A stretch of 64,000 nucleotides of DNA from Methylococcales bacterium (GTDB taxonomy: Bacteria; Pseudomonadota; Gammaproteobacteria; Methylococcales; Methylomonadaceae): positions 1-64,000 of the forward strand of contig JAPLRZ010000060.1 in assembly GCA_026398895.1 (NCBI GenBank). The letters are read 5' to 3'. The first letter of the stretch is position 1. Every line of letters begins with the position of its first letter. Shown one piece after another: positions 1 through 64,000 of the stretch. The notes below the pieces were generated by a model, which worked only from the letters and a program-made list of their open reading frames with translations, was not told the DNA's origin and ran no database searches. The position numbers were made by a program, and so were the translations under genes.

Positions 1-189
1 GTCGATTATCGTGCAAAAAATGGTAACTTCAAAACACTTGAAGACTTAACCCACGTCTCTGGCATTGGCACTAAAACTATCGAAAAAAATAAAACCGATA
101 TTTTACTTGCCTCCCCAGCCCCAGCCGCCACGCCCGCCGACTCCACGAAAAAATCAGACCTCCCCGAAGCCTACTCTAAAAAAAAGTAG
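1..189 (+). CDS. C-terminal end of a ComEA-like helix-hairpin-helix protein (partial)
   Basis: The frame is open from the first base and ends at TAG 187-189; the N-terminus lies outside the window. The visible 62 residues contain a helix-hairpin-helix core (VSGIGTKTIEKN) preceded by an acidic/aromatic stretch (FKTLEDLTH), the usual arrangement in ComEA-type DNA-binding proteins, which bind incoming duplex DNA in the periplasm. After the motif comes a low-complexity Ala/Pro tail and a lysine-rich end (SKKK). The family call rests on one motif only, so another short HhH protein is possible. Confidence 0.6.
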   Translation, partial: VDYRAKNGNFKTLEDLTHVSGIGTKTIEKNKTDILLASPAPAATPADSTKKSDLPEAYSKKK

Positions 190-206
190 CTTTTAGCCTT
201 AGCCTT

Positions 207-483
207 AGTGCGTGTTTTAAAAATCCAGATACTGTAAAAAATGGAGATTTTTTAGGTTAAATCCGCTTTGAAACAAGATGATTTTGCTAAATCGTCACCG
301 TTACATTCAAGAAAACGGATTAAATTGGTCTGATTTTTATTGTATCGAGACTTTTAAAACACGCACTGAGTAAAGATTACGAGGTGTTAACCGACTCCAG
401 CCCCGCTTTTATTCACATTGCCATGATAAATCTGATGCTCGGGCGGCTTGAAAGCTGATCTTGGGACTTTTAAAACACGCACT
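207..483. repeat. Three copies of a 16-bp repeat, two orientations
   Basis: AGTGCGTGTTTTAAAA lies at 207-222. Its exact reverse complement lies at 352-367 and again at 468-483. The 207/352 pair forms perfect inverted ends around about 160 bp, inside which a shorter imperfect inversion (GGTTAAATCCG / CGGATTAAATT) is visible. The third copy abuts the IS4-type remnant, so these may be ends of small non-autonomous elements or of that IS. No gene is seen between 190 and 486. Confidence 0.6.
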
Positions 484-485
484 TA

Positions 486-870
486 GGTGTGATTGGCACG
501 AACCAACCAATGAACAGCGTTTTCTTGCTGCTGTCCGTCATCAGATCCGTAATATCAACTTCTCTATCGGCAACATAAACACAACAGTGCCACTCAACTC
601 GGTCTTGAGTTCGGCAATACGCTGATAGCCATCCGTGCCACCGTCTTCACACGATACGGTTTCAAGATCGCCGACCACTCAACCGCCTTGTTACTCAACA
701 AACGATAACCTGCCTTGGTTGCCGCCCAGCCATCGCAACACTGCACGATACTCGCCTTCATGTCTCTCGATAAATTACTCATCACTTTGATTAATCTCTT
801 GTTGATCGCCTAAATCAACGTCCTTAAATTCTTCTGCTGCCCAGTTAATAGTCTTTTCTTCTCTGCTTAG
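486..870 (-). pseudogene. Degraded IS4-family (Tn5/IS50-like) transposase fragment
   Basis: Read on the minus strand, several frames together resemble a Tn5-type transposase. First comes an N-terminal part with INWAAEEFKDVDLGD, then GWAATKAGYRLLSNKAVEW (the DNA-binding segment, about 663-740), then a catalytic-core-like ADREVDITDLM near 530-560. The pieces are in different frames and the C-terminal half is missing, so this is a dead relic. The 16-bp repeat at 468-483 lies directly beside it and could mark one end. Confidence 0.6.
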
Positions 871-952
871 TTTTGTGCGCCTCATTTTAAACTGCTTTTA
901 GTTGTGGGTAATGGACAGATGCCTTATCCTGTCGCAACAGTTTGGTGATACA

Positions 953-2209
953 TCAACGCAACGCCTTTTCCCAACGACTCACTACTGCGGCTGCCATGCT
1001 GTTACCGAATACATTGGTGGCACTGCGTCCCATGTCGAGAATTTGATCGATGCCTAGCAGTAATAATAAACCCGCTTCGGGGATGTGAAACATTGATAAG
1101 GTAGCCGAGATAACAATCAATGAGGCTCTGGGTACACCTGCTACGCCTTTGCTGGTAAACAATAACACTAACAACATGACGAGCTGATCAGCGAGTGGCA
1201 TATCAATTCCATAGGCTTGAGCAATGAATAACACCGCAAAAGTCATATACATCATGCTGCCGTCTAGGTTAAATGAATAACCCAAAGGTAATACCAAGCC
1301 GCAGACTTTTTCATCACAGCCAAAACGTTCTAGTTGTTGCAACAGCTTGGGGTACGCGCTTTCACTGCTGGCGGTGCCGAATGCCAGTAACATGGGTTCT
1401 CGAATATGACGAAGTAAGGATAATACTCTGCGTCCTAAAAATAAAAACCCAACACTACCGAGTAAACAACAAAGCAGCACTAAGCCCAAATAAAATTCGC
1501 CGATAAATTTGCCATAAGACCACAATATATCGATACCGTGTTGAGCAATCACCGAAGCCATTGCCGAAAACACAGCCACAGGTGCGTAGTGCATCACATA
1601 GCCTGTGACTTTTAACATGATGTGGGCGAGTGAATCGAGTAGTTTAACGGTTGGACGTGCTAATTCGCCGATTGATGCACAGGCGATGCCGAAGAACATG
1701 GAGAACACCACGATTTGCAAAATCTCATTTTTTGCCATTGCTTCGACTATGCTGGTTGGGAAAATATGTGCGGTAAAATTGCTTAGACTGGGTTCAGCCT
1801 TTACTAAGCCTGTTTCTGCACCGATAGCAGGGAGCGTGATATGTAATGAATTTCCTGGTTGCAAGATATTGACCAGCAACATTCCCAATAATAGGCTGGT
1901 AATAGAGGCGGAAAAAAACCACAACATGGCTTTTATGCCGATACGTCCGACGGTGTTTATATCGCCCATTTTTGCCATGCCTACCACTAAGGTAGCAAAT
2001 ACTAACGGCGAGATTATCATCTTGATTAGGCGTAAGAATATATCCGTCAGCACTGAGAATATAGTAATAAACTGTTTCAAACTTTCTGTATCAGCGAGTT
2101 TTAAATGTAATATTTCGCCAACGACTATGCCAAGTAATAAGGCGATAGCGACATACAGCGTTTGTTGATTGCGAGCTTGAGCAGGGTGATGATGAGTATG
2201 TGTTGTCAT
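953..2209 (-). CDS. dctA: C4-dicarboxylate/cation symporter (DAACS family)
   Basis: About 418-residue inner-membrane secondary transporter that couples uptake of a dicarboxylate or acidic amino acid to H+ or Na+. Visible family signatures are the serine-rich re-entrant loop (GTASSESAYP), the PLGYSFNLDGS motif of the substrate/cation site, and the GVAGVPRAS loop near the C-terminus. The length matches DctA/GltP. An in-frame TTG at 2233 exists, but ATG 2209 gives a normal N-terminus. The His-rich start (THTHHH) is unusual. It is a lone gene, divergent from the glycosyltransferase. Substrate cannot be fixed from sequence; PLGYSFNLDG is closer to DctA than to GltP. Confidence 0.9.
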   Translation of the reverse strand: MTTHTHHHPAQARNQQTLYVAIALLLGIVVGEILHLKLADTESLKQFITIFSVLTDIFLRLIKMIISPLVFATLVVGMAKMGDINTVGRIGIKAMLWFFSASITSLLLGMLLVNILQPGNSLHITLPAIGAETGLVKAEPSLSNFTAHIFPTSIVEAMAKNEILQIVVFSMFFGIACASIGELARPTVKLLDSLAHIMLKVTGYVMHYAPVAVFSAMASVIAQHGIDILWSYGKFIGEFYLGLVLLCCLLGSVGFLFLGRRVLSLLRHIREPMLLAFGTASSESAYPKLLQQLERFGCDEKVCGLVLPLGYSFNLDGSMMYMTFAVLFIAQAYGIDMPLADQLVMLLVLLFTSKGVAGVPRASLIVISATLSMFHIPEAGLLLLLGIDQILDMGRSATNVFGNSMAAAVVSRWEKALR

Positions 2210-2344
2210 AGTAAGGTGATATTTTATTGGCAAGTGGTTGTATAGTTGACTTGAATTATAGGGTGAAATCTGTAATGGTTACTTAAAAACGTCACTCAAG
2301 CCGATGGTGGTAGAGTTTTTACCCATTTTGTTAAATTAAGTATC

Positions 2345-4252
2345 ATGAATAACAACGCCAATTTGCAGCAGTTAGCCCATAATTTACGCAAGCGTCTCGA
2401 CGTTGCTCCTAATGACCTAGACGCACTGGCTGATTTAGCGGCGGTGTTGGCATCTAGTGGGCAAATAGAGCAGGCTTTGTCGGTGTTATTGCCAGCAGTC
2501 GAGCAAAATCCTACTCACTTAACGCTACGACATAATTTGGCTGAACTATACCGTAATACGGGTGAGACAAACAAAGCCGAAGAATTATTTACCGCATTGA
2601 TTAACCAACAGCCGCTGTTTATTCCTGCGTATCAGTCCTTGATGTTGATTTTGAGCCATCGCTTGGTAAGTCAGCAATTGACGCAACAACAAGCGCGGGA
2701 TTGTTTGTCGCAACTTGCCATTCTCAGTAATAACAAAGGCAATGCGCTGTTAGAAATGGGACAAATGGACGCTGCCCAAGCCGCTTACAGTGAGGCTTTA
2801 AGCTATTGGCAAGATTATCCTAGTGCGCATTCTAATTTATCCAATGTGTCGCGTATCATGGGTGAAATTAGCAAAGCAGAAACACAAGCTCGCACTGCAT
2901 TGGCATTACGTCCTGACTTTGCCGAAGCGTGGAATAATTTAGGCACGGCGTTGTCAGAACAAGGGCAATTTGCAGAAGCGATTAATTGTTATCAACGTGC
3001 TTTAGCGGTTAATCCTAATCAAGCAGAAGCTAAACATAACGCGGGCAGCGGTAGTTTATTTTTACAACTTTATCGGGATGATTTGCGTACCGCGCAAGTG
3101 GTGGAGGCGCATCGAAAATGGGGTTCAGCGTTTAAATTCACTGCCCCAGTTCACACAGTTACCGCAAGCGATAAACTGCGAGTCGGTTTTATTTCTGCTG
3201 ATTTTCGTGAGCATCCAGTGACGTATTTTGCCGAAGCACTATTGGAAAAGTTGAATCGTCAGCAATTTGATGTTATTTGTTATGCCAATCAAACCGTTGA
3301 AGACGCGGCAACTCAGCGCATTAAGGCACTGCCATTGCTATGGCGACCAGTTGCCACTTTATCTGATGACGCGCTCTGTGAACAAATTAGACAGGATCAA
3401 TTACACATACTGATTGATTTGAGTGGACACATGAAGGGGCATCGGCTATATGCACTCGCCAAAAAACCCGCGCCTGTGATAGCGCATTGGATGGGTTATC
3501 CGTTTACTATCGGCTTACCCGCTTTTGATTATCACATCAGCGATCGCATAGCGGCTCCTGAAGCCACTGCTCAAACGCAGTTCATTGAACAATTGGCTTA
3601 TTTGACGGGAAGTTTGTTTAACTATCGTCCCATAGCCGATATGCCAAACGTCAGTACCTTACCTGCTTTGCACAACGGTTTTATTACCTTTGGTTCGTTA
3701 AATAACTTGCAGAAGCTGAACCGTAGTGGGGTGGCAGCATGGAGTCAGATTTTACTGAGTATTCCCAATAGCCGCTTGATTTTACAAACTAAATTACTGG
3801 CTGATATAGGGGTTGTGGGGCGAGTTCGAGGCTTATTTGAAGCCTTTGGCGTTAATGCTCAGCGTTTGGATTTGCGCCCTGCCTCCGTACATCGTTTTAA
3901 CACCTATCATGAAATCGATATTGCCCTCGATACCTTTCCTTACACAGGGGCAACTACCACTTGTGAGTCACTGTGGATGGGTGTGCCTGTGCTGTCGCTG
4001 GTGGGCGATAGCTCAATCTCGCGTCAAGGTGCGAGTATTTTATCAGCGGTGGGAATGGCAGCATGGCTGGCAACTTCTGTTACGGACTACATTAATTTAG
4101 CTGGACAACATAGCGCGTCACTGAATAGTTTAGCGACTCTCCGTCAACAATTACGCATCCAACTAGCAAACAGTAGTCTGTGTGACGAAGCGGCATTCGC
4201 GGTGGATTTTGCTCACTGTATCAAGAAAATGGTCGAACAGAGCCTCAGATGA
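2345..4252 (+). CDS. TPR-containing O-GlcNAc transferase-like glycosyltransferase (GT41)
   Basis: A 635-residue cytoplasmic protein. Residues 1-215 hold tetratricopeptide repeats, the last with clear WNNLGTALSEQGQFAEAINCYQRAL spacing. Residues about 275-630 match the SPINDLY/OGT catalytic region: LRVGFISADFREHPVTYF, the APVIAHWMGYPFTIG segment, FGSLNNLQKLN, and the nucleotide-sugar-binding GATTTCESLWMGVPVLSL. Bacterial relatives add sugars to protein Ser/Thr or take part in surface-glycan modification; the acceptor is unknown here. It stands alone and is followed by IS debris. Confidence 0.9.
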   Translation: MNNNANLQQLAHNLRKRLDVAPNDLDALADLAAVLASSGQIEQALSVLLPAVEQNPTHLTLRHNLAELYRNTGETNKAEELFTALINQQPLFIPAYQSLMLILSHRLVSQQLTQQQARDCLSQLAILSNNKGNALLEMGQMDAAQAAYSEALSYWQDYPSAHSNLSNVSRIMGEISKAETQARTALALRPDFAEAWNNLGTALSEQGQFAEAINCYQRALAVNPNQAEAKHNAGSGSLFLQLYRDDLRTAQVVEAHRKWGSAFKFTAPVHTVTASDKLRVGFISADFREHPVTYFAEALLEKLNRQQFDVICYANQTVEDAATQRIKALPLLWRPVATLSDDALCEQIRQDQLHILIDLSGHMKGHRLYALAKKPAPVIAHWMGYPFTIGLPAFDYHISDRIAAPEATAQTQFIEQLAYLTGSLFNYRPIADMPNVSTLPALHNGFITFGSLNNLQKLNRSGVAAWSQILLSIPNSRLILQTKLLADIGVVGRVRGLFEAFGVNAQRLDLRPASVHRFNTYHEIDIALDTFPYTGATTTCESLWMGVPVLSLVGDSSISRQGASILSAVGMAAWLATSVTDYINLAGQHSASLNSLATLRQQLRIQLANSSLCDEAAFAVDFAHCIKKMVEQSLR

Positions 4253-4296
4253 TATAGCTGAGGCATTATTTTATTGTGCTTTAGCTATAAAAATTC

Positions 4297-4640
4297 GGTA
4301 ATGGGTCAAATCTGTAAATTGGGTTAAAATCACGCGCAGAAAAAAGCCAACTAGCCCACACCAAACGTTATGACCTGCTACCAAGAAATCACCTGTCCAT
4401 TCTGTAAAAGTAACCAGATTGGTAAGTCTGGGCGCACTGCAACGGGAGAATCGCGTTACCGTTGTCGAAACCCTTTGTGCCTGACGAAAATCTTTATGCT
4501 GAACTACCGATACCGAGCGTGCCAAGCAGGGATTAAGACACAGATAGTGGAAATGGCAATCAATGGTAGCGGTATCCGCGATACGGCGCGGGTGCTAAAA
4601 ATCAACAAGAACACCTCATCAGTACCTTAAAAAAAGGCTA
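4297..4640 (+). mobile_element. Truncated IS1-family element: left end plus InsA fragment
   Basis: The terminal sequence GGTAATGGGTCAAATC begins at 4297 and recurs at both ends of another IS1 relic at 25997-26484. The ORF at 4370-4630 has the InsA-type zinc finger (CPFCKSNQIGKSG followed by YRCRNPLC) and a helix-turn-helix (GSGIRDTARVLKINKNT). InsB is absent: the element runs straight into a minus-strand IS1595 fragment near 4638. It is non-functional. Confidence 0.75.
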
Positions 4641-5078
4641 TGTAACCGTTAAATATTGAAAATTTCCCAAAGCCGCGTTGAGTAAGGTTTCTGCTGTGAG
4701 TTGGCGGTGTTTTTCAAGAGCGTGTCGCCAACCGAGGTAGTTTGCTAGGTAGTCAGTAGCGACACCATGAAAACCCTCAAGCCATTGTTTAAAGCGACCG
4801 TGATAAGCATTGACATTCTGTATGTGGTAAGCACCGTTCACCTGCTGTCCTTTGCTGAGGTTAACCACTTCATGACTGATGTTTTCGCTATGGCAAAACG
4901 CCTCGTAAGTCGGGTTGGCATCACTGATTAACAGCACGTCACGCAAACCTGTTCGTTACTGATGCCTGGTTTGGTGGCTGTACCGCCACGCTTTCGCGAC
5001 TTGCGAGCTAGATTTTTCTTGCCTTTATCCGATTCGAGAATAGGGGTTTCATCCACTTCAGTAATGCCATGCAGCATT
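4638..5078 (-). pseudogene. IS1595-family (ISXO2-like) transposase remnant
   Basis: The minus-strand ORF 4946-4638 carries the C-terminal half of an ISXO2-like DDE transposase (LLISDANPTYEAF, NVNAYHGRFKQWLEGFHGVATDYLANYL). The preceding part, EVDETPILESDKGKKN then RKRGG and GISNEQVCV, is in another frame at about 4940-5078, so there is at least one frameshift near 4935-4945. The N-terminal zinc-binding domain is missing. It overlaps the end of the IS1 fragment, so one element probably landed in the other. Confidence 0.75.
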
Positions 5079-5142
5079 GATGTGGCTACACTAAACAGGA
5101 CACTTTTCTATAAAATCATTGAAAAGACCTGAGATTACTTAT

Positions 5143-5376
5143 ATGACAACCCAAGCCAAACAAAAATACACCGCTGAATTTAAAGAGAATGCAGTAAAGC
5201 GAGCGAATGAATCGAGCAATGTGGCGGAGACAGCCCGTGAGTTGGGGATAAAAGAGAATACGTTGACTAACTGGGTTTATCAGTATAGTGGCTCACTCAA
5301 GCCAGACAAGGCAGTACGAACCGATGAACATTTGTACGATGAGCTGACTGGATGCTGTTTAGTGGAGGAACGATGA
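5143..5376 (+). pseudogene. IS3-family OrfA fragment
   Basis: Starting at ATG 5143, 77 residues begin with KQKYTAEFKENAVKRA, then the helix-turn-helix ETARELGIKENTLTNWVYQY of IS3/IS911 OrfA. An upstream in-frame start at 5119 also exists. The ORF diverges after SLKPDKAV and ends without the leucine-zipper region or any OrfB, so this is a truncated left end. It is the third IS type in about 1 kb. Confidence 0.7.
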
Positions 5377-5411
5377 AACACTAGATAACATTGTCAACCA
5401 CAAGTATTATA

Positions 5412-5456
5412 GCGATAATCTTATGAGCTATTGCTATCCTGCCGTGCTTTTCGTAG
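5412..5456 (+). repeat. 45-bp repeat, exact inverted copy at 16550-16594
   Basis: The sequence starting GCGATAATCTTATGAGC and ending CTTTTCGTAG is identical over all 45 bases to the reverse complement of 16550-16594. It lies in the gap between the IS3 fragment and pgi. The match does not extend into the flanks on either side. Confidence 0.9.
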
Positions 5457-5492
5457 ACTTAGAGAAATTTAACCTAAGCGGAGTCTAACACT

Positions 5493-7130
5493 ATGTCATC
5501 TTTGATTCATTCAAGCGCGTGGATTGCCTTACAAGACCATTATCAGCAAATTAAAGACAAGCTGTTGCGTGACGCTTTTAAGCAGGATACCCAACGATTT
5601 AATAAGTTTTCTGTGACCTTTAATGATATTTTGTTTGACTACTCCAAAAATAGAATCAACGATGAAACCTTGCCTTTATTGATAGCCCTTGCCAATGATG
5701 CGAACTTAGGTACGAAAATCAAAGCCATGTTTGCGGGTGAAAAAATCAATATCACCGAACACCGTGCCGTGCTACATACCGCCTTGCGTAATCGCAGTAA
5801 TCAACCTGTTTATGTTGACGGGCAAGATGTTATGCCAGACATTAACCGCGTGTTAGCAAAAATGCGCGTGTTTTGTGAGTGTGTTCGTTCTGGCGAATGG
5901 AAAGGTTACACAGGCAAAGCTATCACCGATGTGGTTAATATCGGTATTGGTGGCTCTGGTTTAGGGCCCAAAATGGTCTCTATGACTCTGACACCTTATA
6001 GTTCAGAAAGCTTAAAAGTTCACTATGTTTCTAATGTTGACCAAACAAATATTGTTGAAGTCTTACAAAAAGTCGATGCTGAAACCACACTTTTCATTAT
6101 CGCCTCCAAAGTATTTTCCACCCAAGAAACCATGTTGAACGCCAAATCAGCCAAAAACTGGTTTCTTGACCACGCCAAAGACCCCGCCGCTGTTGCCAAA
6201 CATTTTGTCGCCATTTCCACTCATGCGGAAAATGTCGCCAACTTTGGCATAGACACCAACAATATGTTTGAATTTTGGGATTGGGTCGGCGGGCGTTATT
6301 CGTTGTGGTCGGCTGTGGGCTTATCGATTGCTTTATACATAGGCATGGATAAATTTGAAGAGTTATTACAAGGTGCGTTTGAAGCCGATCAACATTTTTT
6401 AACTACTCCGTTTGAAAAAAATATCCCTGTAATTATGGGCTTGTTAGGTATTTGGTATAATAATTTTTTCGATGCTGATTCGCACGCCTTACTGCCTTAC
6501 GATCAATCCATGCGTTATTTTGCCGATTATTTTCAACAAGGCGATATGGAAAGTAACGGTAAAAGTGTTGATATGAACGGCGAAAAAGTCGATTACAGCA
6601 CGGGACCCATTATTTGGGGACAACCTGGAACAAATGGTCAACACGCCTTTTTTCAATTGATTCATCAAGGCACAAAACTCATTCCCTGTGATTTTCTTGC
6701 CGCTGCCAACAGCCATTATCCGCTGCCCGAACACCACGATATTTTAATTTCCAACTTCCTAGCGCAAACCCAAGCCTTGATGCAGGGTAAAACTGTCGAA
6801 GAAGTAATCTCCCAATCAACGCCCGAAGAACGCGCTGATGCAGTGCTTATTGCCTCTAAAGTGTTTGCAGGTAACAAGCCATCCAATTCATTCTTGTTTG
6901 AAAAAATGACACCTAAAACGCTAGGCACGTTATTGGCGTTTTATGAACATAAAATTTTTGTCCAAGGTGTGGTGTGGAATATCAATCCCTTTGACCAGTG
7001 GGGCGTAGAACTAGGCAAAGTATTGGCAAACGTTATTTTGCCACAACTCCAAAACGACGACCTTATCGACAGTCATGATTGCTCAACCAACGCGCTGATC
7101 AACGCTTACAAACGTTTACGGCAGGCTTGA
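5493..7130 (+). CDS. pgi: Glucose-6-phosphate isomerase
   Basis: A 545-residue cytoplasmic enzyme interconverting glucose-6-phosphate and fructose-6-phosphate, full length for the bacterial family. Visible signatures are [26 protein letters not shown] (the central SIS/PGI pattern), [16 protein letters not shown], and the C-terminal [13 protein letters not shown] with its catalytic-region glutamate. A GCGGAG ribosome site precedes ATG 5493. The MntA gene starts only 28 nt after the stop. In this genome it would feed the PPi-phosphofructokinase at 47730 and the oxidative branch ending in gnd at 41780. Confidence 0.97.
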
Positions 7131-7158
7131 TAATGTGCCGCTTCGGAGTTTAAAAATA

Positions 7159-7467
7159 ATGACTGATAAAATTAAACTCCGCCCTTCCCTTGCATTAGAA
7201 CTTCACCGTGACAGCATTCGTGAAATCGCCCTACGCCATCGCGTTAAAAATGTGCGTGTGTTTGGTTCAGTGCTACACGGTGATGACACCGAAGACAGCG
7301 ATTTGGATTTGTTGGTTGATCCAACTTCTGAAACTACGTTGATGGATATTGGTGCAATTCGCTATGAACTAAAAGAATTACTTGGTATATCGGTAGATGT
7401 ATTGACACCAAAAGCACTGCCTGATCATTTTAGAAACCTTGTACTAACCGAGGCAACACCGATATGA
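7159..7467 (+). CDS. mntA: MntA-type nucleotidyltransferase antitoxin
   Basis: 102 residues from ATG 7159; a GTG at 7135 in the same frame would add eight residues but lies almost on the pgi stop. It shows the minimal nucleotidyltransferase signature GS-x10-DxD (G36, S37, D48, D50). In HEPN/MNT systems MntA neutralises HepT by adding AMP to the tyrosine of the toxin's RX4HXY motif. Its stop overlaps the start of hepT by four bases, as expected for a coupled pair. The assignment is secure by motif and neighbour. Confidence 0.9.
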   Translation: MTDKIKLRPSLALELHRDSIREIALRHRVKNVRVFGSVLHGDDTEDSDLDLLVDPTSETTLMDIGAIRYELKELLGISVDVLTPKALPDHFRNLVLTEATPI

Positions 7468-7817
7468 GTAAATCCGATGTTTTGCGTTTGTCAGATTATT
7501 TAGGGCATATTTTCCTAGCCATTGAGCGCATTTATCGCTACATAGAAAATATGGATGAAGTCGCTTTTTTGCAGGACGAAAAAACCCAAGATGCTGTTAT
7601 CCGTAATTTTGAAATCATTGGTGAAGCCGCCAGCAATATCAAACGCTATCACGCTGAATTTGCGCGTCAGCATTCGGACATTAAGTTCAACTTTGCCTAC
7701 GAAATGCGTAACGCTCTCGCTCACGGTTATTTCAAAGTTGATTTAGAAATCGTTTGGCGAACCATACACCAAGATTTACCAGAACTTCATGAGCAAGTAC
7801 GTTTATTGATTCAGTAG
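7464..7817 (+). CDS. hepT: HepT-type HEPN ribonuclease toxin
   Basis: 117 residues, all-helical HEPN domain (DUF86). The catalytic RX4HXY motif is visible as RNALAHGY with R82, H87 and Y89; the Tyr is the target of AMPylation by the partner. NFEIIGEAASNIK is also typical of the family. The start ATG overlaps the mntA stop. Family members cut tRNA or other RNA when released from the antitoxin. All key residues are present, so the module looks functional. Confidence 0.92.
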   Translation: MSKSDVLRLSDYLGHIFLAIERIYRYIENMDEVAFLQDEKTQDAVIRNFEIIGEAASNIKRYHAEFARQHSDIKFNFAYEMRNALAHGYFKVDLEIVWRTIHQDLPELHEQVRLLIQ

Positions 7818-7822
7818 TTGCG

Positions 7823-7906
7823 TAGCCTGTGTGGAGCGTAGCGGAACACGGGGAACAGCGACATAATCACGAAAGCCCCGCATTCCGCAAGCTTCATGCG
7901 GGCTAC
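7823..7906. repeat. Palindromic intergenic repeat
   Basis: The ends GTAGCC (7823) and GGCTAC (7901) are inverted. The inside holds imperfectly paired arms (TGGAGCGTAGCGGAAC... against ...GCATTCCGCAAGCTTCAT), as in dispersed palindromic repeats found between genes. It lies between hepT and the glutaredoxin fusion and could also act as a transcription end. Confidence 0.5.
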
Positions 7907-7944
7907 TTGCTAAACTACTTTCTCTACTTATCGGGAAAATAACT

Positions 7945-9135
7945 ATGTCAAAAGCAATATCTACGCTATTTATCATTAGATGGTTTTTACTTAGGCTATT
8001 GATAGTCGTATTTAGTTTTTCTTCAGTTTGTATAGCTTCAGAGACCGCTGATATTGAGGTATTTGTTCGTCAAGGTTGTCCGCATTGTGCGAAGGCAGAA
8101 GTCTTTTTACAAACATTACAACAAGAACAACCCACGTTAAAAATCGTCATTCATGATGTATCGCAAGAATCTACTGCACTGGAACGCTTACAAGAACTGG
8201 CTAAAAATCAGGGAATAAAAAGCGTGCGTGTGCCTGCGTTTCAAATCAAAGGACAATTGCTGATTGGTTACACCGATGAAACCAGTTCAGGGCAGTTAAT
8301 TCGTGATGTGTTAGCACAAACGCCTGTTATTCCAAAAAATGAAAACAGCACAGGCAGTTGTGAAGCGGATGAACAGGCTTTATCCTGCGAAGCGAATCCA
8401 CCGCCACAAACTTTCGCGGTGAATTTTTTGGGTCATAAAATATCGCTAGAAAACGTGGGCTTGCCATTATTCACCATTACAATGGGCTTATTGGATGGTT
8501 TTAATCCGTGTTCACTGTGGGTGTTATTATTGGTTATTTCATTACTGGCACCGATGAATAACAGACCGCGTATGTTAGCCATTGCAGGGACATTTGTTGC
8601 AGTTGAAGGCATTGCCTATTTTGTCTTTATGGCGGCATGGTTAAATCTATTTTTGCTGATTGGTCTTTCGCGTATTTCAGAAGTCGCAATTGCCCTGATT
8701 GCCTTAATAGCGGGCATGATTAATCTTAAAGATTTTTGGCGATTCGGCTGGGGCGTTAGTTTGTCTATTCCTAATGCCGCAAAACCTGCCATTTATACCC
8801 GCATACGCAACATTCTTCAGGCAAAAAATATGACTGCCGCAATTATCGGTGCAATCGTGTTGGCGGTGTTAGTGCAAATTGTAGAATTTATGTGTACCTC
8901 TGGTTTTCCTGCTTTGTACACGCGAATTTTAACCCTGAAACAACTGGATAATGTCAGTTATTACAGTTATTTACTGCTTTATAATCTAGCCTATATGCTT
9001 GATGACTTAATCGTTTTATCAGTAGGTGTTATCACCCTAAGCCAACACAGACTACAAGAAAAAGAAGGTCGCTGGCTTAAGTTAATCAGCGGTTTAACGA
9101 TGGTTGGGCTAGGCATTTATTTACTGGTAGCGTAG
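7945..9135 (+). CDS. Glutaredoxin-like domain fused to a CcdA/DsbD-type membrane domain
   Basis: 396 residues. An N-terminal hydrophobic segment (about 11-30) is followed by a thioredoxin-fold domain with C45-P-H-C48 (QGCPHCAKAEVF) and the cis-proline region VRVPAFQIKG. From about residue 165 several membrane helices follow. Two carry single cysteines in CcdA-like contexts (GFNPCSLWVLLL, EFMCTSGFP), the pair that would pass electrons across the membrane. The likely role is moving reducing power to periplasmic thiols or to cytochrome/copper-site maturation. The redox domain precedes the membrane domain. It sits directly upstream of sdhB, probably by chance. Confidence 0.8.
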   Translation: MSKAISTLFIIRWFLLRLLIVVFSFSSVCIASETADIEVFVRQGCPHCAKAEVFLQTLQQEQPTLKIVIHDVSQESTALERLQELAKNQGIKSVRVPAFQIKGQLLIGYTDETSSGQLIRDVLAQTPVIPKNENSTGSCEADEQALSCEANPPPQTFAVNFLGHKISLENVGLPLFTITMGLLDGFNPCSLWVLLLVISLLAPMNNRPRMLAIAGTFVAVEGIAYFVFMAAWLNLFLLIGLSRISEVAIALIALIAGMINLKDFWRFGWGVSLSIPNAAKPAIYTRIRNILQAKNMTAAIIGAIVLAVLVQIVEFMCTSGFPALYTRILTLKQLDNVSYYSYLLLYNLAYMLDDLIVLSVGVITLSQHRLQEKEGRWLKLISGLTMVGLGIYLLVA

Positions 9136-9174
9136 ACTTTACAACTACTACTTACTTAAAGAGAGATTCTACTT

Positions 9175-9954
9175 ATGGCTGAGTTCACGCTACCCAAAAA
9201 CTCTGTATTAATTGCAGGAAAAACCTTTAAAGCTGATGCAAACGCGACAAACCTGCGCCGTTTTGAAGTCTATCGTTGGGATCCCGATTCGGGTGAAAAT
9301 CCGCGCATTGATATTTATGAATTAGATATGGATCATTGCGGGCCGATGGTGCTAGATGCCATCATCAAAATAAAAAATGAAATTGACAGTGGCTTAGCGT
9401 TTCGTCGCTCTTGCCGTGAAGGTGTATGTGGATCATGTGCCATGATGATTAACGGCAAAAATACCCTAGCCTGTACTAAAGCCATCGATTCTTACCCTGA
9501 CACCATCAAAATTTTCCCGTTGCCGCACATGTCGGTGGTGAAAGATTTGGTCGCAGATTTAAGCCATTTTTACGCGCAATATACCTCTATCAAACCGTGG
9601 ATAGACAGCCAAACCCCCGCCCCTGCCGATTCAGAACGCCTACAAAGCAAAGAAGATCGCGCCAAATTAGACGGCTTATATGATTGCGTGCTGTGCGCGT
9701 GTTGCTCAACCAGTTGCCCTAGTTATTGGTGGAACAGCGAACGCTATTTAGGTCCAGCCATTTTATTACAAGCCTACCGCTGGATAGTTGATAGCCGTGA
9801 TGAAACCACAGGCGAACGCTTAGACGAGTTAGAAGACCCGTTCAAACTCTACCGTTGCCATACCATTATGAACTGCACCGACACCTGCCCCAAAGGTTTA
9901 AACCCCGCTAAAGCCATTGCCGAAATTAAAAAACTATTAATCCAAAGACAGTGA
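9175..9954 (+). CDS. sdhB: Succinate dehydrogenase iron-sulfur subunit
   Basis: 259 residues, the usual SdhB length. The [2Fe-2S] cluster ligands are in [21 protein letters not shown]. The [4Fe-4S] and [3Fe-4S] ligands are in [12 protein letters not shown] and [17 protein letters not shown]. The subunit relays electrons from the flavoprotein SdhA to quinone. No sdhC, sdhD or sdhA is adjacent: the gene upstream is the glutaredoxin fusion, so the operon is either split in this genome or this is a rearranged end. The stop overlaps the GTG start of sdhE. Confidence 0.95.
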
Positions 9955-10157
9955 ACGAACTGGCAAAACTAAAGTGGCAGTGTCGGCGTGGTATGAAAGA
10001 GCTGGATTTATTACTGGAAAATTATCTAGCTACCGATTATTTACTCGCCGACACTGCCGAAAAAGCGCGATTTGTTGAGTTATTAGCGTTGGAAGATGAT
10101 GAATTGTTGGTAGTTTTGACCCAGAGCGATTGGCGCAAGCTAAGCGTAGAAAATTAG
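9951..10157 (+). CDS. sdhE: SdhE, FAD assembly factor for succinate dehydrogenase
   Basis: 68 residues from GTG 9951, overlapping the sdhB stop (GTGA). It has the conserved RGMKE motif ([16 protein letters not shown]) that interacts with SdhA during flavinylation, and the typical C-terminal DWRKL region ([11 protein letters not shown]). The four-base overlap indicates translational coupling with sdhB, and the pairing with sdhB is common in proteobacteria. Confidence 0.9.
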
Positions 10158-10295
10158 CTGATATTGAGCTAAATGATGGTTTTCTTGAATTTGGAACTCA
10201 GAAAATATCGAAGTCTGAGTTCATCAAGCGGAATCGTTGCTTCTGTAAAGATATGCACAGCGTACTCTACAAGTCTTGAATAAACATCCTTAGCC

Positions 10296-10301
10296 TATAA
10301 T
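10296..10301 (+). promoter_or_regulatory. Possible -10 element for the restriction-remnant/defence unit
   Basis: TATAAT lies 39 bases upstream of the small ORF at 10341. TTGAAT is found 14 bases before it, shorter than the preferred spacing, so the promoter call is weak. It lies at the border between the sdh genes and the AT-rich island. Confidence 0.25.
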
Positions 10302-10340
10302 ACCCACCAATCCAAACTTTTCACCCACACATCAATAATC

Positions 10341-10520
10341 ATGGACTTAATACAACAAGGCATAGAAAAAGGCTTAATCCGTTTTGATGAAGACCGAAAA
10401 AACATTTTTTATATTCACCAAAATGTACGCCGTAATTACACCAATCCAGAAGAACAAGTACAAACCGAAACCTTTTTAAAATTGGTTTTGGATTATGGCT
10501 ATCCCGTGTCATATATTTAA
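10341..10520 (+). pseudogene. N-terminal remnant of a type I restriction-modification protein
   Basis: The ORF of 59 residues from ATG 10341 starts MDLIQQGIEKGLIRFDEDR and contains RRNYTNPEEQVQTETFLKLV, then YGYPVSYI. This matches the start of HSDR_N-type domains found at the beginning of type I restriction or fused restriction/methylation proteins. It stops at 10520, far short of a complete domain. Together with specificity-subunit tails at 14566 and 15835 it suggests that an R-M locus once filled this site and was largely replaced. Confidence 0.55.
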
Positions 10521-10609
10521 CAATTTATCTCTATCTCTATGTTAATGGGCGGTAAAAATATGTTTTTACTTTTTGTATGGATTGTAACGAAAAATTTAAA
10601 CTTAATATT

Positions 10610-11818
10610 ATGAAAATAAAATCAATTTCTTTTGAAAATTACAAAGCTTTTTTTAAAAAGCAAAAAATGGAATTAAGACCAATTACTATACTTATTGGTA
10701 AAAATAGTTCAGGAAAAAGCTCTATTGCTAAGCTTTTTACTCTACTCGAAAACTCTCTTTCTGGTTTAATAGATGAACCATTATTATTAAAAAATAACAA
10801 TGTTGAATTAGGAGGAGAGTTTGATAATTTATTCTATAATAATAAAAGTGGCGGTTATCCATTAAAACTATCCATTGAGTATAAAGATAAAACTTTAGAG
10901 GTTTCTTTGGCACCAAAACCAGTTAAATATGGCTTGTATATTCATCAATGGGAATATAAGGATGATAAAATCAATATTAATATTGAAGAAAAAGAGGAGC
11001 GCAAGGGTATTTACGTTGATTTTAATACTAAAAAAGAAGAATATAAATGTAAATTCAAAGGATTTTGTCCAACCGAATTAATTGATAATAAATCTTATGA
11101 TATAAGCAAAGATATTAAAATAGAGAGTATAGATGTGGATTACATTGGTCCTTTTAGAATACTACCTGATAGAATGTTTCACTTGTCAGGAAAAACAATC
11201 TTTCATAATACTGGAATAGCAGGGGAAAATGCTTATGCTATGCTTGCTATAAGCTACCTTGACAAAACGGAACTGCATGAAAAAGTTGGCGAATGGTATC
11301 AAAAATATTTTAATGGATGGCAATTAAAGGTTAATAATAAAAGACCTTACTTTGAAATACTGCTTTCTAAGAATAATACAGATGTCAATATTGTCGATGT
11401 TGGTCAAGGTATGAATCAAGCGTTGCCGCTGGTAGTACGCGCTAATATTAAGAAAGAAAATTCTATTATCGTGTTAGAGCAGCCAGAATTACATCTACAT
11501 CCTGCCGCACATGGTGATTTGATGCAGCTATTCGCAAAGTCAGCTAAAGAAAATAATCAAACCTTTATTATTGAAACGCACTCTGAAAATATGCTTCTGC
11601 GTTTGCGTAGACTGATAGTTGAAAATACAGATTTTTCTTTTACCAAAGAAGATGTAATTATTTATTGGGTAGTAGATCATGAAGAGCAAGAACAAGGGCA
11701 AGAACTTAGAGAAATTACTATTAACGATGACGGTGAGTTAAGTTATTGGCCCGCTGGAGTCTTTAATGAAAATATTAAAGAATTATTTGCCATTGATAAC
11801 GCATTAACGAAAAAATAA
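10610..11818 (+). CDS. OLD/RecF-like AAA ATPase of a candidate defence operon
   Basis: 402 residues from ATG 10610 (MKIKSISFENYKAF); an in-frame ATG at 10577 adds eleven residues but the second start fits the family. The Walker A motif is GKNSSGKSS at 30-38. Near residue 270 is an ABC-type signature (DVGQGMNQALPLVV). Next come Walker B (IIVLEQPELHLHP) and the H-loop region (FIIETHSENMLLRLRRL). The layout, including LHLHPAAHGDL, is that of ATPases linked to nucleases in OLD, Gabija and PARIS-type immunity, often with a DUF3696-like tail. It carries no fused nuclease. The next gene starts six bases after its stop. Codon use is much more AT-rich than in sdhB. Confidence 0.85.
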   Translation: MKIKSISFENYKAFFKKQKMELRPITILIGKNSSGKSSIAKLFTLLENSLSGLIDEPLLLKNNNVELGGEFDNLFYNNKSGGYPLKLSIEYKDKTLEVSLAPKPVKYGLYIHQWEYKDDKININIEEKEERKGIYVDFNTKKEEYKCKFKGFCPTELIDNKSYDISKDIKIESIDVDYIGPFRILPDRMFHLSGKTIFHNTGIAGENAYAMLAISYLDKTELHEKVGEWYQKYFNGWQLKVNNKRPYFEILLSKNNTDVNIVDVGQGMNQALPLVVRANIKKENSIIVLEQPELHLHPAAHGDLMQLFAKSAKENNQTFIIETHSENMLLRLRRLIVENTDFSFTKEDVIIYWVVDHEEQEQGQELREITINDDGELSYWPAGVFNENIKELFAIDNALTKK

Positions 11819-11824
11819 TAAATT

Positions 11825-12904
11825 ATGATTCTACAATTTAATCCCACTGTATTTAATAGTCAAGATGATGAAATCAACGATGGAATTATAAAATTGTTAG
11901 ATTGTTTTATGGAAGACCGTTTTATTATAGACTTTATGGGAACTGGTTTAGTGAGTATTTTTTATGACAGTCAAGGTAATTATATATTTGAAAATTCAAA
12001 ATTATCTCAATATATTCTACCAACTAAGGTCAAGAAATTAGAAGGTAAAATAAAGGCGTTAATCAGTAGCGGTAGCAGCTTATCCACGCTAACTAAATTT
12101 TACTTAACTAAAATAATAGTAGGTGTTCAAGAAAATGAATTACATCCGCAAAATGTCGTTAAAATAATCGAGCAACGCTCATTGATTGTCATTGAAAACA
12201 ATCCCAATGATTGGTATTTTATAACTGGAATCATAGATAAATATCAACATTTTGGTGAAAGAAGAGAAATATACAGTCTTATAAAAAAAGCAATGGACAA
12301 ATACTATTTACATTACGATCACGCTGGTGGTAGCAGTATCAAAGCTCAAATAGAGGGCTGGATTAATGGTGTTTATACTGATTTTTATCAATATAAATTA
12401 ATGGCTATTTTTGATAGTGATAAAAAACATCAAAACGACTTTAAGAAAGAATATAAGAATTTAATAGAGTTTATTAAAAATAAATCTATTAGTATTCCAC
12501 CAAGTTCTAATGATTTGGAACATGAATTAAGCGATAAAATTGTATGGCACATATTATACAAAAGAGCTTTAGAAAACTATATACCTGTTAGGGTAATAAA
12601 AACAGAAATAAGAAATTTAACTCAACAGCATAAAGATAATTTAGATAAATTAGCTGTTTCACCTTCTGATATGGATTTTATTGTTTATCATAAACCTGAA
12701 GGTTTAGATAAACAGTATTATATAAGTATTGGAAAAAATGAAGCTAAAGAAGATTTTCCTAAAATGTTTCTAACCAATTTTTCAGCCAGCGAATTAGAGC
12801 AGCGGTGCGCACATCACAAAGTTGACATAGAGTTACCAAACGGTACATTAGAACAAGTTTCAGAAATGGAACAAATTTTACTTAAGATTGCGAAAATAAT
12901 TTAG
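11825..12904 (+). CDS. Unknown protein with TOPRIM-like motif pattern (candidate nuclease)
   Basis: 359 residues, no confident family. A TOPRIM-like residue order can be read: hydrophobic strand then E124 (LIVIENNPNDWYFI), a Gly-Gly turn (AGGSSIKAQIEG, 168-169), a hydrophobic strand ending D197-x-D199 (LMAIFDSDK), and later HILYKRALENYIP (K246, R247, E250, N251, Y252). That last pattern resembles the conserved ending seen in OLD-type and AriB-like TOPRIM nucleases. If right, this is the effector nuclease paired in trans with the ATPase, a split OLD arrangement. The first 110 residues are unlike anything I recognise. It lies in the middle of the operon, six and two bases from its neighbours. 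Confidence 0.6.
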   Translation: MILQFNPTVFNSQDDEINDGIIKLLDCFMEDRFIIDFMGTGLVSIFYDSQGNYIFENSKLSQYILPTKVKKLEGKIKALISSGSSLSTLTKFYLTKIIVGVQENELHPQNVVKIIEQRSLIVIENNPNDWYFITGIIDKYQHFGERREIYSLIKKAMDKYYLHYDHAGGSSIKAQIEGWINGVYTDFYQYKLMAIFDSDKKHQNDFKKEYKNLIEFIKNKSISIPPSSNDLEHELSDKIVWHILYKRALENYIPVRVIKTEIRNLTQQHKDNLDKLAVSPSDMDFIVYHKPEGLDKQYYISIGKNEAKEDFPKMFLTNFSASELEQRCAHHKVDIELPNGTLEQVSEMEQILLKIAKII

Positions 12905-12906
12905 TT

Positions 12907-14484
12907 ATGAATGACAAAATTAGTGTGAAGCCTGATGCCACACATCTTGATGATTTGTTGCAAGATGTAAAAAATGGCAAATATAAAATTCCGAAATTTC
13001 AAAGAGATTTTGTTTGGACTCCAGACCAAATGCTAGAGCTGTTCGACAGCATATTAAAAGGCTACCCTATTGGCAGTTTATTGTTTTGGGAGACATCAGA
13101 TGTCTTTAAATGTAAAGAAGAAGTTGGTTGTTTTGTCGTAAAAGAAACAGCAAAAAGTTACAGTTATATATTGGATGGTGTTCAGCGTATATCTACTCTA
13201 TTTGGAACATTGATGAATCCAAAGAGTTTTGATAGCGATATTATTGCACCTGATAAAAAAGATTTTCTTATCTATTTCGATATTAAAGAAAATGTATTTA
13301 TTTATGCAAAAAGTAAAAAAACTAAAACTGTTTTTTTAGCTCCTCTTTACGAAATTTATGATAACAAGGAATTATTTAATCTATTTCGTAAATTAAATAA
13401 TGAAAATATTACTGACATTGACAAAGAAAAGTATTTTGAAAATGCAAGGGACTTGCACGATATTTTACATAAATATAGATTGCCATTTGTAGAAATAAAA
13501 GGTGGAGATATAAAAAGCTCAATAGATATTTTTAAAAGAATTAATTCCACAGGACAAGAAATTTCTATGGATTTTATGCTATCGGCATTAAATTATAATG
13601 ATGACTCTGGTTTTACGTTTAGTGATGTTATTTCAGATTTTTTAGACAACTTAAATAAGTATAATTTTCAAAATATAAAAAGAGATACCATAATAAATTG
13701 CATTGCAAGTTCAAGAGGAAAAATATATTTTGACATAAAAAGCTTAGAGCTTGAGTTAAAAGATGATTTAGAAAACAGATCATCGCAATCTTTTATTTTT
13801 ATTGAAAAGGCAATAAGTTTTTTATATAAAAAATTATATGTTTTAGATATAGGATTATTACCTTATCCTACACAACTAAACTTTATTTACGAATATTTTA
13901 GAGTAAATCCTAATCCTAGTGATGAAGAATTAAAAAAGTTGGAGAACTGGTTTTGGATTACAACGTATTCTAACTATTTTACTATATATTCTCTGAGCCA
14001 ACAAAGAGCAGCATACAATACATTTAAAGAGTTTTCCGTAAAAATGCACTGCGATGGAATTTATAAAGATGATAAAAAAGAACAATTTTCAACGGCTAAA
14101 TTCCCAAAAAAAGTTGCGCGTAACAGTGTAAGAGCCAAAGTTATTCAGCTTTTTATGTTAAAACAAATAAGCAGTGATATTCAATTTAATGAATCTATTA
14201 AAGAACAATTTATTTTTCCATTGAAAAACGATAGAACAAGAACTCCTGCTAATATGATTTTACGATTGGGTTCAGAATTTGAAAAAGATAAAGATAAAAA
14301 AGATATTTCTTATTTTATAAAAAATTCAGATGCACAAACCTTAGAAAAATATTTTATTAATGAAAAAATAAAAAAATTGTATATAGATGGTAAGGTCGAA
14401 GAATTTATAAAGGCAAGAGAACAATTAATTCAAGAAAAAGAAAAGGAATTTGTAAATAGTTTAGGTATAACTTACATAAATTAG
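12907..14484 (+). CDS. DUF262-domain protein (GmrSD/ParB-like fold) of the candidate defence operon
   Basis: 525 residues. The N-terminal DUF262 signature is clear: IPKFQRDFVW at 28-37, GYPIGSLLFWE at 52-62, and ILDGVQRISTL at 88-98. In GmrS/BrxU-type proteins the last motif is usually DGQQR; here Gln is replaced by Val. The family also shows FKRINSTGQEIS, present near residue 210. I see no His-rich DUF1524/HNH nuclease at the C-terminus, which ends in a charged coiled-coil-like stretch. DUF262 proteins use nucleotides and are common in anti-phage modules. The start lies two bases after the previous stop. Confidence 0.85.
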   Translation: MNDKISVKPDATHLDDLLQDVKNGKYKIPKFQRDFVWTPDQMLELFDSILKGYPIGSLLFWETSDVFKCKEEVGCFVVKETAKSYSYILDGVQRISTLFGTLMNPKSFDSDIIAPDKKDFLIYFDIKENVFIYAKSKKTKTVFLAPLYEIYDNKELFNLFRKLNNENITDIDKEKYFENARDLHDILHKYRLPFVEIKGGDIKSSIDIFKRINSTGQEISMDFMLSALNYNDDSGFTFSDVISDFLDNLNKYNFQNIKRDTIINCIASSRGKIYFDIKSLELELKDDLENRSSQSFIFIEKAISFLYKKLYVLDIGLLPYPTQLNFIYEYFRVNPNPSDEELKKLENWFWITTYSNYFTIYSLSQQRAAYNTFKEFSVKMHCDGIYKDDKKEQFSTAKFPKKVARNSVRAKVIQLFMLKQISSDIQFNESIKEQFIFPLKNDRTRTPANMILRLGSEFEKDKDKKDISYFIKNSDAQTLEKYFINEKIKKLYIDGKVEEFIKAREQLIQEKEKEFVNSLGITYIN

Positions 14485-14565
14485 AGATCGATAGAGAAAA
14501 ATGAAAATATTATTGCAGTTTAGTTATTTCACTACTCATTTTTCCACCCGAAAAAAAACAGTTGC

Positions 14566-14661
14566 GCCGACCACATCAGCGCGTTACGCACCCAAGCCAA
14601 ACAGTTACAACAACAAGCCGCAGCTGAACTGGCACACGCAAAACAGCACGTTGAACACCTG
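14566..14661 (+). pseudogene. Remnant of a type I specificity (HsdS) C-terminus, copy 1
   Basis: The frame reads ADHISALRTQAKQLQQQ followed by AAAELAHAKQHVEHL, the coiled-coil tail common at the end of HsdS proteins. There is no start or upstream body. A near-identical copy lies at 15835. The antitoxin gene at 14678 begins 17 bases after this remnant, so the TA module sits immediately after an hsdS end. Confidence 0.65.
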
Positions 14662-14677
14662 AGTCCAGAGAATAACA

Positions 14678-14899
14678 ATGCAAACACAAAAATTAACTAA
14701 CTTACAATTAGAGTTATTAAAAGTATTCAGTTACCAACTTAATCAACAGCAATTAACGGATATAAAAAAACTACTTGCCAATTACTTTGCTGAGCAAGCT
14801 ACCCAAGAAATGGATAAACTTTGGGAAGAAAATAATTGGGATAACAATACAATGACAACGTGGGCAAATGAACATTTAAGAATTCCTTATAAATCATGA
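14678..14899 (+). CDS. Small antitoxin paired with PIN toxin
   Basis: 73 residues, mostly helical (LTNLQLELLKVFSYQLNQQQL, with LLANYFAEQATQEMDKLWE). It matches the general layout of short antitoxins that precede PIN toxins. Its ATG region (GAGAATAACAATGCAA) is nearly identical to that of the antitoxin at 15343, though the rest of the two proteins differs. Its stop overlaps the start of the toxin by four bases (ATGA). Confidence 0.7.
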   Translation: MQTQKLTNLQLELLKVFSYQLNQQQLTDIKKLLANYFAEQATQEMDKLWEENNWDNNTMTTWANEHLRIPYKS

Positions 14900-15297
14900 G
14901 AGTTGTTTTAGATACCAATATTCTATTAGTGTCCATTGCTAAAAAATCGCCTTATCGCATTATATTCGATGCTTTATTGGCAAATAAGTTTGAGTTAATT
15001 ATCAGTAATGACATACTAAGTGAATATGCAGAAATAATTGCACAAAAAACAAATAACATGATTGCTACAAATATCTGTGAAATGTTATTAAGTTTATCGA
15101 ATGTCAAAAAACAGGAGGTATTTTATAAATGGAATTTTATTGATATAGATAAAGACGATAACAAGTTTGTCGATTGTGCCATTGCTGGCAATGCCGACTA
15201 TTTGGTGAGCAATGATAAGCATTTTAATTGCTTGAAAAAAATAGAATTTCCAAAATTAAATTTATTGACCATTGATGAATTTATGGTGTTACTTTAA
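14896..15297 (+). CDS. PIN-domain ribonuclease toxin
   Basis: 133 residues. PIN-domain acidic residues are visible: D6 in MRVVLDTNILL, E45 or nearby in DILSEYAEI, and the later D-x-x-D cluster DKDDNKFVDCAIAGNADYLVSNDKHF. This belongs to the group of putative toxins with RVVLDTNIL starts. It overlaps the antitoxin stop, so the two are co-translated. All catalytic acids appear present, so it is likely intact. Confidence 0.88.
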   Translation: MRVVLDTNILLVSIAKKSPYRIIFDALLANKFELIISNDILSEYAEIIAQKTNNMIATNICEMLLSLSNVKKQEVFYKWNFIDIDKDDNKFVDCAIAGNADYLVSNDKHFNCLKKIEFPKLNLLTIDEFMVLL

Positions 15298-15342
15298 CGT
15301 ATTAATGTACTCTGATTAAACAACTGATTTAGGAGAATAACA

Positions 15343-15561
15343 ATGCAAGCACAAAACTCAAATGCAGCGCATAGTTTATATGTGCTTTACGAAACATTAT
15401 CGAATGATATTCAGCAAAAATTTTTGCAAGAGCTGATGCAAAAACAAGCGGATAAATTAGAAACACTGGCATTATATCTAGCGTGTAAAGAAGCGAAAGA
15501 TGAAAACGAATTTTTAACCGAAGAGGAAACCGCTGATTTTATTAATAGCTTGCCACAATGA
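15343..15561 (+). CDS. Antitoxin of a RelE/ParE-type module
   Basis: 72 residues (MQAQNSNAAHSLYVLYETL), ending TEEETADFINSLPQ. It has an AGGAG ribosome site eight bases before ATG 15343. The stop overlaps the toxin start (ATGA), the usual coupling. It has no recognisable DNA-binding motif. With its toxin frameshifted, it may persist as an orphan antitoxin. Confidence 0.65.
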   Translation: MQAQNSNAAHSLYVLYETLSNDIQQKFLQELMQKQADKLETLALYLACKEAKDENEFLTEEETADFINSLPQ

Positions 15562-15826
15562 ATATAAAAATCAGTAAACGTTTTGTTAAAGATACGCAAG
15601 CTATAACCGACCAACGTATTTTGGCAAAAATAAAAAAATAATTGTTGAAGCGCAAGCCGTTAATTCAGTTTATGAATTATCGAATATAACAGAATTATCT
15701 GGATACCCTTGCTTTTACCGTATTAAATTCGATTATCGCTACCGTATTGGTATTTATTCAGAGGGTGAAAGTGTAGAGTTTTTAAGAGTGGATAATAGAG
15801 AGAATTTTTATAAAAAGTTTCCTTGA
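15558..15826 (+). pseudogene. RelE/ParE-type toxin broken by a frameshift in an A-run
   Basis: From ATG 15558 the frame reads MNIKISKRFVKDTQAI and stops at TAA after AKIKK near 15641. A one-base shift in the A-rich stretch at about 15630-15641 restores a frame that reads IIVEAQAVNSVYEL, then LSGYPCFYRIKFDYRYRIGI and FLRVDNRENFYKKFP to TGA 15826. This is a typical RelE-like C-terminus. Either the toxin is inactivated by slippage at the homopolymer or the base count is an error. Confidence 0.8.
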
Positions 15827-15834
15827 TTCCCTAC

Positions 15835-15945
15835 ACGTTACGCACCCAAGCCAAGCAGCTACAACAACAAGCCGCCGCTGAGTTGGCACACGCAAAACAG
15901 CAGGTTGAAAACAGGGAAAGGCTAAAACCTTTGGTGCTAGTTTAA
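15835..15945 (+). pseudogene. Remnant of a type I specificity (HsdS) C-terminus, copy 2
   Basis: The frame reads TLRTQAKQLQQQ then AAAELAHAKQQVEN, nearly the same as the copy at 14566 (about 70 of 77 bases match by eye). The frame runs into the MITE-like element, which supplies the stop at 15943. The two copies are direct repeats enclosing the PIN and RelE-type modules. Confidence 0.65.
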
Positions 15946-16134
15946 ATTAAGCAGCTAAAACAGTAAGCGATTGTTTTTAATGGTGTCCAATAGCTTTAGC
16001 TAGTGCTGATTTGTAAAAAGCTGACGCTTTTTGACTCCTATTCCCTTCTAATGGCGGTAAACAAAAAAATGTTTTAATCTCAACACATTGATTTATTTTG
16101 TTTATTTTTATGGAGCTAACTAGCACCAAAGGTT
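15926..16134. mobile_element. MITE-like element with 17-bp perfect terminal inverted repeats
   Basis: AACCTTTGGTGCTAGTT at 15926-15942 is the exact reverse complement of 16118-16134. The 209-bp interior has no ORF. TA lies just outside the left end (GGCTA) and AAT outside the right, so target duplication is not clear. The size, perfect ends and lack of coding content fit a miniature inverted-repeat element. It inserted into the hsdS remnant and lies four bases from the stop of the neighbouring minus-strand ORF. Confidence 0.7.
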
Positions 16135-16138
16135 AATA

Positions 16139-16477
16139 TCAAAAGGTTGATGAGTTGTGGGTAATCGTGTGAATTAAGGTGGGGCTTTGTAAGTCGCTGT
16201 ATAAGCGGTCTAAAGCGGCGGTGAATTTAGCGTTTAGGCTGTTGAAGTGTTGTATGTCAAGATAAGGATGGTCTTCACTGGCATCACATAAGCCTTGAAA
16301 AATAGTTTTCCAATACTGTTCTATTTGTTTGACGTGTTCAGTTAGTTGACTGAAAATATTAGTGTGCTGTGCTGTGCTGTGCTGTGCTGTGCTGTGCTGT
16401 GCTGTGCTGTGCTGTGCTGTGCTGTGCTGTGCTGTGCTGTTTCGTGGCATTTCATTAGTGTTTTTCCTTGAAACCAA
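16139..16477 (-). CDS. Unknown 112-residue protein carrying a pentanucleotide repeat
   Basis: Unrecognised. After MVSRKNTNEMPRN the protein has five copies of the pentapeptide STAQH, the translation of a 5-bp DNA repeat. A non-repetitive helical part follows (FSQLTEHVKQIEQYWKTIF, then HPYLDIQHFNSLNAKF). Because the unit is five bases, gain or loss of one copy changes the frame, so the ORF can be switched. It may be the surviving end of a larger gene rather than a full gene: the start lies only 37 bases before the repeat and the stop abuts the MITE. Confidence 0.45.
   Translation of the reverse strand: MVSRKNTNEMPRNSTAQHSTAQHSTAQHSTAQHSTAQHTNIFSQLTEHVKQIEQYWKTIFQGLCDASEDHPYLDIQHFNSLNAKFTAALDRLYSDLQSPTLIHTITHNSSTF
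16366..16440. repeat. Pentanucleotide microsatellite, 15 perfect copies of GCTGT
   Basis: Fifteen uninterrupted GCTGT units (ACAGC on the minus strand) with partial flanking units. It lies near the 5' end of the minus-strand ORF at 16139-16477. Perfect long arrays of this type mutate by strand slippage and are used for phase variation in Neisseria and Haemophilus genes. Confidence 0.95.
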
Positions 16478-16789
16478 GAGTTAGGTGTTGTAGTGGTAGT
16501 TAGTGTAGAACACTGCAATAATAGGTTGCATCATTTTATTGACGACTAGCTACGAAAAGCACGGCAGGATAGCAATAGCTCATAAGATTATCGCAATTTC
16601 ATATATATATTGAGGCTTAAAAATAGTCATTCTATCAATTGCTTTATTTGACTACTTTGATGTGCTAGAGTTGACAGCTGCTATAGCTTCACAAGGTAGC
16701 AAATGAAAGTTATTATCGGTAGGATCACCTTTTACTGGGCTACCGAGTTTTTCATATAAAAATAATTTATCAAACACAGGAAGGGCATT
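16478..16789. other. Intergenic stretch with the second copy of the 45-bp repeat
   Basis: No ORF is visible. It contains the inverted copy (16550-16594) of the 5412-5456 repeat, an AT-rich run (ATATATATATT at about 16605), TTGACA near 16670 without a well-spaced -10, and an AGGAAGG ribosome site just before ATG 16790. Confidence 0.6.
16550..16594 (-). repeat. 45-bp repeat, exact inverted copy of 5412-5456
   Basis: Reads CTACGAAAAGCACGGCAGG onward to TTATCGC on the plus strand. It is the exact reverse complement of 5412-5456 over 45 bases, with no similarity in the flanks. Confidence 0.9.
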
Positions 16790-17404
16790 ATGAAGACGAC
16801 ACAATTATTAAAAAAAGGTCTGTTAGGTCTATTAGGTACACTTTTTACGGTAACAGTTTGGGCGCATGGCGGCGCAGCAGGTACGGATACCGATCAATGT
16901 AAATTTGAATTAGAGCCTTCACATTGGATTCATTACACCGCTTATCAGCCGTCTGCTTATCCCGCTGAAGAGTTTTGCGGAAAACTGCCTGGCACAGATA
17001 CTAAAACGCAATTAGTATTTGACTATCAGGATATGCGCTACAGAGATATGTTCGTTGAGTTTGAAGTGACTAAAGAGCCTGAAGGAACACGGGTATTTTT
17101 TCTACCCAGTGCCAAGCATAAAAAAGGTACAATTAACTTAGAGTTACCTAATGGTGTGCCAGAAGCGGGTCAATACTTAATTCACATTACCCTGCTTCCT
17201 GATGAAAAAGCCACCGATAACCGCGTTCAAGGTCAACGCTTAGATGTACACATGGGCTTCAAAGCAGGCACAGGTGAGGCAGTCAAGAAAAGTAGTTTAC
17301 TACTGTACGGATTTTTAGGCTTAGCGGCTCTTTATGGGGCGTATTTATCAAGTGCGGGTTTCAAACGTAAAGTTGATGACATAATCTTTAAAATTAAAGA
17401 TTAA
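16790..17404 (+). CDS. Periplasmic protein with C-terminal membrane anchor, copper-cluster context
   Basis: 204 residues, family not recognised. The signal peptide (LLKKGLLGLLGTLFTVTVWA) is followed by HGGAAG at the mature start, a possible metal-binding N-terminus. A beta-rich domain with two cysteines (C37, C63) follows. A membrane helix (LLLYGFLGLAALYGAYLS, about 171-188) ends in a short basic tail. The topology, an external Ig/cupredoxin-like domain on one anchor, matches the next gene's. The function is inferred only from the neighbouring cupredoxin. Confidence 0.75.
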   Translation: MKTTQLLKKGLLGLLGTLFTVTVWAHGGAAGTDTDQCKFELEPSHWIHYTAYQPSAYPAEEFCGKLPGTDTKTQLVFDYQDMRYRDMFVEFEVTKEPEGTRVFFLPSAKHKKGTINLELPNGVPEAGQYLIHITLLPDEKATDNRVQGQRLDVHMGFKAGTGEAVKKSSLLLYGFLGLAALYGAYLSSAGFKRKVDDIIFKIKD

Positions 17405-17409
17405 AAATG

Positions 17410-17439
17410 CATAGACTCGTTAGCAATAGCGAGTCTATG
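17410..17439. terminator. Hairpin between the two anchored periplasmic proteins
   Basis: CATAGACTCG and CGAGTCTATG form a perfect 10-bp stem around a 10-base loop directly after the stop at 17404. The T-run after it is weak (TTGAAAAG), so partial termination or mRNA protection is more likely than a full stop. Confidence 0.55.
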
Positions 17440-17487
17440 TTGAAAAGTGCGTGTGTTTGTCAGTTAAAAAGTGGGGGAAAATAAGTA

Positions 17488-18444
17488 ATGGTAAAATTAT
17501 TATCAATAGGCGTATTGTTGGTGGCTTTTTCTGCGCCACTGCTGGCGGAAGAAGTCGCTTATCAGGATCACGATGGAATACTCATGGATCATGGCGATGG
17601 GCATTTAATGGACATGGCGGGTGGTATGGTAATGGGGCAAAATACCAGCACTCTACCTGGTGGTTGCGATAGCATCTCTGAAACCAAAGAAATTACTGTT
17701 CGTGCAGGTCATAAATACGCTGAAAAATTCCCTGGCAGAATGTACGCGTTTGACACACAGGAGTTTAATTTTAAACCGTGTACTAAATTGACGGTGCATT
17801 TTATTAATGAAGATCATATTCGTCATCAATGGATGATGCACGGTTTGCCTAAATACCTATACCCTAAAGGTATGTTTCATTTAGAAGCCTCTGGGCCTTC
17901 TAAAATATCAGGCACCTTAATTCTACCGCCAGGTGATAAAACCTATTTAGTGCATTGCGATATTGCCCAGCACATGGAAAAAGGTATGAAGGCGCAATTA
18001 AAAGTTGGTAAAGGTGATGGTGATTTGCCGAGTATTCCAGGTGTCACCGCGTTCGTTGTTGCCGATGACTACAAAGCTACACTGCCTGAATTAGCGGTTA
18101 AAGCCGAAGCGCAAGCTAAAGTAGATGAAGTGGCTGCGGCTAAAGCAGCTGTGGTAGCAAAACAGTTAGCGGCAGATAAAAAAGCAGGTATCGCACCAAC
18201 ACCTGCTACGCCAGTCGTATCACAAGATGACAGTTTGTTATCGGGTACGAGCATTATCGGTTTGGCAATAGGCCTAATTGTTGCACCATTTCTGGCGCGA
18301 AAATTTAAAGGCATGAGTGTATCAGAAGTGGTCGCTTACAGCTTTGAATTATTAGGTCAGCTTATCAGTACAATCGCAAAACTACTGTCTCGATTAATCG
18401 CTTTAGTGTTGAGTAAAAAAACTAACGTGTTACCGAGTAAATAG
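17488..18444 (+). CDS. Membrane-anchored cupredoxin-domain protein
   Basis: 318 residues. After the signal peptide (cleavage near residue 20, LLAEE) there is a His/Met/Asp-rich segment (YQDHDGILMDHGDGHLMDM) that could bind copper. Residues 65-175 form a cupredoxin domain with plausible type 1 copper ligands: a His in HIRHQWMMHG (about 113-118), C157, H162 and M167 in HCDIAQHMEKGM. A long Ala/Lys-rich linker (KVDEVAAAKAAVVAKQ) leads to a C-terminal hydrophobic region (IIGLAIGLIVAPFLA). It is probably a periplasmic electron carrier or copper carrier. It is followed by a strong terminator. Confidence 0.82.
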   Translation: MVKLLSIGVLLVAFSAPLLAEEVAYQDHDGILMDHGDGHLMDMAGGMVMGQNTSTLPGGCDSISETKEITVRAGHKYAEKFPGRMYAFDTQEFNFKPCTKLTVHFINEDHIRHQWMMHGLPKYLYPKGMFHLEASGPSKISGTLILPPGDKTYLVHCDIAQHMEKGMKAQLKVGKGDGDLPSIPGVTAFVVADDYKATLPELAVKAEAQAKVDEVAAAKAAVVAKQLAADKKAGIAPTPATPVVSQDDSLLSGTSIIGLAIGLIVAPFLARKFKGMSVSEVVAYSFELLGQLISTIAKLLSRLIALVLSKKTNVLPSK

Positions 18445-18457
18445 TTAAGTCCACCGT

Positions 18458-18496
18458 AAAAAAACCTGCGCCTTCAAAAGGTGCAGGTTTTTTTTT
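18458..18496 (+). terminator. Rho-independent terminator after the cupredoxin gene
   Basis: AAAAAACCTGCGCCTT pairs with AAGGTGCAGGTTTTTT across a three-base loop, with one G-T pair, followed by a run of nine T. It closes the 16790-18444 unit, so yqaA at 18508 probably has its own start signal or depends on readthrough. Confidence 0.9.
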
Positions 18497-18507
18497 GAGA
18501 GTAATAA

Positions 18508-18933
18508 ATGCACGATACATTGATGGGATTATGGGGCTTATTTGCCAGTGCCTTTATATCCTCAACCATTGCCCCAGGTGGTTCTGAAGCCGTATTAGCC
18601 TACATGGTAGCCAACGGTTTATATGCAAATCAAACACTGCTCATAGTCGCTACCATAGGCAATACATTGGGCGCGTTAACCACATGGGGTTTAGGAATGC
18701 TGGCAGCGAAAAAATTTCCGCTGGCAACATTATTGTCTGTGAAAAAACAACGCGCACTTGCCATCATCGAAAAACGTGGTGTCTGGGTATTATTTTTTTC
18801 GTGGTTACCTATTATCGGTGATATGTTTTGTTTTGCAGGTGGATGGTTAAGACTGCCTTTTATGTCCGCCTGCTTGATTATTTTATTAGGTAAATTTACT
18901 CGTTATGCCATGATTGTATGGCTATTTATTTAA
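18508..18933 (+). CDS. yqaA: YqaA-family inner-membrane protein (DedA-like)
   Basis: 141 residues, very close to E. coli YqaA in length. It shows the SNARE-associated/DedA-type pattern: FASAFISSTIAPGGSEAVL, GNTLGALTTWGLG, and the GVWVLFFSWLPIIGDMFCFAGGWLRL segment with its arginine. It is an integral membrane protein, possibly a lipid flippase relative; its role is not established. The stop lies 13 bases before the next start, so the two are co-transcribed. Confidence 0.85.
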   Translation: MHDTLMGLWGLFASAFISSTIAPGGSEAVLAYMVANGLYANQTLLIVATIGNTLGALTTWGLGMLAAKKFPLATLLSVKKQRALAIIEKRGVWVLFFSWLPIIGDMFCFAGGWLRLPFMSACLIILLGKFTRYAMIVWLFI

Positions 18934-18946
18934 ACAGAGGTCATTG

Positions 18947-19732
18947 ATGCTCCGCCATTTCCCCCACGCTAATACCGTTTATCCGCATAAAAAACGTGAT
19001 TATTTTATTGCCGCGTTCACCTTTTTTTGCGTAGCGGTTTGTTTAATCAGTGATGCCAATGGTAGCCAAGCAAAACAGTACGCGCTGGGTGCTTGTGGTT
19101 GGATTTTTTTAATTTGCTTGTTACACGGCGAAAATAAAGAAGTTCGTATGCAGGTCGTAATTGCCATCATGTTCGCTACTGTAGGTGAACATTTTGCATC
19201 ACCATTTATGGGCGGTTATACCTATCGATTTCATAACGTCCCCGCTTATGTGCCGCCTGGTCATGGCATGGTGTATTTAACGGCTGTCGCATTGGCACGG
19301 TCTGGATTATTTTTACGTCATGCCAGAGCTATTGCCACGCTGGTTGTCATCGTCTGTGGTTTATGGTCAATCTGGGGGATTAGTGGTTATGCCGAACAAG
19401 GCGATTCAGTGGGGGCGTTGTTATTTTGCGTATTTTTAGCTTATTTGTTTAAAGGTCGTTCACCGATGGTATATTTAGCGGCTTTTTTTATCACCACTTG
19501 GCTAGAACTCATCGGTACAGAAGTAGGTACTTGGAAATGGGCAGCCATTGATCCTGTTCTTAATTTACCACAAGGTAATCCACCTAGCGGGGTTGCTGCT
19601 TGGTATTGCCTAGTAGATGCGGTTGCTATCGGCGGAGCTGCACCCTTATTGAGAAAAATTCACCACATTAAAGATCGATTAGAGTGCGCGAAATTGCGTA
19701 AAAATGCCTATCAAGGACTAGAAAACAAATAA
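18947..19732 (+). CDS. Multi-pass membrane protein of unknown function
   Basis: 261 residues from ATG 18947, with AGAGG eight bases upstream; a longer reading from TTG 18914 would overlap yqaA. About seven hydrophobic segments are visible, with conserved-looking polar patches between them: GEHFASPFMGGYTYRFHNVPAYVPPGHGM and TWLELIGTEVGTWKW. The His/Glu-containing loops could form a metal or active site. I do not recognise the family. Confidence 0.75.
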   Translation: MLRHFPHANTVYPHKKRDYFIAAFTFFCVAVCLISDANGSQAKQYALGACGWIFLICLLHGENKEVRMQVVIAIMFATVGEHFASPFMGGYTYRFHNVPAYVPPGHGMVYLTAVALARSGLFLRHARAIATLVVIVCGLWSIWGISGYAEQGDSVGALLFCVFLAYLFKGRSPMVYLAAFFITTWLELIGTEVGTWKWAAIDPVLNLPQGNPPSGVAAWYCLVDAVAIGGAAPLLRKIHHIKDRLECAKLRKNAYQGLENK

Positions 19733-19872
19733 AAACTCAGGTTTTAATATAGCGTGATTGAACTATCCAACCAGTAGATTTATAGTAAAATTCAGTTATT
19801 GTTCAGTTTCCAACTGGAAAATGCTATTTTAATTTTAAACTTGAATCCAAGAAACAATAGAGAGAACTTATC

Positions 19873-20451
19873 ATGAATCTAAGTACTAATAATCGTGTAA
19901 TACCCTATTTAAAAACAGCGGGGGTGCTATTAATCGTTATGGCATCGGCAGGATTAACAGCCGCCCAAGCAGCCCCTAAACAAAGAACGGTATGGATTGA
20001 TCGTGAAAACTATTTGGCTGATCCTAGTGCGACAGCTGATTGCGAAGATCAAGCAAACACAGGCGATGAAGCCCCAGCAGGCACTGATGCCTTGAGTATC
20101 CTCAAAAATGTAGCCACCAAGGCATTGATTCCACCGAATCAAATCGATAGCTGTATGCAGCAAAAAGGTTATACAAAAAAAGTAGTGACGGGTAGCAAAT
20201 TGCCACCAACCAGACCTTACGGCTATCAGCAACAGCCACAGGGATACCCACAACAAAGCTATCCACAGCAGCAACAAGGATACCCGCAACAAAGCTATCC
20301 ACAACAGCCACAAGGATACCCACAACAAGGCTATCCACAACAGCCACAAGGATACCCACAACAAGGCTATCCACAACAGCCACAAGGATACCCACAACAA
20401 GGCTATCCACAGCAACAGCAAGGATACCCACAACAAGGCTATCCAAAATAA
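19873..20451 (+). CDS. Secreted protein with C-terminal GYPQQ repeats
   Basis: 192 residues. The signal peptide ends near AAQAAPK. A short globular part with two cysteines ([15 protein letters not shown]) resembles small envelope proteins. From about residue 118 the chain is almost wholly [10 protein letters not shown] repeats, encoded by near-identical 36-bp units. Such Tyr/Pro/Gln tails are flexible and adhesive or phase-separating in other proteins; the function here is unknown. AGAGAGAA precedes the start. Confidence 0.8.
20232..20448 (+). repeat. Tandem 36-bp coding repeat ([12 protein letters not shown] unit)
   Basis: About six near-perfect 36-bp units; the unit reads CAAGGATACCCACAACAA followed by GGCTATCCACAACAGCCA. 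Because 36 is a multiple of three, copy-number change alters tail length without a frameshift. Confidence 0.85.
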
Positions 20452-20466
20452 ACTTAAGTGTAATGC

Positions 20467-20493
20467 TTGGGTTGCTGCTTTTTGGCAACCCAA
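20467..20493. terminator. Hairpin after the GYPQQ protein
   Basis: TTGGGTTGC pairs with GCAACCCAA around TGCTTTTTG. There is no T-run after the stem, so it is a weak terminator candidate. The rest of the gap to 20675 shows no gene. Confidence 0.5.
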
Positions 20494-20674
20494 CAACACA
20501 GTGTTTAACAGTAAACCAGCATGAAGTAATACTCACCTTCTACTGGCATATCGGCTCTCCGTTTCGTTACGGCTTCTCAAAAAAATAACCCTACGCTTTC
20601 ACCGTCCTGCCTTTTCAACTACTTAAATAAAAGTCGAACAGCGCGTTTAGGAATATTTTTATAAAATCGATAAC

Positions 20675-21391
20675 TTACTCAGTGTCAGGAATACTGATTA
20701 GTGTGCCGTAAAATAACTCGTGTTCTTTATCATAACGGACTTCATATTTATCCAATGTTCCAGCGCGTCCGCGATAATCAATTTCATACCGCCAAATTCC
20801 CTGTTTATCTGGCGAGTGTTGAAAAAGGTAATCAACCCAATAATCTTTGGAGGTATCGTTAGCCGATTTTAATTCTGTTTGATACTGAATGATTTTATCT
20901 TGTTTTTCGCTGTAACCGATTAAAGTCGTTCCTAAACCCATACAGCCCCACGCATCAAACAAAGCAAATTCATGAGCTTTGCCGTCATTATTGTAATCTT
21001 TTAAATTCAGCAATAACGGTTTACCTTCTTGGTTTTTGTTGATTTTTGGAACCGCATAATAAACCCCGCGTTTAATCAAATACGGCAAATCAATCTTGTT
21101 GTCAGTATCTAATTGAATTTCTAAGGTGTTGAGAATAGCCGTTGTTTTTGTATCAACGAGGGAAACGTTAGTAATACCAGAATAATAATGACCTCGAGTA
21201 AATTCTGGACAAGTGTATGTTTCATCTGGCACTGCACGCGGATTTTTAGTCGGATTTTCCATCCACAAAACCATTTGACGATTAGCAGTGAGGGTTCTTT
21301 TTTCAAGAATTACCGCAGATTTTGAAATCGTTTTAGCAAATAATGATTGCCCAAATACAGCAAGTATCAGAAAAAATGTAATTTTCAGCAT
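20675..21391 (-). CDS. Secreted protein of unknown function
   Basis: 238 residues from ATG 21391; an upstream ATG at 21418 would put a polar stretch before the signal peptide. The signal MLKITFFLILAVFGQSLFA is clear. The mature part is beta-rich, with the Asp/Asn-rich segment NLKDYNNDGKAHEFALFDAWGCMG, which resembles EF-hand-like or FG-GAP-type calcium loops. It lies 31 bases after the mepA-like gene and is likely co-transcribed with it. No family recognised. Confidence 0.75.
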   Translation of the reverse strand: MLKITFFLILAVFGQSLFAKTISKSAVILEKRTLTANRQMVLWMENPTKNPRAVPDETYTCPEFTRGHYYSGITNVSLVDTKTTAILNTLEIQLDTDNKIDLPYLIKRGVYYAVPKINKNQEGKPLLLNLKDYNNDGKAHEFALFDAWGCMGLGTTLIGYSEKQDKIIQYQTELKSANDTSKDYWVDYLFQHSPDKQGIWRYEIDYRGRAGTLDKYEVRYDKEHELFYGTLISIPDTE

Positions 21392-21422
21392 CACGTTAAC
21401 CTTTAGCAAATTGGACACGGAT

Positions 21423-22280
21423 TTATTCTTTTAATACTGCATCACACGACACAGGCAAAATAGGTTCAACAGGTTCGGTGATTGGTGAAGGCGGTGGGTT
21501 TTTAGCTTCGGCAGTAAACCACCACGCCAGTTTGTCACAACCATCACCTTGCGGAAGCGGATCTTGGTTTTGGCATTCTTTGCTGTCAGCTGGGCATTTT
21601 AAGCGTACATGAAAATGGTCGTCATGTTTCCACCACGGGCGAATTTTTCTGAGCCAATCGCGCTTAGCGGTACTGTTGCATAACTGGCGTTTAACACTGG
21701 CATTAACAAAAATACGGTCAACTTCTGGCATTCGCGCCGCGAGTTCTAATATTTGGGCATTTGCTAAAGACCATTGATTAAAATCTATGTCATCGGATTT
21801 ACCCAGTAATACCGAAGACGCACTCCATTTTTCGCGTTCAGAAACTGTTAAAGGGCGGCTATTGGCTTCGGGTGATAACAAAAACCAAATATCGACATCC
21901 AAACCTGTTTGATGACTACGGTGTCCACTAACCGTTGGACCTCCGCGTGGTTGTCCTAAATCACCAATGAGTAACGTGCCTAGCTGTTGCGTATAAACGC
22001 TTTGAGCCAGATTTTCGATAAACAGCATTAAATCAGGATGCCCATAAAATCGCTTACGCGACAAGCGCATGACTTGATAACCTGTGCCGTCAGTTGGCAA
22101 GGTTGCCGCGCCTTTTAAACACCCCGCGCTATAGCCACCAATACTTTGCGCCACACCTAGCGTTGGCTGAGTAATTTTTGACCAGCGTTGCGCCACTATA
22201 CCCGCCTGACAATCAATCACTATGAATAACAATAAGCAGCCTATAAAAAATTTTGTGTTCAATGAACCATACTCCCACAT
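21423..22280 (-). CDS. mepA: Penicillin-insensitive murein endopeptidase (MepA-like)
   Basis: 285 residues, near the family length. The LAS-type zinc peptidase motifs are visible: SGHRSHQTGLDVDIWF (His and Asp zinc ligands) and WWKHDDHFHVRLKCP (H-x-H). It cleaves D-alanyl-meso-DAP cross-links in the periplasm. The signal peptide follows KFFIGCLLLFIVIDCQAG. The C-terminal extension is proline-rich (PPPSPITEPVEPILP). It is probably expressed with the secreted protein downstream. Confidence 0.9.
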   Translation of the reverse strand: MWEYGSLNTKFFIGCLLLFIVIDCQAGIVAQRWSKITQPTLGVAQSIGGYSAGCLKGAATLPTDGTGYQVMRLSRKRFYGHPDLMLFIENLAQSVYTQQLGTLLIGDLGQPRGGPTVSGHRSHQTGLDVDIWFLLSPEANSRPLTVSEREKWSASSVLLGKSDDIDFNQWSLANAQILELAARMPEVDRIFVNASVKRQLCNSTAKRDWLRKIRPWWKHDDHFHVRLKCPADSKECQNQDPLPQGDGCDKLAWWFTAEAKNPPPSPITEPVEPILPVSCDAVLKE

Positions 22281-22428
22281 TTAAAACTGATAAAACGGTT
22301 ATTTTACCCTGTGTACTGCTAGTTGTTTCTAGCAATTCAAAAAATGACACTAGCATAGTGTCCATAGCCTAAGTAAAATGCGATGTACCGCACGTTAAAA
22401 TCCAACCTAATTCTTAAAGGAACACAAA

Positions 22429-22788
22429 ATGAGACAACGTACACTTTTTGCTGTAATCATATTATCGGCTATGACTTTTGTTTGTTCAGCAGGTACTATT
22501 GCTAAAGGTGTTTGGACACCTAGTGGTTGTGGGGCTGAACCTACTGCCCCCAAAGTTAATCAGACTACGGTTGATAACTACAATAAAAGCGTTACAACGA
22601 TCAACGAATGGCAAGAAAAAGTCGGCATCTACAACGCTTGTGTGATTAAAGAAGCCAATGATGATAATGCCAGTATCGTTAAATCTGCCACTGAGCGACA
22701 AGCGAAATTAAAAATACTTACCGAAAAAGTTCAAGCCGATACTGCCGCTGCCAAAGCCTTATTGGATAAGCCTGAAGTTAAAAAGTAA
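22429..22788 (+). CDS. Small periplasmic protein, coiled-coil
   Basis: 119 residues. Signal peptide to about FVCSAGT, then GVWTPSGCGAEP and a long helical region rich in Lys/Ala/Thr (SATERQAKLKILTEKVQ). Two cysteines (SGCG, YNACV) may form a disulfide. It has an AAAGGA ribosome site. Unrecognised; resembles small envelope-stress or periplasmic scaffold proteins only in general form. Confidence 0.75.
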   Translation: MRQRTLFAVIILSAMTFVCSAGTIAKGVWTPSGCGAEPTAPKVNQTTVDNYNKSVTTINEWQEKVGIYNACVIKEANDDNASIVKSATERQAKLKILTEKVQADTAAAKALLDKPEVKK

Positions 22789-22846
22789 ATAGCGGGGGTG
22801 AGAAAATAAACCCTCAACAAAAAACTATCCGTTAAGCCTAGCTGTT

Positions 22847-22855
22847 GGGGGGGGG
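22847..22855 (+). repeat. Nine-base poly-G tract upstream of the AmpG-like gene
   Basis: TTGGGGGGGGGTTG lies 33 bases before ATG 22889. Runs of G of this length slip during replication. If the promoter or leader spans it, its length could alter expression of the permease. Confidence 0.8.
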
Positions 22856-22888
22856 TTGTAGCTCACCCCAGCTCATACTAAATCATCA

Positions 22889-24178
22889 ATGAAAATAAGC
22901 CCCTCTCTTGAACCATTTGCCAATCGTCGTCTACTGTTATGTGTATTGACAGGATTTTCTTCAGGATTACCATTATATATACTGATTAATCTGTTTGCCG
23001 CTTGGTTTCGAGAAGCAGGGGTGGATTTAAAAACTATCGGCTTATTGACGCTGATTCAACTTCCCTACACTTGGAAGTTTTTGTGGTCGCCTTTATGTGA
23101 TCGTTATACGCTGAGTTTGGGGCGGCGGCGTACTTGGATGTTATTGACTCAACTAGGTTTATTGGCAATATTACCCGTGTTCGGTTATTTTTCGCCCAAG
23201 GATGATTTAAGCATCATCGTGGTATTGGCGGTAATGGTAGCGTTTTTATCGGCAACTCAAGATATTGCTATTGATGCTTTTAGGCGTGAGTTATTACACG
23301 AAACTGAACAAGGCTTAGGTAGCGTGATTCATGTCAATGCTTACAAATTAGCCAGTTTAATTCCAGGTTCATTATCGTTAATACTGGCAGATTTTTTGCC
23401 TTGGTCGGTGGTTTATCCCATCACTGCGGTATTCATGATTCCTGGTATTTTGCTGAGTTTATCGGTAAAAGAGCCGATTTATTCTGCCAACGCCCCAAAA
23501 ACCTTACGTTCTGCTATTGTTGAGCCGTTTCGTGATTTTTTTCAACGCCAAGGGCTAGTTACCGCTTTGACCATTCTTGCCTTTATCTTTTTTTATAAAC
23601 TGGGCGATACAATGGCGAGTGCCTTACTCACGCCATTTTATTTAGATTTAGGTTTTAGTAAAACGGAAATTGGCATAGTGGCTAAGAATGCAGGGCTGTG
23701 GGCAAGTATTGCTGGCGGTATTTTGGGTGGTATTTGGATGGTGTATATCGGTATTAATCGCGCTTTGTGGGTGTTTGGGGTATTACAAGCACTGGTTATT
23801 TTGGGTTTCGCGTGGCTGGCAACCGTAGCGCATAGTTTAGCCAGTTTAGCCTTCGTGATTGCTATTGAAAGTTTTGGCATGGGACTAGGCACAGCGGCAT
23901 TTGTGGCTTATGTTGCCACCACAACTAATCCCGTTTATGCAGCAACACAATTTGCATTATTCACCAGTTTTGCAGCTACGCCCCGCTCATTGGCTAATGC
24001 GTTAGCAGGGTATTTTGTTGAAGGCGGCGATATTAGTTTATTTGATATGCCGTTATGTCATATCCCCGCACTAGGTTGGACGAATTTTTATTTTTTGTGT
24101 TTTGCTTTGACTCTACCAGGAATGTTACTGTTAGTTAAAGTTGCACCGTGGCGCGGTGATAAAGTGCAACCTGCGTAA
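22889..24178 (+). CDS. ampG: AmpG-like major facilitator (muropeptide permease family)
   Basis: 429 residues with about twelve membrane segments. The start FANRRLLLCVLTGFSSGLPLY, the first-loop pattern WSPLCDRYTLSLGRRRTWM, SATQDIAIDAFRRELL, and the second-half GLGTAAFVAYVATTTNP with TPRSLANALAGY are typical of AmpG. It imports anhydro-muropeptides for cell-wall recycling. MepA lies 600 bp away on the other strand, which fits but does not prove the substrate. It converges on the RbgA-like gene with only six bases between. Confidence 0.88.
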   Translation: MKISPSLEPFANRRLLLCVLTGFSSGLPLYILINLFAAWFREAGVDLKTIGLLTLIQLPYTWKFLWSPLCDRYTLSLGRRRTWMLLTQLGLLAILPVFGYFSPKDDLSIIVVLAVMVAFLSATQDIAIDAFRRELLHETEQGLGSVIHVNAYKLASLIPGSLSLILADFLPWSVVYPITAVFMIPGILLSLSVKEPIYSANAPKTLRSAIVEPFRDFFQRQGLVTALTILAFIFFYKLGDTMASALLTPFYLDLGFSKTEIGIVAKNAGLWASIAGGILGGIWMVYIGINRALWVFGVLQALVILGFAWLATVAHSLASLAFVIAIESFGMGLGTAAFVAYVATTTNPVYAATQFALFTSFAATPRSLANALAGYFVEGGDISLFDMPLCHIPALGWTNFYFLCFALTLPGMLLLVKVAPWRGDKVQPA

Positions 24179-24184
24179 TGCAAA

Positions 24185-25096
24185 TTATCGTTGTTTTTTC
24201 TTTCTAGCCAATTTTTTAGCGGCTTTTTCAGCACGAGTCACTTCTAGCTCAACCAATTCCTGTTCCATCATCGCAGGCGTTTCCAGCGTAATTCTACCTA
24301 TCGTTCCCGCACGGTATTCTGCTAAGAAAATTTTCGCCGCTTTGTCCATTTCCACTCGTCCACCTGAGCGCAAACAGCCGCGTTGTGTGCCGATTATTTT
24401 CAATAATTCTTCTTCTTTTTCGGGTAAAACGTCTAATTGAAAACGCGCTTTAATTAAATCGGGATACTGGCGCAACAACGCCTCAGCGGCAAAAGATGCA
24501 ATATCATCATGATCTATCGCCGTGTCTCGAATCGCGCCCGTAGTTGCCAAGCGATAACCGCTGTTACGATTTTCCACATTGCCCCACAGCAACCCTGGCA
24601 TATCAAATAAAATAATGCCATTGCCCAAATCAATGCGTTGCTGCATTTTAGTCACGGCGGGTTCATTACCTGTTTTTGCAATGGTTCGACTAGCAAGGAT
24701 ATTTATTAAAGTCGATTTGCCGACATTGGGAATGCCCATAATTAGCGCATTAATTAACTTACCATCTTCTGCTTTGTCAGGAAACAGCTTGTGACATAAA
24801 TCGATCAGTTGGCGAATTTTTTCGGGGTTTTGGCTGGTAACAGCCAAGGTTTTTACACCGTGTTCTTGCTCTAAATAAGTTTGCCAGAGTTGTGTCATCT
24901 CAGGATCAGCTAAATCACTTTTACTGAGAATTTTGATGGTGGGTTTATCGCCGCGTAGCGCGGCAATCATTGGATTTTGGCTGCTAAAAGGAATGCGAGC
25001 ATCGAGAACTTCAATAATTAAATCAACCTGCGGCATCAGAAGTTTAACTTCTTTGCTCGCTTTGTGCATGTGACCTGGATACCACTGAATAAGCAT
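24185..25096 (-). CDS. rbgA: Circularly permuted GTPase, YlqF/RbgA-like ribosome assembly factor
   Basis: About 303 residues from ATG 25096 (MLIQWYPGHMHKASKEVK); an upstream in-frame ATG at 25165 adds a hydrophobic leader not seen in the family. The G-motifs occur in permuted order: G4 (LSKSD), G5-like region, G1 (GIPNVGKSTLIN), G3 (DMPG). VIEVLDARIPFSSQNP is diagnostic. Family members act in late assembly of the 50S subunit in Gram-positives; the gammaproteobacterial role is less clear. The basic C-terminus (KKLARKKKQR) fits RNA binding. Confidence 0.92.
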   Translation of the reverse strand: MLIQWYPGHMHKASKEVKLLMPQVDLIIEVLDARIPFSSQNPMIAALRGDKPTIKILSKSDLADPEMTQLWQTYLEQEHGVKTLAVTSQNPEKIRQLIDLCHKLFPDKAEDGKLINALIMGIPNVGKSTLINILASRTIAKTGNEPAVTKMQQRIDLGNGIILFDMPGLLWGNVENRNSGYRLATTGAIRDTAIDHDDIASFAAEALLRQYPDLIKARFQLDVLPEKEEELLKIIGTQRGCLRSGGRVEMDKAAKIFLAEYRAGTIGRITLETPAMMEQELVELEVTRAEKAAKKLARKKKQR

Positions 25097-25151
25097 AATA
25101 TGTTTTATATGAGTAAAATACGCTGTAAAACAAACAAGATAACAGAAAATC

Positions 25152-25757
25152 ATGAAACCCATCACGCTAACAAGTAGTTTTTACGCCTATTTATCGAGAT
25201 TACGTTGGATTAAACGCTGGGGATTGAAGCGCAACGCCCACGAAGAAAATGTTATGGAACACAGTTGGGAAGTGGCGGTGATTGCCCACACCCTCGCCTT
25301 AATCAAAAACCGTTATTATCACGGCACAGTCGATGCCAATGCAGTAGCCACTGCCGCTTTGTATCATGACATCACCGAAGTTATTACGGGCGATTTGCCC
25401 ACGCCGATTAAATACCACTCGCCCGAAATTAACGCCGCTTATAAACAAATTGAACAACGCGCCGAATTTGAATTATTGGCATTATTGCCCGAAGAGCTAC
25501 AAACGGATTTTCGCGCCCTGATTCAGCATGAACAAATCCCCTCAGCCCACCTTGAGTTGATTAAAGCGGCCGATAAAATATCCGCCTATTTAAAATGTCA
25601 GTCGGAATTAAAAGCAGGCAACCGTGAATTTGAAACAGCATCCGAGCAGTTAGCGTTAAAAATAGCTGAATCTCAACAGCCCGAAGTGATTTTTTTTATG
25701 CAAGTGTTTGTGCCTAGCTGTAAATTAACCTTGGATGGGTTGATGAAAACTTATTGA
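25152..25757 (+). CDS. yfbR: 5'-deoxynucleotidase YfbR-like, HD domain
   Basis: 201 residues. Metal-binding HD motifs are visible: NVMEHSWEVAVIAH (His37), ALYHDITEV (H72-D73), GDLPTPIKYHSPEI and KAADKISAYLKC (the last Asp). The enzyme removes phosphate from dNMPs in nucleotide salvage. Length and motif order match E. coli YfbR. It diverges from the RbgA-like gene across a short shared upstream region. Confidence 0.93.
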   Translation: MKPITLTSSFYAYLSRLRWIKRWGLKRNAHEENVMEHSWEVAVIAHTLALIKNRYYHGTVDANAVATAALYHDITEVITGDLPTPIKYHSPEINAAYKQIEQRAEFELLALLPEELQTDFRALIQHEQIPSAHLELIKAADKISAYLKCQSELKAGNREFETASEQLALKIAESQQPEVIFFMQVFVPSCKLTLDGLMKTY

Positions 25758-25819
25758 CCTTATGTGTTAAATTAACTCGGAGTAAAACAGCTTTAGCTTT
25801 TTTCTAATCCATAACTAAG

Positions 25820-25990
25820 AAACTGTCTGGCAAAACATTAAATACACAAGCAAGGGTTAGATTTATCATTGTAATTCGGATCATATTTTCTGAAGTTGCA
25901 GTAAGGATTTCAAAATCCTTGGCTAGACGGCGAAAGTTATTAACCACGCAAAAGTACGCTCAACCACCCAAGGTTTAGGCATAACCGCCC
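25820..25990 (-). pseudogene. IS5-family transposase C-terminal fragment
   Basis: On the minus strand the pieces read PWVVERTFAW, FRRLAKDFEILTATSENMI and a final MINLTLACVF, the end of an IS5/IS1031-type DDE transposase (usually WVVERTFAWLxRYRRLxKDYE). At least one frameshift separates them and the rest of the element is missing. It abuts the IS1 relic at 25997. Confidence 0.65.
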
Positions 25991-25996
25991 ATGTAT

Positions 25997-26484
25997 GGTA
26001 ATGGGTTAAATCTGTAATTACACAAGAATATCAAGCCCAAACTCGACCTTGTTGATGAGTAAGCCGATAACGGTATCATGCGATCATTCTAGTTTTGAAA
26101 AGCAGAGTGTTTTGCGATTGATCTGAGTGTTGTGCTTGCCGATTTCATGCTTGTCAGGGGCTAGGTGGCGTTGATACGCGCCTCAGTTATCAGTGTAGAA
26201 TCTAAGGCACAAGCCGTGTTTTGAGTATCTGAAAGACTTCATCTTTACGTTTGCCAAACACCTAAGCCAGTATGGTGTTGGTGGTATGGTCAATGGCATA
26301 CCACAACCAGCGTTGGTTAGCTTTATGACTGACATAAGATCACGGCTCATCTATCTGCGGCTTCTAGTCTGATTCCAGTCTGCTGTTTGTGCTGAGTTCA
26401 GTGAGCTTAGGATAAACTTGCACTGACGTGTTGGCTTTTTTCTGCGTGTAATTTTAATCTGATTTACAGATTTGACCCATTACC
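25997..26484 (-). mobile_element. Internally deleted IS1-family element with both ends
   Basis: The 21-bp ends at 25997-26017 and 26464-26484 are inverted with one mismatch and match the end of the IS1 fragment at 4297. Inside, the minus strand carries a broken InsB (NQRWLWYAIDHTTNTILA, a stop, then VFGKRKDEVFQILKT) with stops and shifts. At about 490 bp it is shorter than an intact IS1. From 26485 to 26650 no gene is seen. Confidence 0.75.
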
Positions 26485-26653
26485 CAGTAATCCAATACGT
26501 CGTTTAATACTGTCACTCTATCAAGACCATGAAAGAATTCACCCACCATGTTATTTTTATATGACTATGGAGTCAAAAAACATATTTTTGACTCCATACC
26601 AAAATACTTTTACAGCCTCCATTAAGCGACCGCAATGTAAATCTCACAATAGC

Positions 26654-26959
26654 TTACCAAGGGGGGCGTAGATTAGGGTTTATTTCGCCTGGTCGTACAT
26701 AGATGGGAACTTGTGGCTGAGGGGAGTAATAAATTTGCGGTTGTTGTGGTTGTGAGTAATAGCGAATCTGCGGTTGTTGGTAATAAACATTGGGTGCTTG
26801 TTGATAATAGCCTTGTTGGTAACTATTATTATGGCGATGATGATGTCGATGCTCACGATATTCATTGTCCCACGCAAATTGCCCATCATTAAAATTAAAA
26901 TCAGAGTAAGACAGCGGTGAAAATAAAATCATAGCAGTAAAAAAAAGTATTTTTTTCAT
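26654..26959 (-). CDS. Small secreted Tyr/Gln/Pro-rich protein
   Basis: 101 residues. A good signal peptide (MKKILFFTAMILFSPLSYS) is followed by a His/Arg cluster (REHRHHHRHNN), a possible metal-binding site, and a repeat-like YYQQ/QPQ region ending in NPNLRPPW. The composition resembles the GYPQQ protein at 19873. A GGAAT ribosome-site-like stretch precedes the start. Function unknown. Confidence 0.65.
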   Translation of the reverse strand: MKKILFFTAMILFSPLSYSDFNFNDGQFAWDNEYREHRHHHRHNNSYQQGYYQQAPNVYYQQPQIRYYSQPQQPQIYYSPQPQVPIYVRPGEINPNLRPPW

Positions 26960-27287
26960 TGTTATATTCCTTCAGGTAATTTATCAAGAGGGTTTAACAG
27001 TCCAGTCACGAACACGGAGGCTATAATACTCGTACCAAGCTTAACGGCAACTGACTGAACGCAATTATTTGTCTGGTACGCTAAAATTATTTTCTAATGA
27101 TCAAAAATTCCCCCTATAAATGTACTACCCCCAATTCATAATACAAGGCTCTTTTGTTCTAAGGCATTTGATGCTGTATCCTAAGGCTTATTTTTTAGGT
27201 GTGTTAGAAAATTAAAATACTTTAAAATCAATAATTAATATTCAAGGTTGGCTGTAAATGCCAGCCACATCGAAAGGAATTCTATTC
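26960..27287. other. Intergenic region, no gene seen
   Basis: AT-rich gap of 328 bp between the divergent small secreted protein and the flavoprotein gene. It probably carries both promoters, but no clear -35/-10 pair was found. The ribosome site GAAAGGA lies upstream of ATG 27288. Confidence 0.5.
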
Positions 27288-28547
27288 ATGTCTTTAGTCG
27301 ATAAGACGGTCGTAATCATTGGCGGCGGTCCTGCGGGTTTAATGGCGGCTGAGGTGTTAATTCACGCGGGTGTCAAAGTTGAACTGTATGATGCGATGCC
27401 ATCGGTCGGACGAAAGTTTTTGATGGCGGGCAAAGGTGGGTTAAATATTTCTCATGCTGAAGCCTTCGAGACCTTCTTGTCGCGTTATGGAGAGCAACGG
27501 GTCTATCTTGAACCGATACTTAAACATTTTACCCCTGAGGCTGTCAGAGCATGGGCAAAAAATCTGGGGATTGATACCTTTGTTGGCTCATCGGGGCGAG
27601 TATTTCCAACTGATATGAAAGCCGCACCCTTATTACGCGCATGGTTACAGCGTTTGCGTAGGGCAGGGGTGGTGTTTCATGTGCGTCATCGTTGGTTAGG
27701 CTGGCATGATGATAGCCAGTTATGTTTTGATACGCCTCATGGTGAACAAGTCGTTAAAGCCGATGCGGTGGTATTAGCGTTGGGTGGTGGCAGTTGGGCG
27801 CGATTAGGTTCTACAGGCGCGTGGGTAGAAGTGCTGCAACAACGCGGCGTTGAACTTGCACCACTAAAACCTGCCAACTGTGGTTTTGATGTCGGCTGGA
27901 GTGAGTATTTTTCCAGTCGTTTTGCAGGGCAACCGTTAAAGTCGGTGACCTTAAGCTTTAGCAATGCTAAGGGTGTTAGTTTTTTTCAGCGCGGTGATTT
28001 AATCATCACTAAAACAGGCATTGAAGGCGGATTGTGTTATGCCGCATCAGCATTGCTACGCGATAATTGTGCGGAGACAGGATCAGCACTGCTTCATCTT
28101 GATTTGGCACCTGATAAAGACTTGTCATCATTGATTACCCGTTTATCGCAAGCACGCGGTAAAGATTCTATGGCAAATCATTTACGCAAACGACTAGGAA
28201 TTACAGGTGTTAAAGCGGGTTTGCTACGCGAAACAATAGCCGCAACAGAGTTTAATGAGCCTATAAAACTGGCAACTATTATTAAAGTCTTGCCGATTAC
28301 TTTAATTGCACCTAGACCAATTGATGAAGCAATTAGTAGCGCGGGCGGGGTAAAATTTGAAGCAATGGATGAAAATTTAATGATACGCGTCTTATCGGGC
28401 GTGTTTTGTGCGGGTGAAATGCTCGATTGGGAAGCACCAACGGGCGGCTATTTATTAACCGCCTGCTTTGCCAGTGGGCGAGCGGCGGGAGAAGGTGTAT
28501 TAACATGGTTATTAAAGGACGGTAATGAAAACTCCAACAAGACTTGA
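27288..28547 (+). CDS. FAD-dependent flavoprotein, HI0933/TIGR03862-like
   Basis: About 419 residues from ATG 27288 (MSLVDKTVVIIGGGPAG); an in-frame upstream ATG at 27258 has no ribosome site. The N-terminal dinucleotide fold GGGPAGLMAAE, the GRKFLMAGKGGLNISH loop and the C-terminal DWEAPTGGYLLTACFASGR are characteristic. The family is widely conserved but its reaction is not established. The last 23 bases overlap the RIO kinase gene, so the two are translated together. Confidence 0.9.
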   Translation: MSLVDKTVVIIGGGPAGLMAAEVLIHAGVKVELYDAMPSVGRKFLMAGKGGLNISHAEAFETFLSRYGEQRVYLEPILKHFTPEAVRAWAKNLGIDTFVGSSGRVFPTDMKAAPLLRAWLQRLRRAGVVFHVRHRWLGWHDDSQLCFDTPHGEQVVKADAVVLALGGGSWARLGSTGAWVEVLQQRGVELAPLKPANCGFDVGWSEYFSSRFAGQPLKSVTLSFSNAKGVSFFQRGDLIITKTGIEGGLCYAASALLRDNCAETGSALLHLDLAPDKDLSSLITRLSQARGKDSMANHLRKRLGITGVKAGLLRETIAATEFNEPIKLATIIKVLPITLIAPRPIDEAISSAGGVKFEAMDENLMIRVLSGVFCAGEMLDWEAPTGGYLLTACFASGRAAGEGVLTWLLKDGNENSNKT

Positions 28548-29367
28548 AGCCTTGGTGCGTGATGGTTTAATTGATGAGGTGTTGCGCCCATTAAAAAGTG
28601 GCAAAGAAGCTGCGGTTTATGTGGTGCGCTCAGAAGGTGAAATTCGTTGTGCAAAAGTCTATAAAGATGCCAGCCAACGTAGTTTTCAACAACAAACAGT
28701 GTATCAAGAAGGTCGTAAAGTGCGTAATAGTCGGCAAGCACGGGCGATGCAAAAAGGCTCACGCTTTGGCGAAAAACAGCAAGAAGCCGCGTGGCAAAAT
28801 GCCGAAGTCGAGGCTTTATACCAGCTTGCGGCAGTGGGTGTGCGCGTGCCAAAGCCTTATAACTTTATCGAAGGCGTGTTGCTGATGGAGTTAGTGACTG
28901 ATGTAGACGGTAATGCCGCGCCACGATTGAATGATCTTGACTTAAGCCGTGAGCAAGCGTTGGAATATCACGCGATATTGATTAAAGAAGTGGTGCGTAT
29001 GCTGTGTGCAGGGCTAGTGCATGGTGATTTATCTGAATACAACATTCTGATTGATACCCATGGCCCAGTTGTTATTGATTTACCGCAAGCGGTGAATGCG
29101 GCGGCAAATAATAATGCCGCACAAATGCTGGAACGTGATGTGAATAATTTGGCGAATTATTTTGGGCAATTCGCGTCTGAACTATTGACCACCCAATACG
29201 GCAAAGAAATCTGGAAGCTGTATCAAAGTGGTTTATTGCACCCAGAGGTTGAACTGACTGGGCGGTTTAAAAGCAACGAAAAACGTGCCGATGTTAAAAG
29301 CATTATGCGAGAAATTGACGACGCTCGCGAAGAGGCAATCCGCCGTAAATATCAGCAAGATGATTAA
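28525..29367 (+). CDS. RIO-family serine protein kinase
   Basis: 280 residues. RIO kinase landmarks: LKSGKEAAVYVV (short P-loop), lysine in CAKVYKD, catalytic loop VHGDLSEYNILI with its Asp and Asn, and the metal-binding VVIDLPQAV. The linker is the bacterial type with SFQQQTVYQEGRKV and RAMQKGSRFG. Bacterial members are poorly characterised; eukaryotic relatives work in ribosome assembly. It overlaps the flavoprotein gene. Confidence 0.92.
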   Translation: MKTPTRLEALVRDGLIDEVLRPLKSGKEAAVYVVRSEGEIRCAKVYKDASQRSFQQQTVYQEGRKVRNSRQARAMQKGSRFGEKQQEAAWQNAEVEALYQLAAVGVRVPKPYNFIEGVLLMELVTDVDGNAAPRLNDLDLSREQALEYHAILIKEVVRMLCAGLVHGDLSEYNILIDTHGPVVIDLPQAVNAAANNNAAQMLERDVNNLANYFGQFASELLTTQYGKEIWKLYQSGLLHPEVELTGRFKSNEKRADVKSIMREIDDAREEAIRRKYQQDD

Positions 29368-29455
29368 ACATAGCTTAAATATTAGTCCCATCTGAACAGA
29401 TAGATATGGATGTCAATGGTATGAAGCTTGATGGGTAATTTTATACCGCCGTTTT

Positions 29456-29556
29456 TTATAGCTAAAGCACAATAAAATGATACCGTTCGTGGTGAGCTGT
29501 GAGCTTGTCGAACAGTCGAACCACATTCACACTTCGACAGGCTCAGCGCGAACGGT
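29456..29556. repeat. Palindromic repeat (GTTCG...GAGCTTGTCGAA family) with 5' companion sequence
   Basis: Inverted arms ACCGTTCG (29482) and CGAACGGT (29549) frame inner arms GAGCTTGTCGAA and TTCGACAGGCTC. Just before it, TTTTATAGCTAAAGCACAAT matches in inverse the sequence at 4270-4292 and 34665-34685. Members of this family also lie at 34602, 38491 and, inside a gene, 45490. Confidence 0.85.
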
Positions 29557-29582
29557 TTTGTAATCAATTTATACTGTGCCAG

Positions 29583-29787
29583 CTATATCGCCAGAAAATT
29601 ATCGTCATCGGCTACTTTTTCATTAGCCAAAGGCAAAAATAGTGCGGATTGTTGTAACGAACTAATCTGCGATACCAAGAAGTTTGAGTCAACGATCTTA
29701 GCTTGAATAACTGGCTTAACTGGAATAACCTTTAGTTCATCAATAGAGGCTGTGTTATCAACGAAAACATAGCCTAAATTTGTTTGT
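29583..29787 (-). pseudogene. Orphan C-terminal tail of a TpsA exoprotein
   Basis: On the minus strand the frame reads LGYVFVDNTASIDELKVIP, then VSQISSLQQSALFLPLANEK to a TAG stop. It is a diverged copy of the end of the neighbouring pseudogene (LGYVFIDNTVSIDELTVIP and SQISALQQSVLFLPWEHQK). It has no start and no upstream part. It is what remains of a third copy or of an alternative C-terminus cassette. Confidence 0.75.
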
Positions 29788-29794
29788 TAATATT

Positions 29795-32700
29795 CTACTG
29801 CACGTCTATCCAGTTAAAAAGAGTTCCTAGATTAACAAAAGCCGTCATGCTGGCTGGGCTTGCTAACATCCAATTACGCGATGCACCGCCAAGATAGCCT
29901 GCTGGATCTTCGCAGTGTATATTGAAAGGATCGTCAAAATTGGGTAACTTTATGCCCTTGTCTTTTATGTCAACAAAATCATCTTCACCGTTAGCTAATT
30001 TTTGGTGTTCCCAAGGTAAAAACAGTACAGATTGTTGCAACGCGCTAATTTGTGACAAAAAATTTGGGTTAAAAAGCACAACAGGTGTTTCAACGGCTGG
30101 AATAACCGTTAGCTCATCAATAGACACCGTATTATCAATGAAAACATAACCCAAACTGCTGGCTAACCCTTTTAGATAAGCCACATTGTAACGACCAATT
30201 GCACCCGTGAAGTTGTCAATGCCAAAACCAGCTAACCCATTAATACCCGCTGTATCGATGGTATCACCATCAATAAATCCTGTCAGGGTAAACGTAAAGT
30301 TAGCGGGTGTACCACCGTAAGTAATGGTTTGACTGTTAGGAGTCACCGTCAACACAGGAGTCATGCTATAAAAAAACCAATTACCTGAACTGGCATAGCT
30401 TGGGGTAATACCCGTGTAATCTTGTCCATAATGTTTAAAATCGGCAACCATGCCATTACGGCTATTGAGTCTAGGATCGGTGGAATATACCAGCCATTGC
30501 GCGGCAGTAATAGGAGCGGTCGAACCCGTATTATTGACAAAATTGCCCCCGATAGCCGCTAGAACAACTTGTCCAGCTCCTGCATTGATACTCGCACTCG
30601 AACCTAAAGTAATGGTGGGTGTGCCTACACCACGGTCAGCAGCAATTGCATTAGGATCACCTGCAATGGCGGTGAAGTTACCGTTAGCAGTGAAGATGCT
30701 GGAATTTAGCGTGAGATTGCGCCCCGCTTGCATAGTCAACGCCCCGCCGTTACTACCACCGACAATGATGTCAGTGCCTACATCTAGCGTCAGGTCATTA
30801 CTGGCTTGCAAAGTGATACTGGTACCTAACGCCAGCGTAGTCGCTATGGTCGAAGGATTGAAGGTCATGGTTTGTCCAAGACCATTGTTGAAGAAAATAT
30901 TCTGTGGGGTGGCGATGCGCACTTGTCCTGCGTCTATTAGGCTACCATTGTCCCAAATATCGCTGCTCACCGCATAATTACCATTGCTTAGACCAGTAAT
31001 TCTAACGCTAGCAACTTCGCCATCATCAAAATCCCTTGTTGCAGAACCTGTCAGGCTGTTAATGGTACTAACAATTCCGTTAATGCCTGTTAACCCATTG
31101 CCCCATGTTGTCGCACCTGCACGGGTTATTGTGCCATTGTTCCAGATGCTACTCTTTACCACATAATTGCCATTGCTTAAGGCGGTAACGCCACCACTAC
31201 TCACAAAATCGCCGAAAAAGTTATTGAAAGTAGTTGCTGCTGTAAAACCTATCAAGCTGTTAGTGGCACTTACTGCGCCGATACTACCCGTCGCACCATT
31301 ACTCCATGTTGCTGCTCCTCTACCAGTATTCCAGTTACTACTGCCTACCACATAATTACCGTTGGTCAGGGCGGTAATGCCATCGCTACTCACTCGGTCT
31401 CCTGTCAGCACCTGAGTATTAGGAGAGATACCTACCAAACTATTAGCCACACTCACCGTGCCATTGCTACCCGTCGCACCATTGCCCCACGTTGCTGCTC
31501 CTCTACCAGTATTCCAGTTGCTACTGCCCACCACATAATTACCGTTGGTCAGGGCGGTGATACCATCGCTACTTACTTGGTCATTACTGTTAAATGCTCC
31601 TACCAAGCTGTTAGCAGTGCTAACTGTGCCGATGCTACCCGTTGCACCATTGCCCCACGTTGCTGCGCCTACGGTGCTACCGCTACCACTGCTCCAGTTA
31701 GGGCTAGCCACCACAAAATTTCAGTTGGTTAAGGCGGTGATACCTCTACTACTCACACGGTCATTGAAGAAAGAACCTACCAAACTGTTAGTGGCACTCA
31801 CTGTGCCGATGCTACCCGTTGCACCATTGCCCCATGTTGCTGCACCTTCATGACCGTAGCCGTCGTTACTACTCCAGTTACCACTACCCACCACATAGTT
31901 ACCGTTAGTTAAAGCGGTGATACCACTGCTACTTACTTGGTCACCCGTCAGCAATTGAATGGTTGGGTTAAACCCTACCAAGCTGTTACCAGAGTTAACG
32001 ACACCGATAGTGCCACCATTACCATTTCCCCACGTTGCAGCTCCTCTACCAGCATTCCAGTTACTACTGCCTACCACATAATTGCTATTGCTTAAGGCAG
32101 TGATACCACTACTACCCACAGCATCATTGGTAAGAGAGCCTATTAAGCTGTTGCTGGAATTAATCAGACCGATAGTGCCGCCATTACCATTACCCCATGT
32201 TACCGCACCTGCATTGATTGCGGCACTACCATTGTCCCAACCACTACTAGCTACTACATAGTTGCCGTTGGTCAAGGGAGTTATAGTGCCGAAACACCTA
32301 TATTGTCAAATGCACTAGAGCCTATCAAGCTGTTAGCTGCACTAATAATGCCACTAATACCCGTTATGCCATTACCCCACGTTGCTGCGCCTGCATTGAT
32401 TGCTGAACTACCATTATCCCAAAGTCCACTACCTATCACATAATTACCATTACTCAAGGCAGTGATGCCACTGGAACTCACAAGATCACTCACCGTAGAG
32501 CCTATAAAGCTATTAGCGACACTAACAATACCACTGATACCTGTAATCCCATTACCCCACGTTGCCGCGCCTACTGTATTATTCCAATTGGGACTACTCA
32601 CCACATAATTACCGTTAGTCAAGGCAGTGATACCCCCACTACCCACTTGGTCACCAGTATTAGAACCCGTCAGCGTGGCGAGTAATGCCCCTGTGGTGGT

Positions 32701-34470
32701 ATTGAATAAATAAACTGCCCCCGCATTGTTGGCAGTCAAATCATCCCCTGAACTACTCACCGCGATATTGCCATTTTCAGTAAACACACCGCCGTTTATT
32801 TTGCCAAGCTGCTTATCAAATACGCCGCCCACTGTTATGCCGAGCAAGGCAACATTCGCACCAAACAAGTTACCCTCCGCCAGATGTGGATCAATCAACG
32901 CATAAGACGCAACGCTCCCCGTCGATGAAATAATAATATTCGCTGGATCTAGCAATAACTGCCCTCCGACACCCGCATCAGCAGAGCCAGCATAAGCCAG
33001 TAAGCCTTTACTGGACACTTCAATAGTGCCTTTTTTATTGGCACTGATAGAGCCGTAATAATCGGTTTTTTCATCCGACCACACCACGACTTTACCATCA
33101 CCGCCATCAGCTTTTAGGGTGGTCGCGCCGTTGATGGTGGTGGTTTTTGCGCTGTTGGAGAGTTTGGTTTTTGCACCATGAAAATCCCCACCGACTCGAA
33201 TCAAACCGCCTTTTTTACTACCCGATGCGTCTACTTTTGCGGCGGCTAATACTACGCGGTCATTGGACACCACATTAATCGTACCGCCTTGTTCACCCGT
33301 CGCACTGAGTTTTCCTGAACTGTACACGCTGTTAGTTGCTTGAAGGTGGACTGTACCACCTGTGGTTTTGCCGTTGGCGTGTGTATTAGCGGCGGCGGTT
33401 TGGATAATGGAATCACTGGTAGTTAGAGTGATTTTTCCACCACTGCCTGTAACTCCGTCTGCATTGCTTGTACCTGTATCAAGAATAGCGCGGGCGTTGA
33501 TATTGATTGTGCCGCCTGTTTTTCCTGAGGCATCCAGTGTGCCTGTTTGTACCACGGTATCAGCTTCGAGAATAATTTCACCGTTGCGTTCTACCATACC
33601 TTGAGCGCGAACAATACCGTCTTGATTAATCACGGTGTCCATTAGTTTTCCTGCGGCTTTAGCAGTCAGGACAACTCTGCCACCATCAGCTTGAATCGCG
33701 CCTTTGTTGGCGATTTGCGCATTTAACGCGGCTTCGGAAACTTTGACTTCGACTAGCCCATCACCCTTAAAATCTAGGTCTACAGTTTTACCTGCGGCGA
33801 GAACCGTTGTGCCTTTCGGGGTATTAATCGACCCCGTATTAGTGACTTTTTCACCAATCAATGCCACCACGCCACCTTCTGGGGTTTTTATCGTGCCGTG
33901 GTTTTCAACGACTCCTTTCGCGCCGTTTTGAGTGAAGTGGTTTTTGCCCGCCATAAAATCGGCATCATTGATATTGTGGGTAGTGGCGACTAAACCACCG
34001 ACATCCACTTGCGCATTTTTACCGAAGACCACGCCATTGGGATTAACGATATACACTTGCCCGTTGGCTTTGATCTGCCCTTGAATCTGACTGGCATCTT
34101 GACCGACTACCCGATTCAATAACGCGGCATTGGCATTGGGCTGTTGAATAGTAACGCTTTCATGTTGCTGAACGGAAAAATCTTGCCAATTAATAACCGC
34201 TTTTTGGCTAGTTTGGTCAATTTGCATTTGATTGGCGTTAGGCGTACTCACAGTGGCTTGCCCAGCCATCAGTTGTTCACCCGTCGGTAATGCCCACACA
34301 GGGTTTGAGTAGACCAATAAACCTGTTGTCAATAACGGCGTAAATGACTGCCAGTCTTTTGTATTTTTACGGCGATTTGATGTACGCTTGCCTTGCCCTT
34401 TGGCAATTTCCGAAACCGCAACCCACGCGCCTAATGCGTCATTCCAGATACTGTGATAGGTGTGATTCAT
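29795..34470 (-). pseudogene. TpsA-type filamentous hemagglutinin exoprotein, broken by one frameshift and one stop
   Basis: About 1,550 codons. It starts with an extended signal region (HSIWNDALGAWVAVSEIAKG) and a secretion domain beginning LPTGEQLMAGQATV, with VVGQDASQIQGQIKANGQ and NPNGVVFGKNAQVDVGG. From about 32,800 down are many 45-60-residue repeats around ITALTNGNYVVGSSNW and AATWGNG. An MBG-like domain follows (TPNSQTITYGG). A frameshift at about 32276-32285 ends the first frame after GVSAL; a TGA at 31721 replaces Gly in ALTNGNFVV. Without these it would be one long protein, exported by the TpsB at 38563. Sequencing errors are possible but two independent lesions favour decay. Confidence 0.88.
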
Positions 34471-34790
34471 GATGGTAATGTCTTTTTTTGAAGGGTTACA
34501 CTCGATGCTTACATAATAGTCAAATTTTTATTATCTGCGTTGGATGGGTGTTAAAAAACGGGAAGTAAGGTATAGCTAACGCAGTATTTGTGATTATAAA
34601 GCCGTTCGCCCTGAGCTTGTCGAAGGGCTATAGTGGTTCGACAAGCTCACCACGAACGGAATCATTTTATTGTGCTTTGGCTATAGTAAAGTAGGGTGGA
34701 CAAGCGTTTTTTTGCTTGCCCACCAATTTTGACAGTTCCGCGTGATGCACACGATAGAGCTGTTTGCTCACCCTACGAAGCTACGATAGC
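34471..34790. other. Gap between the two TpsA genes with a palindromic repeat
   Basis: Holds the repeat at 34602-34659, and a possible hairpin GGTGGACAAGCG...GCTTGCCCACC near 34693-34723 that could end transcription of the upstream intact TpsA. No ORF. Confidence 0.55.
34602..34685. repeat. Palindromic repeat (GAGCTTGTCGAA family) with companion sequence
   Basis: CCGTTCG...CGAACGG outer arms at 34602 and 34653; inner arms GAGCTTGTCGAA and TTCGACAAGCTC. ATTTTATTGTGCTTTGGC follows directly at about 34665, the same companion found at 29456 and 4268. Confidence 0.85.
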
Positions 34791-37700
34791 TTAAAACTTA
34801 AGATGTTCCAACAATCCTACGGGTAGTTTTATGCCGTTCTTTTCAAGGATGTACAACAGAGCGGTATAAAAGCTGGTATTTTTATGATCCTGTTTCTTTT
34901 CATACCAGTGTTTTTTGCCATGATCTTGGTGCCATTGATAATTCACGGTAGTTGAGGTCTCATCATTGTTTTCGTACTGTCCGTAATCCGCATCGACATA
35001 GTCATCATAATGACCGTGTTTTTCATAATATTGCCCTAAAAAGGTGGTGGAGACTTGCAATGGCGTGAGCTGTGATAACCAAAAGTTCAGGTTGAGTACA
35101 TTGACTTGAATAACAGTCTTGTGTTCTACCTCACGCTCTACCTCAGGTTTAACGTCATCGGATGGTTTTACCACAGGTAACGCGGGAACAAAGGCAATAT
35201 CATAAAATTGTTGGTCTGAATAAAGCCCTGTGCCTGAACCAAACACATGAGCGGCATTCACGCCTGTAATGGCATAAGTGCCATCAGGATAAACGGGTAA
35301 GGGGGTCAGAAACGAACGTAATAACGGCGCGGTGTTGCCTTCATAAATACGCCAGATTGCCGAGCTGCCCCCTGTGTTGGCAATATTCCAGCCTGCACTG
35401 CTAAAGGTTGCCATTTGTTTCATTTGCGCGGTGGTTTTGCCTGCGGTAAGCGCGTCTATAGTGCCTGTACTACTCACATCCGCCGCGAGAGTTTGTCCTG
35501 TCGTTGTGGTATCCCAAAAAGACTTGTTGATAGTGCCATTGTTCAAACCAGCTAAACCGCCTGCGCTTAAGCCTGTTACCTTACCTGTTGCGTAAGTATT
35601 GCTGATAGTGCCGTTGTTTCCTCCTACCAGTCCACCGACAATTTCAGTGGTTGCAGTGGCATTTCCCGTTGCGTAGGCGTTGATGATGCTAGCACCCTTG
35701 TTGTTGATTCCCACCAGTCCACCGACCGAGTTGTTGATTCCCACCAGTCCACCGACCGAAGAAGTGCCAGTCACTTTGCCCGTTGCATAGCTGTTACTGA
35801 TGATGCCGCTGATGCTGTTAGTTCCAGACAACCCGCCAACACCATTGGTACCTGTTACATCACCTGTAGCGTAAGAGTTGCTAATGGTGCCCTCATTATG
35901 TCCCACCAATCCGCCAGCATGACTACCTGCTACGACTGTAACAGCCGAGTAAGAGTTACTAATGATGCCAGAGTTATATCCTGCTAACCCCCCGTCATCG
36001 TTACCGCCAGTTACAGTTACAGTGCCTGTTGCGTAGGCGTTGTTAATGCTCCCTCCATTCGCACGTCCCACTAACACTCCTGCGCTTGCGCCAGTACCTG
36101 ATGAACCAACTATATTGCCATTCACTAAGCCAACATTGCTAATTACCGCATTGTTTGTCTCGCCAAATAGACCAACGGAAGCACCTGCTCCTGCTGTACT
36201 ATTGATAGTAAGCCCTGTGATGGTATGCCCCAAGCCGTCAAACTTGCCCGTGAAAGATCCAGTACTACCTATAGGCGTAAATCCTTGATTTACTAGACTA
36301 ACTAAATTCCAACCGCTAGTGGCTGCGGCATTAATATCCCCGCCTAACACATAGTTACCCGTCAACCCCATATTCATGCCTTGCAGAGACATGATAGTAG
36401 GGGCTACTGTTGCATCCCCTTGCACGCCTAAACTGGTAATGACGGTGTAGTTTGTCACAGCACCCGTTGAACCCTTTTGGGTACTAAAATTCTGCCCAGC
36501 GGCTAAGTTTACTTTCGCGCCGCTGTTAATAAAATAGTTATCGGTAGTACCACCAGTGGCACTGGCTTGCCCATAAAGCAACGCCAGTTTTGCCGTGCCT
36601 GAACCGTTTAATACGCTGTTGATGTTGATATTGCGCTGTGCATTAAGCGTCAATTTATTGGCTGCCCAAGTGACTATATCGTTGACATTAATATCGCCAT
36701 TAACACCGCCTATCGTGCCTGAGCTACTGGTGATAATCACATTACCCCCGCCTAAGTTGGTGCTTAAGGTTGCCCCTGTTATATCGCCGCCCGTGCTGGC
36801 AATGGTGAAATCAGGTGGGTCTATTAACCACGTTCCTGCGTTGCCCGTTGCTGCCAAGGTGTTAACTTTGGTGCTATCGGCAATTTTTACTTTTGCCGCT
36901 GAGGTGTCGATAAAACCACCATCGCCTTGTTTGAGGGCGGCGGCATTTAGGTGTCCAGCGACATTGACTGTGCCGTTGTTCATGCTGGCTAATACGGCAA
37001 TTTTTCCTGCGTTGCCTTGGTTGTTGCTATTGGCACTGACGGTCGCGCCTTGTTGTACGCTGGTTTGACTGGTGTTTACTTTGTCGCCAAAAGTAATCAC
37101 ACCGCCGCCATTATCACCCGACGCAGTGATTATCGCGCCGTTGTTAATCTGGATATTATTGCCCGCGACGCTGATGTTGCCGCCTGTCGTGCTGGCGTTC
37201 AAACCAAGGTTTGGACTCCCGTTGTTGGCGTTGGAGTTCAAACCTTGGTTTGTATTGTCTGTATCGAGTGTGCCGCTGACTTGAACTGTGCCGTTATCGC
37301 CGCCGTCTAGGATGATTTCGCCATTGCGCTCTACCAGTCCTTGTGCGCGAATAATGCCTTGTTGATTAATCACAGTGTCGATAAGTTGTCCAGCGGCTTT
37401 GGCAGTTAATACCACGCGTCCACCGTCGGCTTGAATCGCGCCTTTGTTGGTGATTTGGGCATTTAATGCGGCTTCGTTTACTTTGACTCCAACTAGCCCA
37501 TCGCCTACAAAATCTAAATCCACAGTTTTACCTGCGGCAAGTGCGGTTGTGCCTTTGGGGGTGTTTATCGTGCCTGTGTTGGTGACACTGCTACTAATCA
37601 ACGCCACTACGCCACCGTTGGGAACAGTAATAGTGCCGTGGTTTTCAACGATGCCCGTCGCGCCATTTTGAGTGAAGTGATTTTTGCCCGCCATAAAATC

Positions 37701-38201
37701 AGCATTGCTAATTTCGTGAGTACTGGCGATTAATCCACCGACATCCACTTGGGCGGTTTTGCCAAACAGCACACCGTTAGGATTGACTAAATACACTTGC
37801 CCGTTAGCGTGCAACTGCCCTTGAATTTGACTGGCATCTGCACCGACTACGCGATTTAATAATGCCGCTTGGGCGTTGGGTTGTTGAATATTAACGGCTT
37901 CGGTGGGTGCAATTGAAAAACCTTGCCAGTTGATAATAGCCTGTTGACTGGCTTGGTCGATTTGCATTTGCCCTGCGCTGGGCGTGTTGACGGTTGCTTG
38001 TCCTGCAATCAGTTCATTGCCTGTTGGCAATGCCCAACTTGCAGAGGAAAAAAGCAATAAACTGGTCGCCAATAACGGCGTGGTAGTCGTTAGCTTTTTA
38101 CGGCGATTGGAGGAACGTTTGCCTTGTCCTGACGCTATTTCGGAGACTGCAATCCACGCGCCCAGCGCGTCGTTCCAGATACTGTGATAAATGTGATTCA
38201 T
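34791..38201 (-). CDS. TpsA-type filamentous hemagglutinin exoprotein, intact
   Basis: 1,136 residues. Extended signal region MNHIYHSIWNDALGAWIAV then LPTGNELIAGQATV. The TPS secretion domain shows VVGADASQIQGQLHANGQ and NPNGVLFGKTAQVDVGG. The middle is beta-helix with a polyserine/Thr/Asn bias; residues about 700-920 carry GLUG-type repeats (GGLVGHNEGTISNSYATG and kin), including a local duplication (SVGGLVGINN twice). The C-terminus is acidic/His-rich (HGHYDDYVDADYGQYEN). It is exported through TpsB (38563-40326) and acts at the surface, probably in adhesion. The first 370 residues are close to the broken paralogue, so the two arose by duplication. Confidence 0.9.
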   Translation of the reverse strand: MNHIYHSIWNDALGAWIAVSEIASGQGKRSSNRRKKLTTTTPLLATSLLLFSSASWALPTGNELIAGQATVNTPSAGQMQIDQASQQAIINWQGFSIAPTEAVNIQQPNAQAALLNRVVGADASQIQGQLHANGQVYLVNPNGVLFGKTAQVDVGGLIASTHEISNADFMAGKNHFTQNGATGIVENHGTITVPNGGVVALISSSVTNTGTINTPKGTTALAAGKTVDLDFVGDGLVGVKVNEAALNAQITNKGAIQADGGRVVLTAKAAGQLIDTVINQQGIIRAQGLVERNGEIILDGGDNGTVQVSGTLDTDNTNQGLNSNANNGSPNLGLNASTTGGNISVAGNNIQINNGAIITASGDNGGGVITFGDKVNTSQTSVQQGATVSANSNNQGNAGKIAVLASMNNGTVNVAGHLNAAALKQGDGGFIDTSAAKVKIADSTKVNTLAATGNAGTWLIDPPDFTIASTGGDITGATLSTNLGGGNVIITSSSGTIGGVNGDINVNDIVTWAANKLTLNAQRNININSVLNGSGTAKLALLYGQASATGGTTDNYFINSGAKVNLAAGQNFSTQKGSTGAVTNYTVITSLGVQGDATVAPTIMSLQGMNMGLTGNYVLGGDINAAATSGWNLVSLVNQGFTPIGSTGSFTGKFDGLGHTITGLTINSTAGAGASVGLFGETNNAVISNVGLVNGNIVGSSGTGASAGVLVGRANGGSINNAYATGTVTVTGGNDDGGLAGYNSGIISNSYSAVTVVAGSHAGGLVGHNEGTISNSYATGDVTGTNGVGGLSGTNSISGIISNSYATGKVTGTSSVGGLVGINNSVGGLVGINNKGASIINAYATGNATATTEIVGGLVGGNNGTISNTYATGKVTGLSAGGLAGLNNGTINKSFWDTTTTGQTLAADVSSTGTIDALTAGKTTAQMKQMATFSSAGWNIANTGGSSAIWRIYEGNTAPLLRSFLTPLPVYPDGTYAITGVNAAHVFGSGTGLYSDQQFYDIAFVPALPVVKPSDDVKPEVEREVEHKTVIQVNVLNLNFWLSQLTPLQVSTTFLGQYYEKHGHYDDYVDADYGQYENNDETSTTVNYQWHQDHGKKHWYEKKQDHKNTSFYTALLYILEKNGIKLPVGLLEHLKF

Positions 38202-38438
38202 GATGACCCTGCCTTTAAAATCTATCGTGTGTGAAAATCAAAAACGGATTGCGTACTATAAAACGCCAAGCAATGTTGGTAAGTGATTTAAAACCTACAA
38301 CTCTTTGGCATTGATACACGAAAAGCTAGTGTCGATAAAATCGATGAACTGAAGCTGAACGCATGGCTCGCAACACGGTTACTTTGGAAATGGACGTGCA
38401 CACTGCCCACGAAAAAGGCAGTAATACATTTTGTTACG

Positions 38439-38469
38439 GCTGGAGCTTAGGTTTTGCCTAAGCTCCAGC
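38439..38469. terminator. 13-bp perfect hairpin downstream of TpsB
   Basis: GCTGGAGCTTAGG pairs with CCTAAGCTCCAGC around TTTTG. On the minus strand it lies about 95 bases past the TpsB stop and could separate TpsB and TpsA transcription. There is no strong T-run on either side. Confidence 0.55.
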
Positions 38470-38490
38470 TTATCTTAAATTGATTGAAAA

Positions 38491-38550
38491 ACCGTTCGCA
38501 CTGAGCTTGTCGAAGTGTGAATGTGGTTCGACAAGCTCACCACGAACGGT
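38491..38550. repeat. Palindromic repeat (GAGCTTGTCGAA family)
   Basis: ACCGTTCG and CGAACGGT outer arms; GAGCTTGTCGAAG and TTCGACAAGCTC inner arms. Very similar to the copies at 29482, 34602 and 45490. It lies 13 bases past the TpsB stop. Confidence 0.9.
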
Positions 38551-38562
38551 ATCAGCTAGCCG

Positions 38563-40326
38563 TTAAAAACTTTTGGTTAGTTGAAAATAAGCTTGAGGGG
38601 CTTGTTGATTGGGATCAGATTGCGGTTGTGTGTTCACATCACGCCACGCAAGACTGGTGCGTAAATTAAACCCTGCTGCACCTAACCAGTTGATACCAAA
38701 ACCATAGCCTGTTAGGTGACGGTTGCGTCCTTGACCTGCTAACGGTACGGCATTGATGCGTGAATAGCCTGTATCAATAAAGCTGATGAGTTGAAAATGT
38801 CCAGGAATAGACGCAAATGTGGGTAAGCCGTAACGAGCTTCGCCGTTAAATAACCAGCCTTCATCGCCGCTGCCTTCACCGACAGGATAGGCACGAATGG
38901 CATTGGGTCCACCTAAGCTCATTTGTTCTGAGCTGTCTAGGTTTTTGCTGCCGACTTGACCTGTGAAGTTGCTGTAAAGACTCACATCACCCCAATACTC
39001 ACTGAGTAGATTTTGAGTACGATTGAGTTGCCAGTTGACTTTGTGATAACCGCCGTTGGAGTTGAGTGCTTGGCTGTCAAGAATAGCGGCGGTTTTATCG
39101 GTAAAATAGACTTCTCCTGCTGATATATTCAGAAACCCTTGTGTTAAACCACCAGCGGGAATGAGCTTGTCATATAAACTGCCTGCAAATGAAAAACTCA
39201 TGACGTTAATTTCACGGTCATTATGCGGGTTAATGTAATCAGGGAAACCGATGTTATCTTGCAACCAACGATGCTCATAATGTGCAATCCCTGTTAAGCG
39301 AGCATCACGACTTAAATATAAGGGATGGGTGACGCTAGCTCCGACAGTACGCGCCAAACCATGAGCATCTAATGGTTTAAAACTACGCGCTAAGCTGTAA
39401 TTGAGTTGAGAAAAATTAACCCCTACGCGAGTACCGTAGCCATTAATCGGCGCGTTGTAATCTGCCGAGCCTAGCACGGAATTACCTGTTTCGGTGGTTT
39501 GAATGCGTAGCGATAGTTGATCGCCTAAACCAAACGGATCAACGATGCTTACACCGCCGTCAAAACGATAGTAACCCGTGGAATATAATCCGTAGTTATC
39601 GCTAGCCAGATAGCCACTGACTAAAGGGCCTTCTTTAACTTTAAGACCTAAGGCGGATGTGCCTGTTTTTTTACCAGGTGATAGCACAGCTTTACTTTCA
39701 ATTCCTGGTAAATCATTGATGAGTAAACTTAAATGCCCTAAATCGGCATCAGTGATTAAATCACCCGTTTTAGCGGTATTGAGAAAACGTTGTAGCACGT
39801 TTTTGTTAATGCGCGTTGTACCAATCATTTCAATGGCTTCACCATTCAAATGTGAGTCATCTAAGTGACCTTCGAGAATAACAATTTCAACAATACCGTG
39901 TTTGATGGATTGTGCGGGCAAATAAGCATGAGCCACAATAAAGCCAGCTTGACGATAATGCTCACTGATAATATCGGCAGCCGCTTGTAAATCATCGAAA
40001 CTGACAGGATGACCTTTGTATTTGGTCAATAGTGCTTGTAGCTCGTTATTAGAAAACTGGGTATTACCCGTAAATGAAAAATAGTCTACGGTAATGTGCA
40101 GATCACTTTGGCGTTGCATCGGTGGACGTTGTTGATCGGCATTTTCTATATCGACTTCTGATTGTTTTTTGGGGGGTTCAGGCGGCTTGCGGTTTTCTCG
40201 CATCAGTAGACCAGAATCTGGAAACTGTATTGATTGTATTGGTGGAGCTGCCTCAGCTATGGGTACTAAGCTGGAAAAAAGTAACAATGCGATAGCATTA
40301 AGGGTATATGAATGAGGGGGTGTCAT
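38563..40326 (-). CDS. TpsB-type outer-membrane transporter (ShlB/FhaC family)
   Basis: 587 residues. A signal peptide (TLNAIALLLFSSLVPIAEAA) precedes a proline-rich linker. Two POTRA domains follow: the first begins ITVDYFSFTGNTQFSNNELQ, the second spans about 165-240. The rest is a 16-strand barrel, with the L6-loop-like EQMSLGGPNAIRAYPVGEG and a C-terminal aromatic (YFQLTKSF). It threads the TpsA proteins encoded downstream through the outer membrane. It is first in the minus-strand order TpsB-TpsA-TpsA. Confidence 0.93.
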   Translation of the reverse strand: MTPPHSYTLNAIALLLFSSLVPIAEAAPPIQSIQFPDSGLLMRENRKPPEPPKKQSEVDIENADQQRPPMQRQSDLHITVDYFSFTGNTQFSNNELQALLTKYKGHPVSFDDLQAAADIISEHYRQAGFIVAHAYLPAQSIKHGIVEIVILEGHLDDSHLNGEAIEMIGTTRINKNVLQRFLNTAKTGDLITDADLGHLSLLINDLPGIESKAVLSPGKKTGTSALGLKVKEGPLVSGYLASDNYGLYSTGYYRFDGGVSIVDPFGLGDQLSLRIQTTETGNSVLGSADYNAPINGYGTRVGVNFSQLNYSLARSFKPLDAHGLARTVGASVTHPLYLSRDARLTGIAHYEHRWLQDNIGFPDYINPHNDREINVMSFSFAGSLYDKLIPAGGLTQGFLNISAGEVYFTDKTAAILDSQALNSNGGYHKVNWQLNRTQNLLSEYWGDVSLYSNFTGQVGSKNLDSSEQMSLGGPNAIRAYPVGEGSGDEGWLFNGEARYGLPTFASIPGHFQLISFIDTGYSRINAVPLAGQGRNRHLTGYGFGINWLGAAGFNLRTSLAWRDVNTQPQSDPNQQAPQAYFQLTKSF

Positions 40327-40453
40327 AGTAAGTTACCAATTATTGAAAGAGTGAGAAATGTTTTGGTGTGGTGAGCCTAGAGAATGGCTATTAGCATTGT
40401 GAAAATAATGTTTTGAATAATAGCACTGTTACTGCCTTAGGTTAAGCTTAAAA

Positions 40454-40488
40454 GCTAAGTGCTAAGTGCTAAGTGCTAAGTGCTAAGT
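40454..40488. repeat. Heptanucleotide tandem repeat, five copies of GCTAAGT
   Basis: Five uninterrupted GCTAAGT units between prfA and TpsB, about 130 bases upstream of the TpsB start. Copy number could vary and change promoter spacing. Confidence 0.9.
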
Positions 40489-40508
40489 TTAAGTAATTCT
40501 ATCCAAAC

Positions 40509-40536
40509 GTAGAGACGCGATAAATCGCGTCTCTAC
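40509..40536. terminator. Perfect 12-bp hairpin downstream of prfA
   Basis: GTAGAGACGCGA and TCGCGTCTCTAC pair around TAAA, just after the prfA stop. It is also a well-known type of dispersed palindrome, so it may be a repeat used as a transcript end. Confidence 0.7.
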
Positions 40537-40541
40537 AAACC

Positions 40542-41627
40542 TTAATCGTCCCCTAACTGCGTCAACAATTCTGCTTGATACTCACTAATCAACGGATTAA
40601 CAACGTGTTCTAAACCACCCTGCATAATGTCATCCAATTTATACAGCGTTAAGTTAATACGGTGATCGGTTAACCGTCCTTGCGGGTAGTTATAAGTGCG
40701 AATACGTTCGGAACGATCACCGCTACCCACTTGTAATTTACGATTTAACGATTGTTCAGCATGATGCTTTTCTTGTTCGGCGGACAATAAACGCGAAGCC
40801 AATAACGACATGGCTCGCGCACGATTTTTGTGTTGTGAGCGTTCATCTTGACATTCAACCACTGTGCCTGTCGGAACGTGAGTAATACGGATTGCTGATT
40901 CAGTTTTGTTAATGTGCTGACCCCCTGCACCTGAGGCGCGGTAAGTATCAACCTTTAAATCAGCAGGATTAATGTCAATAGCATCGACTTCATCCACTTC
41001 AGGCATGATAGCGACGGTACAAGCGGAGGTATGAATACGCCCTTGTGATTCAGTTTCTGGCACACGTTGCACACGGTGTGTGCCTGCTTCAAATTTTAAT
41101 TGTGAATACACATCACGCCCGATAATACGCAAAATGATTTCTTTATAGCCACCATGTTCACCAAAACTTTCGTTGATAATTTCGGTTTGCCAGCCGCGTT
41201 TTTCTGCATAGCGTTGATACATACGCGCCAAATCGCCTGAAAATATCGCCGCTTCGTCACCGCCTGTACCTGCTCTAACTTCTAAGAAAATGTTGCGATT
41301 GTCGTTAGGGTCTTTGGGCAGTAGTAGTAATTGCAATTCATGGTCAATGGCTTCTAGCTCATTTTGTGCTTCGCTGACTTCTTCTTTTGCCAGTTCGCGC
41401 ATTTCAGGATCGTTGTCCTGTGCCATTTCTTGCGCTGATGCTAAATGCTCTTGAGTCTGTTCATAGCGTTTATAGCAATCAACCAACGGGGCAATTTGCG
41501 CATACTCTTGGCTCAGAGCGCGGAATTTATTTTGATTGTTTTGGGTGTCAGGTTCTGACAGTAAGGCGGCGATTTCATCGTAACGTTCGCAGAGACTTTC
41601 TAATTTTTGTTGTATGGATTTTTTCAT
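40542..41627 (-). CDS. prfA: Peptide chain release factor 1
   Basis: 361 residues, standard length. It recognises UAA/UAG. The GGQ motif is in [21 protein letters not shown]; the acidic [14 protein letters not shown] and the recognition region with [19 protein letters not shown] are also present. hemA is not upstream: the region above leads into gnd on the other strand. Confidence 0.97.
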
Positions 41628-41693
41628 GGTTTGATTTTAGTGGTGCAATAATCGCTATAATTTATCATTTATTGGGGGTTAATGGTTAGCGGA

Positions 41694-41713
41694 GTACAAA
41701 CCTTGGTTTGTAC
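41694..41713. repeat. Short palindrome upstream of gnd
   Basis: GTACAAACC and GGTTTGTAC are inverted, as in the larger hairpin after pfp (48969). It lies about 65 bases before the gnd start, in the divergent prfA/gnd region. Confidence 0.6.
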
Positions 41714-41779
41714 TGCCAATAATCAGTCATCGCTTTTATGTTAAAATTCGACCGTTAATAACTCCACCAAAAGGTAAAC

Positions 41780-43225
<1,446 letters not shown>

Positions 43226-43234
43226 GATTAGCTT

Positions 43235-43257
43235 GGGTTGCCGAAAAGCGGCAACCC
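43235..43257 (+). terminator. Hairpin after gnd
   Basis: GGGTTGCCG and CGGCAACCC pair around AAAAG, ten bases past the stop. The T-run is short (TCTACTT). Confidence 0.6.
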
Positions 43258-43364
43258 TCTACTTGCTAGGAGGATAATTCGCGTATTCACTTGCCAATAG
43301 GTTTTGTTTCATTGGAATATAAATCTAGGTTTATATTCCTGTGTTTGTCGCTTCGGTTATAGTG

Positions 43365-43398
43365 TCCAGTGCGGTTTGTTCGTTGGTTTCAATGGTGA
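43365..43398 (-). repeat. Partial direct repeat of the 3' end of the restriction-methylation-specificity gene
   Basis: The segment matches 43956-43989 at about 30 of 34 bases (TCCAGTGCGGTTTGTTCG against TCCAGCGCGGTTTGTTCG). That second copy encodes the last codons of the R-M gene (IETDEQTALD). The two copies flank the DUF4258/DUF2283 pair. Confidence 0.7.
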
Positions 43399-43417
43399 AC
43401 GGTGTTTTTAACGGTTT

Positions 43418-43675
43418 CTAATCATGCGATTTAATTAAATTATTTGTATAACTGGCTTGTTGTAGCTGCATCAGCTTTGCTTGTGTACTTTCTAAAATAA
43501 AATCTCTTAGAAAAGTGCTAGCTTTTAATATTTCTACACCACACAATTCGCCATTTGCGTTAAGTTCGGCAGTTATATTGGGGCTTATTTCCATGCTTTC
43601 CATTTCCTCCTCATCACTTATAAGGAGGTGAATAATATCTTGTTCTGGAAAATAACGCATTGTTGGATTATTCAT
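43418..43675 (-). CDS. DUF2283-domain protein, probable antitoxin
   Basis: 85 residues (MRYFPEQDIIHLLISDEEE, MEISPNITAELNANGELCGVEIL). The DUF2283 fold is often next to a DUF4258 or similar small toxin-like protein. It overlaps the preceding gene by eight bases. A role as antitoxin is inferred from the pair layout only. Confidence 0.8.
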   Translation of the reverse strand: MNNPTMRYFPEQDIIHLLISDEEEMESMEISPNITAELNANGELCGVEILKASTFLRDFILESTQAKLMQLQQASYTNNLIKSHD

Positions 43676-43946
43676 GGCTAAATCTTCCTGTGGTTAATCT
43701 AAATTTAATTTGTTGCCGTGTGGTGGCGTGAATCGTGATAGGTGTTATTGAATTTTCTGTTTCTTCATAGGGAATCATCACTAATTTATTATTGTGATCT
43801 CCAATGACGACATAACGACAGCTTTCAGAATCAACATAGCGTTCTGGTGAATAGCGGATAATTTTTTCGATTAGATTTAAATTAAAACCGCGTAATTCGG
43901 CTCTATATTTTAGGTAATCAGTAAAAATTAAAGTTTTATCAGTCAT
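43668..43946 (-). CDS. DUF4258-like small protein, probable toxin
   Basis: 92 residues, beginning LIFTDYLKYRAELRGFNL, then IEKIIRYSPERYVD and YVVIGDHNNKLVMIPYEE, ending TTRQQIKFRLTTGRF. This layout fits DUF4258/BrnT-like toxins that pair with DUF2283. Its ATG overlaps the stop of the upstream R-M gene (ATGA), so the whole minus-strand unit is translationally coupled. Confidence 0.7.
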   Translation of the reverse strand: MTDKTLIFTDYLKYRAELRGFNLNLIEKIIRYSPERYVDSESCRYVVIGDHNNKLVMIPYEETENSITPITIHATTRQQIKFRLTTGRFSHE

Positions 43947-46900
43947 AGTAGATAATCCAGCGCGGTTTGTTCGTCGGTTTCTATGGCGAGTTCAACGGCG
44001 CGTTTTGCGGTGGCTAATAACTGTTCGCTTTGGGCTTTTAGGGTGAAGCTTTGTTGTATTAGGGTGGCGATTTTTGTTTGAGTTTCTATAGGTAATCTTG
44101 GAATTAAAATAGATTTTAAAGCGGGATGATTAATCTCTGGTTGAACACCGCCATTACTATTTTTAATAATCTGAAGTTTACCCGCAGTTGATTGTAAAAA
44201 AAACGCTAGATAATAAGGATTTATTTCAACGTCATTAATTCTTAGAATAATTAAATGTGAGCTGATTAAAGCATGAACCCACTGCTTTTCTATAATACAA
44301 GTTACGCCTAAACTACCTGAACGAGACATTAAAACATCACCTTCTTGTAACTTAACTTTAGACATAAGGGAATTAGCCGCTTCGGAATTTACAAAAACAA
44401 GAGATGATTCGTTAATTTGTAGTTGTTTTAAATCGCCGATTCTCAAATAGGGTGTACCGCTTTCACAATACTCTCTTATTTCAACGCCATTTGTTGGATT
44501 TGGGCAAATTTCGCCTAATGTTGAAAATCCCTTTTCCTCGTTCCCACGCGCTGCGTGGGAATGCAGTGTTAGACGCGCCGCGTCTCGCACCGCAGGCGCG
44601 GTGCTGTATTCATTCCCACGCAGCGCGTGGGAACGAGAGGGTGTGTAGGTTTTTATTTTCTGTTCCAGTTCGTCATATTTAGGTTGGTAGTATTCCGCAT
44701 CTAAGCGACCAGTGGCAATAAAGGAATCTTTGAAGGATTTGATATTGATATTTTCGGTGCTGGGTGAAAAATCCGCCATGCCTAGCGCGTTGAGTAGTAG
44801 GGTTTCTGCACTTATATAAATATTCTTCGATTGTTCTAAGGCATCAAGAGATAAATTGGTAAAATTTTTTATTTTACTTTGAAAACTTATCGAAGGTTTA
44901 AAAACAGGAATTGTTTTTATATAGTCTAAACTTACAAGTGGCTGCGCATTACCAGTATTCATCCTGATATATAAACTTTTGCCATAGCTAGAACATAAAT
45001 AAATGTGCAAATACTCATTAATAAATTCTTTGCTGTTAGAGCGAATTAACACAACATTTCTTACGATATTGGCAATGCCAATATCATCTGGAACAATCGC
45101 AGCATAACCTATATTCGCTCCAACACAGCTAATCAAAACATCTCTAGGAATTAATGAACTTTTCTTCAATTTTTTGTGATGCTCCTCTGAAATATATTCA
45201 ACGTTGTTATCACTCAGAACTCCAGATAAAACATTCCTTGCTCCGTAGTATTTTGAATATCCAATTTCTGATGTTATTGCATTACCATGTTCACCATCTG
45301 TGATAAAAGCAATATCTCCTAGAAACTCGTTATTTTTCGATAAAATTTTGTTATAAATTTCTGTGTAATACTTTTGAAAAAATTCTGGGTCAATTCTCCC
45401 ATTAAAAAATGGCTTGAAAGCTTCACTCTTTTGAATAATTGAAATCTCCAACCTCTCCAACAACGCCCGATATTTCACTTCATCAAAAAGCCGTTCGCAC
45501 TGAGCTTGTCGAAGTGTGAACGACTCAGCCGCCCGTGGTTCGACAAGCTCACCACGAACGGCTGTATCAAAAAAACTTAGGTTTTCCTTCTTAGCAAATT
45601 CAATAAAGGCTTCGGCAATTCCATCTTGCGTTAGCCCATCATGATTAAATAAATCATGCTTAACAATCAAATGTTCATGAGTATCTAATAACGGCGAACC
45701 ATCGGCTTGCGCGACATATATTTTATCGCCTGAATTATCTTTGCTGGATTCCTGCATGGTGGCAAAGAATATCGGGTAATCGTCCACTTTAGGACAAAGT
45801 GTGTCATCCCATTTCTGCACCAATAACACGCTGGTTTTTGTCCCTGTGTGCGGTTTAAATACATTACCGTGTAAACCCACCACCGCTAATATTCGGCAAC
45901 GCTCGGCAATATATTCACGGATTTGTTTATCGCTGGAATTATTAAAACGCCCTTGCGGTAATACTACCGCCATACGCCCACCTGCTTTTAAAAAACTTAA
46001 GTTGCATTCAATAAATAATATATCGCGTCCAACAGCAGTTTGATATTTACCGTTGTCTTTTTTACCTAGCTCATATTTAGCTAAAATACGGGTTTCTTTT
46101 ATATCACCTGCAAACGGTGGATTTGCCATTAATACATAAAATTGAAAATCACGATTGCTATTTTTATCGCTGCGTAATTTGCGTAATTTCTTCCAGCCTT
46201 CGCCGTAAATATCTAACCAGTTTTCATCTTTGGTTTTTTCATCCCAGCGTTCATAATCGAGCGTATTTAAATGTAAAACATTAGTTTGTCCATCCCCTGC
46301 AATTAAATTAAGAGTACGCCCGACACGCACGGCTTTTTCATCAAAATCAATGGCAAAAACTTTATTCTGCACATAATCAATACAACGCGCTGGTTTTTGT
46401 TCAGCAGTGAATAAATGGTTTTTGGTTAGCCCTTCGGATTTTAATATCGCTTCCCAGACATGGAATATACCATGCACAGGAAAACCGCACGAACCTGCGG
46501 CAGTATCTATTAAGGTTTCATGCTCTTGTGGATTAAGCATTTTAACGCACATATCAATGACATAACGCGGGGTGAAATACTGCCCTTTTTCACCTTTGCT
46601 GGATTTATTTATTAGGTATTCAAAGGCTTCATCAACCACGTCTAAATTAGAATTAAACAGCATGACGGATTCTAAAGAAGCGATACAGACTGATAAATGA
46701 CTGGGTGTTAATTGTAATTTAGCATCATCAGTAAATACGCCTTCCCATTTACCGCGTGCTTTATCAAATAAATCTTGAATTTTGGCTTTTAATTCGGTTT
46801 CAGTATCGCCATAGTTTCTAAACACCAAATGTTTTTTTCTATCACGCCAGCTTTCCATTTCATCATAGAGTTTGGTGAAAATTAATTTGAATAATTCTTC

Positions 46901-47542
46901 AAAAACATCAACGCCCGCATTGGCTAATACTTCATCTTCCATTTCGAGAATTAAATCTTTCAGCGATTTTTTTTCTTTAACCAGTTTATTAAGACTTCTT
47001 AAATCATCAATCGTCCAGCGTGCGGATAATACATCGGATAATTTTTCTAACGCGGTGGGGATTCTGGGTATATCTTCAAAATAATTCGGGTCTTTACGCT
47101 GATAATAAGAAATTGAATCGCCATTTGTCCAAACGCCCATTGGTGCGCCTGTGGCATTGCAATAACTTTTTAATTGGTCTTTACCGTCTTTGTGTTTGGG
47201 TTTTTTAAGCTCAATTAAAATATACGGTACGGTGGGGCGGTCTTTATCGAATATACAAATATCAGCGCGTTTAGTTTCTCGTCCAAAAGTAACGCCATAT
47301 TCAATCGCTATTCTATTAATTGGATATTTAAAATCATCAATTAAGACCATTAAATATAACTGGCGCACGACTTCTTCTGGCGTGAGTTTTATTTCTTTAC
47401 CACGCACTAAGCAGACAATATACGGTGTGGCTTTATCGCGGATTTGTTTAATGATGATGCTGTTTTCTAAGGCGTGAATTTGTACAGGGGTAAATTGGGT
47501 GAGTTTGTAGGCGGAATCTTTGAGGAGTTCGGTAAGTGTCAT
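43943..47542 (-). CDS. Single-chain restriction-methylation-specificity protein (type I/IIG-like)
   Basis: 1,199 residues. Residues 1-150 form an HSDR_N-type PD-(D/E)xK nuclease (D94, E111-L-K113 in IELKKP). Residues about 280-640 are an N6-adenine methyltransferase (KGQYFTPRYV at 319-328, DTAAGSCGF at 346-354, NPPF at 474-477). Two HsdS-like target-recognition regions follow, about 690-940 and 1010-1180, ending in QSEQLLATAKRAVELAIE. Two palindromic DNA repeats are embedded in frame near 660-684 and 967-1002, in the linkers before each recognition region. It would cut and methylate at a bipartite site. It starts an overlapping unit with two small downstream genes. Confidence 0.85.
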   Translation of the reverse strand: MTLTELLKDSAYKLTQFTPVQIHALENSIIIKQIRDKATPYIVCLVRGKEIKLTPEEVVRQLYLMVLIDDFKYPINRIAIEYGVTFGRETKRADICIFDKDRPTVPYILIELKKPKHKDGKDQLKSYCNATGAPMGVWTNGDSISYYQRKDPNYFEDIPRIPTALEKLSDVLSARWTIDDLRSLNKLVKEKKSLKDLILEMEDEVLANAGVDVFEELFKLIFTKLYDEMESWRDRKKHLVFRNYGDTETELKAKIQDLFDKARGKWEGVFTDDAKLQLTPSHLSVCIASLESVMLFNSNLDVVDEAFEYLINKSSKGEKGQYFTPRYVIDMCVKMLNPQEHETLIDTAAGSCGFPVHGIFHVWEAILKSEGLTKNHLFTAEQKPARCIDYVQNKVFAIDFDEKAVRVGRTLNLIAGDGQTNVLHLNTLDYERWDEKTKDENWLDIYGEGWKKLRKLRSDKNSNRDFQFYVLMANPPFAGDIKETRILAKYELGKKDNGKYQTAVGRDILFIECNLSFLKAGGRMAVVLPQGRFNNSSDKQIREYIAERCRILAVVGLHGNVFKPHTGTKTSVLLVQKWDDTLCPKVDDYPIFFATMQESSKDNSGDKIYVAQADGSPLLDTHEHLIVKHDLFNHDGLTQDGIAEAFIEFAKKENLSFFDTAVRGELVEPRAAESFTLRQAQCERLFDEVKYRALLERLEISIIQKSEAFKPFFNGRIDPEFFQKYYTEIYNKILSKNNEFLGDIAFITDGEHGNAITSEIGYSKYYGARNVLSGVLSDNNVEYISEEHHKKLKKSSLIPRDVLISCVGANIGYAAIVPDDIGIANIVRNVVLIRSNSKEFINEYLHIYLCSSYGKSLYIRMNTGNAQPLVSLDYIKTIPVFKPSISFQSKIKNFTNLSLDALEQSKNIYISAETLLLNALGMADFSPSTENINIKSFKDSFIATGRLDAEYYQPKYDELEQKIKTYTPSRSHALRGNEYSTAPAVRDAARLTLHSHAARGNEEKGFSTLGEICPNPTNGVEIREYCESGTPYLRIGDLKQLQINESSLVFVNSEAANSLMSKVKLQEGDVLMSRSGSLGVTCIIEKQWVHALISSHLIILRINDVEINPYYLAFFLQSTAGKLQIIKNSNGGVQPEINHPALKSILIPRLPIETQTKIATLIQQSFTLKAQSEQLLATAKRAVELAIETDEQTALDYLL
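44537..44640. repeat. Palindromic repeat inside the R-M gene (second linker)
   Basis: CCTCGTTCCCACGCGCTGCG at the left is mirrored by CGCAGCGCGTGGGAACGAG at the right, with a GC-rich middle (CGCGCC...GGCGCG). It is read in frame as SRSHALRGNEYST, then TLHSHAARGNEE. The local G+C far exceeds that of the flanking gene. Confidence 0.9.
45490..45562. repeat. Palindromic repeat of the GAGCTTGTCGAA family inside the R-M gene
   Basis: GCCGTTCGCACTGAGCTTG at the left and CAAGCTCACCACGAACGGC at the right; the same family as 29482, 34602 and 38491. It is read in frame as AVRGELVEPRAAESFTLRQ followed by AQCERLF, between methyltransferase and first recognition region. Confidence 0.9.
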
Positions 47543-47729
47543 TAAGCTGTCCCTGTTGGTTGCAATAGGGGGATTTTACACGCTATTGGCTTCAAATTGC
47601 AGTAAGGCTTTATTAAAGCAAGCACATTATTGAGCATCTACCTTGTCGATGATTATGATAAAATCCTGCTACATCGGTAGCCTACGCGCTCCGCGATAAT
47701 TTTAACTTTCAACTTTAAGTGAGCCTGTT

Positions 47730-48959
47730 ATGAATAAACCTAAAAAAGTCGCCCTTCTTACTGCTGGCGGATTAGCACCTTGTCTGAGTTCTGCGGTCGG
47801 TGGTTTGATTGAACGTTATACGGAGATTGATCCGAGTATTGAAATTATTTGCTACCGTAGCGGTTATAAGGGGCTGTTATTAGGCGATTCATACCTAGTT
47901 ACTCCAGAAATTCGCGCTAAAGCAGGTTTATTACACCGTTTTGGTGGTTCACCGATTGGTAATAGCCGCGTTAAATTGACCAATGTAAAAGACTGCGTTA
48001 AACGCGGTTTAGTCAAAGAAGGCGAAAATCCACAAAAAGTGGCGGCGGATCAGTTGATTAAAGATGGCGTTGATGTTTTACACACCATTGGCGGTGATGA
48101 TACCAATACCGCTGCGGCTGATTTGGCGGCATTTCTTGCTGAAAATAACTATGGTTTAACCGTGATTGGTTTGCCGAAAACCGTTGATAATGATGTGATT
48201 CCAATTAAGCAATCGTTAGGCGCGTGGACAGCGGCAGAGCAGGGCGCACGTTATTTTCAAAATGTGGTTGCTGAAAACAATGCGAACCCACGGATGTTGA
48301 TCGTTCATGAAGTAATGGGGCGTAGTTGTGGTTGGTTGACAGCGGCAACAGTAGTTGAATACCGTAAATTATTAGACCGTTCTGAATGGTTGCCTGAAAT
48401 CGGCTTAGACCGTAATGCGTTTGAAGTACACGGCGTGTTTATTCCTGAAATGGGTTTTGATATTGCTGCGGAAGCGACTCGGTTACGCGCCATTATGGAT
48501 AAAGTTGATTGCGTTAATATCTTTGTTTCTGAAGGTGCGGGTGTTGAAACTATCGTTGCTGAAATGTTAGCAAAAGGGCAAGAAGTGCCACGCGATGCGT
48601 TTGGTCATGTGAAATTAGACGCAGTGAACCCTGGAAAGTGGTTTGGTGAACAATTTGCTGAAATGCTAGGTGCGGAAAAAACTCTAATACAAAAATCGGG
48701 TTATTTTGCGCGGGCATCGGCGGCAAATATTGAAGATATTCGTTTGATTAAATCCTGTACCGATTTGGCGGTGGAATGTGCGTTACGCGGTGAATCAGGT
48801 TTAATTGGGCATGATGAAGAACAAGGCAATGTGTTACGCGCCATTGAATTCCCACGCATTAAAGGTGGCAAGGCGTTTGATATTGATACCCCTTGGTTTA
48901 ATGACGTATTAGCGGCGATTGGGCAAACTAAAGGCGCGAAGGTCGAAACTAGCCATTAA
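47730..48959 (+). CDS. pfp: Pyrophosphate-dependent 6-phosphofructokinase
   Basis: 409 residues. The GGDDT motif at 121-125 (in place of the GGDGS of ATP enzymes) marks PPi use; PKTVDNDV at 149-156 carries the catalytic Asp. VMGRSCGWLTAATVVEYR also fits the PPi-dependent group. It interconverts fructose-6-phosphate and fructose-1,6-bisphosphate reversibly. This enzyme replaces ATP-PFK in many methanotrophs. An AAGTGAG site precedes ATG 47730; it converges on proS. Confidence 0.93.
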   Translation: MNKPKKVALLTAGGLAPCLSSAVGGLIERYTEIDPSIEIICYRSGYKGLLLGDSYLVTPEIRAKAGLLHRFGGSPIGNSRVKLTNVKDCVKRGLVKEGENPQKVAADQLIKDGVDVLHTIGGDDTNTAAADLAAFLAENNYGLTVIGLPKTVDNDVIPIKQSLGAWTAAEQGARYFQNVVAENNANPRMLIVHEVMGRSCGWLTAATVVEYRKLLDRSEWLPEIGLDRNAFEVHGVFIPEMGFDIAAEATRLRAIMDKVDCVNIFVSEGAGVETIVAEMLAKGQEVPRDAFGHVKLDAVNPGKWFGEQFAEMLGAEKTLIQKSGYFARASAANIEDIRLIKSCTDLAVECALRGESGLIGHDEEQGNVLRAIEFPRIKGGKAFDIDTPWFNDVLAAIGQTKGAKVETSH

Positions 48960-48968
48960 TTGTTTGAA

Positions 48969-48994
48969 GGAGTACAAACCTAGGTTTGTACTCC
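48969..48994. terminator. Perfect palindrome between convergent pfp and proS
   Basis: GGAGTACAAACCT followed directly by AGGTTTGTACTCC, then TATTTTG. With no loop it would open at the centre. It could serve both convergent genes. A shorter version lies at 41694. Confidence 0.7.
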
Positions 48995-49002
48995 TATTTT
49001 GT

Positions 49003-50760
49003 TTAAGCCAATTTAGCTTTTAAAAACTCAATCACTCCCACAGACGGAATAATTTCATTGTCTGTTGCCGTTCTTGCTTTATATTCCAGCGTTTCATCAT
49101 CTAAACCACGGTCACTGATGATAATAGAATGCGGGATACCGATTAGCTCCATATCAGAAAACATAAAACCAGCGCGGACTTTTCTGTCGTCAAACAACAC
49201 ATCTATGCCAGCGGCTACTAAATCAGCGTAGAGTTTTTCTGTGGCTAATTTTAGGCGTTCGGATTTGTGCATATTCATCGGTAATAAAGCAACTTGAAAG
49301 GGTGCGAGTTTGGCTGACCAAATGATGCCACGACTATCATGGTTTTGTTCAATTGCCGCCGCGACTACGCGAGAAATACCAATACCATAACAACCCATAA
49401 TCATGATTTGGCTTTTACCCGCTTCGTTAATAATACCTGCTTTCATAGACGCGCTGTATTTTGTGCCGAGCTGGAAAATATGCCCAACTTCAATACCGCG
49501 AGCTAAGGTAATTTCACCTAAGCCGTCTGGACTTTTATCCCCTGCTATTACATTACGCAAATCATGAAACGCATTGTCGGCTAAGGCTTGCTGATAAAAA
49601 GCGTTGGTTTTGACATCGTTCGTCCATTGACAACCGCGTAAATGGAAGCCTTCTTCATTCGCCCCACAGACAAAATCACTTAAGTTTTTAACCGAGTGGT
49701 CAAATAAACAAGGGTGTATAGCATCCAGTTTAGGGCCTAAAAAGCCAGCGATACAGCCGTGATGGGTAATGATTTCTGCATCGGTTGCTAAGCGAAACTC
49801 ACCGATAATTTTGCGAGTTTTGATTTCATTAAGTTCATGATCGCCGCGTAAGAATAAGTTATAAAAAGCTTCTTTAATCACTACGCCTTCTGCATCACGT
49901 TCCATTTTGACAATGGCGAGAGTTTTTAGAATTTTTTGTGCGGGGACATTTAAAAACTCGCTGATTTCAGCAATGGTTTTTTGGGTAGGTGTAGCGACTT
50001 TGGCATAAGCTTCGCTGGGAGCGGCGATGACTTGTTCTTCAAGCAATGCAGTGGCACTTTCGACATTTGCCGCATAATCACTACCCGTAGAAAACGCAAT
50101 CGCATCTTCGCCAGAATCGGCAATCACATGAAATTCATGCGATACCGCGCCACCAATTGAACCAGAATCGGCAATCACTGCACGGTAGTTAAGCCCCAAC
50201 TTGTCAAAAATATTGCTGTAGGCGGTGTACATCACATCGTAAGTTTCTTGTAATGATTCTTGGCTGGTATGAAAGGAGTACGCATCTTTCATAATAAACT
50301 CACGGCAACGCATCACACCAAAACGAGGACGAATTTCATCACGGAATTTAGTTTGAATTTGATAGTAGGTAATCGGTAGTTGTTTATAGCTTTTTAGTTC
50401 ATGACGCGCTAAATCAGTGATAATTTCTTCATGCGTAGGTCCTAAGCAAAAGTCACGTTCATGACGATCTTTTAACCGTGCCAATTCAGGACCATAATGT
50501 TGCCAGCGTCCTGTTTCTTGCCACAGTTCCGCAGGTTGCAAAGCGGGCATTAATACTTCTAATGCACCTGCTTTTTCCATTTCTTCGCGGGTTATTTTTT
50601 CGACTTTGCGTAATACCCGCAGCCCCAAAGGTAGCCAGCTATACAGACCTGCGGCAAGTTTACGAATCAATCCAGCACGAATCATAAGTTGATGACTGGC
50701 GATTTCAGCATCGGCTGGGGTTTCTTTTACGGTATTAAGAGGGAATTGAGAAGTGCGCAT
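49003..50760 (-). CDS. proS: Prolyl-tRNA synthetase, bacterial type with editing domain
   Basis: 585 residues. Class II motifs are visible: motif 1 near [21 protein letters not shown], motif 2 with [19 protein letters not shown], motif 3 in [17 protein letters not shown]. About residues 230-400 form the INS editing domain that clears misacylated Ala-tRNA(Pro). The C-terminus is the anticodon-binding domain ([20 protein letters not shown]). Confidence 0.97.
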
Positions 50761-51081
50761 GATGAATCAACAAAATGAAAAAAGTCTATTTTAACCTGAG
50801 TTTGTCATAACAAGCAGATAGACGCTTTTATATTTTTACAACACTGTCCCAAAAGCCAATATCCACGCGATGTTCGACTTTTATTCTGGCGACGCTGGCT
50901 ATAGCCATTGTGCAGCCAAGGATGACAACTATGACGGTTTTGAGGGACACCTTATAATCTAACTGTCAGGCTAAACAAAAAACTGCGGCTAAATAGTTCA
51001 AAATCAACTCAATTATATTAGTCAGAAAAACTATTTTTTTGATACACTAGCAACCTTACATTATCTTAAAAGGGGAATATC
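50761..51081. other. Intergenic region upstream of the FKBP gene
   Basis: No gene seen. A short open stretch near 50865-50965 (FDFYSGDAGYSHCAAKDD) has no start and no family and may be debris. TTGATACACT at about 51037-51046 could be a weak promoter element. AAAAGGGG before GTG 51082 is the ribosome site. Confidence 0.45.
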
Positions 51082-51561
51082 GTGAGAAAAATTCAAACGC
51101 AAATTCTTTCAATTGCTACTGTTATGCTGATAGGAATTACTATGTTTTCAATGGCAAACGCCACTACACCCGAAGAAAATAGCACTGCTGGGTCTACCTT
51201 CATTGCGGAAAATGCTAAAAAAGCCAATATTGTCACTACTGCTAGTGGCTTGCAATACGAAGTTTTAACTAAAGGGGCAGGGACTGTTTCACCGTCTGCC
51301 ACTGACACAGTGACTGTGCATTACAAAGGCACAACGCTGGATGGTAAAGTATTTGATAGTTCTTATGATCGTGGTGCGCCTGCTTCGTTTCCATTAAACC
51401 GCGTTATCGCAGGTTGGACAGAAGGCGTACAGTTAATGAAAGTAGGTGATAAATTCCGCTTTTTTATTCCACCCAAGTTAGCCTATGGTTCAGAAGGCGC
51501 GGGTCGTGATATTGGTCCGAATTCCACGCTCATTTTTGAAGTTGAGCTGATTAAAATTTAG
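51082..51561 (+). CDS. Periplasmic FKBP-type peptidyl-prolyl isomerase
   Basis: 159 residues from GTG 51082, with a signal peptide (LSIATVMLIGITMFSMANA). The FKBP domain spans 55-158: TVHYKGTTLDGKVFDSSYDRG, then RVIAGWTEGVQLMKVGD and LAYGSEGAG. It assists folding of exported proteins at prolines. A single domain without the FkpA dimerisation helix; closer to short FklB/SlyD-unrelated FKBPs. Confidence 0.92.
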   Translation: MRKIQTQILSIATVMLIGITMFSMANATTPEENSTAGSTFIAENAKKANIVTTASGLQYEVLTKGAGTVSPSATDTVTVHYKGTTLDGKVFDSSYDRGAPASFPLNRVIAGWTEGVQLMKVGDKFRFFIPPKLAYGSEGAGRDIGPNSTLIFEVELIKI

Positions 51562-51575
51562 TAATCGTTTCGTAA

Positions 51576-51649
51576 GTTGGGGTGCGTACGCGAACCCCAA
51601 CAATAGTTATCCACCTCTTTTAAGTGTTGGGGTTTGATCTCACCCCAAC
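51576..51649. terminator. Two GTTGGGGT...ACCCCAAC hairpins between FKBP and rlmKL
   Basis: The first has arms at 51576-51583 and 51594-51601, the second at 51626-51633 and 51642-51649. Similar paired arms occur in many intergenic repeats. They could end the FKBP transcript before rlmKL. Confidence 0.6.
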
Positions 51650-51669
51650 CTACATCTCGTTAAACCCCC

Positions 51670-53955
51670 ATGCCTACTTACTCGCTATTCGCCACCACGC
51701 CCAAAGCGATGGAAAACTTATTGACCTTAGAATTACAAAGTCTAGGCATAGAAAATATTAAAGCGACTGTGGCGGGCGTTGCCTTTCAAGGTGATTTAGA
51801 AACCGCTTATCGGGCGTGTTTATGGTCGAGAACCGCTAATCGTATTCTGCTGGTATTAAACACGTTTACCGTTAAATCACAGGATGATTTATATAACGGT
51901 GTGCAGGAAATTAACTGGTTTGAACATCTCAATCCTGACGACAGTTTTGCAGTGTCGTTTAGTGCGAGAAATTCCGAAGCCATTAATAACACTCACTTTG
52001 GCGCGTTAAAAGTGAAAGACGCGATAGTTGATCAAATGCGGGCAGCTTTTAATTGCCGTCCTAACATTAATACCGAACAGCCGAGTATTCGCATTAACGT
52101 CCATTTACAAGGCGAAACCGCACAACTGAGTTTAGATTTATCAGGCGAAAGTTTGCACAGACGTGGTTATCGAGATGTCAGTATTAAAGCCCCCATGAAA
52201 GAAAATTTGGCTGCGGCAATGTTATTACGTTGTGGCTGGGCGGACATTGCTAAACGTGGCGGCACATTGCTAGACCCAATGTGTGGCTCGGGTACTCTAT
52301 TATTAGAAGGCGCGATGATAGCTGCTGATTATGCACCTGGATTATTGCGTGATTATTTTGGCTTTATCGGCTGGAAACAACACGATGCCGAGTGTTGGAA
52401 AAAACTTCGCGCCGAAGCAGTATTACGCAAAAATAGAGGGCTGAGCAACTTACCCGTGATTATCGGTTTTGACCAAGAACGCCATACCGTCAATACCGCG
52501 CTTGCCCATATTGCTAACGCTGGACTTGCAAAATATTGTCATATTGAGCGGCGTGATATTGAGAATGCTGCACCCGCTGAAAGTTGGCAAGCAGGTTTGG
52601 TGATATGTAACCCGCCTTATGGTGAACGCTTGGGTGAGGAAGCTGAAATTGCTGAACTGTATAAAAAATTTGGCACAACGTTAAAAACCAAATTTCAAGG
52701 TTGGCAAGCCGCGCTGATTATTAGCAATCCAGAATTAGGTTTTCGTTTAGGGATACGCTCACAAAAACCCATTACCCTATTTAATGGTGCGTTGGAATGT
52801 AAGCTACTACGCTTGAAGATTGAAGAAAGTGAGTTTTTTATTCCCAAAGCGCACACACCTGAAGAACGCATTGCCCAAGTAACCGCGCAACCTGTTCACC
52901 CTGTAGGTTGGGTTAGTCGTGAGCCTGTCGAACGGCGTACCCAACAAAATCCTCAAGATACCCAAGACCAACAAGAACCGCAAAACACTGGCGCAATCAT
53001 GTTCGCCAATCGCCTACAAAAAAATCTTAAAACTCTCAGTAAATGGGCAAAACAAAACGCCATTACTTGTTACCGTGTCTATGATGCTGATTTGCCCGAA
53101 TATGCGGTAGCTATCGATATTTATCAAAGCGAACAAACGTGGGTACACGTTCAAGAATACGAACCCCCTAAAACCATCGACCAACACAAAGCCAATCAAC
53201 GCCTTGCCGAATTATTAGCCGAAATTCCGCGTGTGTTAGGCGTGAACCGTGAACAAGTGCTATTAAAAATTCGCCGTAAACAAAAAAATACCGATCAATA
53301 CGAAAAACACGGTGACACAGGGCGTTTTCACACTGTTGTCGAAGGCGGTTGTAAGTTGTTGGTGAATTTTGAAGATTATTTGGATACAGGTTTATTTTTA
53401 GATCACCGTCCAATCCGTCTGAAAATTCAACAGCAAGCTAAGGGCAAACGCTTTTTGAATCTGTTTGCTTATACGGGTAGTGCAACTGTACACGCCGCAG
53501 TCGGTGGTGCAATCGCAAGCACCACAGTGGATATGTCCAATACTTATACTAACTGGGCTAAAAATAATCTCGCTTTAAACATCACCAGCGGCGAACATGA
53601 GTTTATTCAAGCCGATTGTATCGATTGGTTAGCCAATGAAGCCAAACAAGCTCAACCTAGACAATACGATTTAATTTTCCTAGACCCGCCTACTTTTTCC
53701 AATTCCAAGCGCATGGATGACGTGTTTGATATTCAACTCGACCATGTAAAACTGATTAACAATGCCTTGAGTTTATTAGCAAACGATGGCATTTTATATT
53801 TTTCGACTAATTTTAGACGCTTTAAAATTGACCTCGCGGCATTGACTGGATTGCGTGTAGACGATATAAGCACACTCAGCATTCCCAAAGATTTTACCCG
53901 CAATGCCAAAATTCATTATTGCTGGAGCATTCAAAAATGCGTAGAGTCAAAATAA
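51670..53955 (+). CDS. rlmL: Bifunctional 23S rRNA methyltransferase RlmKL
   Basis: 761 residues, longer than the about 700 of E. coli. The N-terminal half has THUMP and the m2G2445 methyltransferase (LLDPMCGSGTLLLEGAM, VICNPPYGERLG). The C-terminal half is the m7G2069 enzyme (FLNLFAYTGSATVHA, DLIFLDPPTFSNSKR). The extra length lies in the joint at about 410-450, which includes SREPVERRTQQ, apparently encoded by half of a palindromic repeat. The acylphosphatase gene overlaps the 3' end by 19 bases. Confidence 0.95.
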   Translation: MPTYSLFATTPKAMENLLTLELQSLGIENIKATVAGVAFQGDLETAYRACLWSRTANRILLVLNTFTVKSQDDLYNGVQEINWFEHLNPDDSFAVSFSARNSEAINNTHFGALKVKDAIVDQMRAAFNCRPNINTEQPSIRINVHLQGETAQLSLDLSGESLHRRGYRDVSIKAPMKENLAAAMLLRCGWADIAKRGGTLLDPMCGSGTLLLEGAMIAADYAPGLLRDYFGFIGWKQHDAECWKKLRAEAVLRKNRGLSNLPVIIGFDQERHTVNTALAHIANAGLAKYCHIERRDIENAAPAESWQAGLVICNPPYGERLGEEAEIAELYKKFGTTLKTKFQGWQAALIISNPELGFRLGIRSQKPITLFNGALECKLLRLKIEESEFFIPKAHTPEERIAQVTAQPVHPVGWVSREPVERRTQQNPQDTQDQQEPQNTGAIMFANRLQKNLKTLSKWAKQNAITCYRVYDADLPEYAVAIDIYQSEQTWVHVQEYEPPKTIDQHKANQRLAELLAEIPRVLGVNREQVLLKIRRKQKNTDQYEKHGDTGRFHTVVEGGCKLLVNFEDYLDTGLFLDHRPIRLKIQQQAKGKRFLNLFAYTGSATVHAAVGGAIASTTVDMSNTYTNWAKNNLALNITSGEHEFIQADCIDWLANEAKQAQPRQYDLIFLDPPTFSNSKRMDDVFDIQLDHVKLINNALSLLANDGILYFSTNFRRFKIDLAALTGLRVDDISTLSIPKDFTRNAKIHYCWSIQKCVESK
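52911..52936 (+). repeat. Half-copy of the GAGCTTGTCGAA repeat inside rlmL
   Basis: GTTAGTCGTGAGCCTGTCG resembles the arm GTTCGTGGTGAGCTTGTCG of the dispersed palindrome. It lies in the linker between the two enzyme halves. The match is partial, so it may be chance or an old insertion. Confidence 0.45.
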
Positions 53956-54206
53956 TAGTTGCAGGTCGTGTACAAGGGGTTTATTTTCGCTACTTCACCC
54001 AAAATAAAGCCAAAGAATTAGCCATACTAGGCAGTGTCAAAAATTTAGACGATGGGCGGGTAGAAATTATTGCCCAAGCTGACCACCACATACTGGAAGA
54101 TTTTATTCGCTGGTGTCATAAAGGACCTATTACAGCGCGAGTTGATAGCGTTGAAATCAGCGAACTCGAACCTGAACAAGCGTTGACAACATTCATTAGA
54201 AAATGA
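53937..54206 (+). CDS. acyP: Acylphosphatase
   Basis: 89 residues from ATG 53937 (MRRVKIIVAGRVQGVYFRYF); an upstream TTG start would extend it into rlmL. The catalytic loop GRVQGVYFR with its Arg, and the later LGSVKNLDDGRVEI with the catalytic Asn, are visible. It hydrolyses acyl phosphates. It overlaps the rlmL end by 19 bases. Confidence 0.95.
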   Translation: MRRVKIIVAGRVQGVYFRYFTQNKAKELAILGSVKNLDDGRVEIIAQADHHILEDFIRWCHKGPITARVDSVEISELEPEQALTTFIRK

Positions 54207-54229
54207 ACAGCTAGAACATAATGGCATAA

Positions 54230-54255
54230 AATGCTAAAGTTCTAGCATTATTTTT
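54230..54255 (+). terminator. Terminator after acyP
   Basis: AATGCTA pairs with TAGCATT around AAGTTC, followed by ATTTTT. A second, larger pairing with TTTAGCATT at 54253 is possible. Confidence 0.65.
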
Positions 54256-54293
54256 AGCATTCAAAAACTTTAACCTTACTGGCGTTGCACATT

Positions 54294-54728
54294 ATGAAAT
54301 TAAAAAATCTATTACTTGCCCTGTTGACTAGCCTTGTTATCGGCGTATTTGTTGTCGGTTGTTCTGATGACAAAGCTGAAAAAACCAGCAAAAAAGCAGA
54401 AGAAGTGTTTAACCCTTTTGACCATTCCAAAGACGAAAAAATCAGCAAAGCTGAAAAAGAGCAGTTTGAAAAAGCCTTTGCCGAACAGTGTGTTAAAAGA
54501 GAAACAACCGCTAACCCCAATGCCGACAAAGACCGCACCACCCAATCTTGCACCTGTGTTGCAACTTATTTGATGAAAGATTTAACCGCGAAAGAAGCCG
54601 AAAAGTTCGTCACTGAACACGAAAACCCCGTGTCGCTAACCTTCAAATTTGAAAATGCCGCCTATCATTGTTTACAACAAAAAGCTCCGCCTAAAGATGC
54701 AGGGTTTACCCCAGTAACACCGCAGTGA
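54294..54728 (+). CDS. Small lipoprotein of unknown function
   Basis: 144 residues from ATG 54294; a TTG at 54285 lies upstream. The signal LLLALLTSLVIGVFVVGC ends in a lipobox (VVGC), so the Cys would be lipidated. The mature part is highly charged and helical (DDKAEKTSKKAEEVF, DEKISKAEKEQFEKA), with three more cysteines (EQCVKR, SCTCVA, HCLQ). The DHSKDEKIS segment could be an EF-hand-like loop. Unknown family. Confidence 0.8.
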   Translation: MKLKNLLLALLTSLVIGVFVVGCSDDKAEKTSKKAEEVFNPFDHSKDEKISKAEKEQFEKAFAEQCVKRETTANPNADKDRTTQSCTCVATYLMKDLTAKEAEKFVTEHENPVSLTFKFENAAYHCLQQKAPPKDAGFTPVTPQ

Positions 54729-54807
54729 GTAATTAAAAAATAATAACATGATGACGAACTGTCCTAGATTCCAATACGCTATTTACTATAAGTTATAGTC
54801 AGGAGTA

Positions 54808-55383
54808 ATGATGACCGCCCTGCAAAAAATCACCCATTTAACAGAGCAGGACTATTTAGCCTTTGAATTAAATGCTGATATGCGTCATGAATATATCGAC
54901 GGACAACTCTATGCAATGGCTGGCGCAAGTGAACGCCATAATCGAATCGCTTTAAATATCGGTTTTCATCTGCGCATGGCGGCACGCGGTGGGCATTGCG
55001 GGGTATTCATGAGCGATATGAAACTAAAACTAGCATGGCAAAAAACCTATTATTATCCAGACGTAATGCTAGTGTGTAATACGCAGGACAATAACGAATA
55101 TTACAAACAACAACCATGTTTTATCGCCGAAGTATTATCAACCAGCCCCGACAATACCGATAAGCGAGAAAAACTATTAGCCTATACAAAAATACCCAGC
55201 TTGCGTTATTACTTATTAATTAGTACCGATAAAACCCAAGTTGAATATTTTGTTCGAGATACGCAAGATGAATGGCAAACCGCATTATTAGAAGCCGATG
55301 AAATGCTAAGTATTGATTGTGAAAATTATCAGGCGGTTTTACGGTTGAGTGATATTTATGAGGATGTGGTGTTTGATAATTAA
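54808..55383 (+). CDS. Uma2-family (DUF820) endonuclease-fold protein
   Basis: 191 residues. Restriction-endonuclease-fold signature: EYIDGQLYAMAGASERHNRI near the start, then MSDMKLKL and YYYPDVMLVC with the acidic/Lys active site, and RYYLLISTDKTQVE. The family is abundant in cyanobacteria and some filamentous sulfur bacteria; its role is unproved. It is the first of six accessory genes ahead of carB. Confidence 0.9.
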   Translation: MMTALQKITHLTEQDYLAFELNADMRHEYIDGQLYAMAGASERHNRIALNIGFHLRMAARGGHCGVFMSDMKLKLAWQKTYYYPDVMLVCNTQDNNEYYKQQPCFIAEVLSTSPDNTDKREKLLAYTKIPSLRYYLLISTDKTQVEYFVRDTQDEWQTALLEADEMLSIDCENYQAVLRLSDIYEDVVFDN

Positions 55384-55406
55384 ATTTTTTACAATACGAA
55401 AATAAT

Positions 55407-55673
55407 ATGCCCGTTATTTCCTATTTCTTTGGTATTTATATTCGTATGTACCATGATGACCATAACCCGCCGCACTTTCATATTGAATACCAAGGTCATC
55501 AAGCCTTAATGGCAATCGAAAGCGGTGAAGTTTTAGCCGGCACATTACCCAGTAAAGCGGTTAAGTTAGTACGCGAATGGGCAAAAGAACATCAACAAGA
55601 ATTATTAGTCGATTGGCAGTATGCTATCGAATTAAAGCCATTACAACGTATTGCGGGAGCTGACAATGATTAA
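55407..55673 (+). CDS. DUF4160-domain protein
   Basis: 88 residues. The family pattern IRMYHDDHNPPHFHIEY is plain. Usually paired with DUF2442 as here; the pair is viewed as toxin-antitoxin-like, though with little experimental proof. It overlaps the next start by eight bases. Confidence 0.9.
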   Translation: MPVISYFFGIYIRMYHDDHNPPHFHIEYQGHQALMAIESGEVLAGTLPSKAVKLVREWAKEHQQELLVDWQYAIELKPLQRIAGADND

Positions 55674-55935
55674 AATTATTCAAGCACAGTATATACAGCA
55701 ACAAATTTTGCGTTTGTATTTTTCGGATAATTCATTCGGTGATTATGATTTACAACCCTTGATTGATAGACAAACAGAATTAGTAAAGCCTTTAGAGAAT
55801 GAAACCTATTTTAAAGAATTCTTTTTAGAATTTGGGGCGTTATGCTGGCGTAATGGTTTGGAATTAAGCCCTAGTAATATTCATAAAAAATTAGCAGAAC
55901 AACAGCAATTGCATTATGAAATCAAAGTAGCTTGA
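55666..55935 (+). CDS. DUF2442-domain protein
   Basis: 89 residues from ATG 55666 (an upstream start at 55651 is also possible). The family pattern LRLYFSDNSFGDYDL then FLEFGALCWRNGLELSPSNI is clear. Partner of the DUF4160 protein, overlapping by eight bases. Likely the antitoxin half. Confidence 0.9.
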   Translation: MIKIIQAQYIQQQILRLYFSDNSFGDYDLQPLIDRQTELVKPLENETYFKEFFLEFGALCWRNGLELSPSNIHKKLAEQQQLHYEIKVA

Positions 55936-55980
55936 CCTACAGATTCCGCTACGCTTCATCTAGGCTATTGCGAGGCTCAT

Positions 55981-56361
55981 ATGTATAACATTGAAATTAT
56001 CGAACATTTTGAAGACTGGTATGTGGTTGATGAAACCCTCGGAGAGTTTAATACGATTAATGAGGCAATAAGTGTTTTTTGCAAAGAATGCAAGAATATT
56101 GTAAAGCAAAGATATTCAACGTCAGGTATAGATGAATATATCGCTGAGAGTTTCGATAATGATGAGGTTATTGACGAGTTCAATAAAGGATTTATGCTCC
56201 GTATATGCAATGATAGAGATGAGAGTATTGTCTCTCAACATTTTGAATACAATCATAAATCTCACTCTATCGAAAATGGCTCAGGAGTCGAGGTTCATCA
56301 CGAAAATCTTTCTGAGAAAGAGGCTAAATTCCTTTTAGCAAGTAGCCTAAATGGAGCTTAG
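55981..56361 (+). CDS. Unknown 126-residue protein
   Basis: Unrecognised. Acidic, apparently single-domain (IEIIEHFEDWYVVDETLGEF, GSGVEVHHENLSEKEAKFLL). No signal or membrane segment. No clear ribosome site. It lies between two TA-like pairs, so it may belong to the mobile gene set, but nothing shows its job. Confidence 0.55.
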   Translation: MYNIEIIEHFEDWYVVDETLGEFNTINEAISVFCKECKNIVKQRYSTSGIDEYIAESFDNDEVIDEFNKGFMLRICNDRDESIVSQHFEYNHKSHSIENGSGVEVHHENLSEKEAKFLLASSLNGA

Positions 56362-56419
56362 TGGAATCTAGGTATTCAAACACTATAAATTTCAATTATT
56401 AAAACGGGCAGATATAAAA

Positions 56420-56653
56420 ATGTACACGCTTTATAAAATAAATAGTGATGAATTAAATGAATCTTTTATTGCGGCAATAAAAGCGCAGTTTCCTCATCAA
56501 GCAATTGAAATTGCTATTTCGGAAGTAGCGCAAGTTGAACAAGATGAAACAGCGTATTTATTGCGTAGCCCTGAAAATAAAGCACGGCTTTTAGCCGCAA
56601 TAACAAACGTTGAAAACAATCAACTTATTGATGTTGATATAAACAAATTATGA
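56420..56653 (+). CDS. Antitoxin paired with YoeB
   Basis: 77 residues (LYKINSDELNESFIAAIKAQ, ending LLAAITNVENNQLIDVDINK). The C-terminal SPENKARLLAAI resembles Phd/YefM ends (xPxNxxRLLxSI). It lacks the usual YefM N-terminal DNA-binding part, so it may not autorepress in the same way. Its stop overlaps the YoeB start (ATGA). Confidence 0.8.
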   Translation: MYTLYKINSDELNESFIAAIKAQFPHQAIEIAISEVAQVEQDETAYLLRSPENKARLLAAITNVENNQLIDVDINKL

Positions 56654-56910
56654 TTATTAGCTTTGAATCCAGTGCTTTTGATGATTTTAACGACTGGGCA
56701 ATGCTGGATAAAAAATGCCATAAACGTATTATTAATCTTATTAAAGATATTAGCCGCAATCCCTATCAGGGGTTGGGCAAACCAGAGGCTTTAAAGCATG
56801 AACTACAAGGCTATTGGTCTCGGCGCATCGACGATGAGCATCGCTTAGTTTATAAAATTGAAACTGACCGACTTATTATTATCAGTTGCAAGTATCATTA
56901 TAAAAAATGA
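56650..56910 (+). CDS. yoeB: YoeB-type mRNA interferase toxin
   Basis: 86 residues. Catalytic residues align with E. coli YoeB by position: E46, R65, H83 and Y84, with GYWSRRIDDEHRLVY and ISCKYHYKK. It cuts mRNA at the ribosome. Intact. It lies 59 bases before carB, so its transcription could run into carB. Confidence 0.95.
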   Translation: MIISFESSAFDDFNDWAMLDKKCHKRIINLIKDISRNPYQGLGKPEALKHELQGYWSRRIDDEHRLVYKIETDRLIIISCKYHYKK

Positions 56911-56969
56911 ACTGTTCCTGAGTCTTCATGCGAACATTGTAAAAAATTCCAACCTTAACATTTAAGAAT

Positions 56970-59900
56970 ATGCCAAAAAGAACCGACATCAAATCCATAC
57001 TTTTACTGGGTGCAGGCCCTATCGTTATTGGTCAGGCCTGTGAATTTGACTACTCAGGTACGCAAGCCTGTAAAGCGTTGCGCGAGGAAGGCTATCGCGT
57101 GATTCTGGTCAATTCCAATCCTGCGACTATCATGACCGACCCCGATATGGCGGACGCGATTTACATCGAGCCGATTGATTGGCAAACGGTGGAAAAAATT
57201 ATTGCCAAAGAGCGCCCCGATGCGGTGTTGCCGACGATGGGCGGACAAACGGCGTTGAATTGTGCGTTAGATTTAGATAAACATGGGGTATTGGAAAAAT
57301 ACAACGTGGAAATGATAGGCGCGAGTAAAGAGGCGATTAATAAAGCCGAAGACCGCCAGCTTTTCAATGATGCCATGAAAAAAATTGGCTATGAAGTGGC
57401 AAAGTCAAAAACTGCGCATTCGATGGAAGAAGCCTTAGCTGCACAAAAAGAAGTCGGTTATCCAACCGTTATTCGTCCATCATTTACGATGGGCGGCAGC
57501 GGCGGCGGGATTGCCTATAACAAAGAAGAATTCATGGAGATTTGCGAACGCGGTTTGTATTTGTCGCCGACTAATGAGTTATTGATTGAAGAATCGGTAC
57601 TCGGTTGGAAAGAATACGAAATGGAAGTGGTGCGTGATTCTAAAGATAATTGCATCATCGTGTGTTCAATTGAAAACTTTGATCCAATGGGTGTGCATAC
57701 GGGCGATTCCATCACCGTTGCCCCCGCACAAACCTTGACCGACAAGGAATATCAAATTTTGCGTAATGTGTCGCTGGCAATTTTGCGTGAAATTGGCGTA
57801 GATACAGGCGGTTCTAACGTGCAGGTAGCGATTAATCCAGCCGATGGACGGATGATTATCATTGAAATGAATCCACGCGTGTCGCGTTCGTCTGCGTTAG
57901 CGTCTAAAGCGACAGGTTTTCCGATTGCCAAAGTCGCAGCAAAATTAGCGGTCGGTTATACGCTGGATGAGTTGCAAAATGAAATCACAGGCGGCAAAAC
58001 CCCAGCATCCTTTGAACCGTCAATTGATTATGTCGTTGTCAAAGTGCCTCGTTTTACTTTTGAAAAATTCCCGCAAGCGGATGATAGATTGACTACGCAA
58101 ATGAAGTCAGTTGGTGAAGTCATGGCGATTGGTCGCACCTTTCAAGAGTCCTTACAAAAAGCTCTGCGCGGTTTGGAAATTGGCATTGATGGTTTGAATG
58201 AAATTACCGATTTAACCGCTGATAACGCGGCGGATAAAATGCGCCGTGAAATGCGTCACCCCGGCCCTGATAGATTATTGTATGTTGCCGATGCGTTTCG
58301 TAGCGGTATGACGATTGCCGAAGTGCATGACTCCAGTAAAATTGATCCGTGGTTTTTAGCGCAAATTGAAGATTTAATTTTCAGTGAAAAATCTTTGGCA
58401 ACAAAAACTCTGTCTACGCTCAAAGAAGGCGAGTTGTTTAAACTAAAACGTAAAGGCTTTTCTGATAGACGCTTGGCAAAATTATTGGATGCGTCAGAAA
58501 CCGAAGTGCGTAATGTGCGTCATAAACAAGGCATCCGTCCTGTCTATAAACGTATCGATTCTTGTGCCGCTGAATTTGCCTCTGATACCGCCTATTTGTA
58601 TTCCACTTATGAAGAAGAATGCGAAGCGCGAGTCTCTGACAAAGAAAAAATCATCATTCTAGGCGGTGGACCTAACCGTATTGGACAAGGTATCGAGTTT
58701 GATTATTGCTGTGTTCATGCTGCCTTAGCATTGCGCGAAGATGGTTATGAAACCATCATGGTCAACTGTAATCCTGAAACTGTTTCGACTGATTTTGATA
58801 CCTCTGACCGTTTGTATTTTGAATCCTTGACGCTGGAAGATGTGCTGGAAATTGTTCACATTGAAAAACCCAAAGGCGTGATTGTGCAGTATGGCGGACA
58901 AACACCGCTGAAATTAGCGCGGGCGTTGGAAGCGGCAGGCGTACCGATTATTGGCACGTCGCCCGATTCAATCGACTTAGCCGAAGACCGTGAGCGTTTC
59001 CAAAAATTATTGGAGCGTTTAGGGCTGAAACAACCACCGAATGCCACCGCACGTTCTACCGAGCAAGCGATTAATGCCGCGAAAGAATTGGGTTATCCGT
59101 TAGTGGTGCGTCCGTCTTATGTATTAGGTGGTCGTGCAATGGAAATCGTCTTTAATGATGAAGGTTTGTATCGCTACATGAAAGAAGCGGTCAGCGTATC
59201 GAATGATTCGCCTGTATTGCTAGACCGATTCTTAGATGACGCGGTGGAAATGGACGTGGATGCGATTTATGACGGTGAGCGCGTGTTAATCGGCGGTTTG
59301 ATGGAACACATTGAACAAGCGGGTGTGCATTCAGGCGATTCAGCGTGTTCATTGCCTCCTTATGAATTATCCAAAGAACTGCAAGATCAATTGCGTGAAC
59401 AAGTCGCAAAAATGGCAGAAGCTCTAGGCGTGCGCGGCTTAATGAATACCCAGTTTGCGATTCAAGGCACGGATATTTATGTGCTAGAAGTCAATCCACG
59501 CGCCTCACGCACCGCGCCGTTTGTCTCTAAAGCCACAGGTTATGCGTTGGCAAAAATTGCAGCCAGAGTCATGGTTGGACAAACTTTAGAACAACAAGGC
59601 ATTACCGAAGAACGTATTCCCGATTATTTCTCTGTGAAAGAAGCGGTATTCCCGTTTGTGAAATTTCCAGGGGTTGACCCATTACTAGGCCCTGAAATGA
59701 AATCCACAGGCGAAGTCATGGGAGTAGGTAAAACCTTTGGTGAAGCCTTTGCTAAATCACAACGCGCAGCAGGGGTAGATTTGAATGCCAGCGGTAAAGT
59801 GCTGATTAGTATTCGTGAAGCTGATAAAGTGAAACTGCCAGAAATTGCGCGTATGCTGGTAGAAAAGAATTATGAAATCGTGGCAACGCCAGGTACAGCA

Positions 59901-60188
59901 CGGTTTCTTAAAGCGTCAGGTATTCCCTGCGAAGAAGTGTACAAAGTCAACGAAGGCAGACCCAATACTGTGGATATGATTAAAAACGATCAGATTCAAT
60001 TGGTTATAAACACCACTGATGGCAAACAGGCAATTTCCGATTCCTTCACCATGCGCCGCGAAGCCTTACAACACCGCGTCACTTATTACACCACGATGGC
60101 AGGTGCAAAAGCTGCTTGTTACGCGCTGGGTGAGTTGGACGCTGGGGATGTGAATTGCTTGCAGGATTTGCATAAGAGTTTGAATTAA
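56970..60188 (+). CDS. carB: Carbamoyl-phosphate synthase large subunit
   Basis: 1,072 residues, full length. Two ATP-grasp halves: [19 protein letters not shown] with [14 protein letters not shown], and [18 protein letters not shown] with [14 protein letters not shown]. The C-terminal allosteric domain (about 935-1072) has [10 protein letters not shown] and GRPNTVDMI. It makes carbamoyl phosphate for arginine and pyrimidines. carA is not adjacent: six accessory genes occupy the upstream region. Confidence 0.98.
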
Positions 60189-60201
60189 GGATTTTGTAGG
60201 T

Positions 60202-60275
60202 CGGGTTAGGCGATAGCCGTAACCCGACACAATGTGATGTGCAGTATATGTCGGGTTACGCTATCGCTAACCCGA
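60202..60275. repeat. Two GTCGGGTTA...TAACCCGAC palindromes after carB
   Basis: Arms at 60202-60210 / 60222-60230 and 60251-60258 / 60268-60275, with GCGATAGC-type loops. They are members of a dispersed intergenic palindrome and may protect or end the carB transcript. Confidence 0.7.
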
Positions 60276-60311
60276 ACTACGAACTAAAACATCCTGTTCT
60301 AGTGAGGCTGG

Positions 60312-61007
60312 ATGATAATGACAATTGACAAAGAGCTAAAAAAGTTTGAATCTCAATATTACCGTATGTTCTACGAAATATCGTTTAATACCAATGCTGG
60401 AAAGTGGATGGGCAAAGTGCGAATCGTCAGAAAGGATACTGATGAAGCTGTAAGAGGAGGATTTCGGGTTTTCGATGTTAAAAAAAATCTTCTTAAGAAA
60501 AAAATGATTGAAAAAATTCATTCTACTTTAGAAACTGATTTAACAAAATTAGGTGTGCCATACGAATGGAATAGTAAAGGAAGGTTAATTCTGGTGCTTC
60601 ATTTAAGATTAATGGATAGCATTGTTGAATTTGGCAAATTTTGTGATGACACCATTGCAGGGAAAGAGAGCAGTAATTATTTTACAGAAAAATATGTCCA
60701 TTTTTGGTATGAACTCATTAAGCAATCAATCGCTATAGCGAGAAGTATAGAGTTGCTTACTCCGCAAGAAAGGATTGAAATGCTAACCTCACCAGATTAT
60801 GTATATGATGATCCGAGTGACCCTTGGAATTTGGATGATCTTGATGCAAGGCTGGGGGTATTTAAATTTTTTCTAAATCCATCGGAAATGGAAATTAGCA
60901 CTCTTGAAGTACAAACAAAAAAAATAACTGATTTACATCATAAGCTTGGGTGGGATAAATTGAGATTAAATGATGACGGTGAGGTTGTATCTGATGAATC
61001 AATATAG
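60312..61007 (+). CDS. Unknown 231-residue protein between carB and greA
   Basis: Unrecognised. It starts MIMTIDKELKKFESQYYRMF or six bases later. It is Lys/Asp-rich, with helices and the pattern YVYDDPSDPWNLDDLDARLG. No membrane segment or signal. AT content is higher than in carB. It interrupts the usual carB-greA adjacency and is flanked by palindromic repeats on both sides, which suggests later insertion. Confidence 0.65.
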   Translation: MIMTIDKELKKFESQYYRMFYEISFNTNAGKWMGKVRIVRKDTDEAVRGGFRVFDVKKNLLKKKMIEKIHSTLETDLTKLGVPYEWNSKGRLILVLHLRLMDSIVEFGKFCDDTIAGKESSNYFTEKYVHFWYELIKQSIAIARSIELLTPQERIEMLTSPDYVYDDPSDPWNLDDLDARLGVFKFFLNPSEMEISTLEVQTKKITDLHHKLGWDKLRLNDDGEVVSDESI

Positions 61008-61011
61008 CCTT

Positions 61012-61114
61012 GTAGGTCGGAATAAGCCTTATTGAGCGGGAGCGAAATAAGGCGTATGCGATGTCGGAAACGCTCGTCCTGCGCTATCGCTTGGACGGTC
61101 TTATTCCGACCTAC
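61012..61114. repeat. 103-bp element with 15-bp perfect inverted ends
   Basis: GTAGGTCGGAATAAG at 61012-61026 is the exact reverse complement of 61100-61114. The middle has a GCGAAATAAGGCGTATGCG / CGCTATCGC pattern. A further small hairpin (TTCCAACGCAGAGCGTTGGAA, 61160-61180) follows. Confidence 0.8.
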
Positions 61115-61256
61115 TTTTTCCAGCGTTGCGAGATAGGACGCTGGAGCGTCAAACAAGGCATTCCAACGCAGAGCGTTGGAACAATACAAACAATAAACAG
61201 CTTAAATGCTGGGGTTAGACCCCCACCCCAACCCACAATATCGGAGTATAAAACAA

Positions 61257-61733
61257 ATGGTTAAAGTACCTCTCACTGTCAAAGGTGCAGAAAAATTACG
61301 CGTTGAATTAGAAGAATTAAAATTTGTGGTGCGTCCACGCATCGTGAATGCGATTGCTACTGCTAGAGCGCATGGCGATTTAAAAGAAAATGCTGAATAC
61401 CATGCTGCAAAAGAGCAACAAAGTTTTGCCGAAGGGCGCATTAATGAAATTGAAGGTAAATTGTCTAACGCACAAATTATTGATGTCACTAAAGTAGATG
61501 CGAACGGTAAAGTGGTCTTTGGTGCGACGGTAGAAATTGAAAATTTGGAAACTGAACAACGCGTAACTTATCAAGTAGTCGGCGAAGATGAAGCCAGTAT
61601 TAAAGAAAATCGTATTTCTATCGGCTCGCCGATTGCTCGCGCCTTAATCGGTAAGGGCGTTGAAGATATTGTCACCGTTAAAGCACCTAGCGGGAATATT
61701 GAGTATGAAATTATTGCGGTGCAGTATATCTAA
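61257..61733 (+). CDS. greA: Transcription elongation factor GreA
   Basis: 158 residues from ATG 61257 with a CGGAG ribosome site; an upstream TTG would add 17 non-homologous residues. The N-terminal coiled coil with the acidic tip ([18 protein letters not shown]) and the C-terminal FKBP-like domain ([18 protein letters not shown]) are plain. It rescues backtracked RNA polymerase by stimulating transcript cleavage. Confidence 0.97.
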
Positions 61734-61744
61734 ATACTGCTGAA

Positions 61745-61770
61745 AGTAGGCGCGAATAGCTCGTGCCTAC
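61745..61770. terminator. Hairpin between greA and the convergent DUF2357 gene
   Basis: GTAGGC and GCCTAC pair around GCGAATAGCTCGT, shortly after the greA stop. No strong T-run follows. Confidence 0.45.
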
Positions 61771-61799
61771 TTCATCTAAACGCATCACTACGGTTGTGA

Positions 61800-63500
61800 T
61801 TAATTCAATTGCCTTTCAGCAATTGCAAATAGTTGATCGAGTGCTGGATAAGCCGTGGTATCCAATTCTGGCAAAATTGCCAGTCCTGTCACAATGGGTA
61901 ATCGGGTGGGTCTTTTATGTAGCCCGTATTTTGTCCAATTGGGTAGATAAATAGGTGCAGGCGCATTTTTATCGGGAAATAAGGCAATAACTCCCACAAT
62001 AGGTTCTTGCTTTAATAATTGGCTATATGCGTCATAGACTGCCATATTAATAAAATATTTTTCTAATAAACTAGGTAAGTGATATTTTCTTACACTACTG
62101 GCTGAACTGTATTTGGCATCGAAAACTAAATAAACAGTTTTATCACTAGAATCTATTCTTAATACTAGATCGGGACACCAATAATCATAATCTCCATTGA
62201 TTGTTGCGTGTTTCATATCCACTAAATCTGCGTGTTTTGTCTGCACACTATAAGGAAAAACTTTAGGCTCATAACTTAACGTTAATTTAAAACCATTACG
62301 TTTAAAGGTAACTATTGAAGGCACAAATTCTAGTTGAGATGACCAATGGGTATCAATAGTCGTCCAATTATTATCATATAAATAATCTATCAGTTTAAAT
62401 AAGGCAACAAACTCATATAATTTTGATACTGAGCGTAATTTTGCTAGATAATTTCTACCATTCAAAGAAGGCTCGCCTAAAATATACCAATCGTGTAATT
62501 GTTCAAATAAACGCCGATAAACCCGCGATGCTCTGACAAATGGGGTCATAATAGGTCGAAGTTCACCTTGATAGCTTATCGCTAGGTTTTTTTCAAAGTA
62601 ACGAATAAACTCTTCCAGTTGGAGTAATTGATTTTCACAACGCTGTTTCATATTAGACGAAGTGAGCCGTGATAATACATCATTCAGGGATTCATAGTCG
62701 GGGTCATGATAGGCAATTTTACTGTGTGCAAAATCAGGATTAATGGTATCCAATAAGGTAGTAATAATTCGCCGCATGGAATAAAGTCCACCTAATAAAA
62801 TGGCATTTTCTTTTACATTAGCGGTTTGTTCAAGTGTGGTTACTTCAGTTTCAGTAATCGAAAAACTACGTCCATTAACTACCACATCGCCTTCGCCTAA
62901 TACGGGTTCTAGTGCGTCTAAATTAAATATAATATCAAAAGGATCAATATCACTATTTTGTGAGGCTTTCCACGCGGCTTGTTTTATCGGTATTAAACGC
63001 TTGCGTAGATGATATTGCAATTCCAAACGGCAACTGATTAGCGTATTAACAAAAGTTTCTGCGGTATTAAGAATAGTTTCTGGATCGCTGGTATTTTCTA
63101 TTGATAAATCAGTACGCGATAAACAAATGCGCATAATGTCATTTTGTTTATGGGTCAAATAACGAATCATTTCTTCAACTTGTTGCGCATTGGCTTTTTT
63201 TACAATAACTTCAAAACGCAATTCAAAGCGTTGTTCAGCTAAGTGTATATTAACAATGGCAAGCCCAAATGATTCACGAAATAAACTACCAGAAACCGAG
63301 CGAAAAACATTACCTAATTCTTCGCTGTAAACTGCCGTTAAATCCAATTCATCGTTTTCTATGAATAACACAGGGTTTTCATTATTACTTACATTGAATA
63401 ATTCAAAGTACACAGTTTGGTCAGCACGGATAATATAAATCTCATGATGATGACCATTCCACGCGTGATATTCATTATCAACGAAAAAGTTTATTTTCAC
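61800..63500 (-). CDS. DUF2357-domain nuclease, McrC-like
   Basis: 566 residues. The C-terminal PD-(D/E)xK site is visible: CPDLVLRID then VYLVFDAKYSS (D444, D461, K463). The N-terminal half is beta-rich and the middle is helical, as in DUF2357 proteins. These pair with an AAA+ GTPase/ATPase in McrBC-like (type IV) systems that attack modified or foreign DNA. The gene upstream, whose end lies in this window, would be that partner. Codon use is AT-rich. Confidence 0.82.
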   Translation of the reverse strand: MKINFFVDNEYHAWNGHHHEIYIIRADQTVYFELFNVSNNENPVLFIENDELDLTAVYSEELGNVFRSVSGSLFRESFGLAIVNIHLAEQRFELRFEVIVKKANAQQVEEMIRYLTHKQNDIMRICLSRTDLSIENTSDPETILNTAETFVNTLISCRLELQYHLRKRLIPIKQAAWKASQNSDIDPFDIIFNLDALEPVLGEGDVVVNGRSFSITETEVTTLEQTANVKENAILLGGLYSMRRIITTLLDTINPDFAHSKIAYHDPDYESLNDVLSRLTSSNMKQRCENQLLQLEEFIRYFEKNLAISYQGELRPIMTPFVRASRVYRRLFEQLHDWYILGEPSLNGRNYLAKLRSVSKLYEFVALFKLIDYLYDNNWTTIDTHWSSQLEFVPSIVTFKRNGFKLTLSYEPKVFPYSVQTKHADLVDMKHATINGDYDYWCPDLVLRIDSSDKTVYLVFDAKYSSASSVRKYHLPSLLEKYFINMAVYDAYSQLLKQEPIVGVIALFPDKNAPAPIYLPNWTKYGLHKRPTRLPIVTGLAILPELDTTAYPALDQLFAIAERQLN

Positions 63501-63506
63501 AGTGAC

Positions 63507-64000
63507 TTACCAGCAGAAAAAATCGTAAGAATGCAGTTCTGTTTCACCGTAAGCTAACATTTTTTCTAAATAACTTGCAGAATCTTTTAAACCCTCGTTA
63601 TCACAAAGTTGTTTTAATTCTATTAACCGTTTAGCAAATTTTTGTCCATTACCACGCACTTGCGGTAAAACGTGTTGTAATATGGCTAAATCCAAGGCTT
63701 TAAAATCATCACAGCCAAAAAAGCGCATTAACGAACTGGCTTGAGCGCAATATTGACGAATAATAATTTCTTTACGCTGACTAATACTTAATGGACGACC
63801 ATTTTCTAAACTGGGATTAGATAATATTTGCCGCACTTTATTAAAAATAATACTTTCTTCATCAGTAAAAGTCGGAAATCCTTGCACTAAACCAAATAGT
63901 TTATTCATTTCCAAGGCGGATAATGGCAAGGCGATTTCTTTTTCTAATGAGGTATCGTGATCGTCTTGTAATGCGCTATTCGCTTCCATGACTAATACGG
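63507..64000 (-). CDS. C-terminal part of a probable McrB-like AAA+ partner (runs off the window)
   Basis: The frame is open to base 64000; the visible ATG at 63989 is probably internal (V-L-V-M). About 160 residues of a helical tail are seen: EMNKLFGLVQGFPTFTDEE, LSISQRKEIIIRQYC, ALDLAILQHVLPQVRGNG, ending LHSYDFFCW. DUF2357 partners commonly end this way (LDxAIxxRVLPKI-like). No Walker motif lies in the window, so the call rests on position and this tail. Confidence 0.5.
   Translation of the reverse strand, partial: VLVMEANSALQDDHDTSLEKEIALPLSALEMNKLFGLVQGFPTFTDEESIIFNKVRQILSNPSLENGRPLSISQRKEIIIRQYCAQASSLMRFFGCDDFKALDLAILQHVLPQVRGNGQKFAKRLIELKQLCDNEGLKDSASYLEKMLAYGETELHSYDFFCW

Follow-up and report, generated by a model that had tools for sequence, protein, structure and literature searches.

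A three-gene ATPase, TOPRIM and HNH-less DUF262 operon from a Methylococcales bacterium matches the catalogued candidate defence family PDC-M55

The operon described here consists of three genes, denoted A, B and C, in a window of 64,000 nucleotides of Methylococcales DNA, which is the whole stretch that was analysed. As judged from matches to sequence models, the operon belongs to the catalogued, uncharacterised candidate family PDC-M55, and its arrangement is not new. The new point of this analysis is that the C proteins of such trios have lost the HNH nuclease motif. The features of the operon are as follows.

10610..11818, + strand: gene A, 402 aa, ABC ATPase of the OLD/RecF type, with DUF3696 at the C-terminal end
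10697..10720, + strand: Walker A of gene A, GKNSSGKS; G-x-N-x-x-G-K-S in 13/13 A proteins
11477..11503, + strand: segment E-[QE]-P-E-L-H-[LI]-H-P of gene A; strict pattern in 11/13 A proteins
11825..12904, + strand: gene B, 359 aa, predicted TOPRIM nuclease resembling the C-terminal region of OLD nucleases in detached form
12194..12196, + strand: gene B, glutamate E124 of the TOPRIM motif, with D129 after it; E and D kept in 12/12 B proteins
12413..12421, + strand: D197-S-D199 of gene B (TOPRIM DxD); DSD in 11/11 B proteins reaching the site
12560..12586, + strand: K-R-A-L-E-N-Y-I-P of gene B; R-x-x-E-[NS]-Y-x-P in 11/11 B proteins reaching the site
12907..14484, + strand: gene C, 525 aa, protein of the GmrSD/BrxU type; DUF262 nucleotide-site residues mostly kept, DUF1524 region eroded
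13174..13188, + strand: D90-G-V-Q-R94 of gene C, equivalent to DGQQR of BrxU, with V in place of the first Q

The models of PDC-M55 in PADLOC-DB 2.0.0 (PDLC04707-04709) match A, B and C with E-values of 6.6e-78, 4.9e-13 and 1.6e-89 (299 bits for C), respectively, each of the three adjacent genes matching its own model. All family members scanned against PDC-M55 matched as well (10/10 B and 9/9 C proteins). The preliminary description had regarded the arrangement as undescribed, which has to be withdrawn because the trio is already listed as PDC-M55. The match of PDC-M55B covers residues 110-277 only; since just part of this model is matched, a rule-based call could miss the window copy. In the open-licence PMC literature, neither a published account of the working of the trio nor a phage assay of the family was found, and no paper came up in full text under the name PDC-M55.

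The gaps between A and B and between B and C are 6 and 2 bases, and the gene coordinates agree with those given in the preliminary description. Its statement that the operon is far richer in AT than the adjoining sdh genes was also borne out: the GC fractions of A, B and C are 0.304, 0.284 and 0.267, compared with 0.456 for sdhB and 0.414 for the whole window. When the window was scanned in 100-base steps, its lowest-GC stretch of the operon's length was the operon region itself (0.283). The last of the neighbouring sdh genes is a short one at 10157, which we take to be sdhE. Similarity to three genomes of the same genus breaks off just past this sdhE-like gene, and the pieces compared beyond it show neither a resumption nor an empty insertion site. 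Promoter and terminator scans gave counts at or near shuffle level (30 versus 34.5 in shuffles, and 4 versus 2.7 in shuffles, respectively) and were not drawn on.

Gene A was proposed earlier to encode an OLD/RecF-like ATPase on the basis of GKNSSGKS and EQPELHLHP. Both segments are present, and the protein matches AAA_15 (6e-27, 95.7 bits), AAA_21 (58 bits) and DUF3696 (9.1e-8) in Pfam. The EQPELHLHP segment is presumably the Walker B region; the strict pattern is missed in the A proteins of loci L049 and L061. Among the PADLOC models, NsnB (6.2e-54) and AriA (4e-30) match A in addition to PDC-M55A. The start at 10610, not 10577, fits the starts of the homologues, and no nuclease domain was found among the domain and model matches of the A protein.

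For gene B, the proposal of a TOPRIM protein is upheld, as motif, profile and predicted fold all agree. B carries the elements of the motif as defined in a part of PMC6755086, namely the invariant glutamate (E124), the glycine after strand 2 (G168-G169) and DxD (D197-x-D199). The routes relying on sequence alone were unsuccessful: the Pfam TOPRIM family had no match in 10 B proteins, a PDB sequence search with B gave nothing convincing (best E 0.16), tblastn of B against plasmids gave no match, and a single-protein scan of genome contigs with B gave no confirmed relative. The TOPRIM fold was therefore shown through profile comparison and structure prediction. In hhalign, the profile of B matched the TOPRIM region of a fused OLD protein at 97.0%, with KRALENYIP opposite TKKREAENYL in the alignment. 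The predicted model of B has a moderate confidence (pLDDT 71), and its best Foldseek match was 6nk8 (E 6.2e-3, probability 1.00), with none at E 0.001 or better. In VIA, the model aligned to residues 391-593 of 6nk8, the OLD C-terminal region, with a Z of 10.6, 179 aligned residues and an rmsd of 4.0. Among the Foldseek hits aligned by VIA-align, the best were four OLD C-terminal regions (Z 9.4-10.6); below these, retron Eco2 and GajA reached Z 6.0-6.4, no better than unrelated lumazine synthases (Z ≤ 6.1). The motifs and the model thus support the assignment of gene B as a TOPRIM nuclease, for which metal-dependent nuclease activity is predicted.

Gene C had been described as a DUF262 protein with DGVQR for DGQQR and no HNH, and indeed DGVQR is found at residues 90-94 and the HNH motif (DHIYP) of DUF1524 is absent, both by alignment and by pattern. 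The protein's only Pfam match at E ≤ 1 is GmrSD_N (PF03235; 1.3e-30), hence no DUF1524. According to its sequence and predicted model, C is more than a mere DUF262 domain, namely a protein that is BrxU-like over nearly its whole length and whose C-terminal half has lost its catalytic motif: the model aligned to BrxU (7p9k) over residues 7-519 with a Z of 17.7 and 471 residues aligned (rmsd 16.5). In the nucleotide site, L45-F-D-S48, D90, Q93 and R94 are kept, while R of RLFDS is replaced by E and the first Q of DGQQR by V. Q93 and R94 correspond to Q101 and R102 of BrxU, and the portion of PMC8565348 consulted reports that Q101A and R102A bind nucleotide and fail to hydrolyse it, and that D474A and H475A, in the HNH motif, abolish the cutting of DNA while ATP is still hydrolysed.

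The HNH motif was found in 0/12 trio C proteins, compared with 14/17 relatives outside trios. It is also missing in the three remaining relatives (L041, L045 and L046), and the loss is thus not exclusive to trios. The first Q of DGQQR, equivalent to Q100 of BrxU, is replaced in 10/12 trio C proteins and in 0/17 of the relatives, most trios having DG[VHYF]QR, and nucleotide hydrolysis may therefore be altered or lost. Fisher values of 1e-5 (HNH by alignment) and 8e-6 (DGQQR; 11 trio proteins, L048 not included) ignore the clustering of trio C proteins in the tree and are not to be read as probabilities. Because of this clustering (2 changes compared with a shuffled mean of 9.6), the losses probably represent one or two events.

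The neighbourhood search suggested in the preliminary description showed that the three genes co-occur in other genomes. The trio recurs in constant order in four phyla, on plasmids and in viral contigs, which indicates a linkage far beyond chance; Planomonospora (L050) and Chitinophaga (L049) are among the carriers of homologous operons. The gaps within the trio range from -11 to +13 bases in 10 complete, unbroken loci, and A, B and C show correlated pairwise distances (r 0.83-0.88), a level reached in 0/5000 shuffles; both tests exclude L044 (broken B) and L048 (C in two frames). A TOPRIM nuclease gene lies beside C in 12/12 trios examined and is broken in one; the B gene of L044 is interrupted by IS1 and was left out of the B counts, and that of L025 was excluded beyond residue 153 (contig end). 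The L122 trio is flanked by a gpA-type replication protein and a phage portal, the position of the P2 prophage defence hotspot described in a part of PMC9122126; it is one such occurrence, and no near copy of it was found in E. coli genomes. The L121 trio follows hsdS and hsdR, and L044 begins next to an integrase. Of 168 plasmid records matching C, 10 were examined; among phage records, C matches 6 and A matches 16, none over more than 80% of the query, and one record was examined.

A defence role of the trio is likely. We consider it somewhat probable that the three proteins jointly act against phages, a split-OLD nuclease of A and B being licensed by C as a sensor. A would serve as the ATPase scaffold, and B as an Mg-dependent TOPRIM cutter presumably kept inactive by A. 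C appears to be descended from type IV restriction enzymes of the GmrSD/BrxU type, with the fold retained and the HNH motif lost. Since this motif is lost, C is most likely a sensor rather than a cutter; driven by nucleotide, it may respond to phage DNA or another infection cue and then license the A-B nuclease to cut. The assignment of C as a DUF262 sensor and of B as a TOPRIM cutter is plausible, and C could, as the preliminary description suggested, sense DNA modification. However, AriB of PARIS, a further TOPRIM protein paired with an ATPase of this kind, cleaves tRNA according to a part of PMC12409363, so that DNA is not a secure target for B.

More tentatively, the family may represent a hand-over of nuclease function, in which a type IV enzyme without its own HNH motif uses its altered nucleotide site as a switch driving a separate OLD-type ATPase-TOPRIM nuclease; we regard this as somewhat less likely than not. 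If it is true, one protein would sense and another cut, and sensors of the C type would be exchangeable modules. The HNH-less C relative L041 adjoins a putAbiC gene, an observation that points in the same direction.

DUF262 proteins occur in several defence systems, such as GmrSD, BrxU, SspE, Menshen, Dazbog and PD-T4-2. The trio family offers a clean test case, with a BrxU fold lacking the nuclease motif next to a TOPRIM nuclease gene. If C senses and B cuts, it would show an exchange of sensor and cutter between type IV restriction and OLD/PARIS-type systems. The role of DUF262 proteins without DUF1524 is left open in the part of PMC10952713 consulted.

The licensing of A-B by C has to be weighed against a PARIS-like toxin-antitoxin, which we consider unlikely, if the most serious alternative. 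There, A sequesters B until a phage product, perhaps an anti-restriction protein, frees it, and B cuts host tRNA and aborts the infection; C would be a third regulator, or a co-inhibitor responding to nucleotide state and not to modified DNA. The AriA match of A and the tRNA cutting by AriB are consistent with this, as is the finding, in a part of PMC11455837, that rings of AriA keep AriB bound and let it go when Ocr is sensed. Against it, B matched neither AriB nor AriAB in PADLOC, DUF4435 was not found in it, and its fold is nearest to the DNA-cutting OLD C-terminal region. Moreover, a DUF262 member is not named in the PARIS accounts in the available parts of PMC9122126 and PMC11455837. AriB was not listed for B by VIA-align, which covered Foldseek's own hits only, and B may still have an AriB-like fold.

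Decay of the window copy into an inactive locus is improbable. The B of this copy has diverged strongly, sharing 15-24% identity with nine other members, and the operon region is the AT-richest in the window, but none of the three frames is interrupted or shortened and all counted A and B motifs are intact. A divergent Menshen working by the same mechanism is decidedly improbable: both are three-gene DUF262/ATPase operons, NsnB matches A and NsnA hits C in the genome search, but the third genes look unrelated (hhalign probability of 0.2 for B versus NsnC) and the gene order is unlike. It is scarcely credible that C is a separate defence gene beside a split-OLD pair by chance, even though C relatives lacking A are common, with A beside C in 0/11 other genomes of the class with a PDC-M55C match (in L029 a contig end is 740 bases from the start), and A-B pairs without C, with a longer A, exist (5/53; 24/34), since trio C proteins cluster in the tree, lack a nuclease motif kept by most non-trio relatives and have distances that track those of A and B.

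Menshen, the strongest rival among the named systems, was rejected on its third gene and gene order, not on its ATPase or DUF262 gene. It shares a DUF262 protein and an ATPase related to A, for which PDC-M55A scores higher than NsnB; NsnA gave 52.9 bits for C in the genome search, is not listed for C by hmmscan, and matches 8/9 C family members at E ≤ 0.1, the window C being the exception. The order is NsnA-NsnB-NsnC instead of A-B-C, C exceeds NsnA by about 150 aa, and NsnC shows no relation to the TOPRIM protein B: the PADLOC NsnC models had no match at E ≤ 0.1 in 10 B proteins, and a search with one NsnC model found none in the genome. PARIS (AriA, AriB) also has an OLD-type ATPase adjoining a TOPRIM nuclease, and A matches both ATPase families of its detection rule, which a part of PMC9122126 gives as an AAA_15 or AAA_21 ATPase with a DUF4435 partner; it was rejected because B lacks DUF4435, which matched neither the window B nor any of the 10 B proteins, and the operon has the DUF262 gene in addition. 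OLD and GajA of Gabija contain both ATPase and TOPRIM parts, whereas the window operon splits them over two proteins and adds C; no GajB-type helicase was found among the three genes with Pfam. As in GmrSD, BrxU, SspE and DndI, C keeps most DUF262 nucleotide-site residues, with a near full-length alignment to BrxU, but differs from them in the missing HNH catalytic motif and in V for the first Q of DGQQR. PDC-M55, a computational candidate, comprises the same three proteins as the window operon.

The operon consists of three closely spaced genes, which are laid out in the window as follows:

10610-11818, gene A, OLD/RecF-type ATPase
11825-12904, gene B, predicted TOPRIM nuclease
12907-14484, gene C, GmrSD/BrxU-type DUF262 protein

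The gaps A-B and B-C are 6 and 2 bases, respectively, and the GC content over the three genes is 0.283 compared to 0.414 for the whole window, the lowest of any stretch of that length there; the coordinates, gaps, and AT-richness given in the preliminary description were all found. The low GC composition suggests a foreign origin of the operon. Upstream of A lie sdhB and one short gene, which we take to be sdhE. The similarity to the window ends at approximately 10110-10139 in three same-genus genomes (G124, G226, and G271) and reaches 10417, just short of the contig end, in G130 of the same genus; no resumption beyond the break was found in the same-genus genome pieces compared.

Several other features were observed in the window. 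A nucleotidyltransferase (PF01909) and HepT-like (PF01934) pair at 7135-7817, a short way upstream of sdhB, is probably a toxin-antitoxin module of the MNT-HEPN type. An imperfect direct repeat of 77 bases (91%; 14582-14658 and 15836-15912) flanks a PIN-domain toxin gene at 14896-15297 (TIGR00305, 3.4e-14) with small ORFs on both sides. The minus-strand ORF at 16139-16477 includes tandem CTGTG units of 5 bases (approximately 16363-16440), possibly a phase-variable tract. One 1199-aa protein at 43943-47542 carries HSDR_N_2, N6_Mtase, and Methylase_S, and is by its domains a predicted fused restriction-modification enzyme.

The three genes match the three models of PDC-M55, a candidate in PADLOC-DB 2.0.0, at 6.6e-78 (A), 4.9e-13 (B, residues 110-277), and 1.6e-89 (C), where PDC presumably stands for 'phage defence candidate'. 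PDC-M55B is matched by 10/10 B proteins (alignment A3) and PDC-M55C by 9/9 C proteins (alignment A4). Because PADLOC lists this trio, the claim of the preliminary description that the arrangement was unknown is not borne out; it is already catalogued, and a full-text search of open-licence PMC, preprints excluded, found neither a paper with the name 'PDC-M55' nor a functional account of the trio.

The three genes also occur together elsewhere, as a neighbourhood search proposed at the outset now confirms, giving 12 trios with the window copy included. When genome contigs were scanned with the A alignment, at least 53 relatives of A were obtained, where B and C adjoin A in order in six, A is accompanied by B only in five, and neither B nor C was detected by profiles beside A in 42. 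The viral contigs gave 34 relatives of A (2 trios, 24 A-B pairs, and 8 A alone). C is matched by 168 plasmid records, and the trio is present in 3 of the 9 whose neighbours were viewed. The trios outside the window are the following:

Genome trios: Flectobacillus (L048), Chitinophaga (L049), Planomonospora (L050), Desulfatibacillum MAG (L051), Frankia (L052), Azospirillum (L061)
Plasmid trios: Nonomuraea (L039), Paracoccus yeei (L040), Leclercia (L044; B interrupted by an IS1 element)
Viral trios: L121, L122

Across the 10 complete, unbroken trios, the gene gaps range from −11 to +13, and the distances of A, B, and C correlate at 0.83-0.88 (0/5000 shuffles as high), to which shared host ancestry would contribute. 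At the class level, PDC-M55C matched 12/369 genomes, the window's own included, and A stands beside C in none of the 11 others. At the order level, PDC-M55B matched 7/301 genomes, again including the window's own; another of them, G130, has A and a B that is cut off after residue 153 by the end of the contig. Three of the other five matches were viewed; two are fused OLD-type proteins (L003 and L004), and the third (L005) aligns with their C-terminal part.

Protein A matches AAA_15 (6e-27), AAA_21 (2.1e-15), and DUF3696 (9.1e-8) in Pfam, which detected no TOPRIM or any other nuclease domain in it. The P-loop is present in 13/13 A proteins, and the segment E-[QE]-P-E-L-H-[LI]-H-P in 11/13 by the strict pattern.

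Protein B gave no convincing match in Pfam or PDB sequence searches. By profile comparison, it matches the TOPRIM portion of fused OLD proteins at 97.0% (E 9e-11), along the segment that carries E, GG, DSD, and KRExENYL. It also matches, at 98.8% (E 1.2e-16), another family, a two-gene one of an ATPase and a TOPRIM protein. The TOPRIM glutamate and the DxD pair, described as metal-site residues in OLD (PMC6755086), are kept in 12/12 and 11/11 B proteins, as are D129 (12/12) and the R-x-x-E-[NS]-Y-x-P motif (11/11). For the predicted model (pLDDT 71, pTM 0.73), Foldseek ranks the OLD C-terminal region from B. pseudomallei first (6nk8; E 6.2e-3, prob 1.00), and 0/509 matches reach E 0.001. In VIA-align, four OLD C-terminal regions rank first (Z 9.4-10.6; 179 residues and rmsd 4.0 for 6nk8), followed by retron Eco2 (6.4) and GajA (6.3); since unrelated lumazine synthases score up to 6.1, only the OLD rows stand out. 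The earlier TOPRIM call, for which structure prediction had been proposed, is thus upheld by profile comparison, conserved motifs, and a predicted fold closest to OLD.

In the two-gene family, a long NsnB/AriA-like ATPase (~500-570 aa where whole) is followed by a TOPRIM partner of ~340-400 aa. It accounts for 24/34 viral relatives of A (L123, L125-L131, L134-L142, L144-L150) and 5 of the at least 53 genome relatives (L084, L088, L089, L091, L092). The partners at L127 and L149, the two tested, matched no PADLOC model at 1e-5. ORF555-ORF333 of phage P2-EC5 (L170) shares this layout, and ORF555 matches A.

The predicted model of C (pLDDT 82) indicates more than a DUF262 domain. Its residues 7-519 align to BrxU (Z 17.7, 471 aligned); the large rmsd of 16.5 probably reflects a different placement of the domains. 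Alignments were also obtained to DndI (Z 9.9, 414 residues) and SspE (Z 9.9, 307 residues). BrxU is reported to need its C-terminal DHIYP for cutting, as D474A and H475A end cutting and spare ATP hydrolysis (PMC8565348). With BrxU as the reference, this HNH motif was found in 0/12 trio C proteins, and in 12/17 (strict pattern) or 14/17 (alignment) of the relatives outside trios (11 found at the class level, 6 on viewed plasmids); those lacking it are L041, L045, and L046. The nucleotide-site motif DGQQR is complete in 17/17 non-trio relatives; the trio proteins keep its D, second Q, and R in 12/12, and have V (1), H (6), Y (2), F (1), or Q (2) at the first Q. Because the trio members cluster in a tree of 30 C-type proteins (2 changes vs a shuffled mean of 9.6; one change suffices in 22% of 200 bootstrap trees), these losses probably happened once or twice, not twelve times. 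On a Klebsiella pneumoniae plasmid (L041:3967-6560), the HNH-less relative lies directly 3' of putAbiC, a putative phage abortive-infection protein (PF16872, 4e-16); this pair is perhaps another effector coupled to the same kind of sensor.

The new point, judged from the sequences, is the loss of the nuclease motif from C, which makes the division of labour among the operon proteins testable. Most likely, A and B would together make up an OLD nuclease split over two proteins, and C would no longer cut but serve as a nucleotide-driven sensor. By its kinship with GmrSD and BrxU, C would detect modified phage DNA, and by its closeness to OLD, B would attack DNA. B may instead have a tRNA target, because AriB, the TOPRIM partner of the OLD-type ATPase in PARIS, is described as a tRNA cutter (PMC12409363).

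Neighbouring defence genes were scanned at three trio loci. The L122 trio (4974-8679) has a gpA-type replication protein (PF05840, 1.7e-102) on one side and a phage portal (PF04860) on the other, and these neighbours place it in the interval described as an anti-phage hotspot of P2-like phages (PMC9122126). The L121 trio is directly downstream of hsdS and hsdR, and the L044 trio adjoins an integrase.

Two further DUF262 genes in the window genome match NsnA of Menshen, G000:C43:10022-11032 (L026, 208.8 bits) and G000:C31:34383-35480 (L027, 202.6 bits); one NsnC model found no match in that genome. The trio differs from PARIS in that B is without DUF4435, which the PARIS detection rule demands (PMC9122126). 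In eight Menshen-type loci (L113-L120), the B profile matches nothing, and hhalign assigns a probability of 0.2 to a match between B and six aligned NsnC proteins. The order in these loci is NsnA-NsnB-NsnC by position, and the likeness to Menshen lies in the profiles of A and C, which match the ATPase and DUF262 genes in 8/8 loci.

Follow-up and report, generated by a model that had tools for sequence, protein, structure and literature searches.

Does a perfect pentanucleotide array in the early part of a short reading frame mark a gene switched by slippage, and if so, which gene? We addressed this question in the first 64,000 nucleotides of contig JAPLRZ010000060.1 of a Methylococcales bacterium (hereafter the window). 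The preliminary description had raised the possibility of a phase-variable gene for restriction or specificity that had lost its remaining part. The most familiar cases of slippage switching are surface and modification genes in pathogens adapted to a host. The explanation we favor, and hold to be likely, is that the locus represents what remains of the 5´ end of an accessory dynamin-like GTPase gene, in which slippage in the pentanucleotide repeat once switched translation.

The array and its reading frames

The minus strand at 16366-16440 carries 15 whole and perfect units, GCTGT on the plus strand and AGCAC in the sense of the gene, as seen in the raw sequence and in a pattern search of the genome; TRF extends the array to 16363-16440 (period 5, 15.6 copies, 100% match). 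A perfect 78-bp run of period 5 has a chance expectation of about 7e-40 per window and is not a product of chance. The pattern of five units does not occur a second time in the 3.6-Mb assembly. As described before, and as ORF translation confirms, the array lies inside a minus-strand ORF and yields five STAQH repeats. This ORF (16139-16477) starts with TTG and encodes 112 aa. The AGCAC unit is read as STAQH in all three frames and without any stop, so the peptide repeat is uninformative on the frame used.

The TTG is unlikely to be the true start. Alignment of the leaders and the frame table point instead to an ATG at 16453-16455 (ATGAAA behind AAGGAAAAACA; the upstream sequence is also given as AAGGAAAAACACTA), the start codon common to relatives, with a Shine-Dalgarno-like AAGG at 16466-16469 of the minus strand that is conserved in two of them, G003 and G005. 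At 15 copies this ATG is out of frame with the ORF and opens 37 codons only. The longer ORF is in frame with a further, non-orthologous ATG that lies five bases downstream, at 16450; the truncated product (16139-16450, minus strand) would read MPRN(STAQH)5, continue with the ~70 N-terminal residues of a dynamin-like GTPase and stop before the P-loop. The array begins 15 bp past the ATG at 16455 and 10 bp past the one at 16450. When copy number is varied from 10 to 18, the conserved ATG comes into frame at 14 or 17 copies, and at 13 or 16 neither ATG does. The window thus has a perfect tandem array near the 5´ end of a coding region, its unit is not a multiple of three, and copy number sets whether the conserved frame is read. 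The earlier claim that each unit gained or lost shifts the frame holds by arithmetic, and in a relative (G055, below) an array in the corresponding position puts an intact gene out of frame.

Elsewhere in the window, a perfect heptanucleotide array, (GCTAAGT)5 at 40454-40488, is a possible second slippage site; it is intergenic and precedes a two-partner-secretion-like ORF (38563-40326, minus strand) by about 130 bp.

Identity of the truncated gene

A check of the non-repeat part against protein families had been suggested, and Pfam itself returned no match to this part of the window ORF. Homology was found through relatives: the non-repeat part aligns over ~71 residues with the N-terminus of ~800-aa proteins from five Methylococcales genomes of the same family (72, 65, 56, 56 and 45% identity). 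In these homologues the motif TTGTTSSGKST comes right after the aligned part, and they match Pfam Dynamin_N (PF00350; E = 1.4e-12 for G003). By homology, the window ORF is the 5´ stub of a dynamin-like GTPase gene, and its assignment to a restriction or specificity gene has to be abandoned. The remaining part is related in sequence to the Dynamin-like GTPase family (PF00350), but the ORF ends before the P-loop that its relatives possess; the window copy is a remnant of this family, not a member.

Relatives of the gene reside in Methylococcales MAGs, Methylobacter psychrophilus, Crenothrix polyspora and Methylovulum sp., and the gene is patchily distributed, with 8 of the 237 family genomes having it. 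Downstream of the dynamin-like GTPase gene, G003 and G055 have a gene for a 287-305-aa protein and then one for a second dynamin-like protein. A search of viral contigs for GTPase relatives found none, and a search of plasmids gave only a partial match of 34% in a Nostoc plasmid; AGCAC arrays on viral contigs stand in mixed context and were left out of the argument.

A sequence search of solved structures with the dynamin-like protein found no match. In an AlphaFold model of a relative the GTPase domain is poor (pTM 0.43), and the best match of this model in a fold search against the PDB, BDLP, is weak (E 0.045). Our use of the model is therefore confined to the helices at the N-terminus and to the disordered leader. 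The leader segment that houses the repeat is modeled as a disordered tail (pLDDT below 50), and the next two helices are confident. Because the repeat would lie in such a tail, any number of units that keeps the frame could be tolerated.

Leader, array and frame in relatives

The leader ATGAAACGYCACGC...AAAGGAAAAAAATGAAAC together with the start codon is common to the window and its relatives, and the window has lost about 20 bp of it. At the same position of the leader, G055 (Methylovulum sp. STC_68, a MAG) harbors 8 AGCAC units. In this single MAG assembly the frame of the ATG closes after 28 aa and the GTPase frame is unbroken for 783 codons, with no ATG, GTG or TTG start ahead of its P-loop. 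An unbroken frame without a start looks like what is expected of a reversible OFF phase, recent loss being also possible; it might also mark an early stage of gene loss, of the kind seen in Crenothrix polyspora. There (RSM_CP2, L081) the pentamers have diverged (AGCTC, AGCCC) and the gene is out of frame, contains an internal TAA and has a broken 3´ end that runs into unrelated transposase-like sequence; it is evidently a decaying copy. G003 and G040 share the leader and have the gene in frame without any array; the gene can thus do without switching.

We also searched 395 genomes for (AGCAC)4, the census consisting of pattern searches only, and found it in seven. Two of these were set aside: the 26-copy array of G119 is probably foreign DNA, with AGCAT arrays around it and no gene start adjacent, and that of G042 lies at a contig edge. 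The remaining five arrays begin 7-17 bp past the nearest ATG, in genes of four different families. Besides the window stub and the GTPase gene of G055, they are found behind the ATG of a methyltransferase (G191; C101, L041; in frame), behind that of a 242-aa repetitive protein (G209; C98, L043; in frame and open at the contig edge), and in G378 (C64, L039), where 11 units leave a membrane-protein-like frame of 390 codons out of frame with the ATG. The last three genes are homologous neither to each other nor to the dynamin-like gene.

State and surroundings of the window copy

The window ORF ends just short of the P-loop, and a MITE lies directly beyond this 3´ break (15926-16138, with 17-bp terminal inverted repeats at 15926-15942 and 16118-16134). 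The rest of the gene was sought in the same genome and only the stub was found, which bears out the earlier suggestion that the remainder was lost. Neither was there an orthologue of the second dynamin-like protein; the best match, with 29% identity, is a paralogue. About 100 codons are left and the GTPase body is absent. Judged from its sequence, the window gene is a dead 5´ stub with nothing functional left to switch; phase variation, as originally proposed for this copy, is an idea that we retain for its relatives and ancestor only.

The upstream region of the minus strand is damaged as well. A putative -10 box at 16502-16507 reads TACACT (TATACT in G003, G055 and G005), and a palindrome at 16519-16533, a possible operator, has lost the form TGACAcaaccTGTCA that it has in G003 and G055. 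Compared with G003, substitutions in the stub are mostly synonymous (dN 0.12, dS 0.57, dN/dS about 0.2), which suggests that constraint probably acted on the gene during most of its existence and that the truncation came rather late.

The ~210-bp MITE has about 20 long copies in the genome, 83-98% identical and bounded by terminal inverted repeats AACCTTTGGTGCTAGTT. On its other side, an intact antitoxin-like ORF (15343-15561) lies ahead of a RelE-like toxin frame (15558-15826) that, by eye, appears frameshifted near an A run at about 15632-15638.

The position of the remnant also tells something of its past. A 48-bp element (16550-16597, plus strand), recognized by comparison with relatives, marks the junction between the dynamin remnant and a conserved copper-type locus. 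G001, G002 and G003 have the pgi gene next to the copper-type locus in divergent orientation, with one 48-bp element shared between the two. In the window a distance of 9 kb separates them, each has a separate copy of the element, and the dynamin remnant lies at one junction; the two copies (5409-5456 and 16550-16597) are inverted, 98% identical and flank an 11-kb stretch. Given the single element of the relatives, this stretch marks a rearrangement or insertion. This junction is found in G005 as well, where the dynamin leader is shorter, and G004 retains a promoter trace there (local score 55, whereas 500 shuffles reached at most 35). On the simplest reading, the operon arrived at, or was moved to, this junction before the lineages split and broke at a different point in each of them. 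Near the copper-type locus, G004 further encodes what by eye is a 1022-aa Cas9-like protein (L094, 633-3701), with broken type I methyltransferase-like pieces beside its gene.

A possible model and its alternatives

We propose the following course of events, in which the slippage itself, its reversibility and the order of steps are our reconstruction. The repeat follows the start codon and precedes the first helix, a place where slippage would switch translation: gain or loss of one AGCAC unit would shift the frame. In frame, the repeat would add a disordered STAQH tail in front of the neck helices and the GTPase domain; out of frame, translation would stop within about 25-40 codons. In the lineage of the window, the operon would have come beside the pgi/copper-type locus and decayed later, when everything downstream of codon ~100 was lost, with the MITE at the break. 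The array would survive as a relic that may still slip, with no enzyme to control.

The most serious alternative is that the array expanded neutrally and by accident in a dying gene, slippage in a useless leader never having been a switch. The gene of the window is dead, that of Crenothrix, likewise out of frame, is decaying, and G003 and G040 manage without an array, all of which would fit. Such an accident hardly explains why G055 retains a clean frame of 783 codons with the array at the same place, or why each of the five well-placed AGCAC arrays from the 395 genomes stands right behind an ATG, in four gene families. We thus regard neutral expansion as unlikely, though it deserves to be kept in mind.

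Much less probable is that the stub itself works as a short protein of about 100 aa made of two helices and a repeat tail, such as a dominant-negative neck fragment, and varies in phase between two starts. The frame is indeed open at 15 copies from the ATG at 16450 and at 14 or 17 from that at 16455, and the predominance of synonymous substitutions would suit a functional product. But the promoter-like motifs are damaged, the genome has no intact dynamin-like partner of the operon, and the break adjoins a MITE while sister lineages are broken at other points. Least credible of all is the original restriction reading. It could draw on a GmrSD-type gene and toxin-antitoxin-like genes nearby, and on the occurrence of CACAG (AGCAC rotated) in a type III mod gene, but the residual ORF is homologous to Dynamin_N GTPases and to nothing of restriction type; we found no methyltransferase, specificity or restriction domain in it.

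Beyond the window, the dynamin-pair operon of the relatives appears to be under a pentanucleotide switch. A wider idea, which we put forward tentatively and consider doubtful, is that start-proximal AGCAC arrays switch a whole group of Methylococcales genes, among them a mobile operon with the dynamin pair, which would serve in phage defence and would have been lost repeatedly, leaving a fossil in the window.

Comparison with known systems

The main interest of the locus rests with the relatives rather than with the stub: a dynamin-like GTPase operon in free-living methane oxidizers, with one relative intact but out of frame and others decayed. Tetra- and pentanucleotide contingency loci are exemplified by mod and lic of H. 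influenzae and by opa and modB of Neisseria. The dynamin-like locus resembles them in a unit not divisible by three near the start codon and in several ATGs in different frames. It differs in that theirs are surface or modification genes of host-adapted bacteria, whereas ours is an accessory gene of free-living methane oxidizers. With respect to the repeat itself, the closest case is the type III mod gene of Pasteurella (Mannheimia) haemolytica, with CACAG repeats and a proposed slippage switch (Ryan and Lo 1999, as listed in PMC5149525). The unit is identical to AGCAC up to rotation, but that gene encodes a DNA methyltransferase in another bacterial family, and the window copy is the stub of a dynamin-like GTPase.

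According to PMC6104087 (Cj-DLP1/2), bacterial dynamin-like proteins are commonly paired in operons. Operons with two neighboring dynamin-family genes are described for LeoA/B/C of ETEC (PMC4159319), for Cj-DLP1/2 and for Eleos/Dynamins (PMC11811056); G003 and G055 share this layout, with the difference that a gene for a small protein lies between their two GTPase genes. The accessible text of the three papers contains no mention of a repeat switch on these pairs. Dynamin-type systems (Eleos/Dynamins) are among the phage defences listed in PMC11811056, and DynA of Bacillus subtilis, a dynamin-family GTPase, delays phage release (PMC8844932). DynA is a single two-headed protein, and the second protein of our operon matches its model only partially and far below the cut-off. 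The best match in a defence library, LeoBC of PADLOC, is weak (20-23 bits; E = 9e-6 and 23 bits for the G003 relative), and we do not claim membership in that system. A role of the dynamin-pair operon in phage defence is nevertheless plausible.

Among titles and abstracts of the open-licence literature we found no report of phase variation in methanotrophs or of dynamins, nor, in the accessible part of that literature, of an AGCAC/CACAG repeat on a dynamin operon. If switching is confirmed, then membrane-remodelling, possibly defence, genes and environmental methanotrophs would join the known range of contingency loci, and the relatives would provide a series that can be read from switchable to dead.
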